Shown here: positions 1 through 64,000 of the stretch, in pieces
Numbering within the stretch: position 1 is the first letter of the stretch
Layout: each line of letters opens with the position of its first letter
From: a bacterium
Lineage (GTDB): Bacteria; UBA10199; 2-02-FULL-44-16; JAAZCA01
Assembly (NCBI GenBank): GCA_021810905.1
Contig: JAJZQH010000008.1
Location: 62,001 to 126,000, forward strand
Direction: 5' to 3'
DNA length: 64,000 nucleotides
Notes under the pieces: model-generated
What the model was told of the DNA's origin: nothing
The model's input: only the letters and a program-made list of their open reading frames with translations
The model's database searches: none
Program-made: the position numbers and the translations under genes

Positions 1-966
1 GTCGACGACGATAAGACCGAGGTCGTGCTCGCGCTGAAGCCTGCGGGCCTTCGCTCGCACTTCGAGCACGTTGAGCGCTGGCGAATCGTCGATGAAGATA
101 GGCGCCTCCGAAAGGAGCCCCGCGGCGCGCGTGAGCCTCGGCCAGTCGCCCTCTGAGAGAAAACCTCCGCGCAGCTTGGACGCGTCCACTTCGGCGCGAG
201 AACAGAGCATGCGCTGCACAAGCTGCTCCTTCGACATTTCCAGCGAAAACACGGCGCTCACGACGCCCGCTTCCACCGAGGCGTGCTCCACGATATTAAG
301 TGCGAATGCCGTCTTGCCCATGCTGGGACGGCCGGCCACGATGATCAGATCCGACCTCTGCAGTCCGCACGTGATGCGATCCAGCTCGCGATAACCCGTA
401 GGCACGCCCGTGATCAGCTCCTTGCGTTCGTAGAGCTGCTCTATCGCCTTGAAACTGTCTTTGACGATTTCCTTGACGGAAGCGAAGCCCTGCCTGATCT
501 TGCGCTGCGCCACCTCGAAGATGATTTTCTCAGCGGTGTCTACGAATTCGTCGACGCTGCCGTCTTCTCGGTAGCCGCGTTCGGCGATTTCAGTGGCGCC
601 CTCTATCAGCTGCCGCAGCACCGCTTTCTCGCGCACTATGCGGGCATAGGACCCGACGTTTGCCGAAGTAGGCACGCGGTCCACGAGCGACGCCAGATAG
701 GAGGCGCCGCCGACTTCATCCAGAGCGCCGGCGGTCTTGAGTTCGGTGGTTACGGTTACGAGATCCGACGGCTCGTTTCGTTGATAAAGCGCGATGACTG
801 CATTGAAGATCCTGCGATGTCCTTCGCGATAGAAGTCGTCGGCCGAGAGCACCTCCACCACGCGATGGATTGACTCGTTGTCGATGAGCATGCTGCCCAG
901 GATCGACTGCTCGGCTTCCTGATTCTGCGGCGGCAATTTGAGCTGCCTGACGTCGGGAAGAGACAT
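1..966 (-). CDS. dnaB: Replicative DNA helicase DnaB, C-terminal part missing (runs off window)
   Basis: Hexameric helicase that unwinds DNA at the replication fork. Only the first 322 residues lie in the window. The N-terminal helical domain begins MSLPDVRQLKLPPQNQEAE. The RecA-like domain carries Walker A GRPSMGKT at about residues 212-219, and the last visible residues, GLIVVD, form the Walker B strand. The ATG at 966 fits the family start. It is the last gene of the ispE-to-dnaB housekeeping block, separated from rplI by a 130-bp gap filled with an inverted repeat. The assignment is firm; only the right half of the ATPase domain is unseen. Confidence 0.97.
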   Translation of the reverse strand, partial: MSLPDVRQLKLPPQNQEAEQSILGSMLIDNESIHRVVEVLSADDFYREGHRRIFNAVIALYQRNEPSDLVTVTTELKTAGALDEVGGASYLASLVDRVPTSANVGSYARIVREKAVLRQLIEGATEIAERGYREDGSVDEFVDTAEKIIFEVAQRKIRQGFASVKEIVKDSFKAIEQLYERKELITGVPTGYRELDRITCGLQRSDLIIVAGRPSMGKTAFALNIVEHASVEAGVVSAVFSLEMSKEQLVQRMLCSRAEVDASKLRGGFLSEGDWPRLTRAAGLLSEAPIFIDDSPALNVLEVRAKARRLQREHDLGLIVVD

Positions 967-970
967 AGTT

Positions 971-1083
971 AGTGACCGGTGACCGATGACCGGTGACCGG
1001 TCACCAGCGGTAAATAACGGGTGTCAGAAACAAAAGCATCCGAGTTATTCACGCTGGCCACTGATCACTGGCCACTAATCACC
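971..1083. repeat. Intergenic inverted repeat, GTGACCG-type units
   Basis: The left arm has repeated GTGACCG-like heptamers (971-1009). The right arm has GGCCACT/GATCACT units (1052-1083) that are roughly their reverse complement. The stem continues inward: CCAGCGGTAAATAAC on the left pairs with GTTATTCACGCTGG on the right. It occupies almost the whole dnaB-rplI gap. One of a family of such elements in this window. Confidence 0.7.
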
Positions 1084-1096
1084 GAACCTTTTCAGT

Positions 1097-1540
1097 TCAC
1101 TTCTTCACGACCCATACCTTGACGGTGCCCGTGACTTCCGGATGCAGCCTTACCGGCACTTCGAAGATGCCCAGCTGTTTGATCGGCGCGTCGAGATGGA
1201 TGTCGTGGCGATCGATGGAGAAACCCTCACTGCGAAGCGCGTCCGCGATATCCTTGTTTGTGACGGAACCGAAGAGCTTGTCGTCTTCACCTGATTCGCG
1301 CGCTATCGTGAGCGAAACGCCCGCGAGCTTTGCGGAGAGTTCGTCGGCGCCCTTCTTCATCTTCTGAAGCTTTGCCGCAACTACCCGCTTCTGGTGCTCC
1401 AGCTCGCGCAGGTTGCCGGGCTCAGCTACTACCGCCTTTTTTCTAGGCAGGAGATAATTGCGGCCGAAACCTTCGCGCACGTTGACTACATCGCCGGCCC
1501 TGCCGACGTTGGGAACATCCGCCTGTAAAATGACCTGCAT
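1097..1540 (-). CDS. rplI: 50S ribosomal protein L9 (bL9)
   Basis: Large-subunit protein that binds 23S rRNA. The 147-residue length is normal. The N-terminal RNA-binding domain has the family signature GRAGDVVNVREGFGRNYLLP, followed by a long charged helix and the C-terminal domain ending KVWVVKK. The start is the ATG at 1540, preceded by AAGGAGG with good spacing; a longer upstream reading of the frame lacks family similarity. It lies 16 bp downstream of the DUF2232 gene in the rpsF-rpsR-DUF2232-rplI operon. Confidence 0.97.
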   Translation of the reverse strand: MQVILQADVPNVGRAGDVVNVREGFGRNYLLPRKKAVVAEPGNLRELEHQKRVVAAKLQKMKKGADELSAKLAGVSLTIARESGEDDKLFGSVTNKDIADALRSEGFSIDRHDIHLDAPIKQLGIFEVPVRLHPEVTGTVKVWVVKK

Positions 1541-1556
1541 GATAGCCTCCTTGAAT

Positions 1557-2609
1557 TCACGATTGATGGTGCAGCGCACGCCAGCGCCGCAGCCTGAAAT
1601 CCACCCATACATCGGCGACACCGAGCAGAACCAGCATCACGCTTGCCGCCTGAAGGAATATAATCATCGCTACATACGCAAGCGTGCGCAGCAGCGGAAA
1701 TCGAATACCCTGAAGCAGGTATACCGTGACCGCAAGTCCCTGGAAAAAATAAAGCGCGCCGAGCACTATGATGCAGTTGAGCGCGACCAGGGATAGCCAG
1801 CCGGTGTGCGCCGCATAGCGGTCGCCGAAAAAGGAGACGCCGGCCGCGATCACCGCCCATACCATGACATCCGGCAGCCTGAATCTTGCGACGTTGTGAA
1901 CGTGCGAAAACGGGTGATGGTTTTTGATCAACCTGCGGCCGATCACCAGGTTCACAACGACAGCGAAAATCGCAAAGACGGATACGAGCGAAGGCATCAT
2001 CTGAAGTATGAATGCCGTAACCTCATCCGCGTGATCCGCGAGCAGAGCCGCCTGAGTGCTCGCGGCTCCGGAGGCTGCATTCGCCTCCACGATCTGGTTC
2101 ACGACGAATTTCACGTACGCATCGATGCCCTGCAGGATCGCGCTACCTCCGCTGGCCAGAAGCCAGGAGGAAACAGCGGCGATCACGCAGCCGCCGGCCA
2201 GCAAACCAATACCGCCCCACCGGGAAACGCTCCAGCGAAAGCGAGCGCCCTCGCCAAGAGCCAGGGCCACAGCGACGTAGAATGCAAAATATCCGATCCC
2301 GATGACGCGGAGCGAACCGTGCTGCATGAAGCCCGCCAGTCCCTCACCTGGAATCGGCAGATATGTCGCCAGACCAGAGGCGGCTGCTGCACCACCAGAC
2401 GGATAAAGCGCCAGATAGATCGCGCAAACCGCGGCCAGTGAAAGCGCCGCAGCTGCGAAGCCCGCCCATCTGCCGCGCGCGGCGGAGACGTATATCAGAG
2501 GCAGAGGAGTCACCAGCACCAGCAATCCGCTCATATAGAGAACTGCTGCGATAAGCGATGACAGCACAATGCTTCGGGCTGTTCCGGCGAAAGTCACGAT
2601 AAACCTCAT
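1557..2609 (-). CDS. DUF2232 (YybS-like) polytopic membrane protein
   Basis: Inner-membrane protein of 350 residues with about eight hydrophobic segments, including [19 protein letters not shown] near residue 25 and paired C-terminal helices. The sequence and its place between rpsR and rplI match the DUF2232/YybS family. Its biochemical role is unknown to me, and I do not assign one. The start ATG at 2609 overlaps the rpsR stop as ATGA, so translation is probably coupled. A longer in-frame extension upstream would run inside rpsR and is rejected. Confidence 0.85.
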
Positions 2610-2935
2610 GCCATGGGTGTTTGTGTCGCTGTGAATGGTATGAGAGCCAGAATGCGGCCGCGCTTTATTGCCTCGGTGACGCATCTCTGGTGAACCGCGC
2701 AGTTGCCCGAGATACGGCGCGCGACAATCTTGCCGCGCTCGCTGATAAACGACGAGAGAAGCCTCACGTCCTTGTAGTCGATCGTGAGCTTGCGATCCGC
2801 GCAGAATCTGCATACGCGAGGACGGCTTATCATGCGGCCCTTCTTCTTGAAGCCGCCTTTGCCGTTGCGTCCCTTGCCCTTGTCCTTGTCTTTATCCCTT
2901 GAAAACGACCTTCCCTCTCCGAATCCGTATCCCAT
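2606..2935 (-). CDS. rpsR: 30S ribosomal protein S18 (bS18), with basic N-terminal extension
   Basis: Small-subunit protein that pairs with S6 on the platform. The core [18 protein letters not shown] through GRILALIPF is canonical. It keeps cysteines in CRFC and in CAVHQRC, the pattern of zinc-binding S18. At 109 residues it is longer than usual because of an approximately 37-residue N-terminal tail rich in Lys, Asp and Gly ([19 protein letters not shown]). It starts 3 bp after the rpsF stop and overlaps the DUF2232 start by 4 bp. Confidence 0.97.
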
Positions 2936-2938
2936 GGT

Positions 2939-3379
2939 TTATTCCTCCTCCTCTACAGTGCTGTCGTCTTCGCGCACGCCCTCAGCCTTGGCCGCGCTCT
3001 CAACGCCGACACCCTGTTCCGATTCCGACGGCAGAGCCGCCGTATCCTCTCCGCGTGCTGCGATTTCAGCGACTCGAGCGTCGACATCCACTTCGTCCTT
3101 TTTCATTACCGTGAGGAAACGAAGTATGTTGTCGTCCAGCCGGAGATTTCTCTCCAGATCGGAGACGATCGAACCGGCCGACGCATAGTCGAGGCACGTG
3201 TAGATGCCCTTTGTCTGCTTGGCGATCGGGTAAGCAAGCGCCCTGCGTCCCATGTTCTTCGCATAGAACAGGTGGCCCTTGTGCTTCTCTATCAGGGCCT
3301 TGAGCCGCTCGTTGATCTGCTTGAGTGTGGACTCCGGCAAATCGGGTTTGGTGATAAATACAGTCTCGTACTCCCTCAT
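2939..3379 (-). CDS. rpsF: 30S ribosomal protein S6 (bS6)
   Basis: Small-subunit protein. The ferredoxin-like fold is seen from MREYETVFITKPDLPE through GRRALAYPIAKQTKGIYTCLDY to ERNLRLDDNILRFLTV. An acidic tail of about 45 residues (ends STVEEEE) follows the core, giving 146 residues in all. The start is the ATG at 3379, just after AAAGGAGG; the frame extends further upstream only into the palindrome between pth and rpsF. First gene of the rpsF-rpsR-DUF2232-rplI unit. Confidence 0.97.
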   Translation of the reverse strand: MREYETVFITKPDLPESTLKQINERLKALIEKHKGHLFYAKNMGRRALAYPIAKQTKGIYTCLDYASAGSIVSDLERNLRLDDNILRFLTVMKKDEVDVDARVAEIAARGEDTAALPSESEQGVGVESAAKAEGVREDDSTVEEEE

Positions 3380-3443
3380 AATGCCTCCTTTCGGGTCATT
3401 TAGAAGCCCCCACACAATGCGGGGACTAAGGAGCATAAAATCA

Positions 3444-3509
3444 GTCGTTGGTCGTTCGTATTTCGTCGTTCGCAACCTGTCATTCACGGCTTGCGAAATA
3501 CGAACGACG
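3444..3509. repeat. Intergenic inverted repeat, GTCGTTC-type units
   Basis: The left arm has tandem GTCGTT/GTATTTC units (3444-3475). The right arm TTGCGAAATACGAACGACG (3491-3509) is its near reverse complement and is followed on the plus strand by a run of eight T. It fills the pth-rpsF gap. Same architecture as the other palindromes, but with a different unit sequence. Confidence 0.65.
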
Positions 3510-3516
3510 TTTTTTT

Positions 3517-4074
3517 TCAATGGTACTTCTGCTGCGCCCTGGCGAGTCCTTCCGCGATTATCGCCTCAACCGCGTCGGCAGCGCGCTTCAGGGATTCGGC
3601 GACCATGGAGGTTTCCTCCTCCATGAAAGGCGAGAGCACGTAGTTCGCACCGTCCAGACCTTCCGGAGGCCTTCCCACGCCCACGCGCACCCTTGTGAAA
3701 TCGTTGCTGCCCAGGGTTTCGATTATCGAGCGGACGCCGTTATGGCCGCCGTGACCCGCGGCTCTCGCCAGCTTCATTCGCCCCAGATCGATATCGAGGT
3801 CATCGTGAATCACAATGAGCGAATCCATATCTAGCCGAAAATAAGAGAGCAATGGGCCCACGGATTCGCCTGAGAGGTTCATGTACGTCTCTGGCTTTGC
3901 CAGAAGAACTGACTCGCCCGAAATTACTCCATTTCCAATGATCGCTCCAAACGAACGCTTGCGCATTTCAATGCCGTGGCGTCGCGCCAGTTCGTCCACC
4001 ACATGAAAACCGACGTTGTGGCGATGCCGCGCGTACGAGCGGCCAGGATTTCCGAGCCCGGCGATGAGCTTCAC
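3517..4074 (-). CDS. pth: Peptidyl-tRNA hydrolase
   Basis: Cleaves peptidyl-tRNA released from stalled ribosomes. The 185-residue length is normal. Family motifs are all present: GLGNPGRSYARHRHNVGF with the catalytic His, KPETYMNLSGE with the substrate Asn, HDDLDIDLGR with the catalytic Asp, and GHGGHNGVRSI. It lies 5 bp after the rplY stop, the usual rplY-pth pairing, and is separated from rpsF by a palindrome. Confidence 0.97.
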   Translation of the reverse strand: MKLIAGLGNPGRSYARHRHNVGFHVVDELARRHGIEMRKRSFGAIIGNGVISGESVLLAKPETYMNLSGESVGPLLSYFRLDMDSLIVIHDDLDIDLGRMKLARAAGHGGHNGVRSIIETLGSNDFTRVRVGVGRPPEGLDGANYVLSPFMEEETSMVAESLKRAADAVEAIIAEGLARAQQKYH

Positions 4075-4079
4075 GATTG

Positions 4080-4784
4080 CTATGCCTTCTCCTTGCCCTT
4101 TTCCTTGCCCTTCTCTTCTGCAGCTCCAGGCGCAGGCACCGCAGCAGCAGCCGGTGCCGCACCTTCCGCGGGAACCGCGCCCTCAACGGGCACGCCCTCG
4201 ACGGGCGCCGCAACCGCAGCCACTTCTTCCTTGGCAGGCGGCACAACAGCCACGATCGGATAGTTGACGACGTGCGGGAATTCTACTCCCTCAGGAAGTG
4301 CGATTTCGTCCGCATGGATGCCATCGCCGATCTTGAGCTCGGTGATGTCTATCGAGATCTTGTCAGGAATGTTGTTGGGCAACGAACGAACTTCAAGCAC
4401 GCGGCGCGACTGGACTACAACGCCGCCCTCCTTCACGCCGACCGCGGCGCCGGTAAGCTCGATCGGCACCTCGACCAGAATCTTCTCATCCAGGCTGATC
4501 GCCTGAAAATCAACGTGTGTGAAGTCGCGCCTGAAAGGATCGGCCTGATAATCCCTGATAAATGCGAGACCCGAATCGCCTCCCTTGATCGAGAGGTCGA
4601 TCATGACGTTCATGCCTGCCTTTGTCTTCACGACGTGCTCAAGCTCGTAGCGCTCTACGGATATCGCAAGGGGCTTCACCTTGCGCCCGTAAAGCACCGC
4701 CGGCACTCGGCCTGCGTCGCGCATCCTGCCGGCGTCTCCCTTGCCCGGCGTCCTCATCTCTGCATTCATCGAAATCCGTTCCAT
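4080..4784 (-). CDS. rplY: 50S ribosomal protein L25, long Ctc form (bL25)
   Basis: 5S rRNA-binding ribosomal protein with the extra C-terminal TL5/Ctc domain. The N-terminal domain (residues 1-95) has GRVPAVLYGRKVKPLAIS and HVDFQAISLDEKI. The beta-rich domain follows with RSLPNNIPDKISIDITEL and ends near VNYPIVAVVPP. A low-complexity Ala/Pro/Glu/Lys tail (about 190-234, ending EKGKEKGKEKA) is unusual and probably disordered. The start is supported by a GGAGGGAG site. Upstream lies the largest and cleanest palindrome of the block. Confidence 0.95.
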   Translation of the reverse strand: MERISMNAEMRTPGKGDAGRMRDAGRVPAVLYGRKVKPLAISVERYELEHVVKTKAGMNVMIDLSIKGGDSGLAFIRDYQADPFRRDFTHVDFQAISLDEKILVEVPIELTGAAVGVKEGGVVVQSRRVLEVRSLPNNIPDKISIDITELKIGDGIHADEIALPEGVEFPHVVNYPIVAVVPPAKEEVAAVAAPVEGVPVEGAVPAEGAAPAAAAVPAPGAAEEKGKEKGKEKA

Positions 4785-4810
4785 AGCTGACTCCCTCCTG
4801 AAGAAACCAA

Positions 4811-4922
4811 GTGAATATTCAAGAGGTACGTTGGTACGTTAGTTCGATGGTACATTGGTAAAATAAATTTTGTACCAAAGTACCAACGCACCAAAGTACC
4901 AACGTACCACTTGCATATTCAC
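4811..4922. repeat. Long near-perfect intergenic palindrome, GGTACGTT-type units
   Basis: Two 50-nt arms (4811-4860 and 4873-4922) flank a 12-nt A/T-rich loop. Aligning the left arm to the reverse complement of the right by eye gives 43 of 50 matches, and the differences are scattered, as in a folded RNA or cruciform with compensable changes. Within each arm the unit GGTAC(G/T)TT is repeated about four times. It fills the prs-rplY gap completely. Confidence 0.85.
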
Positions 4923-4928
4923 ATGCAT

Positions 4929-5879
4929 CTACAAAAACAGCGACGATACGGAATCCGCATCGTGTATCCTTCGGATCGCTTCGCCCAAGAGCCCTGCAAC
5001 CGTGAGCACCTTGATTTTTTTGCATTCGGCGGCTGCGGCCCTCAGCGGCACCGTATCCGTGACGATGAGTTCTTCGATCATGGACTCATTGAGCCGTTCT
5101 ATCGCCGGGCCGGACAAGACCGCATGAGTGACGCAGGCGCATACGCTCGCGGCGCCGTTCGCCATCACGGACTCCGCGGCCTTCACCATCGTGCCGCCCG
5201 TATCCATGATATCGTCGACAATGACGGCATTTCGCCCTTCGACGTCGCCTATGATGTGCATGACTTCTGTCACGTTCGGCCTCGGCCTGCGCTTGTCGAT
5301 CATCGCCATCGGCGAATCGAGCAGTTTTGCGAAGGAGCGCGCGCGTTCCGCGCCACCCGCATCCGGCGCAACGACTACGATCTGGTCCTTCGGAAAACGT
5401 TCCCTGAGATATTCCAGGAGCACGGGTTTCGCGAAGAGGTGATCCACCGGTATATCAAAGAATCCCTGAATCTGGCCCGCGTGAAGCTCAACGGTGAGCA
5501 CCCTCGTTGCGCCAGCCGCTGTGATAAGATCCGCCACCAGCTTGGAGCTGATCGGGGTGCGGGGGCTCACTTTCCTGTCCTGGCGCGCATAGCCGTAGTA
5601 CGGCAGCACGGCGGTGATGCGATCCGCCGACGCCCTCTTGAGGGCGTCGATCATGATAAGCATCTCCATGATATGCTCGTTTGCCGGATGACACGTCGAC
5701 TGAATCACGAACACATCAGCGCCGCGGACGTTCTCTTCGATCTCAACCCACGTTTCGCCGTCGGAGAAATGAGTAACCGTAGCGGCGCACAGCTTGCGCT
5801 TGAGATACGTCGCTATCGCCTCCGCGAGGGGGCGATTGGAGCTGCCGGCCAGAAGCTTGAGGTTGTTGTTGCCAAACAT
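4929..5879 (-). CDS. prs: Ribose-phosphate pyrophosphokinase (PRPP synthetase)
   Basis: Makes PRPP from ribose 5-phosphate and ATP for nucleotide, His and Trp synthesis. At 316 residues it is a normal class I enzyme. Visible motifs are NRPLAEAIATYL, FSDGETWVEI, PYYGYARQDRK (ATP site), and the PRPP-binding loop AVIVDDIMDTGGT. The start ATG is preceded by GAGG. It sits in the classic tRNA-Gln/prs/rplY/pth order. The palindrome at 5893-5972 lies just upstream, between it and the tRNA. Confidence 0.97.
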   Translation of the reverse strand: MFGNNNLKLLAGSSNRPLAEAIATYLKRKLCAATVTHFSDGETWVEIEENVRGADVFVIQSTCHPANEHIMEMLIMIDALKRASADRITAVLPYYGYARQDRKVSPRTPISSKLVADLITAAGATRVLTVELHAGQIQGFFDIPVDHLFAKPVLLEYLRERFPKDQIVVVAPDAGGAERARSFAKLLDSPMAMIDKRRPRPNVTEVMHIIGDVEGRNAVIVDDIMDTGGTMVKAAESVMANGAASVCACVTHAVLSGPAIERLNESMIEELIVTDTVPLRAAAAECKKIKVLTVAGLLGEAIRRIHDADSVSSLFL

Positions 5880-5892
5880 TAATACCTCGATT

Positions 5893-5972
5893 CGCGGATC
5901 GTGGATCGTGATTCGTGGATCGTAATCCCCTCAGGTTTTTACGATTCACGAATGACGATTCACGATTCACGG
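5893..5972. repeat. Intergenic inverted repeat, GGATCGT/GATTCGTG-type units
   Basis: The left arm has GGATCGTG units (5893-5925). The right arm (5938-5972) has ACGATTCACG units, their reverse complement. The short loop contains TCCCCTCAGG. The arm units recur in the palindromes at 41420-41509 and 44512-44592 and in the single arm at 12746-12781, so this is the most frequent unit type here. Confidence 0.75.
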
Positions 5973-5981
5973 TCTTCAATG

Positions 5982-6052
5982 CTGGGGCGGGAGGATTCGA
6001 ACCTCCGATGCCAGATCCAAAGTCTGGTGACTTACCGCTTGTCGACGCCCCA
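5982..6052 (-). tRNA. tRNA-Gln (anticodon TTG)
   Basis: Reading the minus strand, a 7-bp acceptor stem TGGGGCG/CGCCCCA, a short D arm with AAGCGGTAA, an anticodon stem CCAGA/TCTGG with loop CTTTGGA (anticodon TTG) and a T arm GGAGG-TTCGAAT-CCTCC fold correctly. The discriminator base is G, and CCA is not encoded. The total is 71 nt. A tRNA-Gln between spoVG/ispE and prs is the expected neighbour in delta-proteobacterial genomes. Confidence 0.95.
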
Positions 6053-6055
6053 CTC

Positions 6056-6346
6056 TCAGCTCGCTTCGCCGCTCGAAAGCTGCGAAGGAGTTCTGTCGAC
6101 TTCAGTGCGGTATGCGCCGAGCACCCGCGATTCGATCGCATCCCTGAGCTCAGAGCAGAGCGGGTGCGCCGTATCGCGGTACGTTCCGTCCTTGCGCTTC
6201 TTGGACGGCATGGCCACGAACAGCCCCTTGGACCCTGCGATGATCTTCACATCCCTCACCACGAAGCAGTTGTCGAAAGTGATCGTGGCGTACCCCTTGA
6301 GCTTTTCTTCCGCAACCGGGAAGACACGAACATCCGTGATCTCCAT
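6056..6346 (-). CDS. spoVG: SpoVG family regulator
   Basis: Small protein of 96 residues from the SpoVG family; members bind nucleic acid and affect septation or gene expression. The signature EITDVRVFPV, DNCFVVRDVKIIAGSKGLFVAMPSKK and DTAHPLCSELRDAIE is clear. The chosen ATG (6346) follows GGAGGGGG. A 12-residue longer reading is possible but lacks family similarity. It ends 4 bp from the tRNA-Gln gene and probably shares its transcript with ispE upstream. Confidence 0.93.
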   Translation of the reverse strand: MEITDVRVFPVAEEKLKGYATITFDNCFVVRDVKIIAGSKGLFVAMPSKKRKDGTYRDTAHPLCSELRDAIESRVLGAYRTEVDRTPSQLSSGEAS

Positions 6347-6431
6347 ACCCCCTCCGTTGAGAGACCACCCGTCCCGGCGCAAACCGGAAACAAACGGGGC
6401 GCCAGGAAATCACAAATCCGAATGACGAATG

Positions 6432-7280
6432 TCAACCGCGCTCGGCGGTAAATAACCGCCATCTTCCGTTTTCCAGACGTTCGCGAGCGACATTGCGCGC
6501 AGCGACATCTGCAAAGGCGCCGAAAACCGTGGGCCCACTTCCTGACATCAGCGCGCCCGAAGCTCCGGCTTCCATCAAAGCTGCTTTGATCACCTCGATC
6601 TCCGGATGTGCAGGAATCGTCACCCGCTCAAGATCGTTGTGGAGGGATGTTAAAACGTCGCTAACTCCCTGAAAAAGCGGGCGGACCCTAGCACCCGCGG
6701 GTTCCACAGTCAACTGCAAATCCCATTGTTTATATACCCAAGGTGTCGAAACCGCGAATCCTGGATTAATGAGCAAAAACGACAAGTTTGGAAATGATTC
6801 ATAAGGCGTCACGCGATCTCCGGTGCCTTCTACATAAGAAGGACCGACGTAGCAAAAAAAGGGCACGTCCGCTCCCAGCGAGGCGCCTATCTCGGCGAGC
6901 TTCGAGGAAGGCCAGGCAAGGCCCCAGAGTTCGTTGAGCCCGCGAAGCACTGCAGCCGCGTCGCTTGAACCTCCGCCCAGGCCCGCGGCTATCGGAATCT
7001 TCTTGATCAAGTCGATCCGCACGCCTCTGCTGATGCCAGCCGCAGCCTGCATCGCACGCGCGGCCCTGCATGCCAGATTCTTCTCGCCTTCCATTCCCGT
7101 ATCGGACGATCCGTCGATAGAGAGTTCGATCCCGGATGGGATCGAGGTCAACGTGAGTTCGTCGCAGAGCGTGAGCGGGACCATCACCATCTGCAGGTCA
7201 TGATATCCGTCCGGCCTGCGCCCCACGACGCGCAGAACCGTATTCACCTTTGCAGGCGCCTTGACTGCGATTTTATTCAT
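6432..7280 (-). CDS. ispE: 4-diphosphocytidyl-2-C-methyl-D-erythritol kinase
   Basis: GHMP kinase of the non-mevalonate isoprenoid pathway. The 282 residues cover the whole family. Motifs seen: APAKVNTVLRVVGRRPDGYHDL at the N-terminus, the GHMP ATP loop PIAAGLGGGSSDAAA, GADVPFF, and the C-terminal SGALMSGSGPTVFG. It is the first gene of the housekeeping block on this strand; the gap upstream of it holds a nested palindrome and no gene. ispA, acting later in the same pathway, is at 21970-22848. Confidence 0.96.
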   Translation of the reverse strand: MNKIAVKAPAKVNTVLRVVGRRPDGYHDLQMVMVPLTLCDELTLTSIPSGIELSIDGSSDTGMEGEKNLACRAARAMQAAAGISRGVRIDLIKKIPIAAGLGGGSSDAAAVLRGLNELWGLAWPSSKLAEIGASLGADVPFFCYVGPSYVEGTGDRVTPYESFPNLSFLLINPGFAVSTPWVYKQWDLQLTVEPAGARVRPLFQGVSDVLTSLHNDLERVTIPAHPEIEVIKAALMEAGASGALMSGSGPTVFGAFADVAARNVARERLENGRWRLFTAERG

Positions 7281-7339
7281 GGATGACGTGCTATCCTAAA
7301 AAGGAGAATAATTCCAAGCACCAAATTACAAATATTTAA

Positions 7340-7450
7340 CCTTAATCCGGTAATAAAACTCATATGCCTGACCTGCAAAGTAGCGTCCCCTCTCCCCTTG
7401 TGGGAGAGGGAGAGGGGGTGTTGATAGCAAGTTTTATTGCCGGATTAGGG
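7340..7450. repeat. Nested palindromic element between ispE and the lipoprotein gene
   Basis: Outer arms of about 20 nt, TTAATCCGGTAATAAAACT on the left and AGTTTTATTGCCGGATTA on the right, enclose roughly 70 bp. Inside is a second palindrome, CCCTCTCCCCTTGTGGGAGAGGG. The inner type recurs inside coding sequence at 38254-38304 and 62254-62295. A MITE-like or REP-like unit is likely; no open frame of note lies in the 7281-7520 gap. Confidence 0.7.
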
Positions 7451-7520
7451 CTAAATCCCAATTCCCAAATCCGAATGAAAGCTCACCGCAGCATACTGAG
7501 TGGTTTCATCATATTGGAAA

Positions 7521-9059
7521 TTATTTTACCCCTCCCCCATCAACAACGCCTTCGGGAGAAGCCGGACCGCCGTCATCGGCCGGGGGCCTGGACGCAGCCG
7601 TCGGGTCGAAGGCTACGATGTGTCCCCACCGGGTCGTATCGGGGGAGTTCAGGTCGCTCGCGGGTTCCCACCAGCGATCGGTCACTGAGACATATACGAT
7701 GCCGGATTCATGGACTGCTATGGCGCCAAGGTCATGGCCTATTACTATCGGTTCGCCCACGTTCCGCGGGTCATCTGGGTTTGAGATATCCAGGACAATG
7801 ACCTTGCCGCTGGAGACGCTTGAACTGCCATCATCCACGCTGACGTAGGCGTGGTCGCTGTTTACCGCTATTCCTCGTATATTGCCCGATGGCGAGACAT
7901 CGTAAACTCCGTGCTTGCCCAGGGCACCTTTAACGCTCGAGATTATGACCTGGCCCAGCGTGGTGCAGTCGCCGCCCGGCGTCAGGACAAAATTCCCGTC
8001 CGGCGTGAAAGGTGTTTCATACGGCTGAACCTCCATTGGAAACTTTTCAAAAGGAAGCCCCGCACATTTGACGCCGAGGTCGATCCTGTTTGCGCCGATC
8101 GCTTTGGAGGTAGCGGCATCGGTGCTCGTGACATTCACGATATCGAGCGATGCATTCGTTAGCTGCGAGCTGTCATGCTGCACGTCACCACCGCCGGCGT
8201 TGAGCACCAGGGCGTGCGTATCGTCGAGCATGGCCATGGCTGCGGAGCGAGAGCCGGATGTGAATGCAGCCACGCGGTTCGCAACGTAATTCACATTATA
8301 ATTGTTCGGCATGAAAGCGGTCGACAAGAACATGCCGCCGTACGCAATGCGTTCGGAGCTCGTAAAATATATTTTATCTCCCACTATCGCCGCGCTGTAG
8401 TTTCCCGCCAGGGGAAACGTAATCTCATTGTCCGGATTGTTGCCGATCTTCACTTCGCCGATCGTACTCACCGTCGATTCGTCATTTTTTGCAGCATCGA
8501 GGAACGCGATCCCGCTCTTGACCAGCATCGGACTGCCGTCGGCCTTGGAGGGACACACGACGTTGAACGGCACTATGTGAGATCCGCCGGAAACCTCGGC
8601 TATCTGAGCGGGCACTATGGCGCCGTCGCCCTGGCACAACGGATCGAGATTCGGCTGTGCGCCCAATCCGCTCTGCGAGCTGATATTCGCGTCCGCCGAA
8701 GCCATCGCATCCGAGGCGTTGAGATTTATTCTGAACATGCGGTTGATGGTCGGCCCGCACATGCCGGTGATCTGATTTCCCGCCACGTCGATATCGACGA
8801 CGCTGCATCCCACGCCGTATTCCGGGTCGGAGAATTTACCGTTGAAGCCAGGGCGGATCGAGGGATCGGAACCGGTTTCCCCTGCATCCGCATCGTTCTC
8901 GGAGACAACATCGGAAGGAGAGCCGTCGGCCGCCTCATCGCCCGCATCCTCTGCGGCATTGACCTGCCCATCGGCGCCGGAATCGCCGCATCCGTATGCG
9001 CAGGACGAAAGGCCCACCATTCCTGCAAAGCCCAGGACGCCTAGATTTATTCCGCTCAT
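7521..9059 (-). CDS. Large putative lipoprotein with LVIVD/beta-propeller-like C-terminus
   Basis: Secreted or envelope protein of 512 residues. The N-terminus MSGINLGVLGFAGMVGLSSC is a lipoprotein-type signal peptide with Cys near residue 20; a second Cys follows at CAYGCG. A low-complexity linker rich in Asp, Ala and Gly follows (about 25-65). The rest is beta-rich, and the end has VIVLDISNPDDPRNVGEPI, which resembles LVIVD repeats of beta-propellers. The start is the ATG at 9059, after GAAGGGAG. Ligand and function are unknown. Divergent from glgC. Confidence 0.75.
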   Translation of the reverse strand: MSGINLGVLGFAGMVGLSSCAYGCGDSGADGQVNAAEDAGDEAADGSPSDVVSENDADAGETGSDPSIRPGFNGKFSDPEYGVGCSVVDIDVAGNQITGMCGPTINRMFRINLNASDAMASADANISSQSGLGAQPNLDPLCQGDGAIVPAQIAEVSGGSHIVPFNVVCPSKADGSPMLVKSGIAFLDAAKNDESTVSTIGEVKIGNNPDNEITFPLAGNYSAAIVGDKIYFTSSERIAYGGMFLSTAFMPNNYNVNYVANRVAAFTSGSRSAAMAMLDDTHALVLNAGGGDVQHDSSQLTNASLDIVNVTSTDAATSKAIGANRIDLGVKCAGLPFEKFPMEVQPYETPFTPDGNFVLTPGGDCTTLGQVIISSVKGALGKHGVYDVSPSGNIRGIAVNSDHAYVSVDDGSSSVSSGKVIVLDISNPDDPRNVGEPIVIGHDLGAIAVHESGIVYVSVTDRWWEPASDLNSPDTTRWGHIVAFDPTAASRPPADDGGPASPEGVVDGGGVK

Positions 9060-9344
9060 ACCCGCTCCCTTCATTAGAATGATAAACCGCGCGGCGGCAC
9101 ATGCCCCGCCGCGAGCTGTTCATCATATATTCGATTTCACGATATATGTTCGGCCGGACTGCACAAATGTTGCGTGATATTTTGATGTTATTCCACTTTT
9201 TCTTTCCAACAAACCGTAACAGCAAAGGGCCTGCGCCTTCAACCCTTTTCTGACCCGCGAAAATCCGCCAACTGCCGGAAAATAGATGTTTTCCTTGCAT
9301 TAATTACCCCCCTTCAATACATAGCGGCATCACCGAATCGGCCA
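9060..9344. promoter_or_regulatory. Divergent control region, lipoprotein gene and glgC
   Basis: No gene is seen in these 285 bp. A GC-rich hairpin, CGCGGCGG and CCGCCGCG arms around CACATGCC (about 9090-9114), lies in the leader of the minus-strand lipoprotein gene. CATATAT and ATATATG arms (about 9124-9150) form a second inverted repeat that could be an operator. I see no convincing -35/-10 pair, and the nearest sigma-54-like string lacks the -24 GG. Confidence 0.4.
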
Positions 9345-10571
9345 ATGAAATCCATACTTTCAATCGTCCTTGCAGGCGGCGAGGGGGAGCGCTTAAGGCC
9401 CCTCACGAATGACCGCGCCAAGCCGGCAGTGCCCTTTGGGGGGCACTACCGGATCATCGACTTTGTGCTCTCTAACATCGTGAACTCCGGCTTCTTTCGG
9501 ATCCTCGTGCTCACGCAGTTCAAATCGGACTCGCTTCTCAAGCACCTGAAGAGGGGCTGGTATCTTCCGCCGCTGCTCGACCAGTTTATAGACGCGGTGC
9601 CGGCGCAGATGCGCACGGGCAAGCACTGGTACAAGGGCAGCGCCGATGCGGTCTTCCAGAATATGCACCACGTCTGGAACGCCAGTGCGGATACCGTATG
9701 CATATTCGGCGGAGATCACATCTACCGCATGAACGTCCGCCACTTTCTCGATTTCCACGAAAAACACGACGCCGACGCTACAGTCGCCGTGCTTCCGTAT
9801 CCTATCGCAGAGTCGTCTTCTTTCGGCATCATCGCCGTCGACAAGGCATGGCGAATTACCGGCTTTCAGGAAAAACCCGAGGCTCCGGAGCCCATGCCGG
9901 GAAAACCAGGCCACGCCCTCTGCTCCATGGGTATATACATCTTCAAGGCCGACGTGCTGGCCGAGGCAGTGGCGAACGACGCAGAAAACGAAAGCTCCTC
10001 CCACGACTTCGGAAGGGACATACTTCCTTCGCTGATCGGAGGAAAGCGCATCATGGCTTACAATTTCATGGATAATCCTGTGCCGGGAGCGACGGAACAA
10101 GAGCGAGGCTACTGGCGCGACGTCGGGACAATAGATGCGTATTGGAAGGCCTCGATGGATCTCGTATCCGTCTCGCCGGTATTCAACCTCTACAATCACG
10201 CCTGGCCGATAAAGACGGCGCGCGACATGCATCCGCCTGCGAAATTCGTATTCGCCGACGAACGGCGGGAGCGCGTAGGCATGGCCACTGATTCCCTCGT
10301 CTGCGACGGGGCGATAATCTCTGGCGGACGGATCAACCGCTCTATCCTCTCGCCGGAGGTGCGCGTGAACAGCTTCTCGCACATCGACGAGAGCATCATC
10401 TTCGAACACGTGAACATCGGCCGATATGCAAAGATACGCAGGGCTATCGTGGACAAAGACGCAATTATTTCACCGCACACAACCATCGGTTACGATCCCA
10501 ACGAGGACCGCCGGCGCTTCTACGTCTCGCCGGATGGAATCGCAGTAGTCCCCAAGGGAGCGACCGTATGA
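9345..10571 (+). CDS. glgC: Glucose-1-phosphate adenylyltransferase (ADP-glucose pyrophosphorylase)
   Basis: Makes ADP-glucose, the glucosyl donor for glycogen synthase. At 408 residues it is full length. The nucleotidyltransferase domain has VLAGGEGERLRPLTNDRAKPAVPFGG split over residues 8-33, then YKGSADAVFQN and GDHIYRM. GFQEKPE is present near residue 177. The C-terminal left-handed beta-helix region begins about residue 300. It opens the plus-strand operon glgC, GH57, GH57, galT, glgA, only 10 bp before the next gene. Confidence 0.96.
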   Translation: MKSILSIVLAGGEGERLRPLTNDRAKPAVPFGGHYRIIDFVLSNIVNSGFFRILVLTQFKSDSLLKHLKRGWYLPPLLDQFIDAVPAQMRTGKHWYKGSADAVFQNMHHVWNASADTVCIFGGDHIYRMNVRHFLDFHEKHDADATVAVLPYPIAESSSFGIIAVDKAWRITGFQEKPEAPEPMPGKPGHALCSMGIYIFKADVLAEAVANDAENESSSHDFGRDILPSLIGGKRIMAYNFMDNPVPGATEQERGYWRDVGTIDAYWKASMDLVSVSPVFNLYNHAWPIKTARDMHPPAKFVFADERRERVGMATDSLVCDGAIISGGRINRSILSPEVRVNSFSHIDESIIFEHVNIGRYAKIRRAIVDKDAIISPHTTIGYDPNEDRRRFYVSPDGIAVVPKGATV

Positions 10572-10581
10572 ACGGGACGCT

Positions 10582-12744
10582 ATGAACAACATACACCTCG
10601 CTCTGGTCTGGCACATGCACCAGCCGTACTACCGGGACACGCTCACCGGCGAAAGCACGATGCCGTGGGTTCGCCTCCACGGCATCCACTCGTATTACGA
10701 CATGCTGCGCCTGTATCAGCGCTTCCCTTCCATACATGGAACCATCAACTTCGTGCCGTCGCTCGTGGAGCAACTGCTCGCGTACACGGAAGAGAATAAA
10801 TCCGACGCGTTCCTGGAACATACACTGGTTCCGGCGAAGGATCTGACGACGCACCAGAAGGCGTTCCTGCTTCGGCACTTCTTCATGGTGAACCCCGACA
10901 GAAAGATCCTTCCCTACGGGCCATACAACAGGCTTTACGCGAGGCTTGGCCTGGACCGCGCCAACATCGACTACAACCAGGCCGTGCGTTTCTTCTCAAC
11001 GCAGGACTACCTCGACCTGCAGGTCTACTACAATCTCGTCTGGTTCGGATTCGCGGCGCACGAGGAGATTCCGGATATCAACCGCATGCTGACGTCCAGC
11101 GGTCACTTCAGCGAGGAAGACAAACTCGTCGTGATCGAATATCAGAAGACAATCCTCGGAAAACTGCTCGAGGAACTCCGGCGCACGACGACTTCCTCGA
11201 ACGTTGAGATCAGCACCACGCCATATTATCACCCGATCTTCCCGCTGCTCATCGATACCGACATCGCGCGCCGCTCTAACCCCAAGGCTCCCATGCCGCC
11301 CAGATTCCGCGCGCCGGAAATGGCAAGGCACCAGCTTCAGCGCGGACTCGAAAGCATGGAGCGCTGGATAGGAAAGCGGCCTCGCGGCTTATGGCCGGCA
11401 GAGGGCAGCGTCTGCCCTGAGATGATCCCGATGCTCGCCGAGGCCGGCGTACAGTGGATCGCTACAGACGATCGCGTGCTGGCCAGATCGATGCCGCCGT
11501 ACGAGCGCGACTTATCGATGCATCAGCCGTTCCGCGCGGTTCAAGACGGTTCATCGGTGGGCATCGTCTTCCGCGATCACGGCCTCTCCGATCTCATCAG
11601 CTTCACGTACAGCCGAATGCCCACGGCTTCCGCCGTGACGGACTTCATGCGCCACCTGAAGGAGATCAACGACAGCGCCAAGGGCTCGCCCAGGCTTGTC
11701 ACGGTGATCCTGGACGGCGAAAATCCGTGGGAGTTCTATCCTGAATCCGGCAAGGAATTCCTGACCGAACTCTTCTCCACCCTCGAGAGAGAGGGCGTGA
11801 AGACTACGGCGGTCGGCGAATACCTGGAACGATTTCCTCCGACAAAGACAATAGAGACGCTCTACTCCGGTTCGTGGATCGACGCCAACTTCAACATATG
11901 GATAGGCAAGCCTCACAAGAACCAGGCGTGGAGCTACATCAAGAGGACGATGGACGAGCTCGGCGACGAGCTCTCCTCCGCTGAAAGGGCCGGAAATCCG
12001 GCGGCGGCGCAGGCCTACGAAGCGCTCTGCGCCGCATGCGGCAGCGACTGGTTCTGGTGGTACGACGACGACTTCGAGTCGGCGTTCAAGGCGGATTTCG
12101 ATAGGATCTTCCGCGGACACCTCAAAAACGCATTCACCCATCTGGGCAGGGATATTCCACTGTTCCTCTTCGAGCCTATCTACCGCTTCGAAGAACCCGC
12201 AGATTCAATGGTGACGCCTCCGGGAGTGATCGATCCCATAATAGACGGCAGGGAATCGTCATTCTTCGAATGGTCGAACGCATCGCACATAGACATCCGC
12301 GGAATCAGGGGCGGCGCGATGGCTCTCAGTTCGAGCGAGCCGTTCGAATCCATATGGTTCGGATTCAACGAGGGCGCGTTGTTCCTCCGTATCGATCCGG
12401 TGAATGAGGAACAGGGCTTCACGCTCGGCGACGATGAATTCATGACCGTCGGAATTTATGACGGGGGCTACAGGTACAAATTCATATTCAAGAAATCCGA
12501 ATCCGGACTTTCCGTCCAGGCTGCGGGCGAGGGAGGCAAAACCATCGAACCTCAGCCGGCCCAGTTTGCGGCGGCCAAAATATTCGAATTCGGCGTTGGA
12601 TTCGAGGAACTCAAGCTCACGGCCGGAGAGCGCGTGACGGTTACCATCACTCTCCATCGCCACGGCGTCGAAGTCCGGAGGTACTCGCACATCCATTTCG
12701 TAGTGCCGGACGCAAATTATTCACTGAGAATGTGGTCGGTATGA
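10582..12744 (+). CDS. GH57 alpha-amylase/amylopullulanase-type glycoside hydrolase
   Basis: Glycogen- or maltodextrin-active enzyme of family GH57. The 720-residue protein starts IHLALVWHMHQPYYRD, the first conserved GH57 region. The nucleophile is probably Glu274 in LWPAEGSVCPEM and the acid/base Asp378 in VILDGENPWEFYP. After about residue 560 a separate C-terminal beta domain follows, possibly carbohydrate binding. No signal peptide is visible, so it is probably cytoplasmic. It follows glgC by 10 bp. The exact activity (branching, debranching or hydrolysis) cannot be read from sequence. Confidence 0.88.
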   Translation: MNNIHLALVWHMHQPYYRDTLTGESTMPWVRLHGIHSYYDMLRLYQRFPSIHGTINFVPSLVEQLLAYTEENKSDAFLEHTLVPAKDLTTHQKAFLLRHFFMVNPDRKILPYGPYNRLYARLGLDRANIDYNQAVRFFSTQDYLDLQVYYNLVWFGFAAHEEIPDINRMLTSSGHFSEEDKLVVIEYQKTILGKLLEELRRTTTSSNVEISTTPYYHPIFPLLIDTDIARRSNPKAPMPPRFRAPEMARHQLQRGLESMERWIGKRPRGLWPAEGSVCPEMIPMLAEAGVQWIATDDRVLARSMPPYERDLSMHQPFRAVQDGSSVGIVFRDHGLSDLISFTYSRMPTASAVTDFMRHLKEINDSAKGSPRLVTVILDGENPWEFYPESGKEFLTELFSTLEREGVKTTAVGEYLERFPPTKTIETLYSGSWIDANFNIWIGKPHKNQAWSYIKRTMDELGDELSSAERAGNPAAAQAYEALCAACGSDWFWWYDDDFESAFKADFDRIFRGHLKNAFTHLGRDIPLFLFEPIYRFEEPADSMVTPPGVIDPIIDGRESSFFEWSNASHIDIRGIRGGAMALSSSEPFESIWFGFNEGALFLRIDPVNEEQGFTLGDDEFMTVGIYDGGYRYKFIFKKSESGLSVQAAGEGGKTIEPQPAQFAAAKIFEFGVGFEELKLTAGERVTVTITLHRHGVEVRRYSHIHFVVPDANYSLRMWSV

Positions 12745-12745
12745 T

Positions 12746-12781
12746 TACGTGAATCGTGAATCGTAAATCGTGAATCGTAAA
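12746..12781. repeat. Single arm of GATTCGTG-type repeat between the two GH57 genes
   Basis: Four tandem copies of a GTGAATCGTRAATC-type unit occur right after the stop codon of the first GH57 gene. No opposing arm is visible, unlike the other sites, so this may be a half element or a decayed palindrome. It lies in an otherwise tight operon. Confidence 0.65.
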
Positions 12782-12795
12782 GTCTGGGGGGATTA

Positions 12796-14904
12796 ATGAC
12801 GAAGCCGATTTATCTGCTGCTCGGAATCCATCATCACCAGCCTGTCGGCAACTTCGACGGCGTTTTCTCCGACGCCTTCCAGAAGTGCTACCGCCAGTTG
12901 CTCGATGCGCTCGATCGGCATCCGGGCGTCAAGATCTCCCTGCATCACTCGGGGCCTCTGCTCGACTGGGCTATGGAGCGCGAAGGCGACTACATGGATC
13001 GCGTCGTCGCCTTGGTCAAACGCGGGCAGGTGGAAATAATGGGCGGAGGTTTCTACGAGCCGATCCTGCCCACGCTGAGACCCGCGGACGCCCTGGGACA
13101 GATCGAGAAGATGCAGCGCTTCTGGGAAGAACGCACCGGCATACGGCCGCGCGGCATGTGGCTTGCGGAGCGCGTGTGGGAGCCGTCCATTGCAGCTCTC
13201 ATGTCGGACGCTGGCATGCAGTACACGGTGCTCGACGACCAGCACTTCCGCAACGCCGGCGTCACCGACGAGACGCTCTTCGATTACTACCGCACCGAGC
13301 GCGCCGGCAAGTCGATCTCCATCTTCCCGACCGACAAACAGCTGCGCTACTTCATTCCATTCCGCGAGCCACACGTGGTAATCGATCACCTCCTGGAGCT
13401 CCAGCGGAGGTTCCCCGGCAGGGCAATCACCTACGGTGACGACGGCGAAAAATTCGGCGTGTGGCCCGGCACGTACAAGTGGGTGATCGAAGAGGGCTGG
13501 CTCGAAAAATTCCTCTCCGGTCTTGAAGCGAACAAAGACAGGATCGCCACGGTCACGTTCTCCGAACTCATGAAGCAGCGCCCCTCCGCTGGCACCATCT
13601 ATCTCCCCACCGCGTCCTACAGCGAGATGCTCGAGTGGGCCATGCCGGCCGACGCGATACTGCGTTACCAGGACGCCAAGAAATCCATAGAGCGCGCAGG
13701 CATATGGGAGAAGGCCGCTCCATTTTTCCGCGGCGGTTTCTGGGACAACTTCCTCTCGAAATATCCAGAGAGCAACCTGATGCACAAGCGCGCGGTGTAT
13801 ATCTCGAACCGCATCGACGCGGCCGAAGCGCGCGGCGGAAAGATGCAGGAGGCGAGGGACGCCGTGTATCGCGCCCAGTGCAACTGCGCATACTGGCACG
13901 GGCTATTCGGCGGTATCTATCTCAACTATCTGCGCCATGCCCTCTATAGAAACATGATCGACGCGGAAACAATGATCGATCAGGCGATGGAGGGCAAAGG
14001 CCGGTTCACGAGGCTTGAGTTGACGGACGTCGATTGCTGCGGAAACGCTGAGGCGATCATGGCGACCGACCAGCTGCAGTGCATCACTAAGCCATCTGCC
14101 GGAGGGAGTATTATTGCGCTCGATTTCAGACCGGCGCGATTCAATCTGCTCAATACCTTTGCCCGCCGCAAGGAGGCATATCACGTGGTGACTCACGAAG
14201 GGAGCGAGGGTTCCGAAGGCGGCGTGCCGTCGATTCACGATATCGGCAAAAACATCGGCGATCTCGCGAATCATATCGTCTACGACGAAGCTCCGAGGTA
14301 CGCCTTTGTCGATCACGCATTCGCCCTGGAGCCGGACTGGAATTCGCTTGCCGACGACCAGAGCGCGGCGGCAGGCGAGCTGCACTCGCTGCGCTACGAT
14401 ATTTCGGATCATAAGCGCACGAATACCGCTGCCTCGCTGGTAATGGAGGGAAAGACTGAGTTTTCCGGCTGTCCACTCTCGATCACTAAGACGATAACGC
14501 TCGATCGCGGCAATTCGCTCACTGTCCGCTACCGAATAAAAAAACACGGCGACAAGGCGCCAGCGTGGATGACCACCACCTTCAACTTCACGCTGCTTGC
14601 CGGACACGACGAAGGCCGCTACTACCAGTGGGGAGATATCAAACCCGCGAGCGTATTCATGGACGAGCGGCGTACGCTTGCGGGCGTGCATGAAATCGCA
14701 GCCGTCGACCGCGCGTTCGGATTCCGCGTCGAGCTCAAGGCAAAAGCGGATCGCATTTCGCTGGCGCCGGTCGAGACGGTTTCCCAGTCGGAGAAGGGTT
14801 TTGACAAACTCTATCAGGGCTCGGCCGTATGGCTCGGATGGAAACCGGCGTGGAAGGACGACGTCGCCGAATTTTCGGTTGGCATCGTGGTGGAATCAAT
14901 ATAG
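12796..14904 (+). CDS. GH57 4-alpha-glucanotransferase-like enzyme
   Basis: GH57 enzyme resembling Thermococcus-type 4-alpha-glucanotransferase and its alpha-amylase relatives. The 702 residues begin IYLLLGIHHHQPVGNFD. The nucleophile Glu125 sits in GMWLAERVWEP and the acid/base Asp215 in YGDDGEKFGVWPGTYKW, at nearly the same positions as in the characterised archaeal enzymes. The C-terminal half (residues about 310-700) matches the DUF1925/DUF1926-type beta domains. Start ATG follows GGGGGGATTA. It would remodel maltodextrins during glycogen turnover; hydrolysis cannot be excluded. Confidence 0.9.
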   Translation: MTKPIYLLLGIHHHQPVGNFDGVFSDAFQKCYRQLLDALDRHPGVKISLHHSGPLLDWAMEREGDYMDRVVALVKRGQVEIMGGGFYEPILPTLRPADALGQIEKMQRFWEERTGIRPRGMWLAERVWEPSIAALMSDAGMQYTVLDDQHFRNAGVTDETLFDYYRTERAGKSISIFPTDKQLRYFIPFREPHVVIDHLLELQRRFPGRAITYGDDGEKFGVWPGTYKWVIEEGWLEKFLSGLEANKDRIATVTFSELMKQRPSAGTIYLPTASYSEMLEWAMPADAILRYQDAKKSIERAGIWEKAAPFFRGGFWDNFLSKYPESNLMHKRAVYISNRIDAAEARGGKMQEARDAVYRAQCNCAYWHGLFGGIYLNYLRHALYRNMIDAETMIDQAMEGKGRFTRLELTDVDCCGNAEAIMATDQLQCITKPSAGGSIIALDFRPARFNLLNTFARRKEAYHVVTHEGSEGSEGGVPSIHDIGKNIGDLANHIVYDEAPRYAFVDHAFALEPDWNSLADDQSAAAGELHSLRYDISDHKRTNTAASLVMEGKTEFSGCPLSITKTITLDRGNSLTVRYRIKKHGDKAPAWMTTTFNFTLLAGHDEGRYYQWGDIKPASVFMDERRTLAGVHEIAAVDRAFGFRVELKAKADRISLAPVETVSQSEKGFDKLYQGSAVWLGWKPAWKDDVAEFSVGIVVESI

Positions 14905-14934
14905 CAGACATGCTTCATTCTGAGGAGGTAGTTT

Positions 14935-15948
14935 ATGCCCGAACTTCGCAAAGACCCCATTGTGAGCCGCTGGGTCATCATCGCCACTGAACGCTCCAAG
15001 AGGCCGTCCGACCTCGTAAGGCCCGACGACACGCCCAAGCCGGCCGAAAAACCGAAATTCTGTCCGTTCGACGAGGGCAACGAGCACGCAACGCCTAACG
15101 AAGTGCTCGCGTATCGCCGCGAAGGCACGGCGCCCAACTCTACCGGATGGATGCTCAGAGTCGTGCCGAACAAATTTCCGGCCCTGATGATCGAGGGGGA
15201 TCTGGGCCGCCGCGGAGACGGAATCTATGACATGATGAACGGCATCGGCGCGCACGAGGTCATCATCGAAACTCCGGATCACAACGCGCATCTCGCTGAT
15301 TTGAGCGAAGACCAGTTTCAGGACGTGCTCTGGGCGTATCGCGACAGGATCATGGACCTCAAGAAGGACAAGCGATTCCGCTATATCCTCATATTCAAGA
15401 ACCACGGCGAGCGCGCGGGCGCGTCCCTGGAGCACACGCACTCGCAGCTGATCGCGCTTCCGATCATCCCGAAGTCGGTTGCGGAAGAAATGACCGGATG
15501 CAAGAGCTACTACGATTACAAGGAGCGCTGCCTCTTCTGCGACCTGGTGAGCCAGGAGATCGAGGATCAGAAACGAATCGTTGCGGAGAACGAAGACTTC
15601 CTCGCGATATGCCCGTACGCGCCCCGCTTCCCGTTCGAGACATGGATACTTCCGAAGCGCCACGACGCGCACTTTGAGGACGCCACGAAGTACGAGATCA
15701 AAAATCTCACGCTCCTCTTCCAGCGCACTCTCAAAAAGCTCAAGAAGGCGCTCAGCAATCCGCCGTACAATTTCATGCTGCACTCGTCGCCGGTGAACAT
15801 GCCCGATCTTCCTTACTACCACTGGCACATCGAGATCACGCCGCGCATCACGAGACTCGCGGGTTTCGAGCGCGGCTCCGGTTTCTACATCAATCCCACG
15901 GCGCCTGAGGTATCGGCGCAATTTCTGAAGGAACTTGAACTGCCTTAA
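14935..15948 (+). CDS. galT: Galactose-1-phosphate uridylyltransferase-type nucleotidyl transferase
   Basis: HIT-superfamily enzyme of 337 residues. It begins with a typical GalT N-terminus (ELRKDPIVSRWVIIATERSKR), then FCPFDEGNE, RVVPNKFPA and FKNHGERAGASLEH. The active-site HTHSQ is at residues 167-171. A second half holds FLAICPYAPRFPFETWILPK and PYYHWHIEITPR. An excellent GAGGAGGT site precedes the ATG. In this operon it may serve as a UDP- or ADP-sugar phosphorylase feeding glycogen rather than in galactose use; that is inference from context. Confidence 0.9.
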   Translation: MPELRKDPIVSRWVIIATERSKRPSDLVRPDDTPKPAEKPKFCPFDEGNEHATPNEVLAYRREGTAPNSTGWMLRVVPNKFPALMIEGDLGRRGDGIYDMMNGIGAHEVIIETPDHNAHLADLSEDQFQDVLWAYRDRIMDLKKDKRFRYILIFKNHGERAGASLEHTHSQLIALPIIPKSVAEEMTGCKSYYDYKERCLFCDLVSQEIEDQKRIVAENEDFLAICPYAPRFPFETWILPKRHDAHFEDATKYEIKNLTLLFQRTLKKLKKALSNPPYNFMLHSSPVNMPDLPYYHWHIEITPRITRLAGFERGSGFYINPTAPEVSAQFLKELELP

Positions 15949-15964
15949 CTGGAACTCATAAATA

Positions 15965-16046
15965 CCCCTCCTTTGTAAGGAGGGGTAGGGGAGGTAGATC
16001 TTGCGTGATCTACCCCACCCTAACCCTCCCCTTACAAAGGGGAGGG
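15965..16046. repeat. Palindromic element with CCTTTGTAAGG arms, upstream of glgA
   Basis: The left arm (15965-16000) contains CCCCTCCTTTGTAAGGAGGGG followed by GGTAGATC. The right arm (16007-16046) contains GATCTACC and then CCCTCCCCTTACAAAGGGG. The loop is 6 nt. Each arm also ends in its own small palindrome, giving a cross-shaped fold. The same family occurs at 47028-47120. It sits between galT and glgA and ends 33 bp before the glgA start. Confidence 0.85.
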
Positions 16047-16079
16047 AATCACACCATCTTTTCAATCGGGGGAAACAGC

Positions 16080-17540
16080 ATGAACATCGTAATGGTCGCA
16101 TCCGAAGCAGTGCCCTTTGCAAAGACCGGAGGGCTGGCCGACGTCGTGGGGACGCTCTCTCGCGCGCTCGCGGGCGCCAAGGAGAGCGTCACGTTGATCC
16201 TGCCGTATTATCGCAAGCGGATGGACGCCAAAAAATTCGGCATCGGACCCGTTTCACGAAAACCGCTCGAGATCTCGGTGCCGTTCGCCGGCGCGCGCAT
16301 CAAAGGCACGGTGCTGGGCGCAACCTTGAAACCCAACGTCAAGGTCTACTTCATAGACCAGCCGGCTTTTTTCGACCGCGACGAACTCTATCAGACCGTA
16401 TCCGGCGATTATCCCGACAACGCGGAACGTTTCATTTTTTTCTCGCGCGCCGCCATAGAAACGATGGACGCGCTCGACATAAAGCCCGACGTCGTGCACG
16501 CGCATGACTGGCAGGCTGCCATGGTGCCGGTCTATCTCAAGACCCTCTATCGCCAGAACAAGCGCTTCACCAAGACTCGCACGCTGCTCACCATACATAA
16601 TCTCGGATACCAGGGCCTCTTTCCAAAGGAAGACATGCCCCTTACCGGCTTGAGCTGGGACTACTTCACGTTCGACAAGCTCGAGTTCTGGGGAAAGGTC
16701 GGTTTTCTCAAGGGCGGCATCGCCTTTGCGGACGCCATCAGCACCGTGAGCAAGAGATACGCTGAAGAGATACTCGGCGAGGAACAGGGACTGGGGCTCT
16801 CCACTGCGCTCTCCTACAGAAAGAACGTGCTCTCGGGCATACTCAACGGCATCGATTACGATGAGTGGAGCCCCGAAACGGACACGCTCGTCCCGGCGAA
16901 CTTTTCGCCAAAGGATATGTCGGGAAAAGAGACCTGCAAATCCGCCCTTCGAAAATATTTCAAACTGAAGGCGAACGGGGATTCTCCGATCATTGGCATC
17001 GTTGGAAGGCTCACCGTGCAAAAGGGCCTGGATATCTTTGCCGCCGCGCTTCCTGAGATCATGAAGCGCAAGGTGCAGTTCGCGATACTGGGCACGGGCG
17101 AACAGAAATACCACGACCTGCTCACATCCGCGTGCGGGGATTATCCGGGACGCATCGGGCTCAAGCTGGCCTTCGACAACCAGCTCGCGCATCAGATAGA
17201 AGCCGGCTCGGATTTCTTTCTCATGCCGTCGCACTACGAGCCGTGCGGTCTCAACCAGATGATAAGCCTCAAGTACGGCACGATCCCCATCGTGCGGGCG
17301 ACCGGAGGCCTGGACGATTCCATCGACGACTTCAACGCAAAGAAGTCCCTCGGCAACGGGTTCAAGTTCGCCGAGTATACGCCCGAGGCGCTGATTGCGG
17401 CAATCGATCGCGCGCTGGCCGCATGGAAGGATCCCAAGCAGATGAAGGCGGTGATCCGCAACGCGATGAACAGCGATTTTTCGTGGAAGCGCTCGGCTAA
17501 GGAATACGTCGAATTATACAAGAAGATGATGAAGCGATAG
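16080..17540 (+). CDS. glgA: Glycogen synthase (ADP-glucose type)
   Basis: GT5 glycosyltransferase that extends glycogen chains from ADP-glucose. The true start is the ATG at 16080, giving MNIVMVASEAVPFAKTGGLADVVG, the sugar-nucleotide-binding N-terminus with the KTGGL motif. The frame extends upstream only through the palindrome. The C-terminal half has IVGRLTVQKGLDIF and the catalytic EPCGLNQM region (YEPCGLNQMISLKYGTIPIV). At 486 residues it is full length. Completes the glgC-to-glgA operon. Confidence 0.96.
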   Translation: MNIVMVASEAVPFAKTGGLADVVGTLSRALAGAKESVTLILPYYRKRMDAKKFGIGPVSRKPLEISVPFAGARIKGTVLGATLKPNVKVYFIDQPAFFDRDELYQTVSGDYPDNAERFIFFSRAAIETMDALDIKPDVVHAHDWQAAMVPVYLKTLYRQNKRFTKTRTLLTIHNLGYQGLFPKEDMPLTGLSWDYFTFDKLEFWGKVGFLKGGIAFADAISTVSKRYAEEILGEEQGLGLSTALSYRKNVLSGILNGIDYDEWSPETDTLVPANFSPKDMSGKETCKSALRKYFKLKANGDSPIIGIVGRLTVQKGLDIFAAALPEIMKRKVQFAILGTGEQKYHDLLTSACGDYPGRIGLKLAFDNQLAHQIEAGSDFFLMPSHYEPCGLNQMISLKYGTIPIVRATGGLDDSIDDFNAKKSLGNGFKFAEYTPEALIAAIDRALAAWKDPKQMKAVIRNAMNSDFSWKRSAKEYVELYKKMMKR

Positions 17541-17774
17541 CAACGACGCCAGATCGGCAGGTCATGCGTTGTCTGGATTGCATGGCCGCAGTTACTGCCC
17601 TTGCCTTTTTCCGGCAGGCCTGTTAGGAAGCACCTGATTTTGCGCGGAAAGGGATGCACGACGGCCATTGCCTGCCTGCGTCGGCGCCGCGTTTCCCCTC
17701 TCCTGATTATCAATATCAATCTGACGCAGTGGAAGCCCGAGGAGTGCGCAAGCATGCCCGGGCAGGGAGGCAAT

Positions 17775-19097
17775 ATGGGGAAGAAACGAGTACTGATTAT
17801 GGGAGCCGCGGGCCGCGACTTCCACAACTTCAACACGTACTTCCGCGAAAACCCCGAATACGAAGTAATCGCCTTCACCGCCACGCAGATTCCCAACATC
17901 GAAGGCCGCCGTTACCCCGCAGCTCTCGCTGGCAAGGATTACCCAAAGGGCATTCCGATCTGGTCCGAGGACGATCTCACCAATATCATCAAGAAAGAGA
18001 CGATCGACCTCGTGGTCTTTTCGTACAGCGACGTATCGCATCAGTATGTGATGCAGAAGGGCTCGCAGGTGCTGGCCGCCGGCGCCAACTACATGCTGCT
18101 CGCTCCGAACCACACGCAGATCAAGGCAAAGGTTCCGTGCATCTCGGTCTGCGCAATCCGCACCGGCTGCGGCAAGAGCCAGACCTCGCGCAAACTCGTG
18201 GGGATATTGAAGGAGCGCGGCAAGAAGGTGGTGGCGATCCGGCATCCCATGCCCTACGGCGATCTTGCCGAGCAGGCGGTGCAGCGTTTTGCTTCGTACG
18301 AAGATCTGGACCGGCACAGCTGCACGATCGAGGAACGAGAGGAGTACGAGCCGTACATCGATAAGGGACTGGTCGTCTACGCGGGCGTCGATTACGAGGC
18401 GATCGTGAGGCAGGCGGAGAAGGAAGCCGACGTCATCGTATGGGACGGAGGCAACAACGACATGCCGTTCATCGAGCCGGATCTTGAAATCACGGTGCTC
18501 GATCCGCTGCGGCCCGGTCACGAGCGCAGCTACTATCCCGGAGAGACGAACTTCCTCACGGCCGACGTGCTGGTGATCAACAAGTACGAGGAGGCGAGCG
18601 CCGAGCAACTCAACACAGTGCTCGCCAACATCAAGCATTGCAACCCTGACGCGAAGGTCATCAAAGGCGACTCACAGATCACGGTGGACGACCCGGCGGG
18701 AGTAAAAGGGAAACGCGTGCTCGTTATCGAAGACGGCCCCACGCTCACGCACGGAGGCATGACCTACGGCGCCGGCATGGTGGCGGCCGATCAATACGAA
18801 GCAGCGGAGATCGTTGACCCGCGGCCATATGCGGTCGGTTCGATAAAGGACGCCTACACGAAATACCCGAACCTGGGCAATCTCATCCCCGCGCTCGGCT
18901 ACTATGAAGATCAGCTCAAGGACCTGGAGAAGACGATCCGTGCGACACCTTGCGATCTCGTGCTGATCGGAAGCCCCATCGACATCCGCCGGGTCATCGA
19001 CGTGGAAAAACCCTCGATGCGCGTGCGCTACGAACTGGAAGAAATCGGAGAGCCGACGCTCAGGGGGATAGTAGACGAGATGTTCAGAGGCAAGTGA
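17775..19097 (+). CDS. Cyclic 2,3-diphosphoglycerate synthetase-like GTPase
   Basis: P-loop protein of 440 residues that resembles bacterial homologues annotated as cyclic 2,3-diphosphoglycerate synthase. The N-terminal Rossmann-like domain begins KKRVLIMGAAGRDFHNFN. The P-loop is IRTGCGKSQTS near residue 135, with VIVWDGGNNDMPF as a likely Walker B. The start at 17775 follows AGGGAGG; a longer reading of the frame has no support. The product would be an unusual phosphoglycerate solute or signal. Function in bacteria is not settled. Ends at a strong bidirectional terminator. Confidence 0.8.
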   Translation: MGKKRVLIMGAAGRDFHNFNTYFRENPEYEVIAFTATQIPNIEGRRYPAALAGKDYPKGIPIWSEDDLTNIIKKETIDLVVFSYSDVSHQYVMQKGSQVLAAGANYMLLAPNHTQIKAKVPCISVCAIRTGCGKSQTSRKLVGILKERGKKVVAIRHPMPYGDLAEQAVQRFASYEDLDRHSCTIEEREEYEPYIDKGLVVYAGVDYEAIVRQAEKEADVIVWDGGNNDMPFIEPDLEITVLDPLRPGHERSYYPGETNFLTADVLVINKYEEASAEQLNTVLANIKHCNPDAKVIKGDSQITVDDPAGVKGKRVLVIEDGPTLTHGGMTYGAGMVAADQYEAAEIVDPRPYAVGSIKDAYTKYPNLGNLIPALGYYEDQLKDLEKTIRATPCDLVLIGSPIDIRRVIDVEKPSMRVRYELEEIGEPTLRGIVDEMFRGK

Positions 19098-19111
19098 ATG
19101 CGATGATCAAT

Positions 19112-19147
19112 AAAAAAGGCCGGCTCGATGAGCCGGCCTTTTTATTT
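19112..19147. terminator. Bidirectional Rho-independent terminator
   Basis: Perfect 9-bp stem GGCCGGCTC/GAGCCGGCC with a 3-nt loop, preceded by six A and followed by TTTTTATTTT. It lies between two convergent genes and can stop transcription from both. Confidence 0.95.
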
Positions 19148-19158
19148 TATTGATGCGA

Positions 19159-19971
19159 TCACTTCTTTTTCGATCCCTTTATCTGATTCAGTTCCTTCTC
19201 GGCCTCGTCGAGTTGGCGTTTGGCGTCGTCAATCTTTTCCTCCAGCGTCTTCACGCGCTGATCGCCGGAGCTTGCTTTCGCATCCGGTACGACGGCCGTT
19301 GCTGCCGGGACGGCGCCGGAGGAAGCCTTGCCTCCCTCCGGAGCTGGTGTACTCGCTGCAGCGGAGGCTGCCTTAAGCTGGTCTTGAATACCCTGCGAGT
19401 ACGCCTTTGCGTCGTCCATATTGGGAAAGGGCCTGAACCACTCTTTCATGATCTTCAATACCGCATCCGGTCCTTGCTCAAGCATCCCCTTTGTGAATTT
19501 GAATCCGGCCATCACGGTGACGCGTGAATGATGCTTGTCAGCGGAACGCTCCTCCGGAACGTATACTTCGGGTGAGATCAGTTTGAGATATATCGTATCG
19601 TTGAAAATTTTAATACCTGCCACCGCCATCACGTCGCCGCGCTGCAAATATGCATAGATCTCACCGCGGCGCGTGGTTAATTTGTCGCCCTCGCCGAGAT
19701 GTATCACGACTCCGCGGTAATCGTAATCCTGCCAGCTGATGAAGTAACGCGCCGGCTCGGCGGGAATGCCGCCCTTTTCAACGACTGCAAAACCGCGCAA
19801 TTTCGTCATATCCAGATCGTCCTGCGCGGACTGGATTCCGTAATGCTCCACTGCAGGAGGATATGCAGCCTCCACGGCCTTTGCGGTTTCCGGCGAGACT
19901 CCCGCCCAAAGGATGCGCGGGATGGATGCCGCTAAAAAGATAAGGACCCACAAAATTGCACGAATCCGCAT
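19159..19971 (-). CDS. Exported protein with C-terminal coiled coil, unknown function
   Basis: I do not recognise the family. The 270-residue protein starts MRIRAILWVLIFLAASIPRI and continues ILWAGVS, a Sec signal peptide. The middle region (about 25-170) is mixed alpha/beta with FISWQDYDYRGVVIHLGEGDK. A Ser/Ala/Pro linker follows (about 200-235), then a coiled coil (KTLEEKIDDAKRQLDEAEK) ending in Lys. The ATG at 19971 is spaced correctly from AAGGAG; a GTG three codons upstream is too close to it. It lies 15 bp after the RuBisCO-like gene, probably one operon. Confidence 0.75.
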   Translation of the reverse strand: MRIRAILWVLIFLAASIPRILWAGVSPETAKAVEAAYPPAVEHYGIQSAQDDLDMTKLRGFAVVEKGGIPAEPARYFISWQDYDYRGVVIHLGEGDKLTTRRGEIYAYLQRGDVMAVAGIKIFNDTIYLKLISPEVYVPEERSADKHHSRVTVMAGFKFTKGMLEQGPDAVLKIMKEWFRPFPNMDDAKAYSQGIQDQLKAASAAASTPAPEGGKASSGAVPAATAVVPDAKASSGDQRVKTLEEKIDDAKRQLDEAEKELNQIKGSKKK

Positions 19972-19986
19972 GTCGCTCACTCCTTG

Positions 19987-21360
19987 TCAGTTCCTCTGGA
20001 AGAGGATCGGAACGCCGGTATATCCCATGGCCGGCATGGGGCCGGTCGTTTCTGCACGCGCGGCAGGCGCGCCAAACGTTTCCATCGCGGCGCGAAGTTC
20101 GGGATAATCAGCCGCAAATTCAGTGAACTCGATCCTGCGCACTATCGCCTCCCAGGCGAGCCGCAGGCTCCTCGCGCCGGCGCGGGGACCCATCGGATGC
20201 CCGAACACGCCTCGGCCCGGCACCATGGCGAAATCGAGCGTTCTCAGTTTTTCGTACATCGCCGCGAGAGAACCGGCCCAGTCGCTTCCCCCCGGCACGG
20301 GAAGCGATGCCGTAATGTTTCCGAACGCACTGCCGCACTCAGCGGAGTTTGCGATCACCTCATCATCGGAGGTCATCATGCGCGCGCCAAAGCCGGGCAT
20401 GATGATCGCGTCGCAACCGCAGAGGCGCTGCAGCTTCGTGAGCACCGTCGTCGAGACGCCGAAGTGGGGATGCCGCGACATGGGCGCGATGCAATCGAAG
20501 TGCGCAACGACCGGCACAGAAGCGCGCTTGCGCAGTGCGCGCACGGCAGACAGCCCCGTCGCCATCGCGTTTACCATCACTGCATTGACGCCATGACGCA
20601 CCGCTATATCGTGCAGCTCCATCATCCTGTCCACTTCGTCGGTGACGTTGGCGATAAAGATCTTCTTCTCACCCGTGGCCGCCTCTGCGTCCCGCCTCGC
20701 CGCGCCCGTGAGCCTCATGCGCTCTTCGAAAGGCGAGTAGTCCGTATCGGCGAGCATCTCGTCGTCCTTCGCCGCGTCCAGCCCGCCCTCCCACGCCTCG
20801 CGCGCAATGCCGGCGAAGCTCTGCGGATCGAGTCCTACGTTGGGCTTTACGACTCCGAAGAAGAGCGGGCGATCCCAGACACCCAGCATCTCGCGGATTC
20901 CACGCGTGCCGAACTGCGGCCCCTGGAACAAAAACAGATATGATTCGGGAAATTCTATATCCAGAAGCTTGATCGAGGTGACGCCGTGGCAGAAGAACGC
21001 ACCTTCGCCCATGGCCACCGTGAGAAGGTTCGGAATCCTGGCGCCGAAATTGCGATGAGGATGCGCGATTCGCACGCGCGCGCGCGTATAGCGGGATTTG
21101 CCGGAAAAATCAGGCGCGAATACTGACGAGCGGGATTCGTCTATGACCTGTAAGTCGACTACCTTTGCCGCGTGCGCGGGCCTGAAGTCCTCGTCCACGC
21201 ATGGCCGTTTCCACTGCGCGGTGGACTGCTCGCATGCGAGAGAAGCCGCCGCCTCGCGCGGATCGCCATCTGTCTCGAAGACGTAGGTGAAGAAGAGATA
21301 ATCCTCGCGATCGAGCGTATCTTCGTCGGCAAAGAATGCGTGTATATCTGATGTCTGCAT
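19987..21360 (-). CDS. RuBisCO-like protein (form IV-type), probably not carbon-fixing
   Basis: A 457-residue member of the RuBisCO large-chain family. The barrel motif GGLDAAKDDE keeps the Lys-Asp-Asp-Glu of the metal site, and GVVKPNVGL keeps the first active-site Lys. However the second Lys of that loop (usually KPK) is Asn, and the loop 6 GKxEG motif is replaced by PGFGARMM, so the CO2-positioning Lys is absent. PVPGGSDWAG stands in for the phosphate loop. This pattern marks a RuBisCO-like protein that probably enolises another sugar phosphate. The substrate is unknown. Groups with an exported protein and faces the diphosphoglycerate synthetase-like gene. Confidence 0.85.
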   Translation of the reverse strand: MQTSDIHAFFADEDTLDREDYLFFTYVFETDGDPREAAASLACEQSTAQWKRPCVDEDFRPAHAAKVVDLQVIDESRSSVFAPDFSGKSRYTRARVRIAHPHRNFGARIPNLLTVAMGEGAFFCHGVTSIKLLDIEFPESYLFLFQGPQFGTRGIREMLGVWDRPLFFGVVKPNVGLDPQSFAGIAREAWEGGLDAAKDDEMLADTDYSPFEERMRLTGAARRDAEAATGEKKIFIANVTDEVDRMMELHDIAVRHGVNAVMVNAMATGLSAVRALRKRASVPVVAHFDCIAPMSRHPHFGVSTTVLTKLQRLCGCDAIIMPGFGARMMTSDDEVIANSAECGSAFGNITASLPVPGGSDWAGSLAAMYEKLRTLDFAMVPGRGVFGHPMGPRAGARSLRLAWEAIVRRIEFTEFAADYPELRAAMETFGAPAARAETTGPMPAMGYTGVPILFQRN

Positions 21361-21383
21361 GACGACCTCTCTTAGCCCCCTAA

Positions 21384-21530
21384 AAATCCTAAATCCGAAA
21401 TCCTAAACTCTAAACAAATCCCAAATTCTAAATCCAAAATTCAAAACTAAAGAATTTGGTTTTCTTTAGAACATTTGAATTTCGGATTTCGAATTTGTTT
21501 AGGATTTCGTGTTTCGTATTTAGAATTTCC
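21384..21530. repeat. Very long A/T-rich intergenic palindrome, AAATCCTA-type units
   Basis: Arms of about 70 nt (21384-21454 and 21462-21530). The left is built of AAATCC/CTAAA units, the right of GGATTT/TTTAG units. The centre CTAAAGAA-TTTGGTT-TTCTTTAG is a perfect hairpin. Some unit boundaries are out of register, so the pairing is imperfect. It separates the RuBisCO-like gene from yjbQ and is much more A/T-rich than its surroundings. Confidence 0.75.
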
Positions 21531-21550
21531 TGGGCCATAATAATTGACTC

Positions 21551-21973
21551 CTATTCCCCAATTATCTTCACGACCACATTGCGTTCGCGGCGCGGGCCGT
21601 CCAGCTCCACGAAGAATATCGACTGCCAGCCGCCGAGCATGAGTTCGCCGCCCGCGGCTGGCACCGTCTCCGATGCGCCCAGAAGAAGCGACATGAGATG
21701 GCCGCGGGCGTTCGGCCTGCCGTCCACCGTATCGGCATCGTGGCGATATGACGCCGCCGGCACGGTACTCTTCAAAATCTCTTCCATGTCCTGCTGCAGC
21801 CTCGAGCAGCGCTCGTTCACCTTTACGGCCGTCGTCGTGTGGCGGGAAAAGACGGTCACGTTGCCGTCGCGTATGCCGCTTGACGTGAGCGCCTCGCGCA
21901 CGCGCGCGGTTATGTCGATGAATTCGACAGGACGTTCGGTAGTGAGCGTGAGTTCGGAGAGCACCTGTCTCAT
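21551..21973 (-). CDS. YjbQ family protein (UPF0047)
   Basis: Small single-domain protein of 140 residues. The signature VFSRHTTTAVKVNE, ARGHLMSLLLGASETVP and LGGWQSIFFVELDGPR is diagnostic for the YjbQ family, for which a weak thiamine-phosphate synthase activity is known in E. coli; the main role is unclear. The start overlaps the ispA stop by 4 bp (ATGA), so the two are co-translated. Confidence 0.92.
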   Translation of the reverse strand: MRQVLSELTLTTERPVEFIDITARVREALTSSGIRDGNVTVFSRHTTTAVKVNERCSRLQQDMEEILKSTVPAASYRHDADTVDGRPNARGHLMSLLLGASETVPAAGGELMLGGWQSIFFVELDGPRRERNVVVKIIGE

Positions 21974-22848
21974 TTCTTTCGCTCCACGACGTAGCGCGCT
22001 ATCGCTCGCAGCGGCTCTCCGGCCGCGCCAAAGGAGACCACAGCGGCGATCGCCTGATCCACCAGTGCTGCCGCCTGGCGGCGTGAGGCGTCTATTCCTA
22101 TTATTGCGGGATACGTCGACTTGCCCTTGCCTTCATCCGAACCGATGTCCTTGCCCAGTTCTTCCTGGTCGCCGGTGACGTCGAGTATGTCGTCGGCGAT
22201 CTGGAAGGCGAGCCCTATCGCCTCGCCGTATCTCGAGAGGAGCGAGAGCTGATGTTGCGTCGCGCCGCAGAGCCTGGCGCCCGCGGTGACCGATGCGCGG
22301 ATGAGCGCGCCGGTCTTGTAGAGGTGCATCCTGGTGAGAGCCGCCTCGCCCTGTTTCTTACCGGTGGCCTCCATGTCGAGCACCTGACCGCCGGTCATCC
22401 CCCTGCCGCCCGTTGCCGCCGCGATATCCGCGATCACCTGCACCTGGAGCCTCGCGTCGATCCCGCGCGCCTCGGCGAGCACGTAGAAGGCCTCGGCCAG
22501 GAGCCCGTCGCCCGCGAGAATCGCGACGGCTTCGCCGAATACCTTGTGATTCGTTGGTTTCCCCCTGCGAAGCGAGTCGTCATCCATCGCAGGGAGGTCG
22601 TCGTGAATGAGGGAAAAGGTGTGGATCATCTCCAGCGCCACAGCAGCGGGCATCACGCGATCGGCGCTGCCGCCTACGCCTTCCGCGCCGGCAAAGCAAA
22701 GGATGGGCCGGAGCCTCTTGCCGCCCGCCTCGAGGCTGTAGCGCATCGACTTGCGCAGGGTCTCCGGGATCGACTCATCGTCGGTGGAACGGCAGAGCGC
22801 CGCCTCGACCCACTGCGCGCGCTCCTTGAGATAGGATTGAAGGTCCAT
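21970..22848 (-). CDS. ispA: Polyprenyl (farnesyl/geranylgeranyl) diphosphate synthase
   Basis: Condenses IPP with allylic diphosphates. The 292 residues hold both Asp-rich motifs: LIHDDLPAMDDD (first) and AFQIADDILDVTGD (second), with GGKRLRPIL near residue 40. The insertion inside the first motif (DDxxxxD) is the bacterial farnesyl type. In many bacteria this gene directly follows xseB, as it does here. Product chain length cannot be read safely. Confidence 0.93.
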   Translation of the reverse strand: MDLQSYLKERAQWVEAALCRSTDDESIPETLRKSMRYSLEAGGKRLRPILCFAGAEGVGGSADRVMPAAVALEMIHTFSLIHDDLPAMDDDSLRRGKPTNHKVFGEAVAILAGDGLLAEAFYVLAEARGIDARLQVQVIADIAAATGGRGMTGGQVLDMEATGKKQGEAALTRMHLYKTGALIRASVTAGARLCGATQHQLSLLSRYGEAIGLAFQIADDILDVTGDQEELGKDIGSDEGKGKSTYPAIIGIDASRRQAAALVDQAIAAVVSFGAAGEPLRAIARYVVERKK

Positions 22849-23005
22849 ATGCGTCCCCAGGCTGAATGCGATGAAATGAGCTCTTGCGGGCGTATTAGCC
22901 TATGGCGAGGGTCATAGTCAAACAATAACATTTCGCAACCGGAGGATGCATGCGGGACATGTGCAGCGAAGTGCGATTTCGTCGGTGTGACACCGATATT
23001 TATGG

Positions 23006-23233
23006 CTAGGCCTTCACTTCAAACGGCGCTGTAGCGGTATTTCCCTGCGCGTCCTTGATGAGCTGCTCGATCCTGCCCTTTGCCTCTGAGAGCATGCCCT
23101 CGCACTCGCGCGCGACCTTGACCCCCTGCTCGAATACGGCAAGCGAATCGTCGAGCGCAAGCTGACCGCCCTCGAGCTTGCGCACGACCCCTTCCAATTC
23201 CTCCATCGCCTGTTCAAACGTGCGTTTTTCCAC
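23006..23233 (-). CDS. xseB: Exodeoxyribonuclease VII small subunit
   Basis: Small subunit of exonuclease VII, which degrades single-stranded DNA with the XseA subunit. The family signature FEQAMEELEGVVRKLEGG is followed by LALDDSLAVFEQGVKLA-type sequence. A GTG start at 23233 gives 75 residues, the normal length, and follows a GGGGG ribosome site; the in-frame extension upstream looks random. Its partner xseA is at 36968-38461, with 13.7 kb of accessory genes between them, whereas the two are usually adjacent. Confidence 0.92.
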   Translation of the reverse strand: MEKRTFEQAMEELEGVVRKLEGGQLALDDSLAVFEQGVKVARECEGMLSEAKGRIEQLIKDAQGNTATAPFEVKA

Positions 23234-23261
23234 AATACCCCCACAATAAATTACAAAAAAA

Positions 23262-23645
23262 TTACAACACCCTGACGATCTGTCTTGAAGGAAAAATACA
23301 AAAATCGAATCGCTCAAGAAAAGTCATTCCAAGAAGGCCGACCACGCCCTGTTCGTAAAGTGAATGGCAAGCCACTTCAAAGGGAGCAATTCTTTTACCC
23401 AAAGATTCTATGGCTTCAATATTGATCCGATAGCCCTCTTCTTTGCCCAATGCCGAACTCACGCGCGAAGGAGAAAAAGCATCTTTTTTTGAATAACCAA
23501 GATACTCGGCCAGACGGTAGTCAATGATCGTATATGACGCACCCGTATCGAGCACAAACTCCGCATCAAACGTACCCTTCGGTCCGGACAAACGAACCTC
23601 AACCAGGATCAGGCGGTGATCTAAGCGGTATGCGTAATCTGCCAT
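23262..23645 (-). CDS. Retropepsin-like aspartic protease domain protein
   Basis: Protein of 127 residues with one aspartic protease half-site, AEFVLDTGASYTIIDY (DTGA near residue 38), and a C-terminal VVGLLGMTFLERFDF strand that fits the retropepsin fold. Such proteins act as dimers. The ATG at 23645 follows GGAG and overlaps the upstream DUF5678-like gene by 25 bp, so the two are coupled. It ends 28 bp before xseB and marks the left edge of the accessory region. Substrate unknown. Confidence 0.8.
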   Translation of the reverse strand: MADYAYRLDHRLILVEVRLSGPKGTFDAEFVLDTGASYTIIDYRLAEYLGYSKKDAFSPSRVSSALGKEEGYRINIEAIESLGKRIAPFEVACHSLYEQGVVGLLGMTFLERFDFCIFPSRQIVRVL

Positions 23646-23875
23646 AGAAGCGGAATCTCCGGATTCTTGATGCATTCTCCTGTATAGCGCATGGCAATGG
23701 TTTTATATATAGGTAAAAGTTCTCCGGCTTCGCGGTAAAATACATCTTTATCCATCGAATGAGCGACGACTTCTCCTTCAATATTCCCTTTTTCATCCGT
23801 AGCATAATTAACCACGGCAACCCATTCGTCGGGGTATGAATTTTTTATTTCCTCCCATTTCATCCTGGAACCCAT
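23621..23875 (-). CDS. Small DUF5678-like protein
   Basis: Protein of 84 residues starting MGSRMKWEEIKNSYPDEWV. The WEEIK..PDEWVAVVNY pattern and the ending PEIPLLWQITHT resemble the small DUF5678 proteins often found beside retropepsin-like genes. That link is from memory of the pairing. An ATG four codons later is also possible. It overlaps the protease gene, and both probably form one unit. Function unknown. Confidence 0.6.
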   Translation of the reverse strand: MGSRMKWEEIKNSYPDEWVAVVNYATDEKGNIEGEVVAHSMDKDVFYREAGELLPIYKTIAMRYTGECIKNPEIPLLWQITHTA

Positions 23876-24021
23876 AGGGCCCCCTTTCTTCGCTTCGCTC
23901 TTCTTCAACGATCAGCTGGATATCTTGTTCAAATCCGCGTTTCCCAACGACCGCCCCTCCGAGTGTTATGCGACAACTAGCCCACCAAAGACCGTTTCGT
24001 CAACGAGTTTGCCGAATAACC

Positions 24022-24453
24022 CTAGATTCTCGCCAGAAGATGCTTTGCAGCATCGAGAAAGCGTTCAGCGGAATTCAGAACAGAGCGCGCGCCGGATTCG
24101 GAAAACTCTCCATGATAATCCGCCTCTTCTCTCAGGATCATGGCGTTGCGCAGGTCGCGCGCCAACTCGGGTAAGAGCCTCTTTTCGTCCACATACAGCG
24201 CCTCGATGGCCACAAGGAGATAATGATGGCTCTTCTCGCGATAGCCAGCATGGTAAAGCAGAGCTCGAGCAGAGTGGAACATGGAATAATACGCAGTGAT
24301 CGTTGCGTATTTGAAACGACCCTTTGCAAGTCGATCGCGCGCCTCGTCCAGGTCTTCTTTGGCTGCACCAAGCTCTCGAGACACGAGCCCCGCTCCCTCC
24401 GGAAATTTGATGAGACGGCGTTTTTCGAGCGCTGTTTTGAACTCACGTTTCAT
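24022..24453 (-). CDS. HEPN-domain protein, putative toxin of a MNT/HEPN pair
   Basis: All-helical protein of 143 residues. ELGAAKEDLDEARDRLAKGR, then ATITAYYSMFHSARALLYHAGY, and the C-terminal ERFLDAAKHLLARI are the HEPN pattern. The classic RNase RxxxxH is not obvious, so activity is uncertain. Its start overlaps the nucleotidyltransferase gene by 11 bp. Paired HEPN and nucleotidyltransferase genes form type VII toxin-antitoxin systems, in which the transferase can inactivate the HEPN RNase by AMPylation. Confidence 0.8.
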   Translation of the reverse strand: MKREFKTALEKRRLIKFPEGAGLVSRELGAAKEDLDEARDRLAKGRFKYATITAYYSMFHSARALLYHAGYREKSHHYLLVAIEALYVDEKRLLPELARDLRNAMILREEADYHGEFSESGARSVLNSAERFLDAAKHLLARI

Positions 24454-25006
24454 GGGTCTCCCAGAGCACGATGCCGCGGGCTACCTGTTCCGCAAAGACG
24501 CGATTTTCAGATTCCAGCACTGCCCACTCGTGTGGGGTGTGAATGACCGGTTGAATTCTCTCATTTTTCATCTTCGCGATCTTCTTCTCGATCTCTTCTT
24601 TCCCGCGCGTGAGAATCAGGATATCGACATCGCTCTCTTCCGTGTCTTCGCCAGTCGCTATTGATCCGTAGAGTACGATCTTCTCTGCGCCTTTCTTCAG
24701 TTCATCGATGACCGGTGAGAGGCCCACGATATTCCTGAGCACCTTGAGCTGTCGCACCACTGGATTATCCCTCTCCAGCGAATAGAAGTGCAGCTTCCCC
24801 TTGGCTTCCCTGGTCAGAAATCCAACGCGATGCAGGTCTCTCAGCGCGAAGTTCGCGCCCGCCTTGCTGAGCCGCGCTGCCTTTGCGACCTCTCCTCCAT
24901 AGAGCCTAGCAGAGGGGTTCTTGAGAAAAAGCCGCAATACCTTCATAAAACTGGTGGCAAAGAGCAGCTTATCGACCCGGGTAGATTTATCTAATATATT
25001 AGCCAT
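24443..25006 (-). CDS. wHTH-nucleotidyltransferase fusion, putative antitoxin
   Basis: Protein of 187 residues in two parts. Residues about 15-80 form a winged helix (RLYGGEVAKAARLSKAGANFALRDLHRVGFL). Residues about 100-150 are a minimal nucleotidyltransferase with KIVLYGSIATGEDTEESDVD, holding the GS and DxD catalytic signature. The fused wHTH suggests that it represses its own promoter, in line with two identical palindromes at its start codon. First gene of a two-gene unit with the HEPN protein. Confidence 0.85.
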   Translation of the reverse strand: MANILDKSTRVDKLLFATSFMKVLRLFLKNPSARLYGGEVAKAARLSKAGANFALRDLHRVGFLTREAKGKLHFYSLERDNPVVRQLKVLRNIVGLSPVIDELKKGAEKIVLYGSIATGEDTEESDVDILILTRGKEEIEKKIAKMKNERIQPVIHTPHEWAVLESENRVFAEQVARGIVLWETHET

Positions 25007-25022
25007 TCAACTAATATATTAG
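24991..25022 (-). promoter_or_regulatory. Double palindromic operator at the MNT/HEPN start codon
   Basis: The 12-bp perfect palindrome CTAATATATTAG occurs twice (24991-25002 and 25011-25022), centres 20 bp apart, about two helical turns. The first copy lies inside codons 2-5 of the nucleotidyltransferase gene and the second directly upstream. This is a strong candidate binding site for the encoded winged helix. Confidence 0.75.
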
Positions 25023-25130
25023 ACGATAATTCATGTATCGTCAAGCCGACAAAACAAGGTGCAGATCCATCCGACCATCCATATCCCTCCTGCATGGTCC
25101 GTTCACTTGTCAATGGAAGGCTATTTCCAG

Positions 25131-25158
25131 GGACCATCCTGTTAACGTCAACAAAAGG
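25131..25158. repeat. Copy 1 of a dispersed TGTTRACGTCAAC motif
   Basis: A 28-bp stretch centred on the near-palindrome GTTAACGTCAAC matches 49451-49478 at 22 of 28 positions by eye. It lies in the 439-bp gap between the toxin-antitoxin pair and radC, which holds no convincing gene. Confidence 0.5.
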
Positions 25159-25358
25159 GATTCGGGGTCACGGATTGTATCTGTCAAACAACTCCCTCAA
25201 GAAATGCTCGCCGCGGCGGCCGTGCAGCAGACGCAGGGAGAGTCAGGATTTGATATGATCATGAAATGTCCGGCGCAACTGTTCTGAATCTGAAACACCT
25301 TAGATGTTCAAGGTGGCCTGGCGTGCCTTTAGAGGATATTATTATTCTTCTTTTTGTT

Positions 25359-25374
25359 TGGCACAAGAATTGCT
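25359..25374 (+). promoter_or_regulatory. Sigma-54 (RpoN) -24/-12 promoter upstream of radC
   Basis: TGGCAC, five bases, TTGCT: exact agreement with the sigma-54 consensus, with the invariant GG and GC 12 bp apart. Transcription would start near 25386, 60 bp before the radC ATG. Enhancer-binding protein sites would be expected upstream; the TGTTAACGTCAAC motif about 220 bp upstream is one candidate. Confidence 0.7.
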
Positions 25375-25445
25375 TTCTATATGCGCATAATTCAATAACG
25401 GAAAATACATAGAATCAAACGAGTGAAGACGATTTATCAAACCAC

Positions 25446-26126
25446 ATGAATAAGTCAGGGATCAAAGATTGGCCTGAATCGGAAAGACCGCGCGAAATGC
25501 TGCTGGAGAAAGGGCCAGCAGCAGTCTCCGATGCCGGGCTCATCGCGATCCTCTTGCGCGTCGGCCGCCAGGGCGAGGACGCGGTCACTCTTGCGCGGAG
25601 GCTCCTCCGTCAGTTCGGCGGCCTGGGCCCATTGCTCCACGCTTCACAATGTAAGCTCGCGGGCATCAAGGGCCTGGGCAGCGCAAAGATCGCGACACTG
25701 CTAGCGGCTCAAGAGATCGCAAAGCGCAAGAGTACCGAAGCCCTCGCAGGCAAGGACGCCGTCAGGTGCGCGGACGATGTCTTCGGGCATCTCGCCACAT
25801 CCATGAAAGGGCTCAAGAAGGAAGTCTTCGCCGTCCTCTATCTCGATCAGGCCAATCGCATCCTTGCCGCTGAGAACCTCTTCGAAGGGACCGTGGATCA
25901 ATCCGCGATCTATCCGCGCGAGATCATCAAACGTGCCTTCGAGATCGGATCAACCGGGCTCATTTTTGCCCACAACCATCCCTCGGGAGATCTCAAACCC
26001 AGCCCCGAGGATATTGCGATCACGCAGAAGCTCTTTCGCGCCTGCGAGGCCGTCGATCTGAGACCGCTGGACCATCTCATCATCACGGACGGGGGCTATA
26101 CGAGCATCAAGGATTGCACTGACTGA
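25446..26126 (+). CDS. radC: RadC family JAMM-domain protein
   Basis: The 226-residue protein has an N-terminal UPF0758 helix-hairpin-helix part (KDWPESERPREML, LAGIKGLGSAKIATLLA) and a C-terminal MPN/JAMM domain. The metal motif is HNHPSGDLKPSPED near residue 178, with the catalytic Glu before it in NLFEGTVDQSAIYPREI. Despite the name, the family is linked to mobile and defence DNA rather than to proven repair. Its 3' end overlaps the convergent metallopeptidase gene by 20 bp. Confidence 0.93.
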   Translation: MNKSGIKDWPESERPREMLLEKGPAAVSDAGLIAILLRVGRQGEDAVTLARRLLRQFGGLGPLLHASQCKLAGIKGLGSAKIATLLAAQEIAKRKSTEALAGKDAVRCADDVFGHLATSMKGLKKEVFAVLYLDQANRILAAENLFEGTVDQSAIYPREIIKRAFEIGSTGLIFAHNHPSGDLKPSPEDIAITQKLFRACEAVDLRPLDHLIITDGGYTSIKDCTD

Positions 26127-26424
26127 AGGAATTGTCCGGAAGGTACGCTGTCATAAGGCTTTGAAAGAGCTTGCCGTGATTGGAAATCCGCAGGTGCAAA
26201 AGTTCATGCACGATCACGTAGTCCTGAAACGCGCGAGATTCACGAACTAGATTTTCACTGAAGCTAACCCATTTCCCCGGCGAACAGGAGGCCCACTTGT
26301 TGCACATCCTTTGCACGCGGATCTGCGCGGGCTGCACGCGCAGCCTGGCAGCCCAATCCTTGACCACGCACTTGAAGGAGTCCTTCTGACGCGCCGTCGG
26401 CGACGCTTTTCTTCGCGCCTTCAT
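26107..26424 (-). CDS. YgjP/SprT-like metallopeptidase (DUF45-type)
   Basis: Small protein of 105 residues with the zinc motif VIVHELLHLRISNHGKLF (HExxH, third His eight residues on). The NKWASCSPGKWVSFSENL segment before it is the typical YgjP/WLM signature. Its start overlaps the hsdR stop by 4 bp, so it is the last gene of the restriction operon. Such genes often accompany type I systems, with unknown function. It is shorter than free-standing YgjP proteins, lacking about 100 N-terminal residues. Confidence 0.85.
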   Translation of the reverse strand: MKARRKASPTARQKDSFKCVVKDWAARLRVQPAQIRVQRMCNKWASCSPGKWVSFSENLVRESRAFQDYVIVHELLHLRISNHGKLFQSLMTAYLPDNSFSQCNP

Positions 26425-29330
26425 CTCGCCTCCGAGCGAAGTAACCGCTCCGCGACGCGAAACATGCCTTCCTTCCCGACGAGCGGCAACAAGACCTTAT
26501 AGAGCTCCGCCTTGAGCTGCCGCGACTCCTCCGCATTCTCCCGGCTGTACGGAAAGCGATCGAAGACGGCCCTGACGATGCCCGCGACCTTCTCCGGCTG
26601 CGCGACCCCCTCCAGTTTGAGTTCCCAATAAAAAGAAAAGGCATCGCCCAGACCCATCTCATCCTGTTCCTTTTGCGCCTGAACGATTTCACGGACAAGT
26701 TCTTCGATTCTCCGCAACGCCTCTTCGGTCGTGGACTGTCGCTCATCATAGGCCTCGATGATCGCTTCAGCGCGATCGCCGATTTCTTTGAGATAGGGGT
26801 TGGCATCCTTCCCCTCTTCGACCGCCCTTCGCACGCTATTGACGAGGTTGATCACCTTGATCTTCCCCGAGCCACCTCGTTTCTTCATAGTTTCCAGCGT
26901 ATGTTCATCGATGGAGACGACCGGAAGCGTCGCCTCGAGCCCGTAACTTTCGGCCCTCTCCTTCACGAGCGAAGCAGTCTTTCGCGTCATCTCGCCATAG
27001 AAGGGAGTCTTCTTCCTGAAGGCATTCTGGATAATGCGGTAGAGCACCGACAGACTCCCGAAGTCCTCCACATAGTCGCGCAGTTCGGGAGACGGCGAGA
27101 GGATCTCGTAGAGCATCTCGAGCTGTTTATAGATCTTGAAGAAGGCCTTTCGTTTTTCCTGATCGGCAAAAAACTCGATGGCCCGCTCGATCGCTTTGTC
27201 ATCGAGGCGCCCCCTGCATAGCTCCACGTATTCCCGTGCCGGCCCCTGCATCAGCTCCCGAAATTGCCTGAACAGGAGGTCGAGGTCCTCGATCACGCCG
27301 CTCACCACGTCCGAATCAAACGCAAGCGCCTTTTCGAGCTTCTCGAAGATGCCGACGAAATCGACCACCAGGCCGCAGGGCTTCTGCGTCATCCCGTCCC
27401 GTTCATAGGGACGGTTCACGCGGGCGATGGCCTGGAGCAAAACGTGATCCCGCATCGGCTTGTCGAGGTACATGCAATAGAGGATCGGCGCATCGAACCC
27501 GGTGAGGAGCTTGTCGGTGACGATGAAGATCTTGGGAAGCGCATCCGGCTTTGGGAAGAGCTTGCGCGCCTTCTTCTCATCCTCCGGTGAAATCTGGTGG
27601 CGATGAACGACAGGATACCTCTGGCTGTCGTGCTGCGCTGCCGTGTAGATCGGCATCGACCACTCCGGAGGCATGAGTTTGTCGAGGGCTTCCTTGTAGA
27701 GAGCGCACGCCTCGCGATCTACAGCGACCAGAAAAGCCTTGTACCCCATGGGTTCAACGTTTTCGACGAAGTGTTTCGCGACAAATGCCGCCACCTTTGC
27801 GATGCGATCATCGGCTTTCAAAAAGGTCTTGAGCCGCATCGCGCGATCGAGGATCCGGTTCAGGTCGTCGATGTCGCTGATGCCTTCTGCCTCCGCAAGC
27901 CCCAGGAATTCCTCTTCCAACTGTTTCCGCGGCACGCGTATCTCACTTGGGGCCAGCGTATATTTGAGTGGCTTGGTCGTCCCGTCAGCGATCGATTCCG
28001 CGATCGAATACTTGTCGAGATAGCCCTTATCGTCCTCTTTGCCGAAGACCTTGAACGTACCCTTTCCGTAAGCGGTCCGGTCGATAGGCGTGCCGGTGAA
28101 GCCGATCAGCGTGGCCTTCGGAAGCGCGCCCATGAGATAGTTGCCCAGATCGCCGCCGGTCGTGCGGTGGGCCTCGTCCACGAGGACAAAGATGTTCTCC
28201 CGCTCGTTGATGCCCTTGGGAATCCCGTCGAACTTGTGGATCATGGAGACGATGAGCCCGCGGAAATCCGAGGCGAGCAGCTCGCGGAGCTTTTTCTTGC
28301 TCGTCGCGTACTCGATGCTGATGTCGTGCGCGGAGATCTCGCCCAGGATGCGCTCCACCCAGCCGGCGAGCTGGCCCTCGAGTTCGTTGCGGTCGATCAT
28401 GAGGATGACCGTGGGTTTTCCGAACGCCTCCCGCTCCGCAAGGATCAATCGCGCGGCCGTGATCATGGTGAAGGTCTTGCCCGAGCCCTGCGTGTGCCAG
28501 ATGAGCCCCGTCCTCCTGGTCGTATCGGCGCATCGCGCGAGGATGCGTTCCACGCCGCGGGTCTGGTGCTGACGCAGGACGCTCTTTCTCAGCTCGTCAT
28601 CCTTGTAATAGAAGAGGATCCATTCCCGAAGCATCGTGAGGAACCGCTCCTGGTCGAAGAAGCGCTTCACCTTTTGCTCGAAATTGCCAGGCTCCTCATC
28701 CCGCCAGTTGAAGAGGTTCTTGCGCTCGAGGTTCCAGGTGGCCCCGTAGTAAAAGTCGATGAGATGCGTGACGTCGAAGACCTGGGGGGCGGTGAGCATC
28801 TCCGGCGTCTCGGCGTGATACTCCCGTATCTGCGTGAGCCCCTCCTCGATGCCTTCCTCCCTGGCGGCGCTCTTGGTCTCGACGATCGCGACGGGAATGC
28901 CGTTAATCAGGAAGATCACGTCGGCGCGGTTCGTCTCCTGGCCGTTCGTGTACTGCCACTCGTCGGTGACCTGAAAGACATTGCGGTCGATGGCCTCGTA
29001 ATCGATGAGCATGACATTGCGCTGCCGGTTCTCCGAATGGTCATAGATGCCCCGCTCGCCGCGCAGCCAGGCCAGGATCTCGGCATTGCCCTCGATCGAG
29101 TTGCGCATGGCTTCCATGCGTCCCACGATTTCGCCAGCGTTCTCGCCCGTTACGAGCCCCGGGTTGAATTCGATGAGTTTATCCTCGACGACGCGGTAAA
29201 AGAAGAGCCCGCCCTCGCCCCGCCGCAGGGCCACCGCCTCCGCCCGAGGCACGAACTTCCACCCGACCTCCCGCGCATATCGGATGAGGGGTGATTGGAC
29301 GGTGGTGCGTTCTGATGCAATTTTAGGCAT
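26421..29330 (-). CDS. hsdR: Type I restriction enzyme, R (endonuclease/translocase) subunit
   Basis: Motor and nuclease subunit of a type I restriction system, 969 residues. The N-terminal nuclease domain has ADVIFLINGIPVAIVETKS (D...ExK, near residues 138-154). The SF2 helicase core follows: Walker A HTQGSGKTFTM near residue 281, DEAHR, and GFTGTPIDR. Helicase domain 2 has FIVTDKLLTGFDAPIL and AIARVNRPY. The C-terminal helical part is typical of the family. It is separated from hsdS/hsdM by a kinase pair and one plus-strand gene. Confidence 0.96.
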   Translation of the reverse strand: MPKIASERTTVQSPLIRYAREVGWKFVPRAEAVALRRGEGGLFFYRVVEDKLIEFNPGLVTGENAGEIVGRMEAMRNSIEGNAEILAWLRGERGIYDHSENRQRNVMLIDYEAIDRNVFQVTDEWQYTNGQETNRADVIFLINGIPVAIVETKSAAREEGIEEGLTQIREYHAETPEMLTAPQVFDVTHLIDFYYGATWNLERKNLFNWRDEEPGNFEQKVKRFFDQERFLTMLREWILFYYKDDELRKSVLRQHQTRGVERILARCADTTRRTGLIWHTQGSGKTFTMITAARLILAEREAFGKPTVILMIDRNELEGQLAGWVERILGEISAHDISIEYATSKKKLRELLASDFRGLIVSMIHKFDGIPKGINERENIFVLVDEAHRTTGGDLGNYLMGALPKATLIGFTGTPIDRTAYGKGTFKVFGKEDDKGYLDKYSIAESIADGTTKPLKYTLAPSEIRVPRKQLEEEFLGLAEAEGISDIDDLNRILDRAMRLKTFLKADDRIAKVAAFVAKHFVENVEPMGYKAFLVAVDREACALYKEALDKLMPPEWSMPIYTAAQHDSQRYPVVHRHQISPEDEKKARKLFPKPDALPKIFIVTDKLLTGFDAPILYCMYLDKPMRDHVLLQAIARVNRPYERDGMTQKPCGLVVDFVGIFEKLEKALAFDSDVVSGVIEDLDLLFRQFRELMQGPAREYVELCRGRLDDKAIERAIEFFADQEKRKAFFKIYKQLEMLYEILSPSPELRDYVEDFGSLSVLYRIIQNAFRKKTPFYGEMTRKTASLVKERAESYGLEATLPVVSIDEHTLETMKKRGGSGKIKVINLVNSVRRAVEEGKDANPYLKEIGDRAEAIIEAYDERQSTTEEALRRIEELVREIVQAQKEQDEMGLGDAFSFYWELKLEGVAQPEKVAGIVRAVFDRFPYSRENAEESRQLKAELYKVLLPLVGKEGMFRVAERLLRSEAR

Positions 29331-29391
29331 TTTATTTGACCACCTTCGTCAAGAGCATTATTTGTTTCTCCTCATTGCACGCATGTAGTAC

Positions 29392-29407
29392 TATTCACCT
29401 GTGAATA
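29392..29407 (+). promoter_or_regulatory. Palindrome over the start of the nuclease-like gene
   Basis: TATTCAC, CT, GTGAATA: a 16-bp perfect inverted repeat whose right arm contains the GTG start codon. It lies in the 70-bp gap between the divergent hsdR and nuclease-like genes and could be an operator for either. Confidence 0.45.
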
Positions 29408-29997
29408 TCACCCTCGAAATCCCGAAAGTACGATTCTATGAGCCCGAACGGAACCTCCCCGGCCGCAGACTTCGTAGTGTAACTAGCGAGACGCGATTTA
29501 CGATTCAGTTTGCAAGAACGTACCTCTCCAAACACTTACTCATTCACCATGGCACTCATAAAGAAACAGTGGCGTGCGCACGCCAGGTTTCCGTAAATGG
29601 CTATGGCATAGCTGACCTGTTGGTTATCGAGTGGGATGGAACAGAGAATCTGCAATGCACGAATATTGATGACTTCGTTCATGGAGCTAACCTCATAACG
29701 AGAGCATTCGAAATGAAGCTGAAGGATTGGCGAAAAGCGATGATGCAGGCATCGCGTTATCGCTATTTTGCTCATCAACCAATCGTCGTCCTTCCGGCGG
29801 ATATATGTCACAATGCACTCGTGTATATCGAAACATTCCAATCCATCAATGTCGGACTGTGGGGTTATGACGAACTTGAATCGTCGATCATCCGCCATTT
29901 CACACCTCGGCCACGCAAGCCTCTCTCAACCAAACACCATATCCAGGCCATGCGCAAGGTTGCCAAGCTCTCTAAACTAATTCCGCGAGTTTCTTGA
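29401..29997 (+). CDS. Putative PD-(D/E)xK-type nuclease in the restriction locus
   Basis: I do not recognise a named family. The 198-residue protein has YGIADLLVIEW, then TRAFEMKLKDWRKAMMQASRYRYFAHQPIVVLP. An Asp followed about 40 residues later by ExK and a helix with QxxxY is the usual layout of restriction-endonuclease-fold proteins, so nuclease activity is a reasonable inference. It starts with GTG inside a palindrome, has no clear ribosome site, and its end overlaps the convergent gene by 26 bp. Visibly lower GC than neighbours outside the island. Confidence 0.6.
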   Translation: MNITLEIPKVRFYEPERNLPGRRLRSVTSETRFTIQFARTYLSKHLLIHHGTHKETVACARQVSVNGYGIADLLVIEWDGTENLQCTNIDDFVHGANLITRAFEMKLKDWRKAMMQASRYRYFAHQPIVVLPADICHNALVYIETFQSINVGLWGYDELESSIIRHFTPRPRKPLSTKHHIQAMRKVAKLSKLIPRVS

Positions 29998-31165
29998 ATC
30001 TAGCAATGCCATCACGAATAGCATCCAATCTCTCGTACTGTGCCTCGACCCCGCTTGAAAACCCTGCTTCTTCCAGACCGCTCCAAAGCGCGCGCGCTTT
30101 TTCAATTCTCCCAAGGAATGACGCGAGATCCCTTTCAAGATCTCCACTTATTGTCTTATCACACAGATCTTTAATAGCATCCCAGCTTTGAAGCGCCTCT
30201 TCTGTTCTCGTTGTCTCTCCTCCGTAGTATTTATCAGATGCAAGACCGTTAGAAACTCTCCCATCAATTTTTGAGAAATCTTGATGCTCCGTCTGCTTAA
30301 TCCGCGCCAAAAGACCGCAACTGACATACCGAATGAGCGGCGCAGAACCTCCTTGCTTTGATGGCCTCACATACCTCCCCATACTGAATTGCCTAAGATT
30401 CGTAGACCAGCCAGTTGCTCCGGCATATGCACCGCATATTCCTAACAGTGGCGACAGCAGGTCGGAAAACCCATTGACGACCTTAAAACCATTTATTGAT
30501 AAGACATGATTGATATACATCCAGCCTGCTATTACTTTTTCGTCGAAGATGTCGGATCGAATGTGTCGCCCATCTTCATCCACAGTCCCGCTTCCCACAA
30601 GCAGATAAAAGCCGTCGGGGAAAGTTTCGAGAGACGTCAGGGCACCAATGAAATCATTTAACGGCGCCCCGCCAGACACCAGCACGTCCCGATCAAGCGC
30701 CAATGTGGCGAATACCGGCTTATCATTTATCCCAATAGCCTGAGCCACTTTCTTGGCGCTTCCAATGAAATTAAGTGCGATAGCGGCATCGATCGAGTCG
30801 GCGCTGTTCACATAGACATTCGGCGTAATATACCCCATCAATGGGTACGCCCTCTGCGTTTCAATGACTTTCTGTATAACAGGCTTTATTTCCGATCCGT
30901 TTATTAGAGCTGAACGCCGCGGCGCAGTAAAATAATCCCATTCACCCAGTTTTCCGAGCTGAGCATTCGTATTCCCGAAATATTGATACGCATGATAGTG
31001 AGGATCAAACAGGAATGCTCCGGACGGCACTTCATTCAGCTTATCCCCAAATGTATCGGGGCCCCGATAGCGTGAGCTGAGCAACGCGCCATCTATCACC
31101 CCTTTTTCCAAACCCATTTTTATCTTATCGCCGGGTCCAAATCCATCTTGTGCGAGCAGCTTCAT
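29972..31165 (-). CDS. Unknown protein coupled to a Ser/Thr kinase
   Basis: I do not recognise this 397-residue protein. Alternating hydrophobic strands and helices (GAFLFDPHYHAYQYF, MGYITPNVYVNSADSIDAAI, PVFATLALDRDVL, FPDGFYLLVGSG, LGICGAYAGATGWSTNLRQF) suggest a beta/alpha-barrel-like fold; the last 90 residues look helical. No catalytic motif is certain. Its start overlaps the kinase stop as ATGA, so the two are made together and may act as kinase and substrate or partner. Lower GC than the core genes. Located inside a type I restriction locus. Confidence 0.65.
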   Translation of the reverse strand: MKLLAQDGFGPGDKIKMGLEKGVIDGALLSSRYRGPDTFGDKLNEVPSGAFLFDPHYHAYQYFGNTNAQLGKLGEWDYFTAPRRSALINGSEIKPVIQKVIETQRAYPLMGYITPNVYVNSADSIDAAIALNFIGSAKKVAQAIGINDKPVFATLALDRDVLVSGGAPLNDFIGALTSLETFPDGFYLLVGSGTVDEDGRHIRSDIFDEKVIAGWMYINHVLSINGFKVVNGFSDLLSPLLGICGAYAGATGWSTNLRQFSMGRYVRPSKQGGSAPLIRYVSCGLLARIKQTEHQDFSKIDGRVSNGLASDKYYGGETTRTEEALQSWDAIKDLCDKTISGDLERDLASFLGRIEKARALWSGLEEAGFSSGVEAQYERLDAIRDGIARFKKLAELV

Positions 31166-32061
31166 GATTTCACCTCCCTCAAATCATCATTGAGTAGCTT
31201 TAATGTCGCATATCTGAGCGGCGGCTTCTTCCTGATGCATCGATCGATGATCCGGCAGAAATTCTCCGGCAGATCATTTCTGAGTTCTTTCAGCCTTCTT
31301 GGATGATCATGTAATATTCGATACATGGTCGCATATTCATTGCCTGGTTGAGAAGCAAACGGCTGGATACCGGTCGCGAGCTCATATACAGATAGAGCTG
31401 CGGAATAGAGATCGCATCTGAAATCCATTATGTCCTTATAATCCGGTTGTAATAGTTCCGGCGCCATATATACGAGTGTGCCCGGTGGAAGCGGCCCTTG
31501 TGTAAAATTGGTTCCTCGCATCTTGTATGCGATTCCCATGTCCAGAATTACAAATGGCCTGTCACTCAAACCGGTCTCGAAGATATTCGAGGGCTTGATG
31601 TCGCGATGAACATATCCTATCCGGATCATCTCATCTATGACTTCGATGAGAAACCTGAACACTGCCAATAAACGTTGGGGGTTAGGCTTATTCTCCTTGG
31701 AAATCGATGCTGTCAGTTCAGAGCCGGGCAAGAATTCTTCGCTATAAACGATGTACGTACCCGCCGTTACGTTGACGACTCGATTGGTCAGGTTGCCGAG
31801 TTTGACAATAGATGGCGAAGTGCATGAGCCCAACAACTCAATTTCGCGCTTAGCCCTCGCTATCAATTCGTTTCTCAGCTCCTCAGAAATACCGTCCTCG
31901 ATATTCGGTATATAAATAGCTTTGACTGCCTCCGACATATTCTCATGGATAAATCCTTTGAATACTGCCTTAAAACCTCCCCTCGTCACGAATTGAAGGG
32001 AAGTCACCTCACCGCCCAGGGCACTTGTGAGTTCAGCCACATCTGGAATTGGTATGTTCAT
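31162..32061 (-). CDS. Eukaryotic-like Ser/Thr protein kinase in the restriction locus
   Basis: Protein of 299 residues that is a nearly bare kinase domain. Seen in order: a glycine-rich region VTRGGFKAVFKG, AVKAIYIP as VAIK-type Lys, the catalytic loop YVHRDIKPSNIF, the magnesium loop LDMGIAY (DMG instead of DFG), PGTLVYMAPELL, and a conserved CDLYSAALSVYELATG. No transmembrane or sensor domain is present, so it is cytosolic. It lies 58 bp downstream of hsdS and overlaps the next gene by 4 bp. Kinases are known in BREX-, Pgl- and Dnd-linked defence, but this arrangement is not one I recognise. Confidence 0.88.
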   Translation of the reverse strand: MNIPIPDVAELTSALGGEVTSLQFVTRGGFKAVFKGFIHENMSEAVKAIYIPNIEDGISEELRNELIARAKREIELLGSCTSPSIVKLGNLTNRVVNVTAGTYIVYSEEFLPGSELTASISKENKPNPQRLLAVFRFLIEVIDEMIRIGYVHRDIKPSNIFETGLSDRPFVILDMGIAYKMRGTNFTQGPLPPGTLVYMAPELLQPDYKDIMDFRCDLYSAALSVYELATGIQPFASQPGNEYATMYRILHDHPRRLKELRNDLPENFCRIIDRCIRKKPPLRYATLKLLNDDLREVKS

Positions 32062-32119
32062 TGCGCTCTCCTGACGTATTGATTGGCGCTTCCAATGAAG
32101 CCATTCATTCTCGTCGCAT

Positions 32120-33307
32120 TCATCCCTCCACCTCCCGCACGTCGATGTCGATGTCCGCGACGCGGATGGCGCCGGTCATGAGGTTGTTGAGTGTTGTTTT
32201 GAAGAGGGATTGCAGACAAGCCTTACGCGATTCACAGATAGCCGTATTTTTTTCGGCAATCCGAAGGGAGGCCGCTATTTGAATCTGCTCAGACATACAA
32301 GGCCGTGGGACCTTAAATTCGGATAGCGTAGTGCTGATGATGGTACGAGTTCCATGTGCTGATCGACCTACTTTTTGGAAGAGCAAATGTTTGAACGCTT
32401 GAAGCGCATAAAACAGGAATTCTGGATCGTACTGTTTATTCGGGATTATTGCTTTCATATCTTGATTGAAGGCCATCGGCACTTCTGTCAACGCTATAGG
32501 AACGTCCTTCATGAGGATCATGCCTCGAACGACAATGAATATGGATCTGACCGGTGCCAAGCAGCTTCCGGAGTTGAGAGCTTCTTCAGTAATATGATCT
32601 TTCGCATCTTTAAGTCGTGGCTTTTTCATGTCTTTTGGTGATACCCACGGTACTGTCCCTTTCCAGAATTCAGAGTGAGATTTTCGTGGAGTCCCTCCAC
32701 TTAAGAAAGAACACACGTCTTCCAACCGCACCACATCCCAACTCTCCGGGATTTCGCCAATTTCGGTCATCTTGGTCTTCTCGCCGCGCAGGCCCCGGGT
32801 GAAGAGGTGCTGCATGGTGGACTTCTTGAGGTCGCGGAGCGACTGGATGATCCGCTCCTGCGCCTCGATGGCGCGCTGCAATTTCAAGAGCACCGCCGCG
32901 ATCTTCTTCTGTTCGGAGAGTGGGGGGAGGGGAAAGGAAAGTCGATAAACCCTTTCACGATTCAGCCCGGGAATCGTACTATGCGAATTCATTTGATTCA
33001 AACCGAGCGAAGAAAGCAAATAAGCAACAAACCTCAAATTGTCATTCCGCTTCAGGTTCACGTAATATGTCGTGTCTATGGGCCAAAAATCAGAATCGCA
33101 ATAATGAACCTCACCGCAAGAACCCTTTCTCCCTACAATGATACCAGGCCCCGTTACAGCAAACTCGCTATGGTATCCGACTGTACCGTTCGATCCGTAA
33201 ACGGGATACGAGCCATCTTCACGTGCGCTCTTGGGCAAACTCTTCCCGTATAAAAGTTCAAGAATTTGACTTAAAGAGACTTTGCTCCACCCCTCCTGAA
33301 ACCTCAT
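32120..33307 (-). CDS. hsdS: Type I restriction-modification specificity subunit
   Basis: DNA-recognition subunit, 395 residues. Two target-recognition domains are visible: the first with YGSNGTVGYHSEF and GRKGSCGEVHY, the second with GEIPESWDVVRLEDVCSFLSGGTP. Each is followed by a conserved coiled helix: PPLSEQKKIAAVLLKLQRAI and CMSEQIQIAASLRIAE. The two different halves should recognise a bipartite site. The start overlaps the preceding DUF1016 remnant by 4 bp. The second half looks more A/T-rich, as expected for a domain swapped by recombination. Confidence 0.93.
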   Translation of the reverse strand: MRFQEGWSKVSLSQILELLYGKSLPKSAREDGSYPVYGSNGTVGYHSEFAVTGPGIIVGRKGSCGEVHYCDSDFWPIDTTYYVNLKRNDNLRFVAYLLSSLGLNQMNSHSTIPGLNRERVYRLSFPLPPLSEQKKIAAVLLKLQRAIEAQERIIQSLRDLKKSTMQHLFTRGLRGEKTKMTEIGEIPESWDVVRLEDVCSFLSGGTPRKSHSEFWKGTVPWVSPKDMKKPRLKDAKDHITEEALNSGSCLAPVRSIFIVVRGMILMKDVPIALTEVPMAFNQDMKAIIPNKQYDPEFLFYALQAFKHLLFQKVGRSAHGTRTIISTTLSEFKVPRPCMSEQIQIAASLRIAEKNTAICESRKACLQSLFKTTLNNLMTGAIRVADIDIDVREVEG

Positions 33308-33588
33308 CCCCCACCCCCCTCCAGCATGCCGCTTTCGACTATCTCGCGTTCTATTTCTTCGACCGTCGGGAGACTCGGTTTGAGATCGTCCGTCAGGGCG
33401 CGGGTGAGTTGATATTCAGAGACGCCGATCGGCTTTTTGAGGCCGCGCAACGCGTATTCTGCCACGGGCTGTGGCAGATTTGCGGCCAGTCCCGCACGAA
33501 CGCGCGCCTCCCGGATGCGGGATTTTACCTGCGCCAGGAGTTCGGCGTAATCGGCCTCGCCAAAAATCTTGGAAATATTACGATTCAT
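33304..33588 (-). pseudogene. Internally deleted DUF1016 (YhcG-like) gene remnant
   Basis: Open frame of 94 residues that joins an N-terminal DUF1016-like start (YAELLAQVKSRIREARVRAG) directly to a C-terminal DUF1016-like end (VAEYALRGLKKPIGVSEYQL, LPTVEEIEREI). About 250 middle residues, including the nuclease core, are missing without a break in frame. An intact member of the family lies just upstream. It still has start and stop and overlaps hsdS by 4 bp, so it may be translated and keep translation coupled. Confidence 0.65.
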
Positions 33589-33667
33589 CGGTGTTTCCTC
33601 ACCCGTCAACCGGGATGCCCAATAGCGCCGATGCCGTCGGCACTTTCTGACTCTTCCAGCCAGACCA

Positions 33668-34834
33668 TCATTTCTTTCGCCCTTCCAGCTGCTTTCTCGT
33701 TCGTTTTAATTCTGCAGCGATCAGTTTCTCGTTCGGCAATACCGTACGATACTCGGCGGCAAGCACCTTGTTGGGCAGACCCTCCAATGCGTACTTGGCC
33801 AGGGCCGTGTCCTTTTGAGCACAGAGGATCAGACCTACGGGAGGATTTTCGTCCGGACGCGTCCAATGTTCGCGCGCGTAGTTCAGATACATGTGCATCT
33901 GGCCGGCATCGGCATGCGTGAGCTTGCCGCGCTTGAGGTCGATAACTACCAGGCACCGCAGGCGCCGATGGAAAAAGATCAAATCGACGCGGTACCACTC
34001 GTCGCCGATGCGCAAGCGTTTCTGTCGACCCACAAACGTGAAGTCGCCGCCGAGTTCGAGGAGGAAATGCTCAAGGTGCAGGATAAGGGCTTCCTCCAGG
34101 TCGCCCTCGGAGTATTCATCCTTCAGGCTGAGAAATTCGAGAACGTAGGGGTCCTTGATCTGCTCCTCCGGGGTGACGGCATCCTCTGGCTTCGATTTCG
34201 CGCCCTTGGCCAACATCGCTGCCTTGTTCCTGGACAACACAGTGCGTTCATAGAATTGGGACTCGATCTGCCGGTTGAGCTGTCGCACGGACCAGCCACC
34301 GCGGAGGGCCTCCTCTTCGTAGAACTCTCGGGCCTGTTTGCTCTTGAGTGAGAAGAGCCGAACATAGGCGGACCAAGGCAGGGGAAATCGCCGGGCTAGT
34401 TCAATCAGGCCCGGTTCCATCGGCGATTTTTGCAATTCACGGGATGATGTCTCGGATTTTCCAGACACCGTCTGGAATTTCTGTGATGGCGATTCTCCAG
34501 ACGGCGTCTGGAAAATATCACAATAGGTCAGGAAGAAGCTCCTCATCTGATAGAGATTGCTCTTGGCAAAACCACGCCCAAATTCGGCAGTCAAATCAAT
34601 GGAAAGCTGCACGACGAGGGCCTCGCCGTATCCTGCCCGTTTGCGGCCGGCCTGCTCGTTTTCGACGATCCTGCGGCCGACCTCCCAGTAGGTGGCGGTC
34701 ATAATCGCATTGACGGTGCGGGCAGAGGTCCGCCTCGCTTCCTCGATAAGGGACATCATGCCTGACAGCAGCCCGTCATACCCGCGCATGCTCACAGGTC
34801 CTGCGCCCTTTCGCTTCGCAAGTTTTACCGTCAT
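33668..34834 (-). CDS. DUF1016 (YhcG-like) PDDEXK nuclease-domain protein
   Basis: Protein of 388 residues common in type I loci. The N-terminal DUF1016 helical domain (about 20-200) holds ARTVNAIMTATYWEVGRRIVE. The C-terminal nuclease domain has RVDLIFFHRRLRCLVVIDLKRG, with Asp and Asp-x-Lys as the restriction-fold site. The ATG at 34834 follows GGAGG. A variable insert near residues 108-140 contains two FQT-S-GK-like repeats encoded by two small palindromes (see findings). Exact role in the restriction system is unknown. Confidence 0.88.
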   Translation of the reverse strand: MTVKLAKRKGAGPVSMRGYDGLLSGMMSLIEEARRTSARTVNAIMTATYWEVGRRIVENEQAGRKRAGYGEALVVQLSIDLTAEFGRGFAKSNLYQMRSFFLTYCDIFQTPSGESPSQKFQTVSGKSETSSRELQKSPMEPGLIELARRFPLPWSAYVRLFSLKSKQAREFYEEEALRGGWSVRQLNRQIESQFYERTVLSRNKAAMLAKGAKSKPEDAVTPEEQIKDPYVLEFLSLKDEYSEGDLEEALILHLEHFLLELGGDFTFVGRQKRLRIGDEWYRVDLIFFHRRLRCLVVIDLKRGKLTHADAGQMHMYLNYAREHWTRPDENPPVGLILCAQKDTALAKYALEGLPNKVLAAEYRTVLPNEKLIAAELKRTRKQLEGRKK

Positions 34835-34869
34835 CAACAGCCTCCGATCTACTTGCGATTCAACCCGGT

Positions 34870-36681
34870 CTACCTGAATCCCATCTGCGCGAAGATTTTT
34901 CCCAAATCGGCGTCGATTTTGGCCGCGTCCTTCTCAAGCCCTGCGAGTTCCTTCAGGATATCCGGTATCGGCCGGTAGTCCTCCTTCTCGCTCGTATCGA
35001 CATAACGCGAGGGCGAGAGGTTGTAGTCGTTTTTAGCGGTCTCTTTCGTAGCGATGACCCTCACGAAGCGCGGAACGTCCTCCCCCTTGATGAAGGCCTG
35101 CGCGATCTTTCCGATGCCCTCTTCGGGGATGTAGTTCTTGGGACGGCCTTTCTTGAACTCCTGGCCCGCGTTCACCAGCACGATCTTCCCCTGGCGCTTT
35201 GGCAGCTTGTGTTTGTTGATGAGGACGATGATCCCGGCGGCGGTGGTGTTGTAGAAGAGGTTGTCAGGGAGGAGGACCACGCCCTCGATCAGGTCGTGAT
35301 CGACGAACCACTTGCGGATCGTCTTCTCCTTGTCCTCGTTGCGGCTGCCGCTGCCGCGCGTAACAGCGCCGGTGTCGAGGACGACCGCGGCCCTGCCGTG
35401 TGGCTTGAGGGAGGCGACGGTGTGCTGAAGCCATGCCCAGTCGGCCTTGCCCGAGGTGATGCCGCCGCGTTCCTCGAAGCGGCCGAACTCGTCCTTCTCG
35501 TACACGGACGCGTCGAAGGGCTGGTTCCACATCGGGTTCGCGACGACGATGTCGAAGCCGCGCAGGCGTCCGTTGCCCCCCCGGAATTTCGGGTTGGTCA
35601 TGGAGTTGCCGCGCACGATCTCGCCCTCCATGTCGTGGATGACCATGTTCATGCGGGCGATGGCATAGCTCGACCCGGTGAGCTCCTGGCCGTAGAGCTT
35701 GAGCGGACGGGTGACCTTGAGCTCGCGCTCCATGAGCGTGAGCTCGCACTTGATGAGGAGCCCGGCGGAGCCGCAGGCATAATCGTAGACCTCTTCGCCC
35801 TGGGCGGGACGCAGCATGTGCGCCATAACCCAGCCCACCTCCGTGGGGGTGAAGAACTCGCCGGCGCTCTGCCCCTGTCCCTCGGCGAATTTGCGCAACA
35901 GGTATTCGTAGCACCGCCCCAGGAAGTCCGGCTCGACGTCGTAGAGTCCCAGGCGATAGCGGCGGTCGGAGAGAGTTTCGATGATGCCCGCGAGGGCGGC
36001 ATCGCTGATCTCGCGCTCGCCGTTGCGCGTCTCATTGAAATCGACGATGTCGATGACGCCGCTTAAGTCCTTTCTGCGATCTCCGGCATTGGCCTTGACG
36101 ATGGTGCGCATGGTAGTGGTGAGTTGCTCGCCAAGCGATTTTGGATTCTGCCCTTTTGGCCAGTCGAACGATTCGCGACCGCTTACCACGCCCCAGCGCG
36201 CCTCGGGAGGGAGATAGAAGCGGACGAGGGTCGGGTCAGCCTCGATGATGGAGAGGGCGGTATCTTTATCGCCATAAGTTTCAGACAGACGCTCTACTTC
36301 GTCGTCAAAGACATCGGAGAGACGTTTGATGAAGACGAGCGGCAGGATGTAGTCTTTAAACTTCGGGGCGTCCTTCTCTCCACGGATGGAACAAGCCGCG
36401 CTCCACAGCATCTGCTCCATGGATTTCGAGGCCAGCATATCTTCCCTGGCAGCGCGTTTGCGCTTGCGACCATTTCGGGGAGCAGAGCCCTCATCGGATT
36501 CCACTTCCATCATAAGTTCATCAATCGCTTTTTTCGCTTTCCCGCGGGGTTCGATCCTGCCATTCTCCCAACGATTCAGGGTCGAGAAGGCCACACCAAG
36601 TCGCGCAGCCAGCTCCTCCTGGCTCAAGTTCAGCCTCGATCTAAGCTGTTTCAGTATTTCAGGAATCTCTCTGTTTTCCAT
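34870..36681 (-). CDS. hsdM: HsdM methyltransferase fused to an N-terminal XRE-type HTH
   Basis: Adenine methyltransferase subunit, 603 residues. Residues 1-60 are a helix-turn-helix of the XRE type (LRSRLNLSQEELAARLGVAFSTLNRWE). The HsdM helical N-domain follows from about 85. SAM motif I is VYDYACGSAGLLIKCE and the catalytic motif is VVANPMWNQPFD (NPMW in place of NPPF/Y). The fused HTH is unusual and points to self-control, with a matching palindrome just upstream. First gene of the operon on this strand. Confidence 0.93.
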   Translation of the reverse strand: MENREIPEILKQLRSRLNLSQEELAARLGVAFSTLNRWENGRIEPRGKAKKAIDELMMEVESDEGSAPRNGRKRKRAAREDMLASKSMEQMLWSAACSIRGEKDAPKFKDYILPLVFIKRLSDVFDDEVERLSETYGDKDTALSIIEADPTLVRFYLPPEARWGVVSGRESFDWPKGQNPKSLGEQLTTTMRTIVKANAGDRRKDLSGVIDIVDFNETRNGEREISDAALAGIIETLSDRRYRLGLYDVEPDFLGRCYEYLLRKFAEGQGQSAGEFFTPTEVGWVMAHMLRPAQGEEVYDYACGSAGLLIKCELTLMERELKVTRPLKLYGQELTGSSYAIARMNMVIHDMEGEIVRGNSMTNPKFRGGNGRLRGFDIVVANPMWNQPFDASVYEKDEFGRFEERGGITSGKADWAWLQHTVASLKPHGRAAVVLDTGAVTRGSGSRNEDKEKTIRKWFVDHDLIEGVVLLPDNLFYNTTAAGIIVLINKHKLPKRQGKIVLVNAGQEFKKGRPKNYIPEEGIGKIAQAFIKGEDVPRFVRVIATKETAKNDYNLSPSRYVDTSEKEDYRPIPDILKELAGLEKDAAKIDADLGKIFAQMGFR

Positions 36682-36701
36682 GAGGCCCCCACAATTAATA
36701 T

Positions 36702-36730
36702 CGTAATGCTATAGCATTTATAGCGTTACG
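36702..36730 (-). promoter_or_regulatory. Candidate operator of the XRE-HsdM fusion
   Basis: Arms CGTAATGCTATA and TATAGCGTTACG (11 of 12 complementary) around GCATT, 21 bp upstream of the hsdM ATG. The size and symmetry suit an XRE-type dimer. No other palindrome of this quality lies near the operon start. Confidence 0.7.
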
Positions 36731-36794
36731 TCAAGTCGGTTCTTGTTTCTATAGGGGCCAATGGCCCGGAACAAATGGCCTTGATCGTCAGAAC

Positions 36795-36873
36795 GCAGTG
36801 ACAATGAAATGAGCGTGGCGATTCCCTGACTCCAGGATTGCCACGCCCGCCTGCGGCAGGCCCGCAATGACAC
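36795..36873. repeat. REP-like element at the right edge of the accessory region
   Basis: GCGTGGC and GCCACGC arms enclose about 20 bp, followed by a second small hairpin (CCGCCTGCGGCAGGC) and GCAATGACA. The pattern GTCATTGCGxGG...GGCAATC is the same type as the first element inside xseA (38199-38249). It lies between hsdM and xseA. Confidence 0.65.
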
Positions 36874-36967
36874 CTCGCAGCAACCAGCTGAATAGATACC
36901 GTATTCGCAATTAATGAAATCGGCGATCTTGAGAGCGACGGCCATGCCGGAGAAAACATCAAGGCAC

Positions 36968-38461
36968 TCAATCGATCCCGGTGACCTTTGTGCGGGCGGA
37001 CCCCTTGCTAAAACGGATGCCGAGCGAATCTCCGACCTTGAGGCTTGAGGAATCGCGGACCGCGCGGCCGTCGGGGCCTTCCACTACGGCGTAGCCCTTT
37101 GCGAGTACGCCGAGCGGCGAGAGGTGATCGAGGTTGCTCATGAGCTTTGCGAGCTGCTGTTCGCGGCGATCCGCAGCCACGCGGATCGCGTTTGAGATCC
37201 TCTCGCGCATGCCGTCCACGCGCAACATGAGATCAGGCAAGCGGCGGCCCGGGTCGCCCAGACGCCCCTCGGCGCGCTTGAGCACGAGCCAGCGATTTTC
37301 CAGTATGCGCTTGAGCCCTGCGGCGAGCCGTTCGCGATAATCCGCGATCGTGCGCACGAGTTCCTCGCGCACGGGTACCGCGAGTTCCGCTGCCGCGGAA
37401 GGGGTTGCGGCTCGCAGGTCGGCGACGAAATCGGAAATCGTGAAGTCGATCTCATGACCGACCGCGGAAATCACCGGGATTCGCGACGCGGCTATCGCGC
37501 GCGCCACGGCCTCCTCGTTGAACGCCCACAGGTCTTCTATCGAGCCGCCGCCGCGGCCGACGATGAGCACGTCGATATCGGAGAGGTAATTCATCGCCGC
37601 GATCGCATCCGCTATCTCCGCGGCCGCACCCTCGCCCTGCACGCGCACCGGGTGCAGCAGTATCTCGATATTCGGAAAACGCCGCGTGAGCACGTGGATC
37701 ATGTCACGCACGGCGGCGCCGGTAGGAGCGGTGATTATGCCTATGCGCCTTGGCAGATACGGGATTGCCCGCTTGCGCTCGCGCGCAAACAGCCCCTCGG
37801 CCTCGAGGCGTTTCTTGAGCTGCTCGAACGCGAGCTTGAGCGCGCCCAACCCCTCCGGTTCGCAGTGCTCCGGATCTATGATCAGCGAGTAACTCCCCTG
37901 AGGACCGTAGACGTTGAGCCTGCCGCGGCATATCAGCTTGAGCCCGTCTTCGAGCTGAAACGGCAGCGGCCTTCCCGCGGCGCCGAATATGATAGCCCTG
38001 ATCTTGCAAGATTCGTCCTTGAGCGCGAAGTAGAGGTGCTTTCCGTTCCTGCCGCGGAAGTCGGTCACCTCGCCGCTCACCCACACGTCTATGAACTCGC
38101 TCTCGAGATGATCCTTGATAAGGTTCGTGATCTCGCTGATGGTGAAGATGCGTGGAGTCGAAGCGGCCTCGGGATCGGAGACGTGAGTGGATCCCTGCGT
38201 GTCATTGCGAGGAGCCCTGAGTCCGTCGAAGGACGACGAAGCAATCCCCTGATCACCCCCACCCTCACCCTCCCCCCTCGAGGGGGAGGGATGGGGAGAG
38301 GGGGCCTGTTCGGCGCCGAACGCATCCACCAGCATCGGCGCCTTTTTCACTTCGTGCGTACGCTTGCCTTCTCCGCGCGCGCGCTTTTGCCTGGCGCCGG
38401 GTTTCTGCGCACCCTCATCCGCGGCCCCATCGGCGCCGAATATGTCGAGCTGACTCTTCAT
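36968..38461 (-). CDS. xseA: Exodeoxyribonuclease VII large subunit, with in-frame palindromic insert
   Basis: Catalytic subunit of exonuclease VII. The OB-fold domain (about 100-195) has IFTISEITNLIKDHLES and VTDFRGRNGKHLYFALKD. The catalytic domain has IGIITAPTGAAVRDMIHVLTRRFP and GRGGGSIEDLWAFNEE, then VISAVGHEIDFTISDFVADLRAATPSA in part. At 497 residues it is longer than usual because of an approximately 100-residue N-terminal region; residues about 53-88 are encoded by two palindromic repeats. It is separated from xseB by the accessory region and lies 2 bp after the patatin gene. Confidence 0.94.
   Translation of the reverse strand: MKSQLDIFGADGAADEGAQKPGARQKRARGEGKRTHEVKKAPMLVDAFGAEQAPSPHPSPSRGEGEGGGDQGIASSSFDGLRAPRNDTQGSTHVSDPEAASTPRIFTISEITNLIKDHLESEFIDVWVSGEVTDFRGRNGKHLYFALKDESCKIRAIIFGAAGRPLPFQLEDGLKLICRGRLNVYGPQGSYSLIIDPEHCEPEGLGALKLAFEQLKKRLEAEGLFARERKRAIPYLPRRIGIITAPTGAAVRDMIHVLTRRFPNIEILLHPVRVQGEGAAAEIADAIAAMNYLSDIDVLIVGRGGGSIEDLWAFNEEAVARAIAASRIPVISAVGHEIDFTISDFVADLRAATPSAAAELAVPVREELVRTIADYRERLAAGLKRILENRWLVLKRAEGRLGDPGRRLPDLMLRVDGMRERISNAIRVAADRREQQLAKLMSNLDHLSPLGVLAKGYAVVEGPDGRAVRDSSSLKVGDSLGIRFSKGSARTKVTGID
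38199..38304. repeat. Two palindromic repeats inside the xseA coding sequence
   Basis: Element A (38199-38249) is the GTCATTGCGAGG...CGAAGCAATC REP-like type. Element B (38254-38304) is a CACCCTCACCCTCCCCC...GGGGGAGGG palindrome with a CTCGAG centre. Together they add about 106 bp without breaking the frame, in a linker ahead of the OB fold. Similar to the way palindromic elements sit in Rickettsia genes. Confidence 0.75.
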
Positions 38462-38463
38462 CG

Positions 38464-39855
38464 CTATTTTTTCCCTCTGCGGGATTTGCCGAAACCGCGC
38501 CGGGTGGCGCGATGTCTTCCGCCTTCGGCAGTCGCGCCGTTGCGGCCTTCCAGCACGCGGCGGATTTCGTCCTCGCTCGCGTGGGGATCAGCGAGCCTCT
38601 TCCACTTCTCCTCAACTCCGCCGCGGTTCATCTTGATTCCGTACGATGCCATGATCGGCGAGAGCTCGTCGAACTTCTCGTCGATGGAGCTGCGCACGGA
38701 CTCGAAGCCCATCTTCGCCGCCGCGATACGATTGCGCAGCGAAAGCGGATTGAGCGAGAAGAATGCCGCGTCGTCGGAGCGCGGCTCGATGAGCACGATG
38801 TCGCCTGCAAAATCCCGGCTCGAACGGAAGCGGTCTATCGCAACCCTGAGCCTCGCGTAGAAAAAGGCGCGCAGTATCTGGTTGAGCACGGTCATGATGC
38901 CGTCCGCCGCGAGCCTCTTGCCTTCACTCCTGCTGCGGCGGAATCCCTCGACGAACTCCTTCGGTTCGTAAGGCCTGAAGGGATTGTAACAGACGATGAG
39001 CTCCGCGCCCTTGTCCACCGCCACGTCTATGTCCGCGGTTTCATGCACGCCGCCGTCTACGTAATCCACGCCGTTGATATTCGCCGGCCTGTAGAAACCT
39101 GGCAGCGCGGTTGAAGCCTGGATCGCCTCCGAAATAGTAACCGAGGCGTCTTCATCCGGCCCGAAGATGACTCGCTGCGCGTTATCAAGCCTCATCGCGG
39201 AAATATAGAGCCGTTTTCCAGTGAGCCTGAACGTCTCCAGAAAATCATTCGTGAGTTTATTGCGCGCGATGTTCTCGCGTATGTAGGATTCGATCGGCCT
39301 GTTGTCGAAAACGCCGGAAGGCAGCAGCGCCAGAAGGGACGGAAAATCGCCCCGGGAAAGCGCCCTCTTGAGAGGCGAGACGATAGTCTCGTAGTTCTTT
39401 ATCGTGGGATTGGAGACGAAGTTCCACATCGCTCCAAGGAGCTTCGTGTGCCACTCGCGATGCCGCGCCGCCAGGTGCACCATGCCGTGGGGCAGCCAGC
39501 TTATCGCCTGAGCGAGAAATTTAAGCGGCCGGGCAATCATCTCGCCCACGTTCGGCCGGTAGCAGTGCCACGCCGTGAGCTGCGAGAAGTGTTTGGAAGT
39601 TCCGTCGAGGCTCTTGAGCATGGATTCGGGCGAGATACCCGCCGCGATGGGTGCCACGAGCATGCTTCCTGAACTCATGCCGACGAAGATATCGAAGTCG
39701 CACACGCTGAAGCCGTCAAGATAATCATTGAACGCCTTGATGCCGCCGGCCTTGAACGAACCGCCGGTGACCGCACCGCCTGCAAGGATGAGCGCCTTGA
39801 CCGCGTGCGGCCGCTTCTTCGTCAGATCGCTCTTCTGTACTATGGTGATTCCCAT
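38464..39855 (-). CDS. Patatin-like phospholipase
   Basis: Serine acyl hydrolase of 463 residues. The oxyanion loop GGAVTGGSFKAG, the nucleophile elbow GMSSGS (Ser near residue 62), and the catalytic Asp in VDYVDGGVHE (DGG) form the full Ser-Asp dyad. No signal peptide is seen, so it is cytoplasmic or membrane-associated. A basic C-terminal tail (RRATRRGFGKSRRGKK in part) is present. It precedes xseA by 2 bp and follows a small exported-protein gene. Confidence 0.9.
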   Translation of the reverse strand: MGITIVQKSDLTKKRPHAVKALILAGGAVTGGSFKAGGIKAFNDYLDGFSVCDFDIFVGMSSGSMLVAPIAAGISPESMLKSLDGTSKHFSQLTAWHCYRPNVGEMIARPLKFLAQAISWLPHGMVHLAARHREWHTKLLGAMWNFVSNPTIKNYETIVSPLKRALSRGDFPSLLALLPSGVFDNRPIESYIRENIARNKLTNDFLETFRLTGKRLYISAMRLDNAQRVIFGPDEDASVTISEAIQASTALPGFYRPANINGVDYVDGGVHETADIDVAVDKGAELIVCYNPFRPYEPKEFVEGFRRSRSEGKRLAADGIMTVLNQILRAFFYARLRVAIDRFRSSRDFAGDIVLIEPRSDDAAFFSLNPLSLRNRIAAAKMGFESVRSSIDEKFDELSPIMASYGIKMNRGGVEEKWKRLADPHASEDEIRRVLEGRNGATAEGGRHRATRRGFGKSRRGKK

Positions 39856-39864
39856 GTATTCATC

Positions 39865-40365
39865 TCACTGTCGTACCAGCACCTCGATCTTCATATCGGC
39901 TGATCTCAAATACACGTCCAGCTCGTTGAACTGTGCGACGTCCACTGTATCAGGAACGAATATGTCCACGACCTCGCGCGCGCCGACTGGAAGTGCAAGC
40001 GGGTAGCCCATGAGCCCCCGCGCGCGCTCCGGAATCGCGGACCAGGCCTTTGGATCTTTTCTCCGCAGATCGTGTATGGCCGTGACCGTCTTGCCGTCGC
40101 CGGCCAGCTTGATCTCCCAGCGGTCCTTGTCTGGATTCAGGAAAACGACGTTGAACGACTCGTTCACAAGCGCAACGTTTATAACTTTGTAACCGGGCGC
40201 GAGGGTATCGAGCCTTGGATCGTAGCTCGCGTCGATCGCAATTCCCAGAGGGGAGATGCTAGTTCCACCCGGCGCGCGAACCACCTGCGTTTTCTTCGCG
40301 TGAGCCGACATGGACAACGCAGATACGGCAATTGCGAGAGCGATGGCTGCAGATATTTTTTTCAT
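39865..40365 (-). CDS. Small exported protein of unknown function
   Basis: Protein of 166 residues with a Sec signal peptide MKKISAAIALAIAVSALSMS cleaved probably after AHA. The mature part is beta-rich (GYKVINVALVNESFNVVFLN, REVVDIFVPDTVDVAQFNEL). It looks like an immunoglobulin-fold periplasmic protein, but I recognise no family. It lies between the transporter ATPase gene and the patatin gene, 9 bp before the latter. Confidence 0.75.
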   Translation of the reverse strand: MKKISAAIALAIAVSALSMSAHAKKTQVVRAPGGTSISPLGIAIDASYDPRLDTLAPGYKVINVALVNESFNVVFLNPDKDRWEIKLAGDGKTVTAIHDLRRKDPKAWSAIPERARGLMGYPLALPVGAREVVDIFVPDTVDVAQFNELDVYLRSADMKIEVLVRQ

Positions 40366-40388
40366 GTAAATCTCCTCATCGATGCGGT

Positions 40389-41414
40389 TCAGACCCGGAC
40401 GGCGTCGTGAAGCGCAGGCGCCATATGCGAAACCGTGCGCTCCGACATCTCCGCGATGAAATGGCAGGACGCCTTGAAGCCAGGCTGATATTCTTCAAGC
40501 GGCGGTTCGACGTTTTTGCAGATCTCCTGCGCGTACGGGCAGCGCGGATGAAACGAGCAGCCGGCGGGCGGAACGATCTGCGACGGCACGTCGCCGGCGA
40601 GTACCATGCGCTTCCTTCTCGCTCCGGGATCGGGAAGCGGCACGGCCGAGGCGAGCGCCTGCGTGTACGGATGGCGAGCGGCGGCAAGCCCTTCGGCCGG
40701 AAAGAGTTCAGCAATCTTGCCAAGGTACATGACGGCTATGCGGTGACTCAAGTGCTCCACGACCTTTAGGTCGTGCGCGATAAACAGGTACGCGAGCGAG
40801 AAGCGTTCCCGCAGGTCGCACAGGAGATTGAGTATCTCGCCGCGTATGGAGATGTCCAGCGCGGACACGGGTTCGTCTGCAACGATGATGGATGGCGTGA
40901 GCGCGATGGCGCGCGCGATTCCTATGCGCTGGCGCTGCCCACCTGAAAACTCGTGAGGATATTTTCCGTACGCATCCTCGGAGAGGCCGACGAGCCTGAT
41001 AAGCTCGATCACCCGTTCGCGGCGCTCTTCTCTGCGCGCCACTCGATGCACGAGCAGCGGCTCGGCCACTATCTCTCCGACGGTCATTCTGGGATTCAGC
41101 GACGCATACGGGTCCTGGAACACTACCTGCATCCGTCGCCTCAAAGGCCTGAGCTCACGCTGCGACATGCGCGTTATATCCACGCCGTCGAATATTATCG
41201 AGCCGCTGTCCGGCTCCAGGAGCCGCAGGAGGAGCATGCCGAGAGTGGACTTGCCGCAACCGCTCTCGCCAACGAGGCCGAGCGTCTCGCCGCGGCCGAT
41301 GGAAAGGGAGACGCCGCGCACGGCGTGCACCGCTGCGACCTCACGGCCGAGCAGGCCGCCCTCGATCGGGAAGCGCTTCTTGAGATCTTCAATATTTACC
41401 AATATATCGTTCAT
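40389..41414 (-). CDS. Di/oligopeptide ABC transporter ATP-binding protein (DppF/OppF type)
   Basis: ATPase of 341 residues. Walker [13 protein letters not shown] (near 52), Q-loop [14 protein letters not shown], signature [15 protein letters not shown] and Walker [15 protein letters not shown]. The C-terminal oligopeptide-transporter extension has a Cys cluster ([21 protein letters not shown]). The start is the ATG at 41414; the palindrome 41420-41509 reaches within 6 bp of it and leaves no clear ribosome site, so expression may depend on the structure. Last transporter gene of the operon. Confidence 0.92.
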
Positions 41415-41419
41415 GTGTT

Positions 41420-41509
41420 CGTAGATCGTAGATCGTGGATCGTGGATCGTAAAATCGCCCGAGTACTTGAGGGTTTTACGAATCACGATACACGAATCAC
41501 GAGTCACGG
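41420..41509. repeat. Palindrome between the two transporter ATPase genes
   Basis: Left arm of GATCGTAGATCGTGG units, right arm of ACGAATCACGATACACG units, with a loop containing CGAGTACTTGAGG. The 31-nt stretch running from the left arm into the loop differs from the one at 44512-44592 at a single base. The right end supplies the last codons and stop of the upstream ATPase gene. Confidence 0.8.
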
Positions 41510-42496
41510 ATTTGATGCATAAAAGCACCGCACGAGCCTGCCCACATTGCACGGATCATCCGGCACTTCATTTTCACGGCAGTTCTCTCGCACCTTCGGA
41601 CATCTGTCGGCAAAAGCGCAGCCGCGAGGCAGATGCGCGAGATCGGGCACCGTCCCAGGTATCGTGGCAAAGCGCGTGCCCGGCGGGAGTTTCGCGAGCG
41701 GCGGTATCGCCTTGAGCAGTCCCTGCGTGTACGGGTGCAGCGGTTGCCTGAATATCTGATCCACAGTGCCCTGTTCCACTATCTTTCCCGCGTACATCAC
41801 TATCACCCGCTGCGCTACTTCGGCCACCACGCCGAGGTCGTGCGTGACCAGCACGAGCGACATTCCGAACTCAGCCTGCAGCCGCCGCAGCAGATCCAGT
41901 ATCTGCGCCTGTATCGTGACGTCCAGCGCCGTAGTCGGTTCGTCGGCGAGCAATATCTCGGGCCGGCACGAGAGGGCCATCGCTATCATCACGCGCTGTC
42001 GCATTCCTCCGGAGAGCTGGTGAGGATAGTCGTTCGCGCGCTGAGCGGGCGTGGGTATTCCCACGAGCGACAGCATATCCACGACGCGGCTCTGGACCTG
42101 ACGCCTGGAACCGCCCTCGTGCAGTTTGATGGCCTCGGCGATCTGATCGCCTATCGTAAAGACCGGATTGAGCGAGGTCATCGGTTCCTGAAAAATCATG
42201 GCGAGGCGTTTGCCGCGCACCTTGCGCATCTGTTCGTTGGACAGCATGAGCAGGTCGACGGGACCGCCGGTCGCGGTGAGCTGAAAGAGCACGCGCCCAC
42301 CCACTATTCTACCCGGAGGTTCGGGCACGAGCCGCATCAGCGAAAGAGCGGTCATGCTCTTTCCGCATCCGCTCTCGCCCACGATCCCCAGCGCCTCGCC
42401 CCGATCGAGGGAGAAAGAGACGCCATCCACCGCGCGCACCACGCCGCTGTCCGTGAAGAGGTGGGTCGTGAGATGTTCAACTGAGAGAAGTGGCAT
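41504..42496 (-). CDS. Di/oligopeptide ABC transporter ATP-binding protein (DppD/OppD type)
   Basis: ATPase of 330 residues. Walker [13 protein letters not shown] near residue 38, Q-loop [14 protein letters not shown], signature [16 protein letters not shown], Walker [13 protein letters not shown], switch VTHDLGVV. The C-terminal Cys-rich oligopeptide extension ([16 protein letters not shown]) is complete. The last few codons lie inside the palindrome, so the natural C-terminus was probably reshaped by it. It starts 6 bp after the permease gene. Confidence 0.93.
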
Positions 42497-42502
42497 TGTC
42501 GT

Positions 42503-43513
42503 TCATGTCCTCAAATTCGGATCAATTGCGTCTCTCAACGCCTCGCCTACCAGATTATATGCCGTGATCGTGAAAAAAATCGCAGAGCCCGGTATCAAAG
42601 TCAACCACCAGGCGATATCCATGAACTGCTGCGCCTGCGAGAGCATGCTCCCCCAGCTGGGCTGAGACGGAGGCACGCCGAACCCGAGAAACGACAGCGA
42701 GGCCTCCACGAGTATCGCGCCTGCGATTCCGAACGACGCTGACACGAGAACGGGCGCCATAGAATTGGGCAGGATGTGCCTCAGCATCACGCGGCGGTCG
42801 CGCGCGCCCGAGGCCGCCGCTGCCATTACGAATTCGCGGCGCCTGAGCTTCAGGCATTCGCCGCGCACGAGCCGCGCCACGCCGGTCCATCCGGTGACGC
42901 CGATCACTATCATTATATTATAGATGGACGGACCCACGAACGCGAGCACGGCGAGGATGAGAAAGAAAGTCGGGAAACAGATCATCACCTCTATGAATCG
43001 CGACACTGCTATATCTATCCACCCGCCGTAGAATCCGGCGATGAGCCCGAGCAGCACTCCGATGGCTACGGCGATGCCCACCGCCACCACGCCCACCGAA
43101 AGCGACACGCGCGAGCCCCAGACGAGCTGGGCCGCCACGTCCCTGCCGTCCCCGTCCGTACCGAAGGGATGCTGCAGTGAAGGCGCCGCAAGCACGGAAG
43201 AGAGGTCGTACGAGCCGGGGCTGTATTTTATCGGAGGCATGAGCATCCACGTGCCCGCAGGCGGATTGCTCATGAGCTCATAGAGATCGACTCCGCGCAA
43301 AGCCACGGGCATTTTCAGAACGGGCATCGACCAGGAACCGTTATAGCGCATGAGCACAGGACGGTCGTTTGCTATGAAGGGCGCGGCGACCGCGACTGCC
43401 GCGAGGATTGCGACGAATACGAGGCAGATCACCGCAAGCCGGCTCTTTTTGAACTGCCGCCAGATGAGCGCGCTGTATTTTTGTGACGATGGGTTCAAGC
43501 TACCTCTTTCCAA
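42503..43513 (-). CDS. Di/oligopeptide ABC transporter permease (DppC/OppC type)
   Basis: Membrane permease of 336 residues with an N-terminal helix (LAVICLVFVAILAAVAVAAP), a periplasmic loop and five further helices. The family signature AAAASGARDRRVMLRHILPN is the EAA-type ATPase contact. It opens with a TTG start at 43513 after GAGG, overlapping dppB by 14 bp; a second TTG five codons on, after AAAGAGG, is equally possible. The loop after helix 1 is longer than usual. Confidence 0.92.
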   Translation of the reverse strand: MERGSLNPSSQKYSALIWRQFKKSRLAVICLVFVAILAAVAVAAPFIANDRPVLMRYNGSWSMPVLKMPVALRGVDLYELMSNPPAGTWMLMPPIKYSPGSYDLSSVLAAPSLQHPFGTDGDGRDVAAQLVWGSRVSLSVGVVAVGIAVAIGVLLGLIAGFYGGWIDIAVSRFIEVMICFPTFFLILAVLAFVGPSIYNIMIVIGVTGWTGVARLVRGECLKLRRREFVMAAAASGARDRRVMLRHILPNSMAPVLVSASFGIAGAILVEASLSFLGFGVPPSQPSWGSMLSQAQQFMDIAWWLTLIPGSAIFFTITAYNLVGEALRDAIDPNLRT

Positions 43514-44501
43514 AAGTTATCCTCGGGTCCACTACCGCGTACATTATATCCGTGATCAGTATGGAGACCAGAGTCAGCGCCGCGGATATCGTGGCGATCG
43601 CCATGATCACCGGATAGTCGCGCGCCAGTACCGACTCGAAGCCCAGTCTCCCCATGCCCGGAATTGAAAAGATCTGTTCGATGATCACGCTCCCGCCGAG
43701 CAGCGCCGGCAGCAGCGTTCCCATCAAGGTGAGCAGCGGTATGAGTGCGTTGCGCAATCCGTGGCGCACCGCCACCCGCCACTCCGGCAGCCCCTTTGCG
43801 CGCGCGGTGCGGATGTAATCCTGGCGAATCACCTCCAGCATCGAGGCGCGCGTGAACCTGGAGAGGAACGCAAACCCTCCGTACGTGAGGCACGCGATCG
43901 GAATGACCAGATGCCACGCGACGTTTGAGACCCAGCCGTACCACGGCAGGATCGACGCGCCGTCGGAGACAAAGCCGACTATCGGAAACCAGTTCAGATA
44001 ATCTCCGCTGCAGAGCAGCGCTATGAGCATCATCGCCACCCAGAAACTCGGCAGCGAGTAGAGCGCCATGAACAGGATCGCAGAGGCCCGATCCACAAAC
44101 CCCTTCGGCTTGAGCGCAGTATAAGCGCCGACCGGTATCGAGACTATATATATGATGAGTATCGTGAGGATGTTGAGCGTAAGCGTAATGGGCAGCGCGT
44201 CCCCGATTTTGTCGATCACCGGCCTGTGGTCGCGGTACGAAGTGCCGAAGTCCAGCGTCACGATGCGCTTGAGCCATACAGCGAACTGCACGTGCAACGG
44301 CTTATCGAGGCCATAGAGAGCGCGCGTGCCTTCCACTATCTCGCGCGTCATCCTGTCCGATGAGAGGGCCTCGGACGCAGACTGCGCCTTGAGCGAAGCC
44401 GGATCTCCTGGCGCAAGATGCACCACCGCGAAAGTGATCACGGCGATCCCCAGGATCGTGGGAATCATAAGGAGCAGGCGCTTTGCGATATATGTAAACA
44501 T
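43500..44501 (-). CDS. Di/oligopeptide ABC transporter permease (DppB/OppB type)
   Basis: Membrane permease of 333 residues with six hydrophobic segments. The N-terminus FTYIAKRLLLMIPTILGIAV and the conserved RTARAKGLPEWRVAVRHGLRN (EAA contact with the ATPase) are typical. The start ATG follows AAGGAAAC. It lies downstream of the binding-protein gene with a palindrome between them, and it overlaps the next permease gene. Confidence 0.94.
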   Translation of the reverse strand: MFTYIAKRLLLMIPTILGIAVITFAVVHLAPGDPASLKAQSASEALSSDRMTREIVEGTRALYGLDKPLHVQFAVWLKRIVTLDFGTSYRDHRPVIDKIGDALPITLTLNILTILIIYIVSIPVGAYTALKPKGFVDRASAILFMALYSLPSFWVAMMLIALLCSGDYLNWFPIVGFVSDGASILPWYGWVSNVAWHLVIPIACLTYGGFAFLSRFTRASMLEVIRQDYIRTARAKGLPEWRVAVRHGLRNALIPLLTLMGTLLPALLGGSVIIEQIFSIPGMGRLGFESVLARDYPVIMAIATISAALTLVSILITDIMYAVVDPRITFGKR

Positions 44502-44511
44502 GTTTCCTTGC

Positions 44512-44592
44512 GGCTCGTGGTTCGTGGATCGTAAAATCGCCCAAGTACTTGAGGCCTTTGCGAACGACGATCCACGAACGACGAACGACGGC
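44512..44592. repeat. Palindrome between binding-protein and permease genes
   Basis: Left arm GGCTCGTGGTTCGTGG plus ATCGTAAAA, right arm CCTTTGCGAACGACG and onward. The loop holds the perfect palindrome CAAGTACTTG. The left arm and loop match the element at 41420-41509 with one difference over 31 nt, although the outer arms differ in unit sequence. Confidence 0.8.
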
Positions 44593-44597
44593 CTTAT

Positions 44598-46199
44598 TTA
44601 CCATTCAATCAATTTCGGCCACGGTCCGATCTTCCATTCGAGCACGTCCAGGCCGAGCCTGTAGTCGATTACGTGCTCGAAACGTTTTGCAACGGCGACC
44701 AGCGAAGGCATCTGAAAGAGGAACGTGCACGGCTGCTCTTCATGCACAATCTGCTGGAATTCGCGGTACAGTTTGTTGCGCTTCGATTTGTTGAATTCCT
44801 GGCGCGCATCTTCCATGAGCCGATCCGCGCGGGCATCCGCAAACCCCAGGAAATTCGAACCCTCATCGACCTGAGACGAGTGCCACACCTGATATGGATC
44901 CTGCTGCAGCGGCATTGCCCACGCCATTATAGCGGCATCGAATTTGCGCTCAAAGAGGAGTTTGATCATAGTAGCCCACTCCAGCTGGCGTATCTCCATC
45001 TCTATGCCCGCCTTCGCCAGGTCCTCATGGAGCATGAGCGCCATGCTCCTCTGCAGCGGGCTCCCCGCAGCGATGATGAGCGTGAAACTGAATTTCAAGC
45101 CATCCTTATCCAGAATTCCGTCCCCGTCCGTATCCGCCCAGCCCGCGTCTTCGAGCAGCCTGCGCGCCTTCACGGGATCGTACGGCAGCGGCTCGATCGA
45201 GCGGTCGCATTGATCTCCGAATTTATAAAATGAAGTGGCCACAACCTCGCCCTCGCCCAGCAGGATCTCCCTGAGTATCGCATCCCGGTTGACCAGCATG
45301 GTCATCGCCCTGCGCACGCGCACGTCGTTGAAATAGGGGCCGCGCATGTTCCATCCGATATATGAATAATTCGGGACGAAGTATTTATGCTTGGTAAAAT
45401 TGTCCGTGAACGAAGTCCCCTGAGTCTGCCGCACCCACTGTATCGCGCGCATGGAATCCATGTCGATCGCGCCCTTTTTCAAAAGCTCGAATCTCACCGT
45501 GCCGTCGGGCACTATTTTAAAAGAGATCCCGGTGATGGCGGGCTTTGGCCCCCAGTAATCATCGTTTCGCGAAAGGATGATGTGCCTGCCCGTCTTCCAT
45601 TCCACGAATCTGTACGGACCGGTCCCGACAGGCCTGAGGCCGACTGGATGGCTGTTGAAATCCTCTCCGTTATCGAATGCGTGCTTCGAGATGATCGGAG
45701 CGCCGCTTATGATCTCAAGCGCCTTGAAGTAGGGCCGCGCATAGACGAACTTTACCGTAAAGTCGTCCACCTTTTCTATTCGCTTCACGTCCTTGAAATA
45801 GTTGCGCAGATTCGCGGCATCCACCTTGGGGTTGCGTATTTGCTCGAACGTGTAGACGACGTCGTCCGCGGTAAACGGCGTACCGTCATGCCATCTCACG
45901 CCGCGCCGAAGGCGGAACGTATATATGAGATGATCCGGAGAAACATCGTAGTCCTTTGCGAGTTGCGGCTCCCGTTCAAGAGTGCGATTGTTCAACTTGA
46001 GCAGGGATTCGTAGATATATCCGTCGACCTCACTGGAGGTCTCGTCAGCGGCCATAATCGGGTTGAGCGTGGGAGGGTTGGCGGGCAACGTAGTGGCCAG
46101 CACATTTGGATCGCGCGTGACTGTGCCGCCGCATGAAGCGGTGAATATCGGCACCGTCAAAAAAAGCGCCGTGGCGATGAAATATGCGAGCCTGTTCAT
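44598..46199 (-). CDS. Extracellular solute-binding lipoprotein of a peptide ABC transporter (family 5)
   Basis: Substrate-binding protein of 533 residues. The lipoprotein signal ends at the lipobox FTASC (Cys near 23). The SBP_bac_5 fold is shown by LPANPPTLNPIMA, YDVSPDHLIYTFRLRRGVRWHDGTPFT split over two strands, and RPVGTGPYRFVEW. A DTDGDGILDKDG stretch near residue 350 looks like a calcium-binding loop. It delivers peptides, or another ligand of this large family, to the permeases downstream. Start overlaps the preceding stop by 4 bp. Confidence 0.93.
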   Translation of the reverse strand: MNRLAYFIATALFLTVPIFTASCGGTVTRDPNVLATTLPANPPTLNPIMAADETSSEVDGYIYESLLKLNNRTLEREPQLAKDYDVSPDHLIYTFRLRRGVRWHDGTPFTADDVVYTFEQIRNPKVDAANLRNYFKDVKRIEKVDDFTVKFVYARPYFKALEIISGAPIISKHAFDNGEDFNSHPVGLRPVGTGPYRFVEWKTGRHIILSRNDDYWGPKPAITGISFKIVPDGTVRFELLKKGAIDMDSMRAIQWVRQTQGTSFTDNFTKHKYFVPNYSYIGWNMRGPYFNDVRVRRAMTMLVNRDAILREILLGEGEVVATSFYKFGDQCDRSIEPLPYDPVKARRLLEDAGWADTDGDGILDKDGLKFSFTLIIAAGSPLQRSMALMLHEDLAKAGIEMEIRQLEWATMIKLLFERKFDAAIMAWAMPLQQDPYQVWHSSQVDEGSNFLGFADARADRLMEDARQEFNKSKRNKLYREFQQIVHEEQPCTFLFQMPSLVAVAKRFEHVIDYRLGLDVLEWKIGPWPKLIEW

Positions 46200-46981
46200 T
46201 CGGCGCCAACCTTCTCGGACTTGCGGGCGCGTTTCTCCGGCGGAGCGAAAGCGGAGGCCTGCACCGAGCCTCCGAGTTCCAGGTCGCGGTATTCGATCAA
46301 AAAGCGCGCGCCGCGTCCGGGAAATAAAGCCTCGATCTTGTAAGGAAAGTCGATACCGCCGAGGCGCTTGTAGTCGGAAAACGAAATTTCATAATCCTTT
46401 GTGACTCCGTCTTCCGCATATCGCACGCATTTTGCGATTCGATTCTTTGCGCCTTCCGTCCAGATATGGATCCCGCTCCCCTCCGCGGCAAAGTGCCGGT
46501 CGCTCTTCTCGCCCACCTGAACTACTTCCTGACGCGCACCGAGCGGCGGGGCGCCCATGACTATCTCGACCAGTTCCGACGGCTCCCAGTCGAACTTCGC
46601 GAGCTTGTGCAGCGTGTAGGAAGAAGCGCGGCCTACGTAGAGTTTGCCTTTGCTTGGGATAAAGAGCCAGAGCCGTTTTCCATCGCTGCCAGCCTGAGCC
46701 CAGACGTCGGCGAGCGCATCCATCGCGTCGATGCGGATCTCCGACGGCCGTTTGAGCGCGAGCGCCGCTTCAGTGCGCTGCTCTTCATCTCCGGTGCGGA
46801 ACTCCACCCACGCGAGCCCTTTGAGAGTCGGCGTCGCCGAACGAAATGCGGAGAGCCTCTTCTCTATGTTGGCGGCATCCTGAGTGCGCTCGCCTTCGAC
46901 GTGTCTCGCGACGCGAGACGGCGCCTTCGCAGCGCACGCGCTCAACATGACAAGGCAGATGATGATGGCGATATGTTTCAT
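46196..46981 (-). CDS. DUF4292-like outer-membrane lipoprotein
   Basis: Lipoprotein of 261 residues; the signal MKHIAIIICLVMLSAC ends in a clear lipobox. The beta-rich body (LKGLAWVEFRTGDEEQR, IRIDAMDALADVWAQAGSDG, LWLFIPSKGKLYVG) resembles the DUF4292/LolB-like fold that binds lipid or lipoprotein. This is inference from pattern, not from a diagnostic motif. It is coupled to the binding-protein gene by a 4-bp overlap. A charged tail ends in AE. Confidence 0.7.
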   Translation of the reverse strand: MKHIAIIICLVMLSACAAKAPSRVARHVEGERTQDAANIEKRLSAFRSATPTLKGLAWVEFRTGDEEQRTEAALALKRPSEIRIDAMDALADVWAQAGSDGKRLWLFIPSKGKLYVGRASSYTLHKLAKFDWEPSELVEIVMGAPPLGARQEVVQVGEKSDRHFAAEGSGIHIWTEGAKNRIAKCVRYAEDGVTKDYEISFSDYKRLGGIDFPYKIEALFPGRGARFLIEYRDLELGGSVQASAFAPPEKRARKSEKVGAE

Positions 46982-47027
46982 GGTTGGGTGACTGGTGATT
47001 ATATTGCTTCATAAATAGTGACAGTAT

Positions 47028-47120
47028 TCTCCTCCCCTTTGTAAGGGGAGGATGGGAGAGGTAGACCATGGATGCAGCACGGATCTACCTCCCCTGCCCC
47101 CTCCTTACAAAGGAGGGGAA
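47028..47120. repeat. Palindromic element with CCTTTGTAAGG arms, second copy
   Basis: Arms CTCCTCCCCTTTGTAAGG... and ...CCTTACAAAGGAGGGG enclose GGTAGA/TCTACC and an 18-nt centre. Same family and cross-shaped layout as 15965-16046. It fills the gap between the TPR lipoprotein gene and the DUF4292-like gene. Confidence 0.85.
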
Positions 47121-47140
47121 TCATTCTTCGCTGTTCGCTG

Positions 47141-48751
47141 TCACTGACCTTTGCCCTTGAGCTCCTCGATCCTCTTCCTGATTGAATCGAGTTCCTCATC
47201 GTCCCTCTCCTGCTTCTTCTGGCCAGCTTCGAGGGCGCGCTCATAATACTTGAGAGCGCCTTTCGTATCCCCGCCCTTCTGCAACGCCTCTCCTATGTGA
47301 TCCAAAACCGTAGGCTCGTTCGGCGCCATCGCCCCGGCCTTCATAAGATATTTCATGGCCTTTTCCTGGTCGCCGCGTTTGAAATATACCCATCCGAGGC
47401 TGTCCGTAATGTACGCGTCGTCCGGTTTGAGCACTAACGCCTGCTCCACGAGTTCCAGCGCCTCGTCGAGATTCTGCCCCAGTTCGGCATATGTGTAGCC
47501 GATGTAGTTAAGGGCTCCCGCATTCTGAGGATTTATCTTGAGGACGTCGCGCATCGCGGCTATCGCGCGGTCACGGTCCCGCACGCGCTCGTAGAGGATG
47601 GCCTGAAGAAAAGGCAGCCGTTCGTTGTCGGGGATCGCCTCTCTTCCGCGCTGCAGGATCGCGATGGCCTCTGAATATTCCTTCCTCTCTTCGTAGAGCC
47701 CCGCCAGGAACTCGTAGAATTCCGGCACCTGCGGCTTTTCCTCCACGGCCTGCTTGAGCGAAGCGACCGCGTCGTCGCTCCTGTTCTGGCCATGCAGCAA
47801 CGCTGCCACGTGAAGGCGCGCGTCTTTATAGTAGCTCGATTTCGGCGGCACGGCAGAGAGCTCTTCGATCGCCTTCTGCGGCTTGTCCACGCTCTCGTAG
47901 AGCACGCCGAGATAATAGCGGATCTTGTCCGCGTCCGGGTTGCTTTCGAGTATGCGCTCGAACACCCCTATCGCCTGACCGTAATCCTTGAGCTCGTAGT
48001 GGATGAGCGCGATGCGAAGCTGCGTGGCTACGTCGTCGGGCTCTATGTGCGCGATCTCTTCGTATTTTGTGAGCGCCTTTTTCAGCTGTTTGTGTCCGAG
48101 ATAGATCTCCGCGATCGCATTGTGTACGGTGACGTTGCCGGGCTCGATCTCGAGCGCCTGCTGAAAGAACTTGAGCGCCTGATCGGATTTATGGAGGTGC
48201 TGTTCGTAGATGGAGCCTAGGAAATAATACGCCATCACCGAATCCGGGTTTACCCTGAGGAGTTTGCGCATGGAGTCCACGGCCTTGTTGTATTCGCCGA
48301 GGGCGATCCAGGAACGCGCGAGCTGGAAATAGGCGTCCTCGCGCTCAGGGTCATCGCGGATGACGCTCAGGAATTCCGTCACGGCCTCCGCGTCGCGATC
48401 CTGCGCGCCGTAGAGCCTGCCCAGCAGCATGCGCGCGTCGATCAGCGCGGGATCGAGCTCGACCGCCTTCATGCACGCGGCAGTGGATTCGGGCAGGCGC
48501 CCTTCCTGCGCAAGGCTCTGCGCGTACATGAAACGGAAAAACGCATTATCCGGGTGCGCCTCGATCAATTTCTGGAGCTCGGAGGTCGACTTCTTCATCT
48601 CCCCCTTCATCGAAATCAGGTCGGCGTGGAGAAACTGGTAATACGGGTCTTCCTTTTCATCTACTTTCGCGATCGAGGATTTGCCCTTTGCCGCGCACGA
48701 GCAGGCAAAAATGACGATCAGACAGAGGGTGATGGGACGGAGGAGATTCAC
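47141..48751 (-). CDS. TPR-repeat lipoprotein
   Basis: Envelope protein of 536 residues. The signal MNLLRPITLCLIVIFACSC ends with a Cys at 18-19. The rest is a run of about 13 tetratricopeptide repeats; clear ones are DALIDARMLLGRLYGAQ-type, ALKFFQQALEIEPGNVTVHN, NPQNAGALNYIGYTYAELGQ and EPTVLDHIGEALQKGGD. A charged coil (KKQERDDEELDSIRKR) ends the protein. Probably a scaffold at the outer membrane. It is the first gene of the transporter block on this strand. Confidence 0.88.
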   Translation of the reverse strand: MNLLRPITLCLIVIFACSCAAKGKSSIAKVDEKEDPYYQFLHADLISMKGEMKKSTSELQKLIEAHPDNAFFRFMYAQSLAQEGRLPESTAACMKAVELDPALIDARMLLGRLYGAQDRDAEAVTEFLSVIRDDPEREDAYFQLARSWIALGEYNKAVDSMRKLLRVNPDSVMAYYFLGSIYEQHLHKSDQALKFFQQALEIEPGNVTVHNAIAEIYLGHKQLKKALTKYEEIAHIEPDDVATQLRIALIHYELKDYGQAIGVFERILESNPDADKIRYYLGVLYESVDKPQKAIEELSAVPPKSSYYKDARLHVAALLHGQNRSDDAVASLKQAVEEKPQVPEFYEFLAGLYEERKEYSEAIAILQRGREAIPDNERLPFLQAILYERVRDRDRAIAAMRDVLKINPQNAGALNYIGYTYAELGQNLDEALELVEQALVLKPDDAYITDSLGWVYFKRGDQEKAMKYLMKAGAMAPNEPTVLDHIGEALQKGGDTKGALKYYERALEAGQKKQERDDEELDSIRKRIEELKGKGQ

Positions 48752-48828
48752 AAAATCCTTTGGAATAACAAAAGTTTCGCGGAATATAGCACCGCCGGGA
48801 GGGAATGCAAGCAGCTTGGGGATCGTAC

Positions 48829-48860
48829 AAAAAAAAGGGCGCCCGTTTCGGCGGGCGCCC
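48829..48860 (-). terminator. Rho-independent terminator after the ACT-domain gene
   Basis: Read on the minus strand, a 9-bp perfect stem GGGCGCCCG/CGGGCGCCC with a 6-nt loop is followed by eight T. It lies 23 bp after the ACT-gene stop and upstream of the TPR gene, so it separates the two transcripts. Confidence 0.93.
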
Positions 48861-48882
48861 GGAGTTATCGCATTTGCGAGCT

Positions 48883-49278
48883 TCAGGGTACGACGTTCAT
48901 GGCGCGCTCGATCGTGGGCGTTGCAAAGACGATCCAGGTATTGCCCGCCGCGCTCGCCGTGGCGTAGCAGTAATCCAGATCCACGCCGGCCTGAGCGAGC
49001 TGCTGCGAGGCTCTGAACAACGTGCCGGATTCGTTGGTTGTCTCCACGACCACGACGTCCTGCTGCGTGACGTTCAATCCCGCCTTGGCCAGGCTCGCCT
49101 TTGCGCCCTCATTGTTCCCGGTGATGACGTGGAAGTACGCCTTGCCCTCCATGCGATAGGCGCAGATCGCGTTCACGTTGATCTTGGCCTCGGCAATCGG
49201 GCCGGTCACGCGGGCGAGCGTGCCGGGCTTATCGTCGGTAGTGATTCTCAGCTCCTGCATCTTGAATACGCGGGTCAT
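48883..49278 (-). CDS. Tandem ACT-domain protein
   Basis: Small protein of 131 residues with two ACT domains: QELRITTDDKPGTLARVTGP (first) and DVVVVETTNESGTLFRASQQ (second). Free-standing double ACT proteins bind amino acids and act as regulators. The ATG at 49278 follows AGGAGG; a longer in-frame extension is not supported. It is a single-gene unit with its own terminator. Confidence 0.9.
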   Translation of the reverse strand: MTRVFKMQELRITTDDKPGTLARVTGPIAEAKINVNAICAYRMEGKAYFHVITGNNEGAKASLAKAGLNVTQQDVVVVETTNESGTLFRASQQLAQAGVDLDYCYATASAAGNTWIVFATPTIERAMNVVP

Positions 49279-49450
49279 GGAAAGCCTCCTGGTTGGTTTA
49301 TTGAAGAAGTGATCTGTATTTAATGGCAATGGGCCGGGAGCACAAGATAAAAACCGATGACAGGCGGGCCGGGCTTTCAAACTTTCCCGCCCTTCATTCA
49401 ATATCTCAGTTATTAGTGTTTACGCATTAATAATGCGAGCAGGCATTTCT

Positions 49451-49478
49451 GGATCATTTTGTTGACGTCAACGAAACG
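49451..49478. repeat. Copy 2 of the dispersed TGTTRACGTCAAC motif
   Basis: Here the core is the perfect palindrome GTTGACGTCAAC (49461-49472). It matches 25131-25158 at 22 of 28 positions, and nearly all differences are transitions. It lies in the A/T-rich 478-bp gap (49279-49756), which otherwise holds a promoter and a hairpin but no gene. Confidence 0.5.
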
Positions 49479-49631
49479 ATACCTTCACTCATGCTTCGTA
49501 TTCAGCCCTACGAAGCCTTTTCATATTGCTTAAAATTATAACGTCTTGAATTAACAGCTTTTTTAGTTTCTTTTTTTCCAGCAACTTTATAGTCCAATCA
49601 ACCGATAACTCTTGTGAGAACAAATCGTATA

Positions 49632-49658
49632 TTGACTGCATAGAGTTCGTGCTATAAT
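49632..49658 (+). promoter_or_regulatory. Sigma-70 promoter of the NYN gene
   Basis: TTGACT and a perfect TATAAT with a 15-bp spacer, slightly short. Transcription would start near 49665 and give a leader of about 90 nt with two hairpins before the ATG. Confidence 0.6.
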
Positions 49659-49718
49659 GATTTTGTAATGATGACTAACCGCCCTGTCTTCACTTCGGTG
49701 ACGGCAGGCAATCACTTC

Positions 49719-49743
49719 CGAGGGGTTGCATTGCAACCCCTCG
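49719..49743 (+). promoter_or_regulatory. Leader hairpin just upstream of the NYN gene
   Basis: Perfect 11-bp stem CGAGGGGTTGC/GCAACCCCTCG with a 3-nt loop, 13 bp before the ATG and followed by ATTACTTTTAC. It could be a weak terminator or attenuator. The gene has no Shine-Dalgarno sequence between hairpin and start. Confidence 0.6.
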
Positions 49744-49756
49744 ATTACTTTTACAT

Positions 49757-50282
49757 ATGAAAGAACGAGTAGCAGTGTTCATCGACGGCAGCAATTTTTA
49801 TCACGCGGCCAAGCGAAACGGCCTTGATCCGCGTATCGACTTCCATAAAACTCTCGATGGAACTCGCGAAGGGAAGAAATCTCATACGCACTTATTACTA
49901 TACCGCGCCAATCAACCAGAAAGACCACCCGGACGGTTATAAGAAACAACAAAAATTTTTTCAGAAACTTCACAACACCAACTCTCTGACGCTCATTCTG
50001 GGGCGATTGGAAAAGCGCGACGGGACCTATGTTGAAAAAGGCGTCGATGTGGCAATTGCCGTGGACATGCTTTCAATGGCTTATGCAAATGCCATCGATG
50101 TTTTCTATCTCGTGTCGGCGGACGCAGACTTTGTGCCGGTTGTGAATGAGATAAAGCGCCTGGGCAAGAAGATCTTCAATGTTACGTTCAGCCGCGGCGC
50201 CTCCTATCACCTTCGGAATACGTGCGACGGCTACGTAAAGCTCTCCGACGCAATCATGAAAAACTGCCTGCCATCGACATGA
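49757..50282 (+). pseudogene. NYN-domain (LabA/DUF88-like) ribonuclease gene with a frameshift
   Basis: The first frame (49757-49850) encodes MKERVAVFIDGSNFYHAAKR with the first catalytic Asp. The second frame picks up after the AAAA at 49847-49850 with LSMELAKGRNLIRTYYYTAP and runs to 50282, including VDVAIAVDMLSMAYA and VSADADFVPVV with further active-site Asp. One extra base in the A-run separates the halves. The gene may be a recent pseudogene, a sequencing error in an otherwise intact gene, or a site of programmed +1 shift. Low GC, suggesting transfer. Confidence 0.8.
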
Positions 50283-50405
50283 TGTCGAATATACGCGTTT
50301 GCAGCGATCAACTGAATTATGAGCAGCGCGTCGCTGTTTTCCATTATCATTCTTCCGTCATAGGCTTGTCTGAAAAATAACGAACCAGCGTGGCAGTGGA
50401 TGAAG

Positions 50406-51569
50406 TCATCTGGCGAGCCACAGCCGCGCGATGCCTTCATCGTCATATTTTCCCGCGGTCTTCGATACGATGACGACGCGGTCTTCAAATTCAGGATGCC
50501 GGCGGGCTTCCGCGGAGATCATCTCAATCATTTGCGCGGGGTCCGCGGGCCGGAAGGAAAAGCCGGGATAAGCGCTCTCGTAGAGATAGGAGCGGCCACG
50601 GGCTAACGCCTCTGCGAAATCGATTTTCTGTAGCGAGAGAAGCGGAGTTATTCTCTGCAGGAATTCCGCGGCGCTTCGCTTCAGCGTGTTTCCATATCGA
50701 TACTGGTAGTCTTCAAAAGGTTTCTGCTCGCCGGCGAGGAGATCGAACAGGTGCAGGACAACGTTATCCAGTACCGGATCGGTCATGTTGTCGAAGCGCA
50801 GATAGAGCGCGGCCGAAGCAAAGGGCGAAAGTAGCGAAAACGCGGATGCAATTTCGGAGGCTTCGGTCGAAGCGTCGATCACGAACGTCGGAAAGACCCT
50901 CGTTCCCGGATGACGCAGCACGAGCTCGTGGATGAGGCGAAGAGGATTCTCCCAGGCGAGGGTGCGATTGTGAGTTCCGCTTCGGACCATCGCCTGCTCG
51001 TGCGTGAATCCCTTCAGACCCACCTCCACCTGATCGACTAACCCGGCCTCGACGAGCGGGAGAATGACGTCCGGCCGGGAGCCGTTGGTATCGACGATGA
51101 CTTCCGCGCCTTCGCGTTTCGCGATCTCCGCGAGGAATCGAAGCCGCTCAGGATGGAGAGAAGGCTCTCCTGCCCCACCGATCTTGATCGAGTCAAATCG
51201 CTCGAGCACTCCCCGCATCCGCTCCTTGATCTGCGCGCGCGTAAAGTCCGGTATCGAATCAGCCGCCATAAACGGGTTGCCTCTGACGCCGCAGAACTGA
51301 CACGCGAAATTACATCCGCCGATCATCGCCGAGGCAGAATGAGCGCCAGGATTCAATTTGTGGGAAAATGCCGCTTCCTGGATATAGACGGAGATGGTGT
51401 CGGCCGCGTCACGATCGCCATCGAACGTGCACGGATATTCCCCATGGTCTTCTTCCGCCGCTTCAGCAGCGGAAGCAATATCCCGCGGAACCTCGGCCGA
51501 TAAGTCATCCGCCGGAAGTGCTCCAGCTATATCAATCTCTCCCATCAGCTGAGTAACTTTTACCGACAT
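50406..51569 (-). CDS. Radical SAM enzyme
   Basis: Protein of 387 residues. The N-terminal 85 residues are acidic and variable. The cluster motif CNFACQFC (CxxxCxxC) near residue 86 is followed by the SAM-binding IKIGGAGEPSLHPE (the GGEP variant GAGEP) and by VIVDTNGSRPDVI. It lacks an obvious C-terminal SPASM Cys cluster. I cannot name the substrate. The start follows AGGAGG. It stands alone, divergent from the NYN gene. Confidence 0.85.
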   Translation of the reverse strand: MSVKVTQLMGEIDIAGALPADDLSAEVPRDIASAAEAAEEDHGEYPCTFDGDRDAADTISVYIQEAAFSHKLNPGAHSASAMIGGCNFACQFCGVRGNPFMAADSIPDFTRAQIKERMRGVLERFDSIKIGGAGEPSLHPERLRFLAEIAKREGAEVIVDTNGSRPDVILPLVEAGLVDQVEVGLKGFTHEQAMVRSGTHNRTLAWENPLRLIHELVLRHPGTRVFPTFVIDASTEASEIASAFSLLSPFASAALYLRFDNMTDPVLDNVVLHLFDLLAGEQKPFEDYQYRYGNTLKRSAAEFLQRITPLLSLQKIDFAEALARGRSYLYESAYPGFSFRPADPAQMIEMISAEARRHPEFEDRVVIVSKTAGKYDDEGIARLWLAR

Positions 51570-51752
51570 CTGTCAGTGCCCTCCTACGGCGCAGGATTGC
51601 TTTCGGTATAACAACCAAAAAGTTGCGTGAAATATTGCACGGCGGTCCAAACCAACACAGGGCATCAGATGAATCGAAAACAGACGGTCGATCAGGCGGA
51701 CCGGCCCCAGGGAATTTCTGCGACGAGTTTTCGAAAACCTTTCCTCTCATGT

Positions 51753-53519
51753 TTATTTTAGAGTTTCAAAACCCTGTCTGATTATATCCGCCATCAATTT
51801 GCGCCTGGCTGTAAGGAATTCTGAATATTCCATACGTTCCCAGTCATCGGGCAGCGCATGCATCCTTCGCATCTTCCCCCATTCTTCGGGTGAAAACCTC
51901 GCCTGTATCCTGAAGACATAGCCGGAAGGCGGTTCATCTCCGATATCAATATTTTCAGGCCATTCGAGGTACGCAAAATTCGCAATCTGATTTATGATCT
52001 TAAGGTCGTCCACACCCTGCTTCTCAAGCCATGCGCGCGGAAACAGGTGATGCCGCTCCAGGGCCTTCTTTTTCGCCTTCAGCGCCGGATCAAGCATCTC
52101 CGGCACACTCTTGTGAGAGAAGAGCACTCGCGCACCAAGGCGGTTCTGTGCCGCCACATATGCGAACAGCTCAGGGCTGCGGGCCGAAGAGCTCTCCAGA
52201 GCTGCAGGAAGTGTAATCTGCCAGAAATCGTTGGTCAGCTGATTGGAGATGATTTCATCCAGCGTCCGCACGAAATCCTCCGAACCGTTAAGATGATTTA
52301 TGCGATTGAGATCGCCGTCCATGATGGTCTCGGGCGACCCCGTGTATCTTCCGGTAAGACTTGAGGCAAAAAACCATCTACCTATCGTCTTCTGCAAGAC
52401 GTGCTCAGGCGTTTCATATTTGATTCGTCCGATGAGATAGAATGCATACGCATAGAGGAGCGCATTCTGCGATGAGATCATCTCCGCGCTGCGAAAGCCC
52501 GCACCCACGAGGGAACTCAGAAACTGATGCCAGTTCGTAAGGTTCAGGACGTGCTCCTGCGCATCCTGAAGCACCTTGAATTGAGATTCCCGTCTCTCCG
52601 TCGAGAATTCGCCCGTCACAAGATCCTTGCCGCGAAGCACCTGATAGACGCTCTTCAAACGCCCTCGTCCAAAGCCCAAAGCGACGGCCACGCGAAGGAG
52701 CTGGTCCGGATCGGGTTCGATAAAATGATTATATGGAGAAGGATCGTCATCTGGAGACGCAGGGTGACGCGAAGCTCGGCTGAACATCTCAAGGGCATGC
52801 CGGCCTTCATCCCAGAACACGGATAGCAGCGTCAGGATGAAGTCCGCCTGATTGAGCTTTACTCCCTCGCTGTTTATCCTGACGAAGATATCGGCAACCT
52901 GTTCCTCTTCGACGGTGGGCGCGATCTCAAGCGCGGTGAACGGATATTTCTGCAAATCGAAGAGCCGATCCAGATTGTGGCTGATCTTCTCCTCGTCTTC
53001 ATCCGTAAGCGCCGCTTTTTCTTTGAGCGATTGCAGGAACTCCTTAACGATCAGATAGCTGGATTTTCCACTCGCCCAGAGAGTTGAGATGTTGGGTATC
53101 CATTCGGGATCGCGCCGAATGGCCGCATCCGCGACGTCAAATTTTCCATCGCGCGGCCTGAATGCGATCTCAATACCGCGCTCCCGATAATCGTCGTCCA
53201 TGATTTTCCGGCCGCGAAAGACCGCGTAGAGCGAAGTGAGGCGCTGTTGTCCGTCCACGATTAGCCTGGAGGAGACGGCGTGCTGTTTCTCTCCAACACC
53301 TATCTGCTTTGCACCGTTCGCCTGCCCGTTTTCCCAGAAGAGGAGATAACCGACGGGAAAGCCGCGATACATTGAATCGAAGAGGTCCCTAACTTTGGCA
53401 TTCGTCCAGACGAACGGCCTCTGAATATCCGGCAGTCCGATGTCGCCGATGTCGATGTAATGCAATAGCCCCGAGAGGTCATAATCGACGCGCTTGAAGC
53501 AGGTCTTCATATCGGTCAT
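51753..53519 (-). CDS. DUF262/DUF1524-type (GmrSD-like) protein
   Basis: Protein of 588 residues. The N-terminal DUF262 domain (about 10-230) has GLPDIQRPFVWTNAKVRDLF and the NTP-linked LIVDGQQRLTSLYAVF. The C-terminus has RHHLFPRAWLEKQGV with an HH..P pattern and INQIANFAYLEW, as in DUF1524/HNH endonucleases. The fused pair resembles the type IV, modified-DNA restriction enzyme GmrSD. The ATG at 53519 follows GGGGGG; an ATG at 53570 overlapping the abi stop is an alternative. Second gene after the Abi_2 gene. Confidence 0.85.
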   Translation of the reverse strand: MTDMKTCFKRVDYDLSGLLHYIDIGDIGLPDIQRPFVWTNAKVRDLFDSMYRGFPVGYLLFWENGQANGAKQIGVGEKQHAVSSRLIVDGQQRLTSLYAVFRGRKIMDDDYRERGIEIAFRPRDGKFDVADAAIRRDPEWIPNISTLWASGKSSYLIVKEFLQSLKEKAALTDEDEEKISHNLDRLFDLQKYPFTALEIAPTVEEEQVADIFVRINSEGVKLNQADFILTLLSVFWDEGRHALEMFSRASRHPASPDDDPSPYNHFIEPDPDQLLRVAVALGFGRGRLKSVYQVLRGKDLVTGEFSTERRESQFKVLQDAQEHVLNLTNWHQFLSSLVGAGFRSAEMISSQNALLYAYAFYLIGRIKYETPEHVLQKTIGRWFFASSLTGRYTGSPETIMDGDLNRINHLNGSEDFVRTLDEIISNQLTNDFWQITLPAALESSSARSPELFAYVAAQNRLGARVLFSHKSVPEMLDPALKAKKKALERHHLFPRAWLEKQGVDDLKIINQIANFAYLEWPENIDIGDEPPSGYVFRIQARFSPEEWGKMRRMHALPDDWERMEYSEFLTARRKLMADIIRQGFETLK

Positions 53520-53562
53520 AGAACAATCCCCCCTGGTCGTCCTTGCGGGCGGTGGCCGGTCA

Positions 53563-54459
53563 TCAGACATCGCGCCACAACGGCGACTCGCACCAATTAT
53601 CGGGCATTCCCATCTGTGTTTTCGGAATTTCAGGATACTTGTCCAGTAGCGCAACGAATCGTCTGGCCCAACAACTCTCCGGATCAATCTTTGAGATGAG
53701 GTGCTTTGATATCGTTATAATAGAGAATATCCGACTATTCGTCATTGAGACAGGTTCATGCCAACCGGGATATTTGCGCTTCCTTGGGATGAGGGGCTTA
53801 AGGCCAAGCGCGCGGTTCCATAAGCGCTGATGGTGGGCGCAAATATTGCGCACACCGTTGATCGCCATCAGCCAGGAATGAAAAACACGATCAGGGAAGC
53901 CGAAAGCTGCGGACACTTCCGCCTGGATGTGCGCATCAACGCCACCGTACATTCTGAGCATCGTTCCAAACGCCATGAGTTCAACCGCCATCCAGAGTGG
54001 AAGCGCTTCATGGCTGTCCCCATACTTATCACGAAAGTGCTGCACGAATGTCTCCCTGCTCCTTTTGAATTCATCGGCAAGTGCTAAGCGCCATTTCTCG
54101 TATTGATCCTTCGAAAAACATGGAAGGTTTTTTGATTCCAAATGTCCGAACGGACCGAATTTGTGGGAAAATACATATGCGAGACGCGTTCGGACGGCGA
54201 CCTCTATTCGCTCGATTGCATCGAGCATATGCATCCTCAGACGCCGGTCGAACGTATATCGGCGCCATACTTCATGAAGCGTCGTACCCTTTCGATAAGT
54301 GTCGTCCGCATTTCGATATGTATAGAGATAACCGCTGAGCCGATAATAGTTCACCGCCTTGAGCCTGACGATGAGTTCATCACGATCCGACACAAGACCG
54401 CGATGCAGGAGTTGATTGGCTTGTTCTTCGAAGGAAAGAGGCGGTTTCTTGTATTCCAT
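53563..54459 (-). CDS. Abi_2 (AbiD/AbiF-like) abortive infection protein
   Basis: Protein of 298 residues. The N-terminal KPPLSFEEQANQLLHRGL and LKAVNYYRLSGYLYTYR are the Abi_2 signature. The HEPN motif GVRNICAHHQRLWNR (RNxxxH) near residue 213 is the likely RNase site. Such proteins stop phage growth by arresting the host. The ATG at 54459 follows AAGGA. A terminator-like hairpin lies in its leader, 20 bp upstream. Directly precedes the DUF262 gene. Confidence 0.9.
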   Translation of the reverse strand: MEYKKPPLSFEEQANQLLHRGLVSDRDELIVRLKAVNYYRLSGYLYTYRNADDTYRKGTTLHEVWRRYTFDRRLRMHMLDAIERIEVAVRTRLAYVFSHKFGPFGHLESKNLPCFSKDQYEKWRLALADEFKRSRETFVQHFRDKYGDSHEALPLWMAVELMAFGTMLRMYGGVDAHIQAEVSAAFGFPDRVFHSWLMAINGVRNICAHHQRLWNRALGLKPLIPRKRKYPGWHEPVSMTNSRIFSIITISKHLISKIDPESCWARRFVALLDKYPEIPKTQMGMPDNWCESPLWRDV

Positions 54460-54478
54460 GCAGATTCCTTGCGCACAT

Positions 54479-54523
54479 AAAAAACCCGCCGAATTTCGCA
54501 TGCATAGCAGAGGCGCGGCGGGT
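54479..54523 (-). terminator. Terminator-like hairpin in the Abi_2 leader (possible attenuator)
   Basis: On the minus strand, CCCGCCG and CGGCGGG arms (7-bp perfect stem) with a 24-nt loop are followed by six T, ending 20 bp before the Abi_2 start. Upstream is TGACGTCAT/ATGATGTCA, an inverted repeat near 54526-54544 that could be an operator. It may end the transcript of the gene at 54829, or attenuate abi itself. Confidence 0.65.
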
Positions 54524-54544
54524 GTGACGTCATTATGATGTCAT

Positions 54545-54828
54545 AGTAGTCATTTTATTACAAGGATGAATTCTGTAACTCACCCTCACCGGCACGATAC
54601 ATGCAAACTCTTTGAAATATAATAATCATTTCAAGCACCTGATTTTTTACAAAAAAGGCTCCAGTCCAATTGTGCCGACAATGTCGCAAGAATTCTCTCA
54701 CCATACTCCGCTCTCCTTTTCTTCAAAATCTCGCGGTCGACTCGTTCGCCGGGAGCGGGGAGATCGCACGTCCTTCGTGGCATGGAGCCAGCCGCACCTT
54801 GCTTCGCGCGAGCACGCATCGCGGGCGA
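54545..54828. other. Gap between abi and the unknown helical-protein gene
   Basis: No gene supported. A/T-rich near 54540-54680, then GC-rich. Short open frames on the plus strand here are shadows of the neighbouring gene. No strong repeat is seen. Confidence 0.5.
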
Positions 54829-55905
54829 TCAGATGCGTATCAAGCTTGCGCGGACGTCCTCAACCCGCTTCACCATATCGAATCTCTCGGCGAGCTCCCA
54901 TGCGGTCAGGGCGTTCTCAAGGTTCGCAGCGATCAACTGCCCAACGATCGGATCGAGCACCGCCGCCTGCAAAGATGCCCACGCCCTGCGCACATAGCCC
55001 TCGGCGGCCTTTGCGTAATCTCCCCTGACTTCCTGAAAAAAAGTCCAGTGTTCCAGTGCGGCGTGATAATTATTCCATTTCTGCGCCGACCACGCGACGC
55101 GCAGTGCATGTGACAGCTCAAAGGCCTTGTGCGAACTGTCTCTCACCGCAAACGACCACGCACTCACCGCGAAGCTCGCCCAATCGTCGTGCGACTTCGG
55201 ATCCAGCCGCCACGCGGCCTCTTCCCACATCGCGGCCTCCGCGCGCCGCTCGGCCGAAAACAGAAGCCCGGCTGCGCGATTAAGCGCCTCCGCTGCCGGC
55301 ACGATCACTCCCGCGCTCAGATAGAACAGGCCCGACTTGACGAAATGATCCGCGGCCATCTCCCGCTGCGCCGCGACGTCGCTCAAACTCGCCTTAGGAC
55401 CGGCCGCGGCATCGACGCTGAATCGCGCCGTACGCCACGTCATGTCGTTCGATGCATTCCTGATCGACTCCGACATCTTCGCCGCGGCATCGAGCTGCTT
55501 CTTGATCTTGTCAGCCGCTTCCTCCAACTGCGCACCCCTCTGCTGCTCCTCCCTCGCGCGCTTTGTCAGGCTGTTCCTGGGTGCACAACCCGCATCTCTC
55601 ATGAGGGGATCAAGCCTGTTCCTCCATGAATTCCAGATCTCACTGCGGCCGCCGCCCTGATCGAGCACCACTTTGCACCCTTTATCCAATCGCTCGATCG
55701 CTATGATCGGCTCCACGCCGCAATCCTTCCATTTCGTCGTCCTGACCCACGAGCCGCCGACCTGTTCATTCGTCACGATCGGATTCGAAAACGCGACGTC
55801 GTCCTCTTCCACTCCGCGCGGCATGAGCCCTATATCCGCTTCATCCACGATGAATGCGTTGAGCGCGCCAGCGAAACCCTGCAGGGATGCGACATCGACG
55901 CCCAT
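54829..55905 (-). CDS. Unknown helical protein, preceded by an attenuator-like hairpin
   Basis: I recognise no family. The 358-residue protein starts MGVDVASLQGFAGALNAFIV; the first 120 residues are mixed, with two Cys (WKDCGVEP, DAGCAPRN). A coiled coil (REEQQRGAQLEEAADKIKKQ) leads into a long helical region with TPR-like pairs (YLSAGVIVPAAEALNRAAGL, HKAFELSHALRVAWSAQKW). No signal peptide. The start follows AGGAGG. It is divergent from the aminotransferase gene and faces it across the repeated leader. Confidence 0.7.
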   Translation of the reverse strand: MGVDVASLQGFAGALNAFIVDEADIGLMPRGVEEDDVAFSNPIVTNEQVGGSWVRTTKWKDCGVEPIIAIERLDKGCKVVLDQGGGRSEIWNSWRNRLDPLMRDAGCAPRNSLTKRAREEQQRGAQLEEAADKIKKQLDAAAKMSESIRNASNDMTWRTARFSVDAAAGPKASLSDVAAQREMAADHFVKSGLFYLSAGVIVPAAEALNRAAGLLFSAERRAEAAMWEEAAWRLDPKSHDDWASFAVSAWSFAVRDSSHKAFELSHALRVAWSAQKWNNYHAALEHWTFFQEVRGDYAKAAEGYVRRAWASLQAAVLDPIVGQLIAANLENALTAWELAERFDMVKRVEDVRASLIRI

Positions 55906-55926
55906 GACGTCCTCCTATCCTCTGAC

Positions 55927-55965
55927 AAAAAAAAAGGGGGATCGGACCGCCAAGGCCCGTCCCCC
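55927..55965 (-). terminator. Terminator-like hairpin in the leader of the helical-protein gene
   Basis: On the minus strand, GGGGGACGGGCCTTGG... pairs with ...CCGATCCCCC and is followed by nine T, 21 bp before the start codon. A possible promoter TTGCGG-17 bp-TATAGG lies at 55975-56003, so most transcripts would stop here unless read-through is regulated. Confidence 0.65.
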
Positions 55966-56012
55966 GAGCGATTGCCTATACAGTGCACTAGTGCCGGCCG
56001 CAATACTTTTCA

Positions 56013-56168
56013 TGGCGCCTTTCACAAAAAAATGCATATCGCCAACTGAATCACTCACCATCAGCGTTTCCCGTCTCATGCGCCCGCATCTTTTGGGTTG
56101 ATAATGCTTCCCGGGTATGGAATAGGAGCCCGTCCGGCAACGACATCGCGAGAGGAGTTCCCATGCCG
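56013..56168 (+). repeat. Direct repeat, copy 1: duplicated leader sequence
   Basis: This 156-bp stretch equals 57710-57865 with 8 mismatches and no gaps (148 of 156 by eye). Each copy ends in AGGAGTTCCCATGCCG, a ribosome site and start codon. The aminotransferase gene lies between the copies. Confidence 0.9.
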
Positions 56169-56237
56169 ACCGACACTTCGATCTCCCTTCTGCCCGCCAT
56201 CTTCACACTTAAAAAAAATACAAACCCACGGAGGTAA
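56163..56237 (+). CDS. 24-residue leader ORF, remnant of a HEAT-gene N-terminus
   Basis: ATG and ribosome site belong to repeat copy 1. The peptide MPTDTSISLLPAIFTLKKN, then TNPRR, matches the N-terminus of the downstream HEAT gene (MPPSTTLPLLPIFT) before diverging. Its stop TAA overlaps the ribosome site of the aminotransferase gene (GGAGGTAA). Either a decayed gene start or a short translated leader that couples to the next gene. Confidence 0.6.
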   Translation: MPTDTSISLLPAIFTLKKNTNPRR

Positions 56238-56239
56238 CA

Positions 56240-57691
56240 ATGTCTGGAACAGTAGTTGTACCGCCAGTCGCAACCGAAATTTCCGGAATCGCAGAAGCGA
56301 ACGCTGCAGACGATTCTGTCGTTCCTGCCGGCGAAGGAGTCGCCGGCCCGGAGATCCCGGCCGATGAAGGCGCCGCATCCGGCGACGGCCCGGTCTTCGT
56401 GCGAGGAGACGGCCTTCCTCCGACGGGCGGCGGCGGGCGCCGCAGCCTGCAGGACGTCTGGCTTCCGCATCTCTTCAGCGAGAGTTTTGTCCCTTACGCG
56501 CCGGGCAAGCATGTCGAGATACCGATCGGCGCGCCGGGCGCAGTCCTCTCTTCCAACGAACACCCCTACGGCCCGGCGCCAGCAGCGATGCGCGATCTGC
56601 TCGCTGACGGCGTGAAGACCCTCTTCGGGCGCATGCGCATGGAAGATAAGTTGCCGGAGGCCATGTCGATCCTCGGCGCCGACGGCGCCATCTTCCGAAC
56701 GCTTTCCGAATCCACACGCCAATACATGGACGACTACGGACCATTTGCAGACGCATACGCGGCATATCTGGGATTCGGAATCACGGGTGCACAGGTCTAC
56801 GTCGCCTCGGGTTGCAGCCAGCTGATCTATAAACTGATCCGTGCGACGAACCCCGTGATGGGCGGGGTCATGGCGTTCATGCCGGGTTTCTTCATGTATC
56901 CGATAGGTGCAAGCGCCGAGGACCGCCCGTTCCACAGCGTCTTCTTGAACGACGACCTGAGCTATCCGTTCGATCGATTCATGAAAGAAGCCGAAGAAGT
57001 CGATCCGGGCCTCATCTTTATCGACACGCCGAACAACCCGACCGGAGGAACTGTCCCCAAAGGCTGGCTCATGCGACTCATTGAGGCGCGCCTCCGTCAC
57101 AATGGCTACGTCGCCGTCGACGAGGCGTATTTCGATTTCAGGAGAGGCGAGGACCTCACCGTGCTCGGTCTGCTCGGCAACTATCCGAATCTGATCGTCC
57201 TCCGTTCGTTCTCGAAATTCCTCGGGCTCGCCGGCGGCAGGCTCGGCTTCGGCATCGCAGCACCCGACAGCGTTGCGCAGACACTCTTCGGCCGCATCAA
57301 GACGCCGTTCGAAGTCGCGACGACAACCGTCAATCTCGCGACATATTCCCTGAAGCCTGAGGCCCAGGGTCAACTCCGATGCAATGCCTTAGAAGTGATG
57401 CGCGAACGTGAGCGCTTGAATCAGGGGTTGAGCGTCATTCATGGAATCACTGCATTCCCATCGGAGGCGAATTTTATCCTGATAGACGTCAAGGGTACGG
57501 GGAAAACCGCGGCACAGGTCGATGCGGAACTCAGGCGGAGAGACCTCTATGCGAGGCCGCTGCCGAAAAATCCCAGGTTCGTGCCGCCGCACATCTCTGG
57601 AAGATATGAACTGCTCAGGATCAGTGTCGGCTCGCCCGATCAGAACGATCAGCTGCTGAACGCATTGCGGGAGATAGGCGCGCGCTCATGA
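56240..57691 (+). CDS. PLP-dependent aminotransferase, HisC-like, with N-terminal extension
   Basis: Fold-type I aminotransferase of 483 residues. PLP-site motifs: VLSSNEHPYGPAP, FIDTPNNPTGG (Asn), YVAVDEAYFDF (Asp/Tyr) and RSFSKFLGLAGGRLGF with the Schiff-base Lys and a phosphate Arg. It is closest to histidinol-phosphate aminotransferase and relatives. The first 85 residues are a low-complexity Gly/Ala/Asp extension not usual in HisC. An excellent site (GGAGGTAACA) precedes the ATG. It is flanked by the 156-bp duplication and has no His genes near it, so another substrate is likely. Confidence 0.88.
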   Translation: MSGTVVVPPVATEISGIAEANAADDSVVPAGEGVAGPEIPADEGAASGDGPVFVRGDGLPPTGGGGRRSLQDVWLPHLFSESFVPYAPGKHVEIPIGAPGAVLSSNEHPYGPAPAAMRDLLADGVKTLFGRMRMEDKLPEAMSILGADGAIFRTLSESTRQYMDDYGPFADAYAAYLGFGITGAQVYVASGCSQLIYKLIRATNPVMGGVMAFMPGFFMYPIGASAEDRPFHSVFLNDDLSYPFDRFMKEAEEVDPGLIFIDTPNNPTGGTVPKGWLMRLIEARLRHNGYVAVDEAYFDFRRGEDLTVLGLLGNYPNLIVLRSFSKFLGLAGGRLGFGIAAPDSVAQTLFGRIKTPFEVATTTVNLATYSLKPEAQGQLRCNALEVMRERERLNQGLSVIHGITAFPSEANFILIDVKGTGKTAAQVDAELRRRDLYARPLPKNPRFVPPHISGRYELLRISVGSPDQNDQLLNALREIGARS

Positions 57692-57709
57692 AAGAGATAT
57701 CCACCAAGG

Positions 57710-57865
57710 TGGCGCCTTTCATAAAAAAATGCATATCGCCAACCAAATCACTCACCATCAGCATTTCCCGTCTCATGCGCCCGCATCTTTTGGGTTGATA
57801 ATGCTTCGCCGGTATGGAATAGGAGCCCGTCCGGCAACGACATCGTGAAAGGAGTTCCCATGCCG
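57710..57865 (+). repeat. Direct repeat, copy 2: leader and start of the HEAT gene
   Basis: Second copy of the 156-bp repeat. Here the ATG at 57860 opens the long HEAT-protein gene. The repeat also carries TTGATA-17 bp-AATAGG, a weak promoter-like pair present in both copies. Confidence 0.9.
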
Positions 57866-60800
57866 CCCTCCACAACGCTCCCCCTTCTCCCCATATTCAC
57901 AACGTTCGACGCAGACGCGGCGCCCGTCGATGAAGCGGCGGCAGACGTCGCGGGCGAGATGCAAACGTCGCCGTACGCGTGGAGTTCAAGCGGATACGAA
58001 AATGAAGAGGCAGAGCGGCATTACAGCGCCGCTGTTTCGGAACCGACGACTGTCACTCCTGAAAACGCGCAAGAATCTCCAGCGCTCGTTCAAGAAATCG
58101 AGGAGATCGAGAGGGACTACCATCACGCGACCAAGCCGTGGGCGCGCGGCGTGGTTAGCATGTTCATCCTCGCGCATAGCGGAAAGTTCGATGAGTATGT
58201 GGCGCAGAACGGCCGGCTCACGGATGCAGGCAGGGAATTCCTCAGCGCGATGAAGGACGAGCAGAGGGAGATCGATCCGGGAGTTCTTCCGACGGAACGA
58301 AAAGAAGAAGCCAGACCTCCGGCGACCGAGCCGCAACCGGTTCGGGTTCAAGCCCCGTCCGCACGCGCCGTATCGCCCGCACCCGCCAAAGCGATCGACC
58401 CTCGCGAACAGAGGCGACTTCTGGAAGAGATGATCGCGCTGATGAAAGGTGGAGCGGGCGGATCGTCGAACTTGGCTTATTATTTATCAGGTCGCCCAAC
58501 TCCGGAACCGCTCACGGAGCGCCTCGTCGAAAGGCCGGAGCTCATCCCAATCGCGGCGCAGCTCCTGGATTCCTCCGAGCGCTATCTCGTAGAGGCGACG
58601 GCGAAGGCGCTCGACCTCGTCGCATGGAATGATAAGGACATCACGCCCGCGCTCCCCAGGCTCTTTCAGTTGATATTCCCAAAGCATTTCGGCGGCTCCC
58701 AGAATGCGATGTCCCCGTACGTCCGCGCATTCGCCGCAGCCATCCGCACCCCAAGCAGCCGCACGGCGGCGCTCGACCTGCTGGAGCCGAAATTGTCCAG
58801 CGACCGCTCCTCTGAACGAGAGCTCGCCTACTCCTGCCTCGCCTCAGCGCGCGGAGAGCGCGCCATCGACCTGCTGGCAAAGGGGCTTGGCGACTCGCAG
58901 TTCGAAATCCAGAAGTTCGCGAGAGATTCTCTGCGGCAGCTGACGACGGATCAAAAAAAGGCGACGAGCATGAAGGCGCTCTACGCGACGATCGAGCAGC
59001 TCTTCGCGCGCTCGCCGGGGTCGCGCAAACTGGCGGCGGAGGTCATCGAATACGCCTCGGACAAGGTGCCGATGGTGGGAAGCGATCAGCTCGTGGCTGC
59101 GTTTTGCTATCAGGAGATCTCCGGTCCTCTCACCCGCGCGCTCGTGAACGCCGCGCGCCGCATCGACACGCGCCTCAACGTCTATCAGGCACTGTTGCAG
59201 GGGTTCGATCGGCCGAACGTCGCGGTGCGCGCAAGCGTGGTCGCGACCATCGTTAAGCTCCTCCGCGACGACAAGGTCTCCTCAAATACCGAGCAGTGGC
59301 TCCTCAAGTCCGCGGACAACAAGAGTCCCGCCGTGCGCAGCGGCATCGCGCTCGCGTGGGGCAGGGCGGCGAAGGAAGGCCATATCCTGAGCCGCAACGA
59401 GCGCGAGGTGCTCGCAACTCTGAAAAGAGATCGTGACCCCAAGGTGCGCGAGCAGGCAACCTGGGCGCTGGCGCAGGTAAAGGGAGGGCCCGAGCCGGCC
59501 GAAACAGAGTCCTCCAGATCGGACGCACCCACCCCTGCTCCAGCAGAGAAATCGGACACTGGAAGTATTGCCGCGGCTTCAGCAACCGAAGGGCCGAAGA
59601 CCGAGACCGCACGGGAAGAAGATCCTCTGCTCTCCGAGGCCGAGATCAGAGAAGAGCTCGCCGAGCGCAACGAATCGATATGGTTCGAGGCGCAGCCCAA
59701 AGTCTTGAAGGCATTGCGCGCGTTCGACCTCGACACAGATGGGCGCCATGATCTCATGAAATCGTTGCTGGAGGTGGATGACTTTCATTCGCCGATGAGG
59801 ACCGCGGAGCTCTACGCGGAGATCGCGTTAGAATCGTCCTTGTCGGCGAAGGAGATCCAAATGCTGCTCGAAAGAAGGGCGATCGCATTCCCTCTCTTGA
59901 GGGAACAGCTGGATCACGTCTTCAATAAGGCGCGCACGGCGAGGCGGGGGTCGAATTTTCTCTCTCGCGAAGCGTATTTCCAGGTCATGGAGCGTGCGCT
60001 CAAGGGCGAATTCGGAGACTGGACGGCAGACAACGCACACAGTCTCCTGAAAGCTGCTGCATCAAATATCTCCGGCGGCGACAAGCGCGCGGGCGATCTC
60101 CTGCGCAAGTTCGAAGAAAAGCCCGAGCCTCCGCCTCCTCCCGAGCCGCCGAAGGCGCCGCCGGCAAAGCCGCAAACGCCTCCCCTCGTGCTAGATCCGC
60201 AGATCATCGCGAAAGACTTCATCGAATGGGACGTGATCGGCATACGCGCCCTCAACCAGCGCGTCGATCAATGGATCCAGGCCGCTGAAAGGGATCCTCT
60301 CGCCGCACATCGAATACGGGAGGCCATGCGACGCGCCGTCGAGATCATCGATGACAGACCTCAAGCAGTGCGCGACGTCGTGGAAGGCTATTTCAGACGT
60401 TTCCTGTATCGCAATCTCCTGACGCAAACGGACATCGAGCTCCTGCTGGAACTCCAGTTGAGGCTTTGCCGTTACCGGGCCGGCGAAGAGATCAGCGCGC
60501 TCCTGAACGCTGCGGGCATGGATATGAAGCTCGCGCCGCTCCTCGAAGCGGCAAGATCAGCTCGGGCGAAAAGAAATGCCGCAAAGGGGAGCCCGACTCC
60601 CGCACGGAAACAGGAGCCGCTCTTCAATCCGGAGGCACTGGCGAATCTGTTTCGTGGGAGAACTTATCCCATGATCCGGTCCCATATCGACGGGATGCTC
60701 AGCCTCGCGAGGAGAGACAGCGATACCGCACGGGAGGCGATGGCCGCCATGTGGCAGGCCGTGGAGATCGCGAACGGAGACGTCCACACTCTTATTTGTT

Positions 60801-61636
60801 TGAGCTACCATCTCTTCGGGCGATTCGCCGAAGCGAACCTCGTCACGCAAGACGATTGGGAAAAACTCCTGCGGCTTGGCGAGAGATATCCGGAGGTCGA
60901 TCACGACATCTCCCTCATGACTCGTGATAAACAACTGGTCTCTCCGCGACAGGCAACCCTCATCGCGGCGGCACTGGCCGCCATGCAATCTCCGCAACAG
61001 CCAGCCGCGCGAGGACCTGTACCTACGCCACCCAGCGAGCTTCAGGGTGCGGAAGGGCCTGCCGCGTTCGCCGACATGCCGCCCGATCGACGGAACAGGA
61101 TTGAATCGCTGGTGCGCGACCTGCTCCACGGCGACACCAAGGCACGAAAAAAAGCGGCTGCCGAATGGGCGAAGTTCGTGGGTGAAAAAAACGCCGACTC
61201 GCACGCATGGCCCATGCTCCAGCTTGCGCTCTCGAGAATGGATGATGCTATGGATCAAAGAGAGCTTGATGCCGCAGCGCAGTTCCTCGCGAATGCGATC
61301 GCGAAGGAGACGAACTGGCCGGAGAAGAAGCTCGATCTGTTGAGAAAGGCACTCGCCTCAAGCGATCCCCGCGTGCGCGCCGGCGCCGCCAGGGTCTTCG
61401 GCGCGCTCAGCGCCACGGCCGTGCGCTTCGACCACAATCAATTGTCGGTCTTCATGGGCATCCTCGTGGACGAACAAGACGAGAGAGCACGCGCATGCGT
61501 AGAGGACGCGGTGATAGCGATCGCACGGAATCCCGGGAACGCCTGGATGATCAAGAGCATGACCGTCTGGACGGAAATAGCAGAGGGCGCAAAGCTCGAA
61601 TCCCTCAAGCGGATCCTGGCGAAGCTCGGCCGATGA
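57860..61636 (+). CDS. Giant HEAT/ARM-repeat-like protein
   Basis: Protein of 1258 residues, no signal peptide. Residues 1-45: MPPSTTLPLLPIFT then Asp/Ala-rich. Residues about 60-140 form a module (WARGVVSMFILAHSGKFDEYV, GRLTDAGREFLSAMKD) shared with the next gene. Then Pro-rich linkers and helical pairs typical of HEAT repeats (AIDLLAKGLGDSQFEIQKFA, PNVAVRASVVATIVKLLRDD, DPKVREQATWALAQVKGG, DPRVRAGAARVFGALS). A poly-Pro hinge (PEPPPPPEPPKAPPAKP) lies near residue 760. A scaffold role is inferred; the family is not one I know. Confidence 0.8.
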   Translation: MPPSTTLPLLPIFTTFDADAAPVDEAAADVAGEMQTSPYAWSSSGYENEEAERHYSAAVSEPTTVTPENAQESPALVQEIEEIERDYHHATKPWARGVVSMFILAHSGKFDEYVAQNGRLTDAGREFLSAMKDEQREIDPGVLPTERKEEARPPATEPQPVRVQAPSARAVSPAPAKAIDPREQRRLLEEMIALMKGGAGGSSNLAYYLSGRPTPEPLTERLVERPELIPIAAQLLDSSERYLVEATAKALDLVAWNDKDITPALPRLFQLIFPKHFGGSQNAMSPYVRAFAAAIRTPSSRTAALDLLEPKLSSDRSSERELAYSCLASARGERAIDLLAKGLGDSQFEIQKFARDSLRQLTTDQKKATSMKALYATIEQLFARSPGSRKLAAEVIEYASDKVPMVGSDQLVAAFCYQEISGPLTRALVNAARRIDTRLNVYQALLQGFDRPNVAVRASVVATIVKLLRDDKVSSNTEQWLLKSADNKSPAVRSGIALAWGRAAKEGHILSRNEREVLATLKRDRDPKVREQATWALAQVKGGPEPAETESSRSDAPTPAPAEKSDTGSIAAASATEGPKTETAREEDPLLSEAEIREELAERNESIWFEAQPKVLKALRAFDLDTDGRHDLMKSLLEVDDFHSPMRTAELYAEIALESSLSAKEIQMLLERRAIAFPLLREQLDHVFNKARTARRGSNFLSREAYFQVMERALKGEFGDWTADNAHSLLKAAASNISGGDKRAGDLLRKFEEKPEPPPPPEPPKAPPAKPQTPPLVLDPQIIAKDFIEWDVIGIRALNQRVDQWIQAAERDPLAAHRIREAMRRAVEIIDDRPQAVRDVVEGYFRRFLYRNLLTQTDIELLLELQLRLCRYRAGEEISALLNAAGMDMKLAPLLEAARSARAKRNAAKGSPTPARKQEPLFNPEALANLFRGRTYPMIRSHIDGMLSLARRDSDTAREAMAAMWQAVEIANGDVHTLICLSYHLFGRFAEANLVTQDDWEKLLRLGERYPEVDHDISLMTRDKQLVSPRQATLIAAALAAMQSPQQPAARGPVPTPPSELQGAEGPAAFADMPPDRRNRIESLVRDLLHGDTKARKKAAAEWAKFVGEKNADSHAWPMLQLALSRMDDAMDQRELDAAAQFLANAIAKETNWPEKKLDLLRKALASSDPRVRAGAARVFGALSATAVRFDHNQLSVFMGILVDEQDERARACVEDAVIAIARNPGNAWMIKSMTVWTEIAEGAKLESLKRILAKLGR

Positions 61637-61682
61637 CCGCGAGATGCTTAGACCGTTGTTTCAAATCGGAAAGGAACAAGAG

Positions 61683-64000
61683 ATGACACTCACCGCCGAA
61701 CTTCCGTTGCTTTCCTGCTTCCATCTCGCCGATGCCGCGCCGAACGCCGGCGCTGCAGACGAGCGACAGATGGAAGAAATGTCTGAAGACGGGACGCATA
61801 GCTCCCTCCTCGCCTACAAGGCGAGCGAATATTGCACGAGCAACACCCAGCTGGAGCCTCTCAGTCCTGCAGACCCCGCCGAAACGGGGCTGCCCCCTGA
61901 AAATCCGGAAGAGAGCTTCACGCTCTATCGAGAGCTCAATGATTTCGAGGCCACGGTCAACCGCGCCAAAGACCCGTGGACGCGCGGCTTCTGGAGCAAG
62001 CTCCTCCTCGTCCAGAGCGGCAAATTTTCCGATTATGTCACGCCGGACAGCCATCTCACCGAAGCGGGCCGGGAGTTCCTGCGCACGACCAATGGCTCGG
62101 ACCGGGAGATCGATCCGGACCGCATCCCGGCGCTTGCACAACCTGCGCCAGTGCCGGCTGCCGAGGCTCCAAAGGCGGAGGATGCTCCCGAGCAAACGCC
62201 TGCAGAATGCTCCCCGCGGCAAGCCGCGGGGTATCACCGGCAACATCTCCGATCACCCTCACCCTTCCCTCTCCCATCAAGGGAGAGGGTGGCGGAAACC
62301 CCGCAACAAGCTGCGGGGAATCATCTCATTGACCCTGATGAGGGCTGCTGTGCGGCAGCGCCCGCTGCGGAGGATCCGAGAATCACACGCTACAAGGAGA
62401 TGCTCGCGAATCCCGGAGGTGCGGAGGCAGTTGCCGCTGAATTCTGGGACGCAGGCCAGCTCCACACCATATCCCTGCTCATGGGATCCGATCAGGACGC
62501 CGTCACCCGCAGCCTGGCCGCGGATGCGCTCCATATCGCGCTCACGGGCGGCCACGTCGGGCTCTATCCTGCGGCGCTGCCGCTGCTTAGGCAGCTCGAC
62601 GCGAGCGACGTCTCTCACCTCAGATGGGTCGCCGTGGAAATCACCAGATTCGCCCGTACACAGCAGGGCATCTCCAATCTCGCCTATGCGCTCATCATCG
62701 AGGCGCTGACAACTCCCGACGGCAAGGGATATCTGCCCTACCACGCGCCCCAGATCATCCGGAGTGATCTGCGCAATTCACGGCAGCGCTGGCTGCTGGG
62801 CGCGGCGCTGGCCGAGGCGGTGAATCACCCCTCGCGGTCCGTGCGGGAGGCTGCCACGAATCTCCTGAAGGAGCTGAACGAGGTCATCGTTCGGAACATG
62901 AGGGACGCGCTTCGTGGCGGCCAAGACTTGTATCCCTCTATTTTTTCCGTCTCGGACGAAGGTCCCTTGCTGCTCGCGCAGATGATCGAGGAAGAGCCGC
63001 AGCTCGCAGGCTACGTCACGACTCTCCTCTCGCATGAAGAAATCAGCGTGAGGGAGGCAACCGCCATCGCCCTCACGTTAATAGCCGACAAGGTGGACAT
63101 CACGCCCGCCCTCCCTGCCCTTGGAACGCTTCTCTACGATGAGGATGTCGGTGCAAAAGGCTCCCGTCGTGAAAGAGTCGACAGAGCCGTGGTCAGGGAA
63201 GCGCTCGAAGTTGCGACGAGAAATCCCGCGACGCGCGAATTGGCGCAGAAAATTCTGGATACGCCCAACTGGCGCCAGGCAATGGACCAGAAAAAGGGCC
63301 CTGTCGCGACCCCTCAATCCGCGCCGAAGGCGGCAAAAGGAACGACCGACCTCGAACGCTGGACGACGGAGCTCCGTCAAACAGAAGGCCCGATAACGCT
63401 CGCGGCAAAAGTGACGAGCGAAGAGCAACTCGGAATCCTCGCACGACTCATCGCGCCCGATCAAGAGATCGAACTCCGCGCCAAGGCAGCGCACGCGCTC
63501 GAAATCGCCCTGCGGACCCGTGCGGCGAAATTGTTTTCCGCCGCCCTGCCGCTCCTCCGGGATCTGGTCGCGGGCAATCATGCGTGCCTTTTGACGCCGG
63601 CCCTCAACATCGTCCGCAACGCCCGCAGAGAGCCCAACGTCTCGACCCGGGCGTACCTCTTTCTCTTCGAGGCGATGTCCGAAGCGGACGACGCGCGCGC
63701 CGTGGCGCTCGGAGATTTTTCAGGTCCTTCGCAGATGAGCATGGACGCACGCCGGATCGTCTCCGAAGACATGCGCGATCCCCTACAGCGCCGGCTGCTG
63801 GATGCGGCGCTGGCCGAGGCAGCCTCTCATCCCTCTGCGCGGATGCAGCGAGTCGTTACGAAACTGATAACGGAAATGAATGCCGCTATCTTCACCGAAC
63901 TCCAGGGAACGCTCTTCTACGACAGATACTGGAGCAGCCTCACGAGCCGCCTCGACCCTTCAGGCCCGGGGAGGCTTGCCGCCAAGCTCGCAAACTCTCC
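61683..64000 (+). CDS. HEAT-like paralogue with tandem internal module (runs off window)
   Basis: The frame stays open from the ATG at 61683 (site AAGGAACAAGAG) to the window end, at least 772 residues. The N-terminus MTLTAELPLLSCFHLADAAP and the module at about 80-155 (WTRGFWSKLLLVQSGKFSDY, HLTEAGREFLRTT) match the preceding gene. Residues about 176-214 are encoded by palindromic repeats. A module of about 200 residues is present twice: compare LYPAALPLLRQLDASD with LFSAALPLLRDLVAGN, and QRWLLGAALAEAVNHPS with QRRLLDAALAEAASHPS. Function unknown. Confidence 0.75.
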   Translation, partial: MTLTAELPLLSCFHLADAAPNAGAADERQMEEMSEDGTHSSLLAYKASEYCTSNTQLEPLSPADPAETGLPPENPEESFTLYRELNDFEATVNRAKDPWTRGFWSKLLLVQSGKFSDYVTPDSHLTEAGREFLRTTNGSDREIDPDRIPALAQPAPVPAAEAPKAEDAPEQTPAECSPRQAAGYHRQHLRSPSPFPLPSRERVAETPQQAAGNHLIDPDEGCCAAAPAAEDPRITRYKEMLANPGGAEAVAAEFWDAGQLHTISLLMGSDQDAVTRSLAADALHIALTGGHVGLYPAALPLLRQLDASDVSHLRWVAVEITRFARTQQGISNLAYALIIEALTTPDGKGYLPYHAPQIIRSDLRNSRQRWLLGAALAEAVNHPSRSVREAATNLLKELNEVIVRNMRDALRGGQDLYPSIFSVSDEGPLLLAQMIEEEPQLAGYVTTLLSHEEISVREATAIALTLIADKVDITPALPALGTLLYDEDVGAKGSRRERVDRAVVREALEVATRNPATRELAQKILDTPNWRQAMDQKKGPVATPQSAPKAAKGTTDLERWTTELRQTEGPITLAAKVTSEEQLGILARLIAPDQEIELRAKAAHALEIALRTRAAKLFSAALPLLRDLVAGNHACLLTPALNIVRNARREPNVSTRAYLFLFEAMSEADDARAVALGDFSGPSQMSMDARRIVSEDMRDPLQRRLLDAALAEAASHPSARMQRVVTKLITEMNAAIFTELQGTLFYDRYWSSLTSRLDPSGPGRLAAKLANS
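62205..62330. repeat. Three palindromes inside the coding sequence of the last gene
   Basis: CCCCGCGGCAAGCCGCGGGG (62212-62231), a CACCCTCACCCTTCCC...GGGAGAGGGTG palindrome (62254-62295) and CCCCGCAACAAGCTGCGGGG (about 62299-62318) follow each other without breaking the frame. The outer two are one type in mirror positions around the middle one. They encode a Pro/Arg/Gln-rich linker. Confidence 0.75.

Follow-up and report, generated by a model that had tools for sequence, protein, structure and literature searches.

A recurring three-gene module of a Ser/Thr protein kinase, a predicted TIM-barrel protein and a PD-(D/E)XK-type nuclease candidate in a type I restriction locus

A bare, cytosolic Ser/Thr protein kinase and a partner protein that resembles no named family lie inside a type I restriction-modification (R-M) locus of a bacterial genome (assembly GCA_021810905.1), which raises the question of whether they belong to the restriction enzyme or form a system of their own. 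The locus was studied within a 64,000-nucleotide stretch of contig JAJZQH010000008.1 (positions 62,001 to 126,000), referred to here as the window and used for all coordinates below. A first-pass annotation of this DNA had placed the two genes between hsdS and hsdR, with the kinase overlapping a 397-residue protein of no assignable family by 4 bp, and had proposed that the pair is an undescribed defence module that controls or supplements the HsdRMS enzyme. Both the position and the overlap are as it described (the two genes have bases 31162-31165 in common), and the module is a genuine recurring unit that is often found in DNA-modification defence loci, but it comprises three genes rather than two. 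The genes of the locus are as follows:

26421-29330, minus strand: hsdR, type I restriction subunit of the host locus (TIGR00348, 6.9e-131; PADLOC REase_I)
29401-29997, plus strand: small PD-(D/E)XK-type nuclease candidate, 198 aa (motif residues, AlphaFold2, Foldseek)
29972-31165, minus strand: kinase-linked partner, a predicted TIM-barrel protein of a new family, 397 aa (AlphaFold2, homologue alignment)
31162-32061, minus strand: bare cytosolic Ser/Thr protein kinase, 299 aa (Pfam PF00069, 3.1e-27)
32120-33307, minus strand: hsdS, specificity subunit (Pfam Methylase_S, 4.8e-41)
33668-34837, minus strand: DUF1016/YhcG PDDEXK protein within the hsd locus (Pfam; PADLOC PDC-S02)
34870-36681, minus strand: hsdM, methyltransferase with an N-terminal HTH_3 domain (N6_Mtase, 2.4e-86; HsdM_N, 6.3e-21; HTH_3, 4e-11)

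The nuclease-candidate gene is located between the partner and hsdR and runs tail-to-tail with the partner, overlapping its 3' end by 26 bp. The surrounding type I locus looks intact. Over ~29.2-33.4 kb, a stretch that includes hsdS, the G+C content is 47-51%, compared with ~57-64% for most of hsdR and hsdM, and this fits horizontal arrival. No mobile-element ends or notable repeats were found around the module, and its region held no match to a sigma-70-type promoter, a consensus that says little for this organism. The hsdR and nuclease-candidate genes are divergent and ~70 bp apart (29330-29401), and therefore may have a common control region. Elsewhere in the host locus, a 101-aa open reading frame (33304-33609, minus strand) fuses the start and end of a DUF1016/YhcG protein and is apparently a deletion remnant beside the full-length copy, while the HTH_3 domain at the HsdM N-terminus suggests a self-regulating methyltransferase subunit. 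A 187-aa Polbeta-type nucleotidyltransferase encoded near the hsd genes (24443-25006, minus strand) is possibly an MNT-like antitoxin.

The third gene came to light when a tblastn search with the partner gave a distant match on a Natribaculum breve plasmid. In this haloarchaeon, the partner homologue is found downstream of a kinase and of a small protein with an 'E.KL..W..A..QA' motif. The window counterpart of this small protein is encoded at 29401-29997, on the strand opposite to the partner, and the trio is present again on the Polaromonas plasmid pPNAP03, where the small gene is unannotated. Profile searches over whole genomes, together with a scan of GTDB contigs, yielded a set of 15 complete loci with close homologues, one of them the window locus, from Verrucomicrobiota, Myxococcota, Betaproteobacteria, a haloarchaeon and others, as well as a sixteenth, partial locus (L032) whose contig ends inside the partner gene. 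Kinase, partner and nuclease candidate stand side by side at all 15 complete loci, a joint recurrence far beyond chance. The small gene may be upstream (L002, L003, L009, L010, L020, and L025), downstream in the same orientation (L008, L021, and L031) or downstream and convergent (the window, L023, L024, L027, L028, and L030), which shows that the genes stay linked without a single fixed order. Distance matrices computed for the three proteins over the 15 loci are correlated (0.87, 0.72, and 0.74), a result that common inheritance alone, rather than interaction, could give. The module is rare, with partner-family matches in 4/385 and 4/400 sampled genomes, one of the latter being a locus of the Xre-RES type described below. 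Single-sequence and small-alignment scans with the partner over genome contigs, viral contigs, and phage records gave no match. The pair is not confined to this genome, and none of the partner homologues found lies in a metabolic operon. Two further genes were observed at individual loci: a 207-aa open reading frame of unassigned family between barrel and nuclease (L031:10226-10849), and, after the Polaromonas module, a gene with a weak match (1.5e-4) to CARF-PDDEXK effectors (L003:13378-14526).

The kinase contains the HRDIKPSN and DMG motifs that had been read in it from the outset. Residues K47, HRD 152-154, K156, N159, D174 and G176 (of DMG 174-176), and P201-E202 are invariant at 15/15 loci and supply the VAIK-type Lys, HRDxKxxN, DxG, and (A)PE elements of Hanks-type Ser/Thr kinases, so that the protein looks active by its sequence. 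Its best PADLOC model is that of the kinase defence gene PD-T4-6 (3.7e-36), a match that reflects the kinase domain and not the system, because unrelated kinase models (mad6, PglW, and others) score as well. PD-T4-6 is a one-gene system, and membership was rejected since at every locus examined the kinase comes with another two conserved genes. The MADS system (MAD1-8) is similar in that its loci also bring together genes for a kinase, a methyltransferase, and a specificity-type protein, and weak mad6, mad5, and mad2 matches were obtained; however, these fall far under the NCBIfam cut-offs (MAD6 47.6 vs. 460; MAD2 52.6 vs. 720), and neither the partner nor the nuclease candidate matches any MAD model. 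BREX/Pgl type 2 was also rejected, as the kinase has 299 aa compared to ~1400 aa for PglW-type kinases and scores 38.7 bits against the PglW model, whose cut-off is 990.

The small protein can be described as PD-(D/E)XK-like with moderate confidence, based on its motif residues and predicted structure. Residues E104, K106, Q116, and A117 are invariant in 15/15 homologues, each of which also has an upstream Asp (D72 in the window) in a preceding strand segment, giving the D...ExK motif and QA helix. An AlphaFold2 model (pLDDT 74) has the element order alpha-beta-beta-beta-alpha-beta of the PD-(D/E)XK core. Foldseek matched it to SPO1766 (probability 0.97) and AF2093 (0.93), weakly in that both E-values are above 1e-2, and the lowest E-value, 7e-3, belongs to UvrC, a different fold. 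Approximately half of the homologues carry, as judged by eye, an additional and possibly winged-helix stretch between the Asp and ExK.

The partner represents a family without a name in the databases searched: Pfam, PADLOC, and PHROGs give no match, and any matches in NCBIfam and the PDB sequences stay at noise level, in agreement with the first-pass annotation's failure to assign it. Modeled by AlphaFold2 with six relatives (pLDDT 79.9, pTM 0.85), it is predicted to be a TIM barrel of eight beta/alpha units followed by a helical C-terminal part (~291-397). Residues D54, L70, P115, Y187, L222, and G252 are invariant over the 15 loci, and conserved columns cluster at the C-terminal strand ends, a clustering matched by ~1.5% of shifted controls. 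The C-terminal strand ends are the usual site of TIM-barrel pockets. D54, at the end of strand 3, and P115, at the end of strand 4, are further invariant in 26/26 barrels of the three cassette types considered here.

The nearest solved folds are tRNA-guanine transglycosylases (TGTs). Archaeosine TGT ranks first in Foldseek against the PDB, the best superpositions are TGTs (1iq8, 4hvx, 2ash, and 6ygw; TM ~0.5), and queuine tRNA-ribosyltransferases stand near the top of a viral library. Together with the conservation on the pocket side of the barrel, this would suit a TGT/DpdA-sort enzyme that exchanges or removes a nucleic-acid base, with the kinase and nuclease regulating it or acting on the altered nucleic acid. 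Such an enzyme nevertheless seems unlikely. The Foldseek E-values are modest (~1e-3 to 1e-2), comparison of the partner profile with 14 TGTs by hhalign gave probabilities of 0.1% or less, and PF01702 has no match in the window partner; the likeness is therefore one of fold only. TGT chemistry uses two Asp, whereas D54 is the sole invariant acidic residue over the partner homologues, and the CxCxxC...H zinc site is absent from the partner sequence. The genes that surround the barrels are, moreover, toxin-like and R-M genes, not queuosine or preQ0 genes.

Distant homologues of the barrel occur in two further cassettes, neither of which contains a kinase. The type 2 cassette, known from three loci, one of them truncated, consists of Panacea/SocA-like, membrane-protein, and PD-(D/E)XK-like genes followed by the barrel, the Panacea-like Pfam match being under its cut-off; its genes overlap or nearly so (L063:5387-8215, on the Arthrobacter AK-1 plasmid pSI-1; L059:1088-3958; L061:1-2396), and the L059 copy adjoins a TdeIII-type restriction enzyme and methyltransferase. 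In the type 3 cassette the barrel (~390-445 aa, annotated as hypothetical only) stands immediately before genes for an Xre-type antitoxin and a RES NAD+ phosphorylase at 8/8 loci (L022:3642-5869, and L064-L070 on plasmids of Gordonia, Roseivivax, Nitratireductor, Chelativorans, Rhizobium, and Mesorhizobium), the seven plasmid loci spanning Actinomycetota and Alphaproteobacteria. Profile-profile comparison against the 15 close barrels gave a probability of 98.3% for the type 3 barrels (E 1.9e-14, 368 columns) and of 95% for those of type 2 (E 4e-8, 247 columns), compared with 0.2% or less for four negative controls (reversed profile, TGT, kinases, and nucleases), which supports homology of all three groups at the sequence level. 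Two weak barrel matches (L060 and L062) were rejected as spurious, and L058 contains only a fragment of a barrel where its contig ends. The arrangement of barrel, Xre, and RES genes is likely to be a three-gene RES system, in which the barrel homologue is the gene immediately upstream of a known toxin-antitoxin pair; the window locus, by contrast, has neither a RES nor an Xre antitoxin gene. No description of the kinase-barrel-nuclease cassette or of a three-gene RES-Xre system was found in the open-access literature searched, an absence that is weak evidence because that literature takes in few subscription papers or preprints.

These cassettes bear on what the partner does. It had been suggested that the partner could be either the substrate of the kinase or the effector; because its distant homologues accompany other toxin sets and lack a kinase, the kinase is the replaceable part, and this points to a sensor or switch role for the partner rather than that of a mere kinase substrate. 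The barrel is also the only component common to all three arrangements, the remainder being toxin-like. The reading preferred here, to which we assign a probability of roughly 45%, is thus that the barrel may act as a sensor or switch for exchangeable toxic effectors, and that the kinase and nuclease may serve as a second line behind restriction.

The neighbours of the module argue against its being part of the HsdRMS enzyme. Among the loci examined, type I hsd genes adjoin it at the window and L030 only. The nearest relative of the window module, L027 (47% identity), has as neighbours the end of a type IIG methyltransferase and an HKD-Snf2 protein. DrmD, DrmMI, and a DruE-like helicase are encoded next to the module at L023, an MmeI/Eco57I-like enzyme at L002, and a type IIG enzyme at the partial locus L032; a DNA methylase is found ~7 kb from the module at L009, terminase- and portal-like genes, identified by reading the sequence, adjoin it at L010, and the other loci show no firm defence neighbour. 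A firm R-M neighbour is absent at 9/15 loci in the DNA examined, and the restriction link is therefore not obligatory. Mapped onto the partner tree, linkage to R-M genes has changed three times or more. As other kinds of R-M system, or none, adjoin the module elsewhere, an obligate type I accessory was rejected, and the differing neighbours and changing linkage mark the module as a guest of modification-based defence loci rather than an HsdRMS subunit.

The same neighbourhoods weigh on two explanations modeled on described systems. CapK and CapS are a DNA-damage-activated kinase-substrate pair often sandwiched among R-M and other immune operons, and in VapKSC a nuclease is under kinase control (PMC13373217). 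By analogy, the module could regulate its host defence locus, with the nuclease-like protein as a DNA-binding regulator, a role that its placement inside the hsd locus and the possible winged-helix insert would suit. This is quite unlikely, as most loci offer no firm R-M neighbour to regulate and an invariant ExK..Q would be needless in a mere DNA binder. The resemblance, moreover, lies in a kinase and partner linked to immune operons, whereas CapK/CapS and VapKSC combine an anti-sigma-factor-like kinase with a STAS partner, and the window module a Hanks-type kinase with a predicted TIM barrel and a PD-(D/E)XK-like protein. A second analogy is with PrrC, a guest effector genetically linked to the type Ic R-M system EcoprrI that provides a second line of defence (PMC2610378). 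A dedicated guard of this kind would be silenced by HsdRMS and released when a phage protein inhibits restriction, and the precedent gains some force from the location between hsdS and hsdR and from the repetition of the order hsdS-kinase-partner-nuclease at L030. It is decidedly unlikely for this module, which has no homology to PrrC and occurs with several unrelated R-M kinds and alone; the varied surroundings at L027, L023, and other loci mean that no single R-M enzyme is a constant partner. Finally, a plain toxin-antitoxin or plasmid-stabilizing cassette without a phage-defence role is very improbable, since the module has settled repeatedly in R-M and DISARM-type loci on chromosomes, even with members on plasmids (L002, L003, and L063-L070) and a known toxin-antitoxin pair within type 3.

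The sensor-and-effector reading builds on the linkage of the three genes, the conservation of active sites, and the swapping of gene partners, all of which are observed directly, and on the fold of the barrel, which is predicted. We infer the sensing, the order of activation, the targets, and an anti-phage role along the following lines. Kinase, TIM barrel, and PD-(D/E)XK protein would move together as a three-gene unit, for which DNA-modification defence loci are a frequent host. The strand-end pocket of the barrel, with its invariant Asp and Pro, may bind a nucleotide, a nucleic-acid end, or a similar signal that reports infection or damage from restriction, upon which the barrel would free the two effectors of the window branch. 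The kinase may then phosphorylate a target in the host, the barrel, or the nuclease, and, during active restriction or after its failure, the effectors would halt growth or degrade nucleic acid. In the other branches, the barrel would instead be wired to a membrane-protein set or to the NAD-consuming RES toxin. By analogy, a module of this design would find its closest functional parallels in PrrC (PMC2610378) and other second-line effectors and in immune modules under kinase control, VapKSC among them (PMC13373217), though the barrel could also be an enzyme instead of a sensor.

More broadly, and more tentatively, the TIM-barrel family may serve as a trigger common to conflict systems of bacteria and archaea, joined to at least three unrelated effector sets (kinase and nuclease; Panacea-like protein, membrane protein, and nuclease; and the Xre-RES NAD-consuming toxin), and would then represent a new class of modular immunity. 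If so, this unnamed family would offer a way into toxin and defence systems of several genes, one example being a so far overlooked third gene of RES-Xre toxin-antitoxin loci on ordinary plasmids, and it would become testable how second-line effectors couple to various restriction systems without specificity for any of them.
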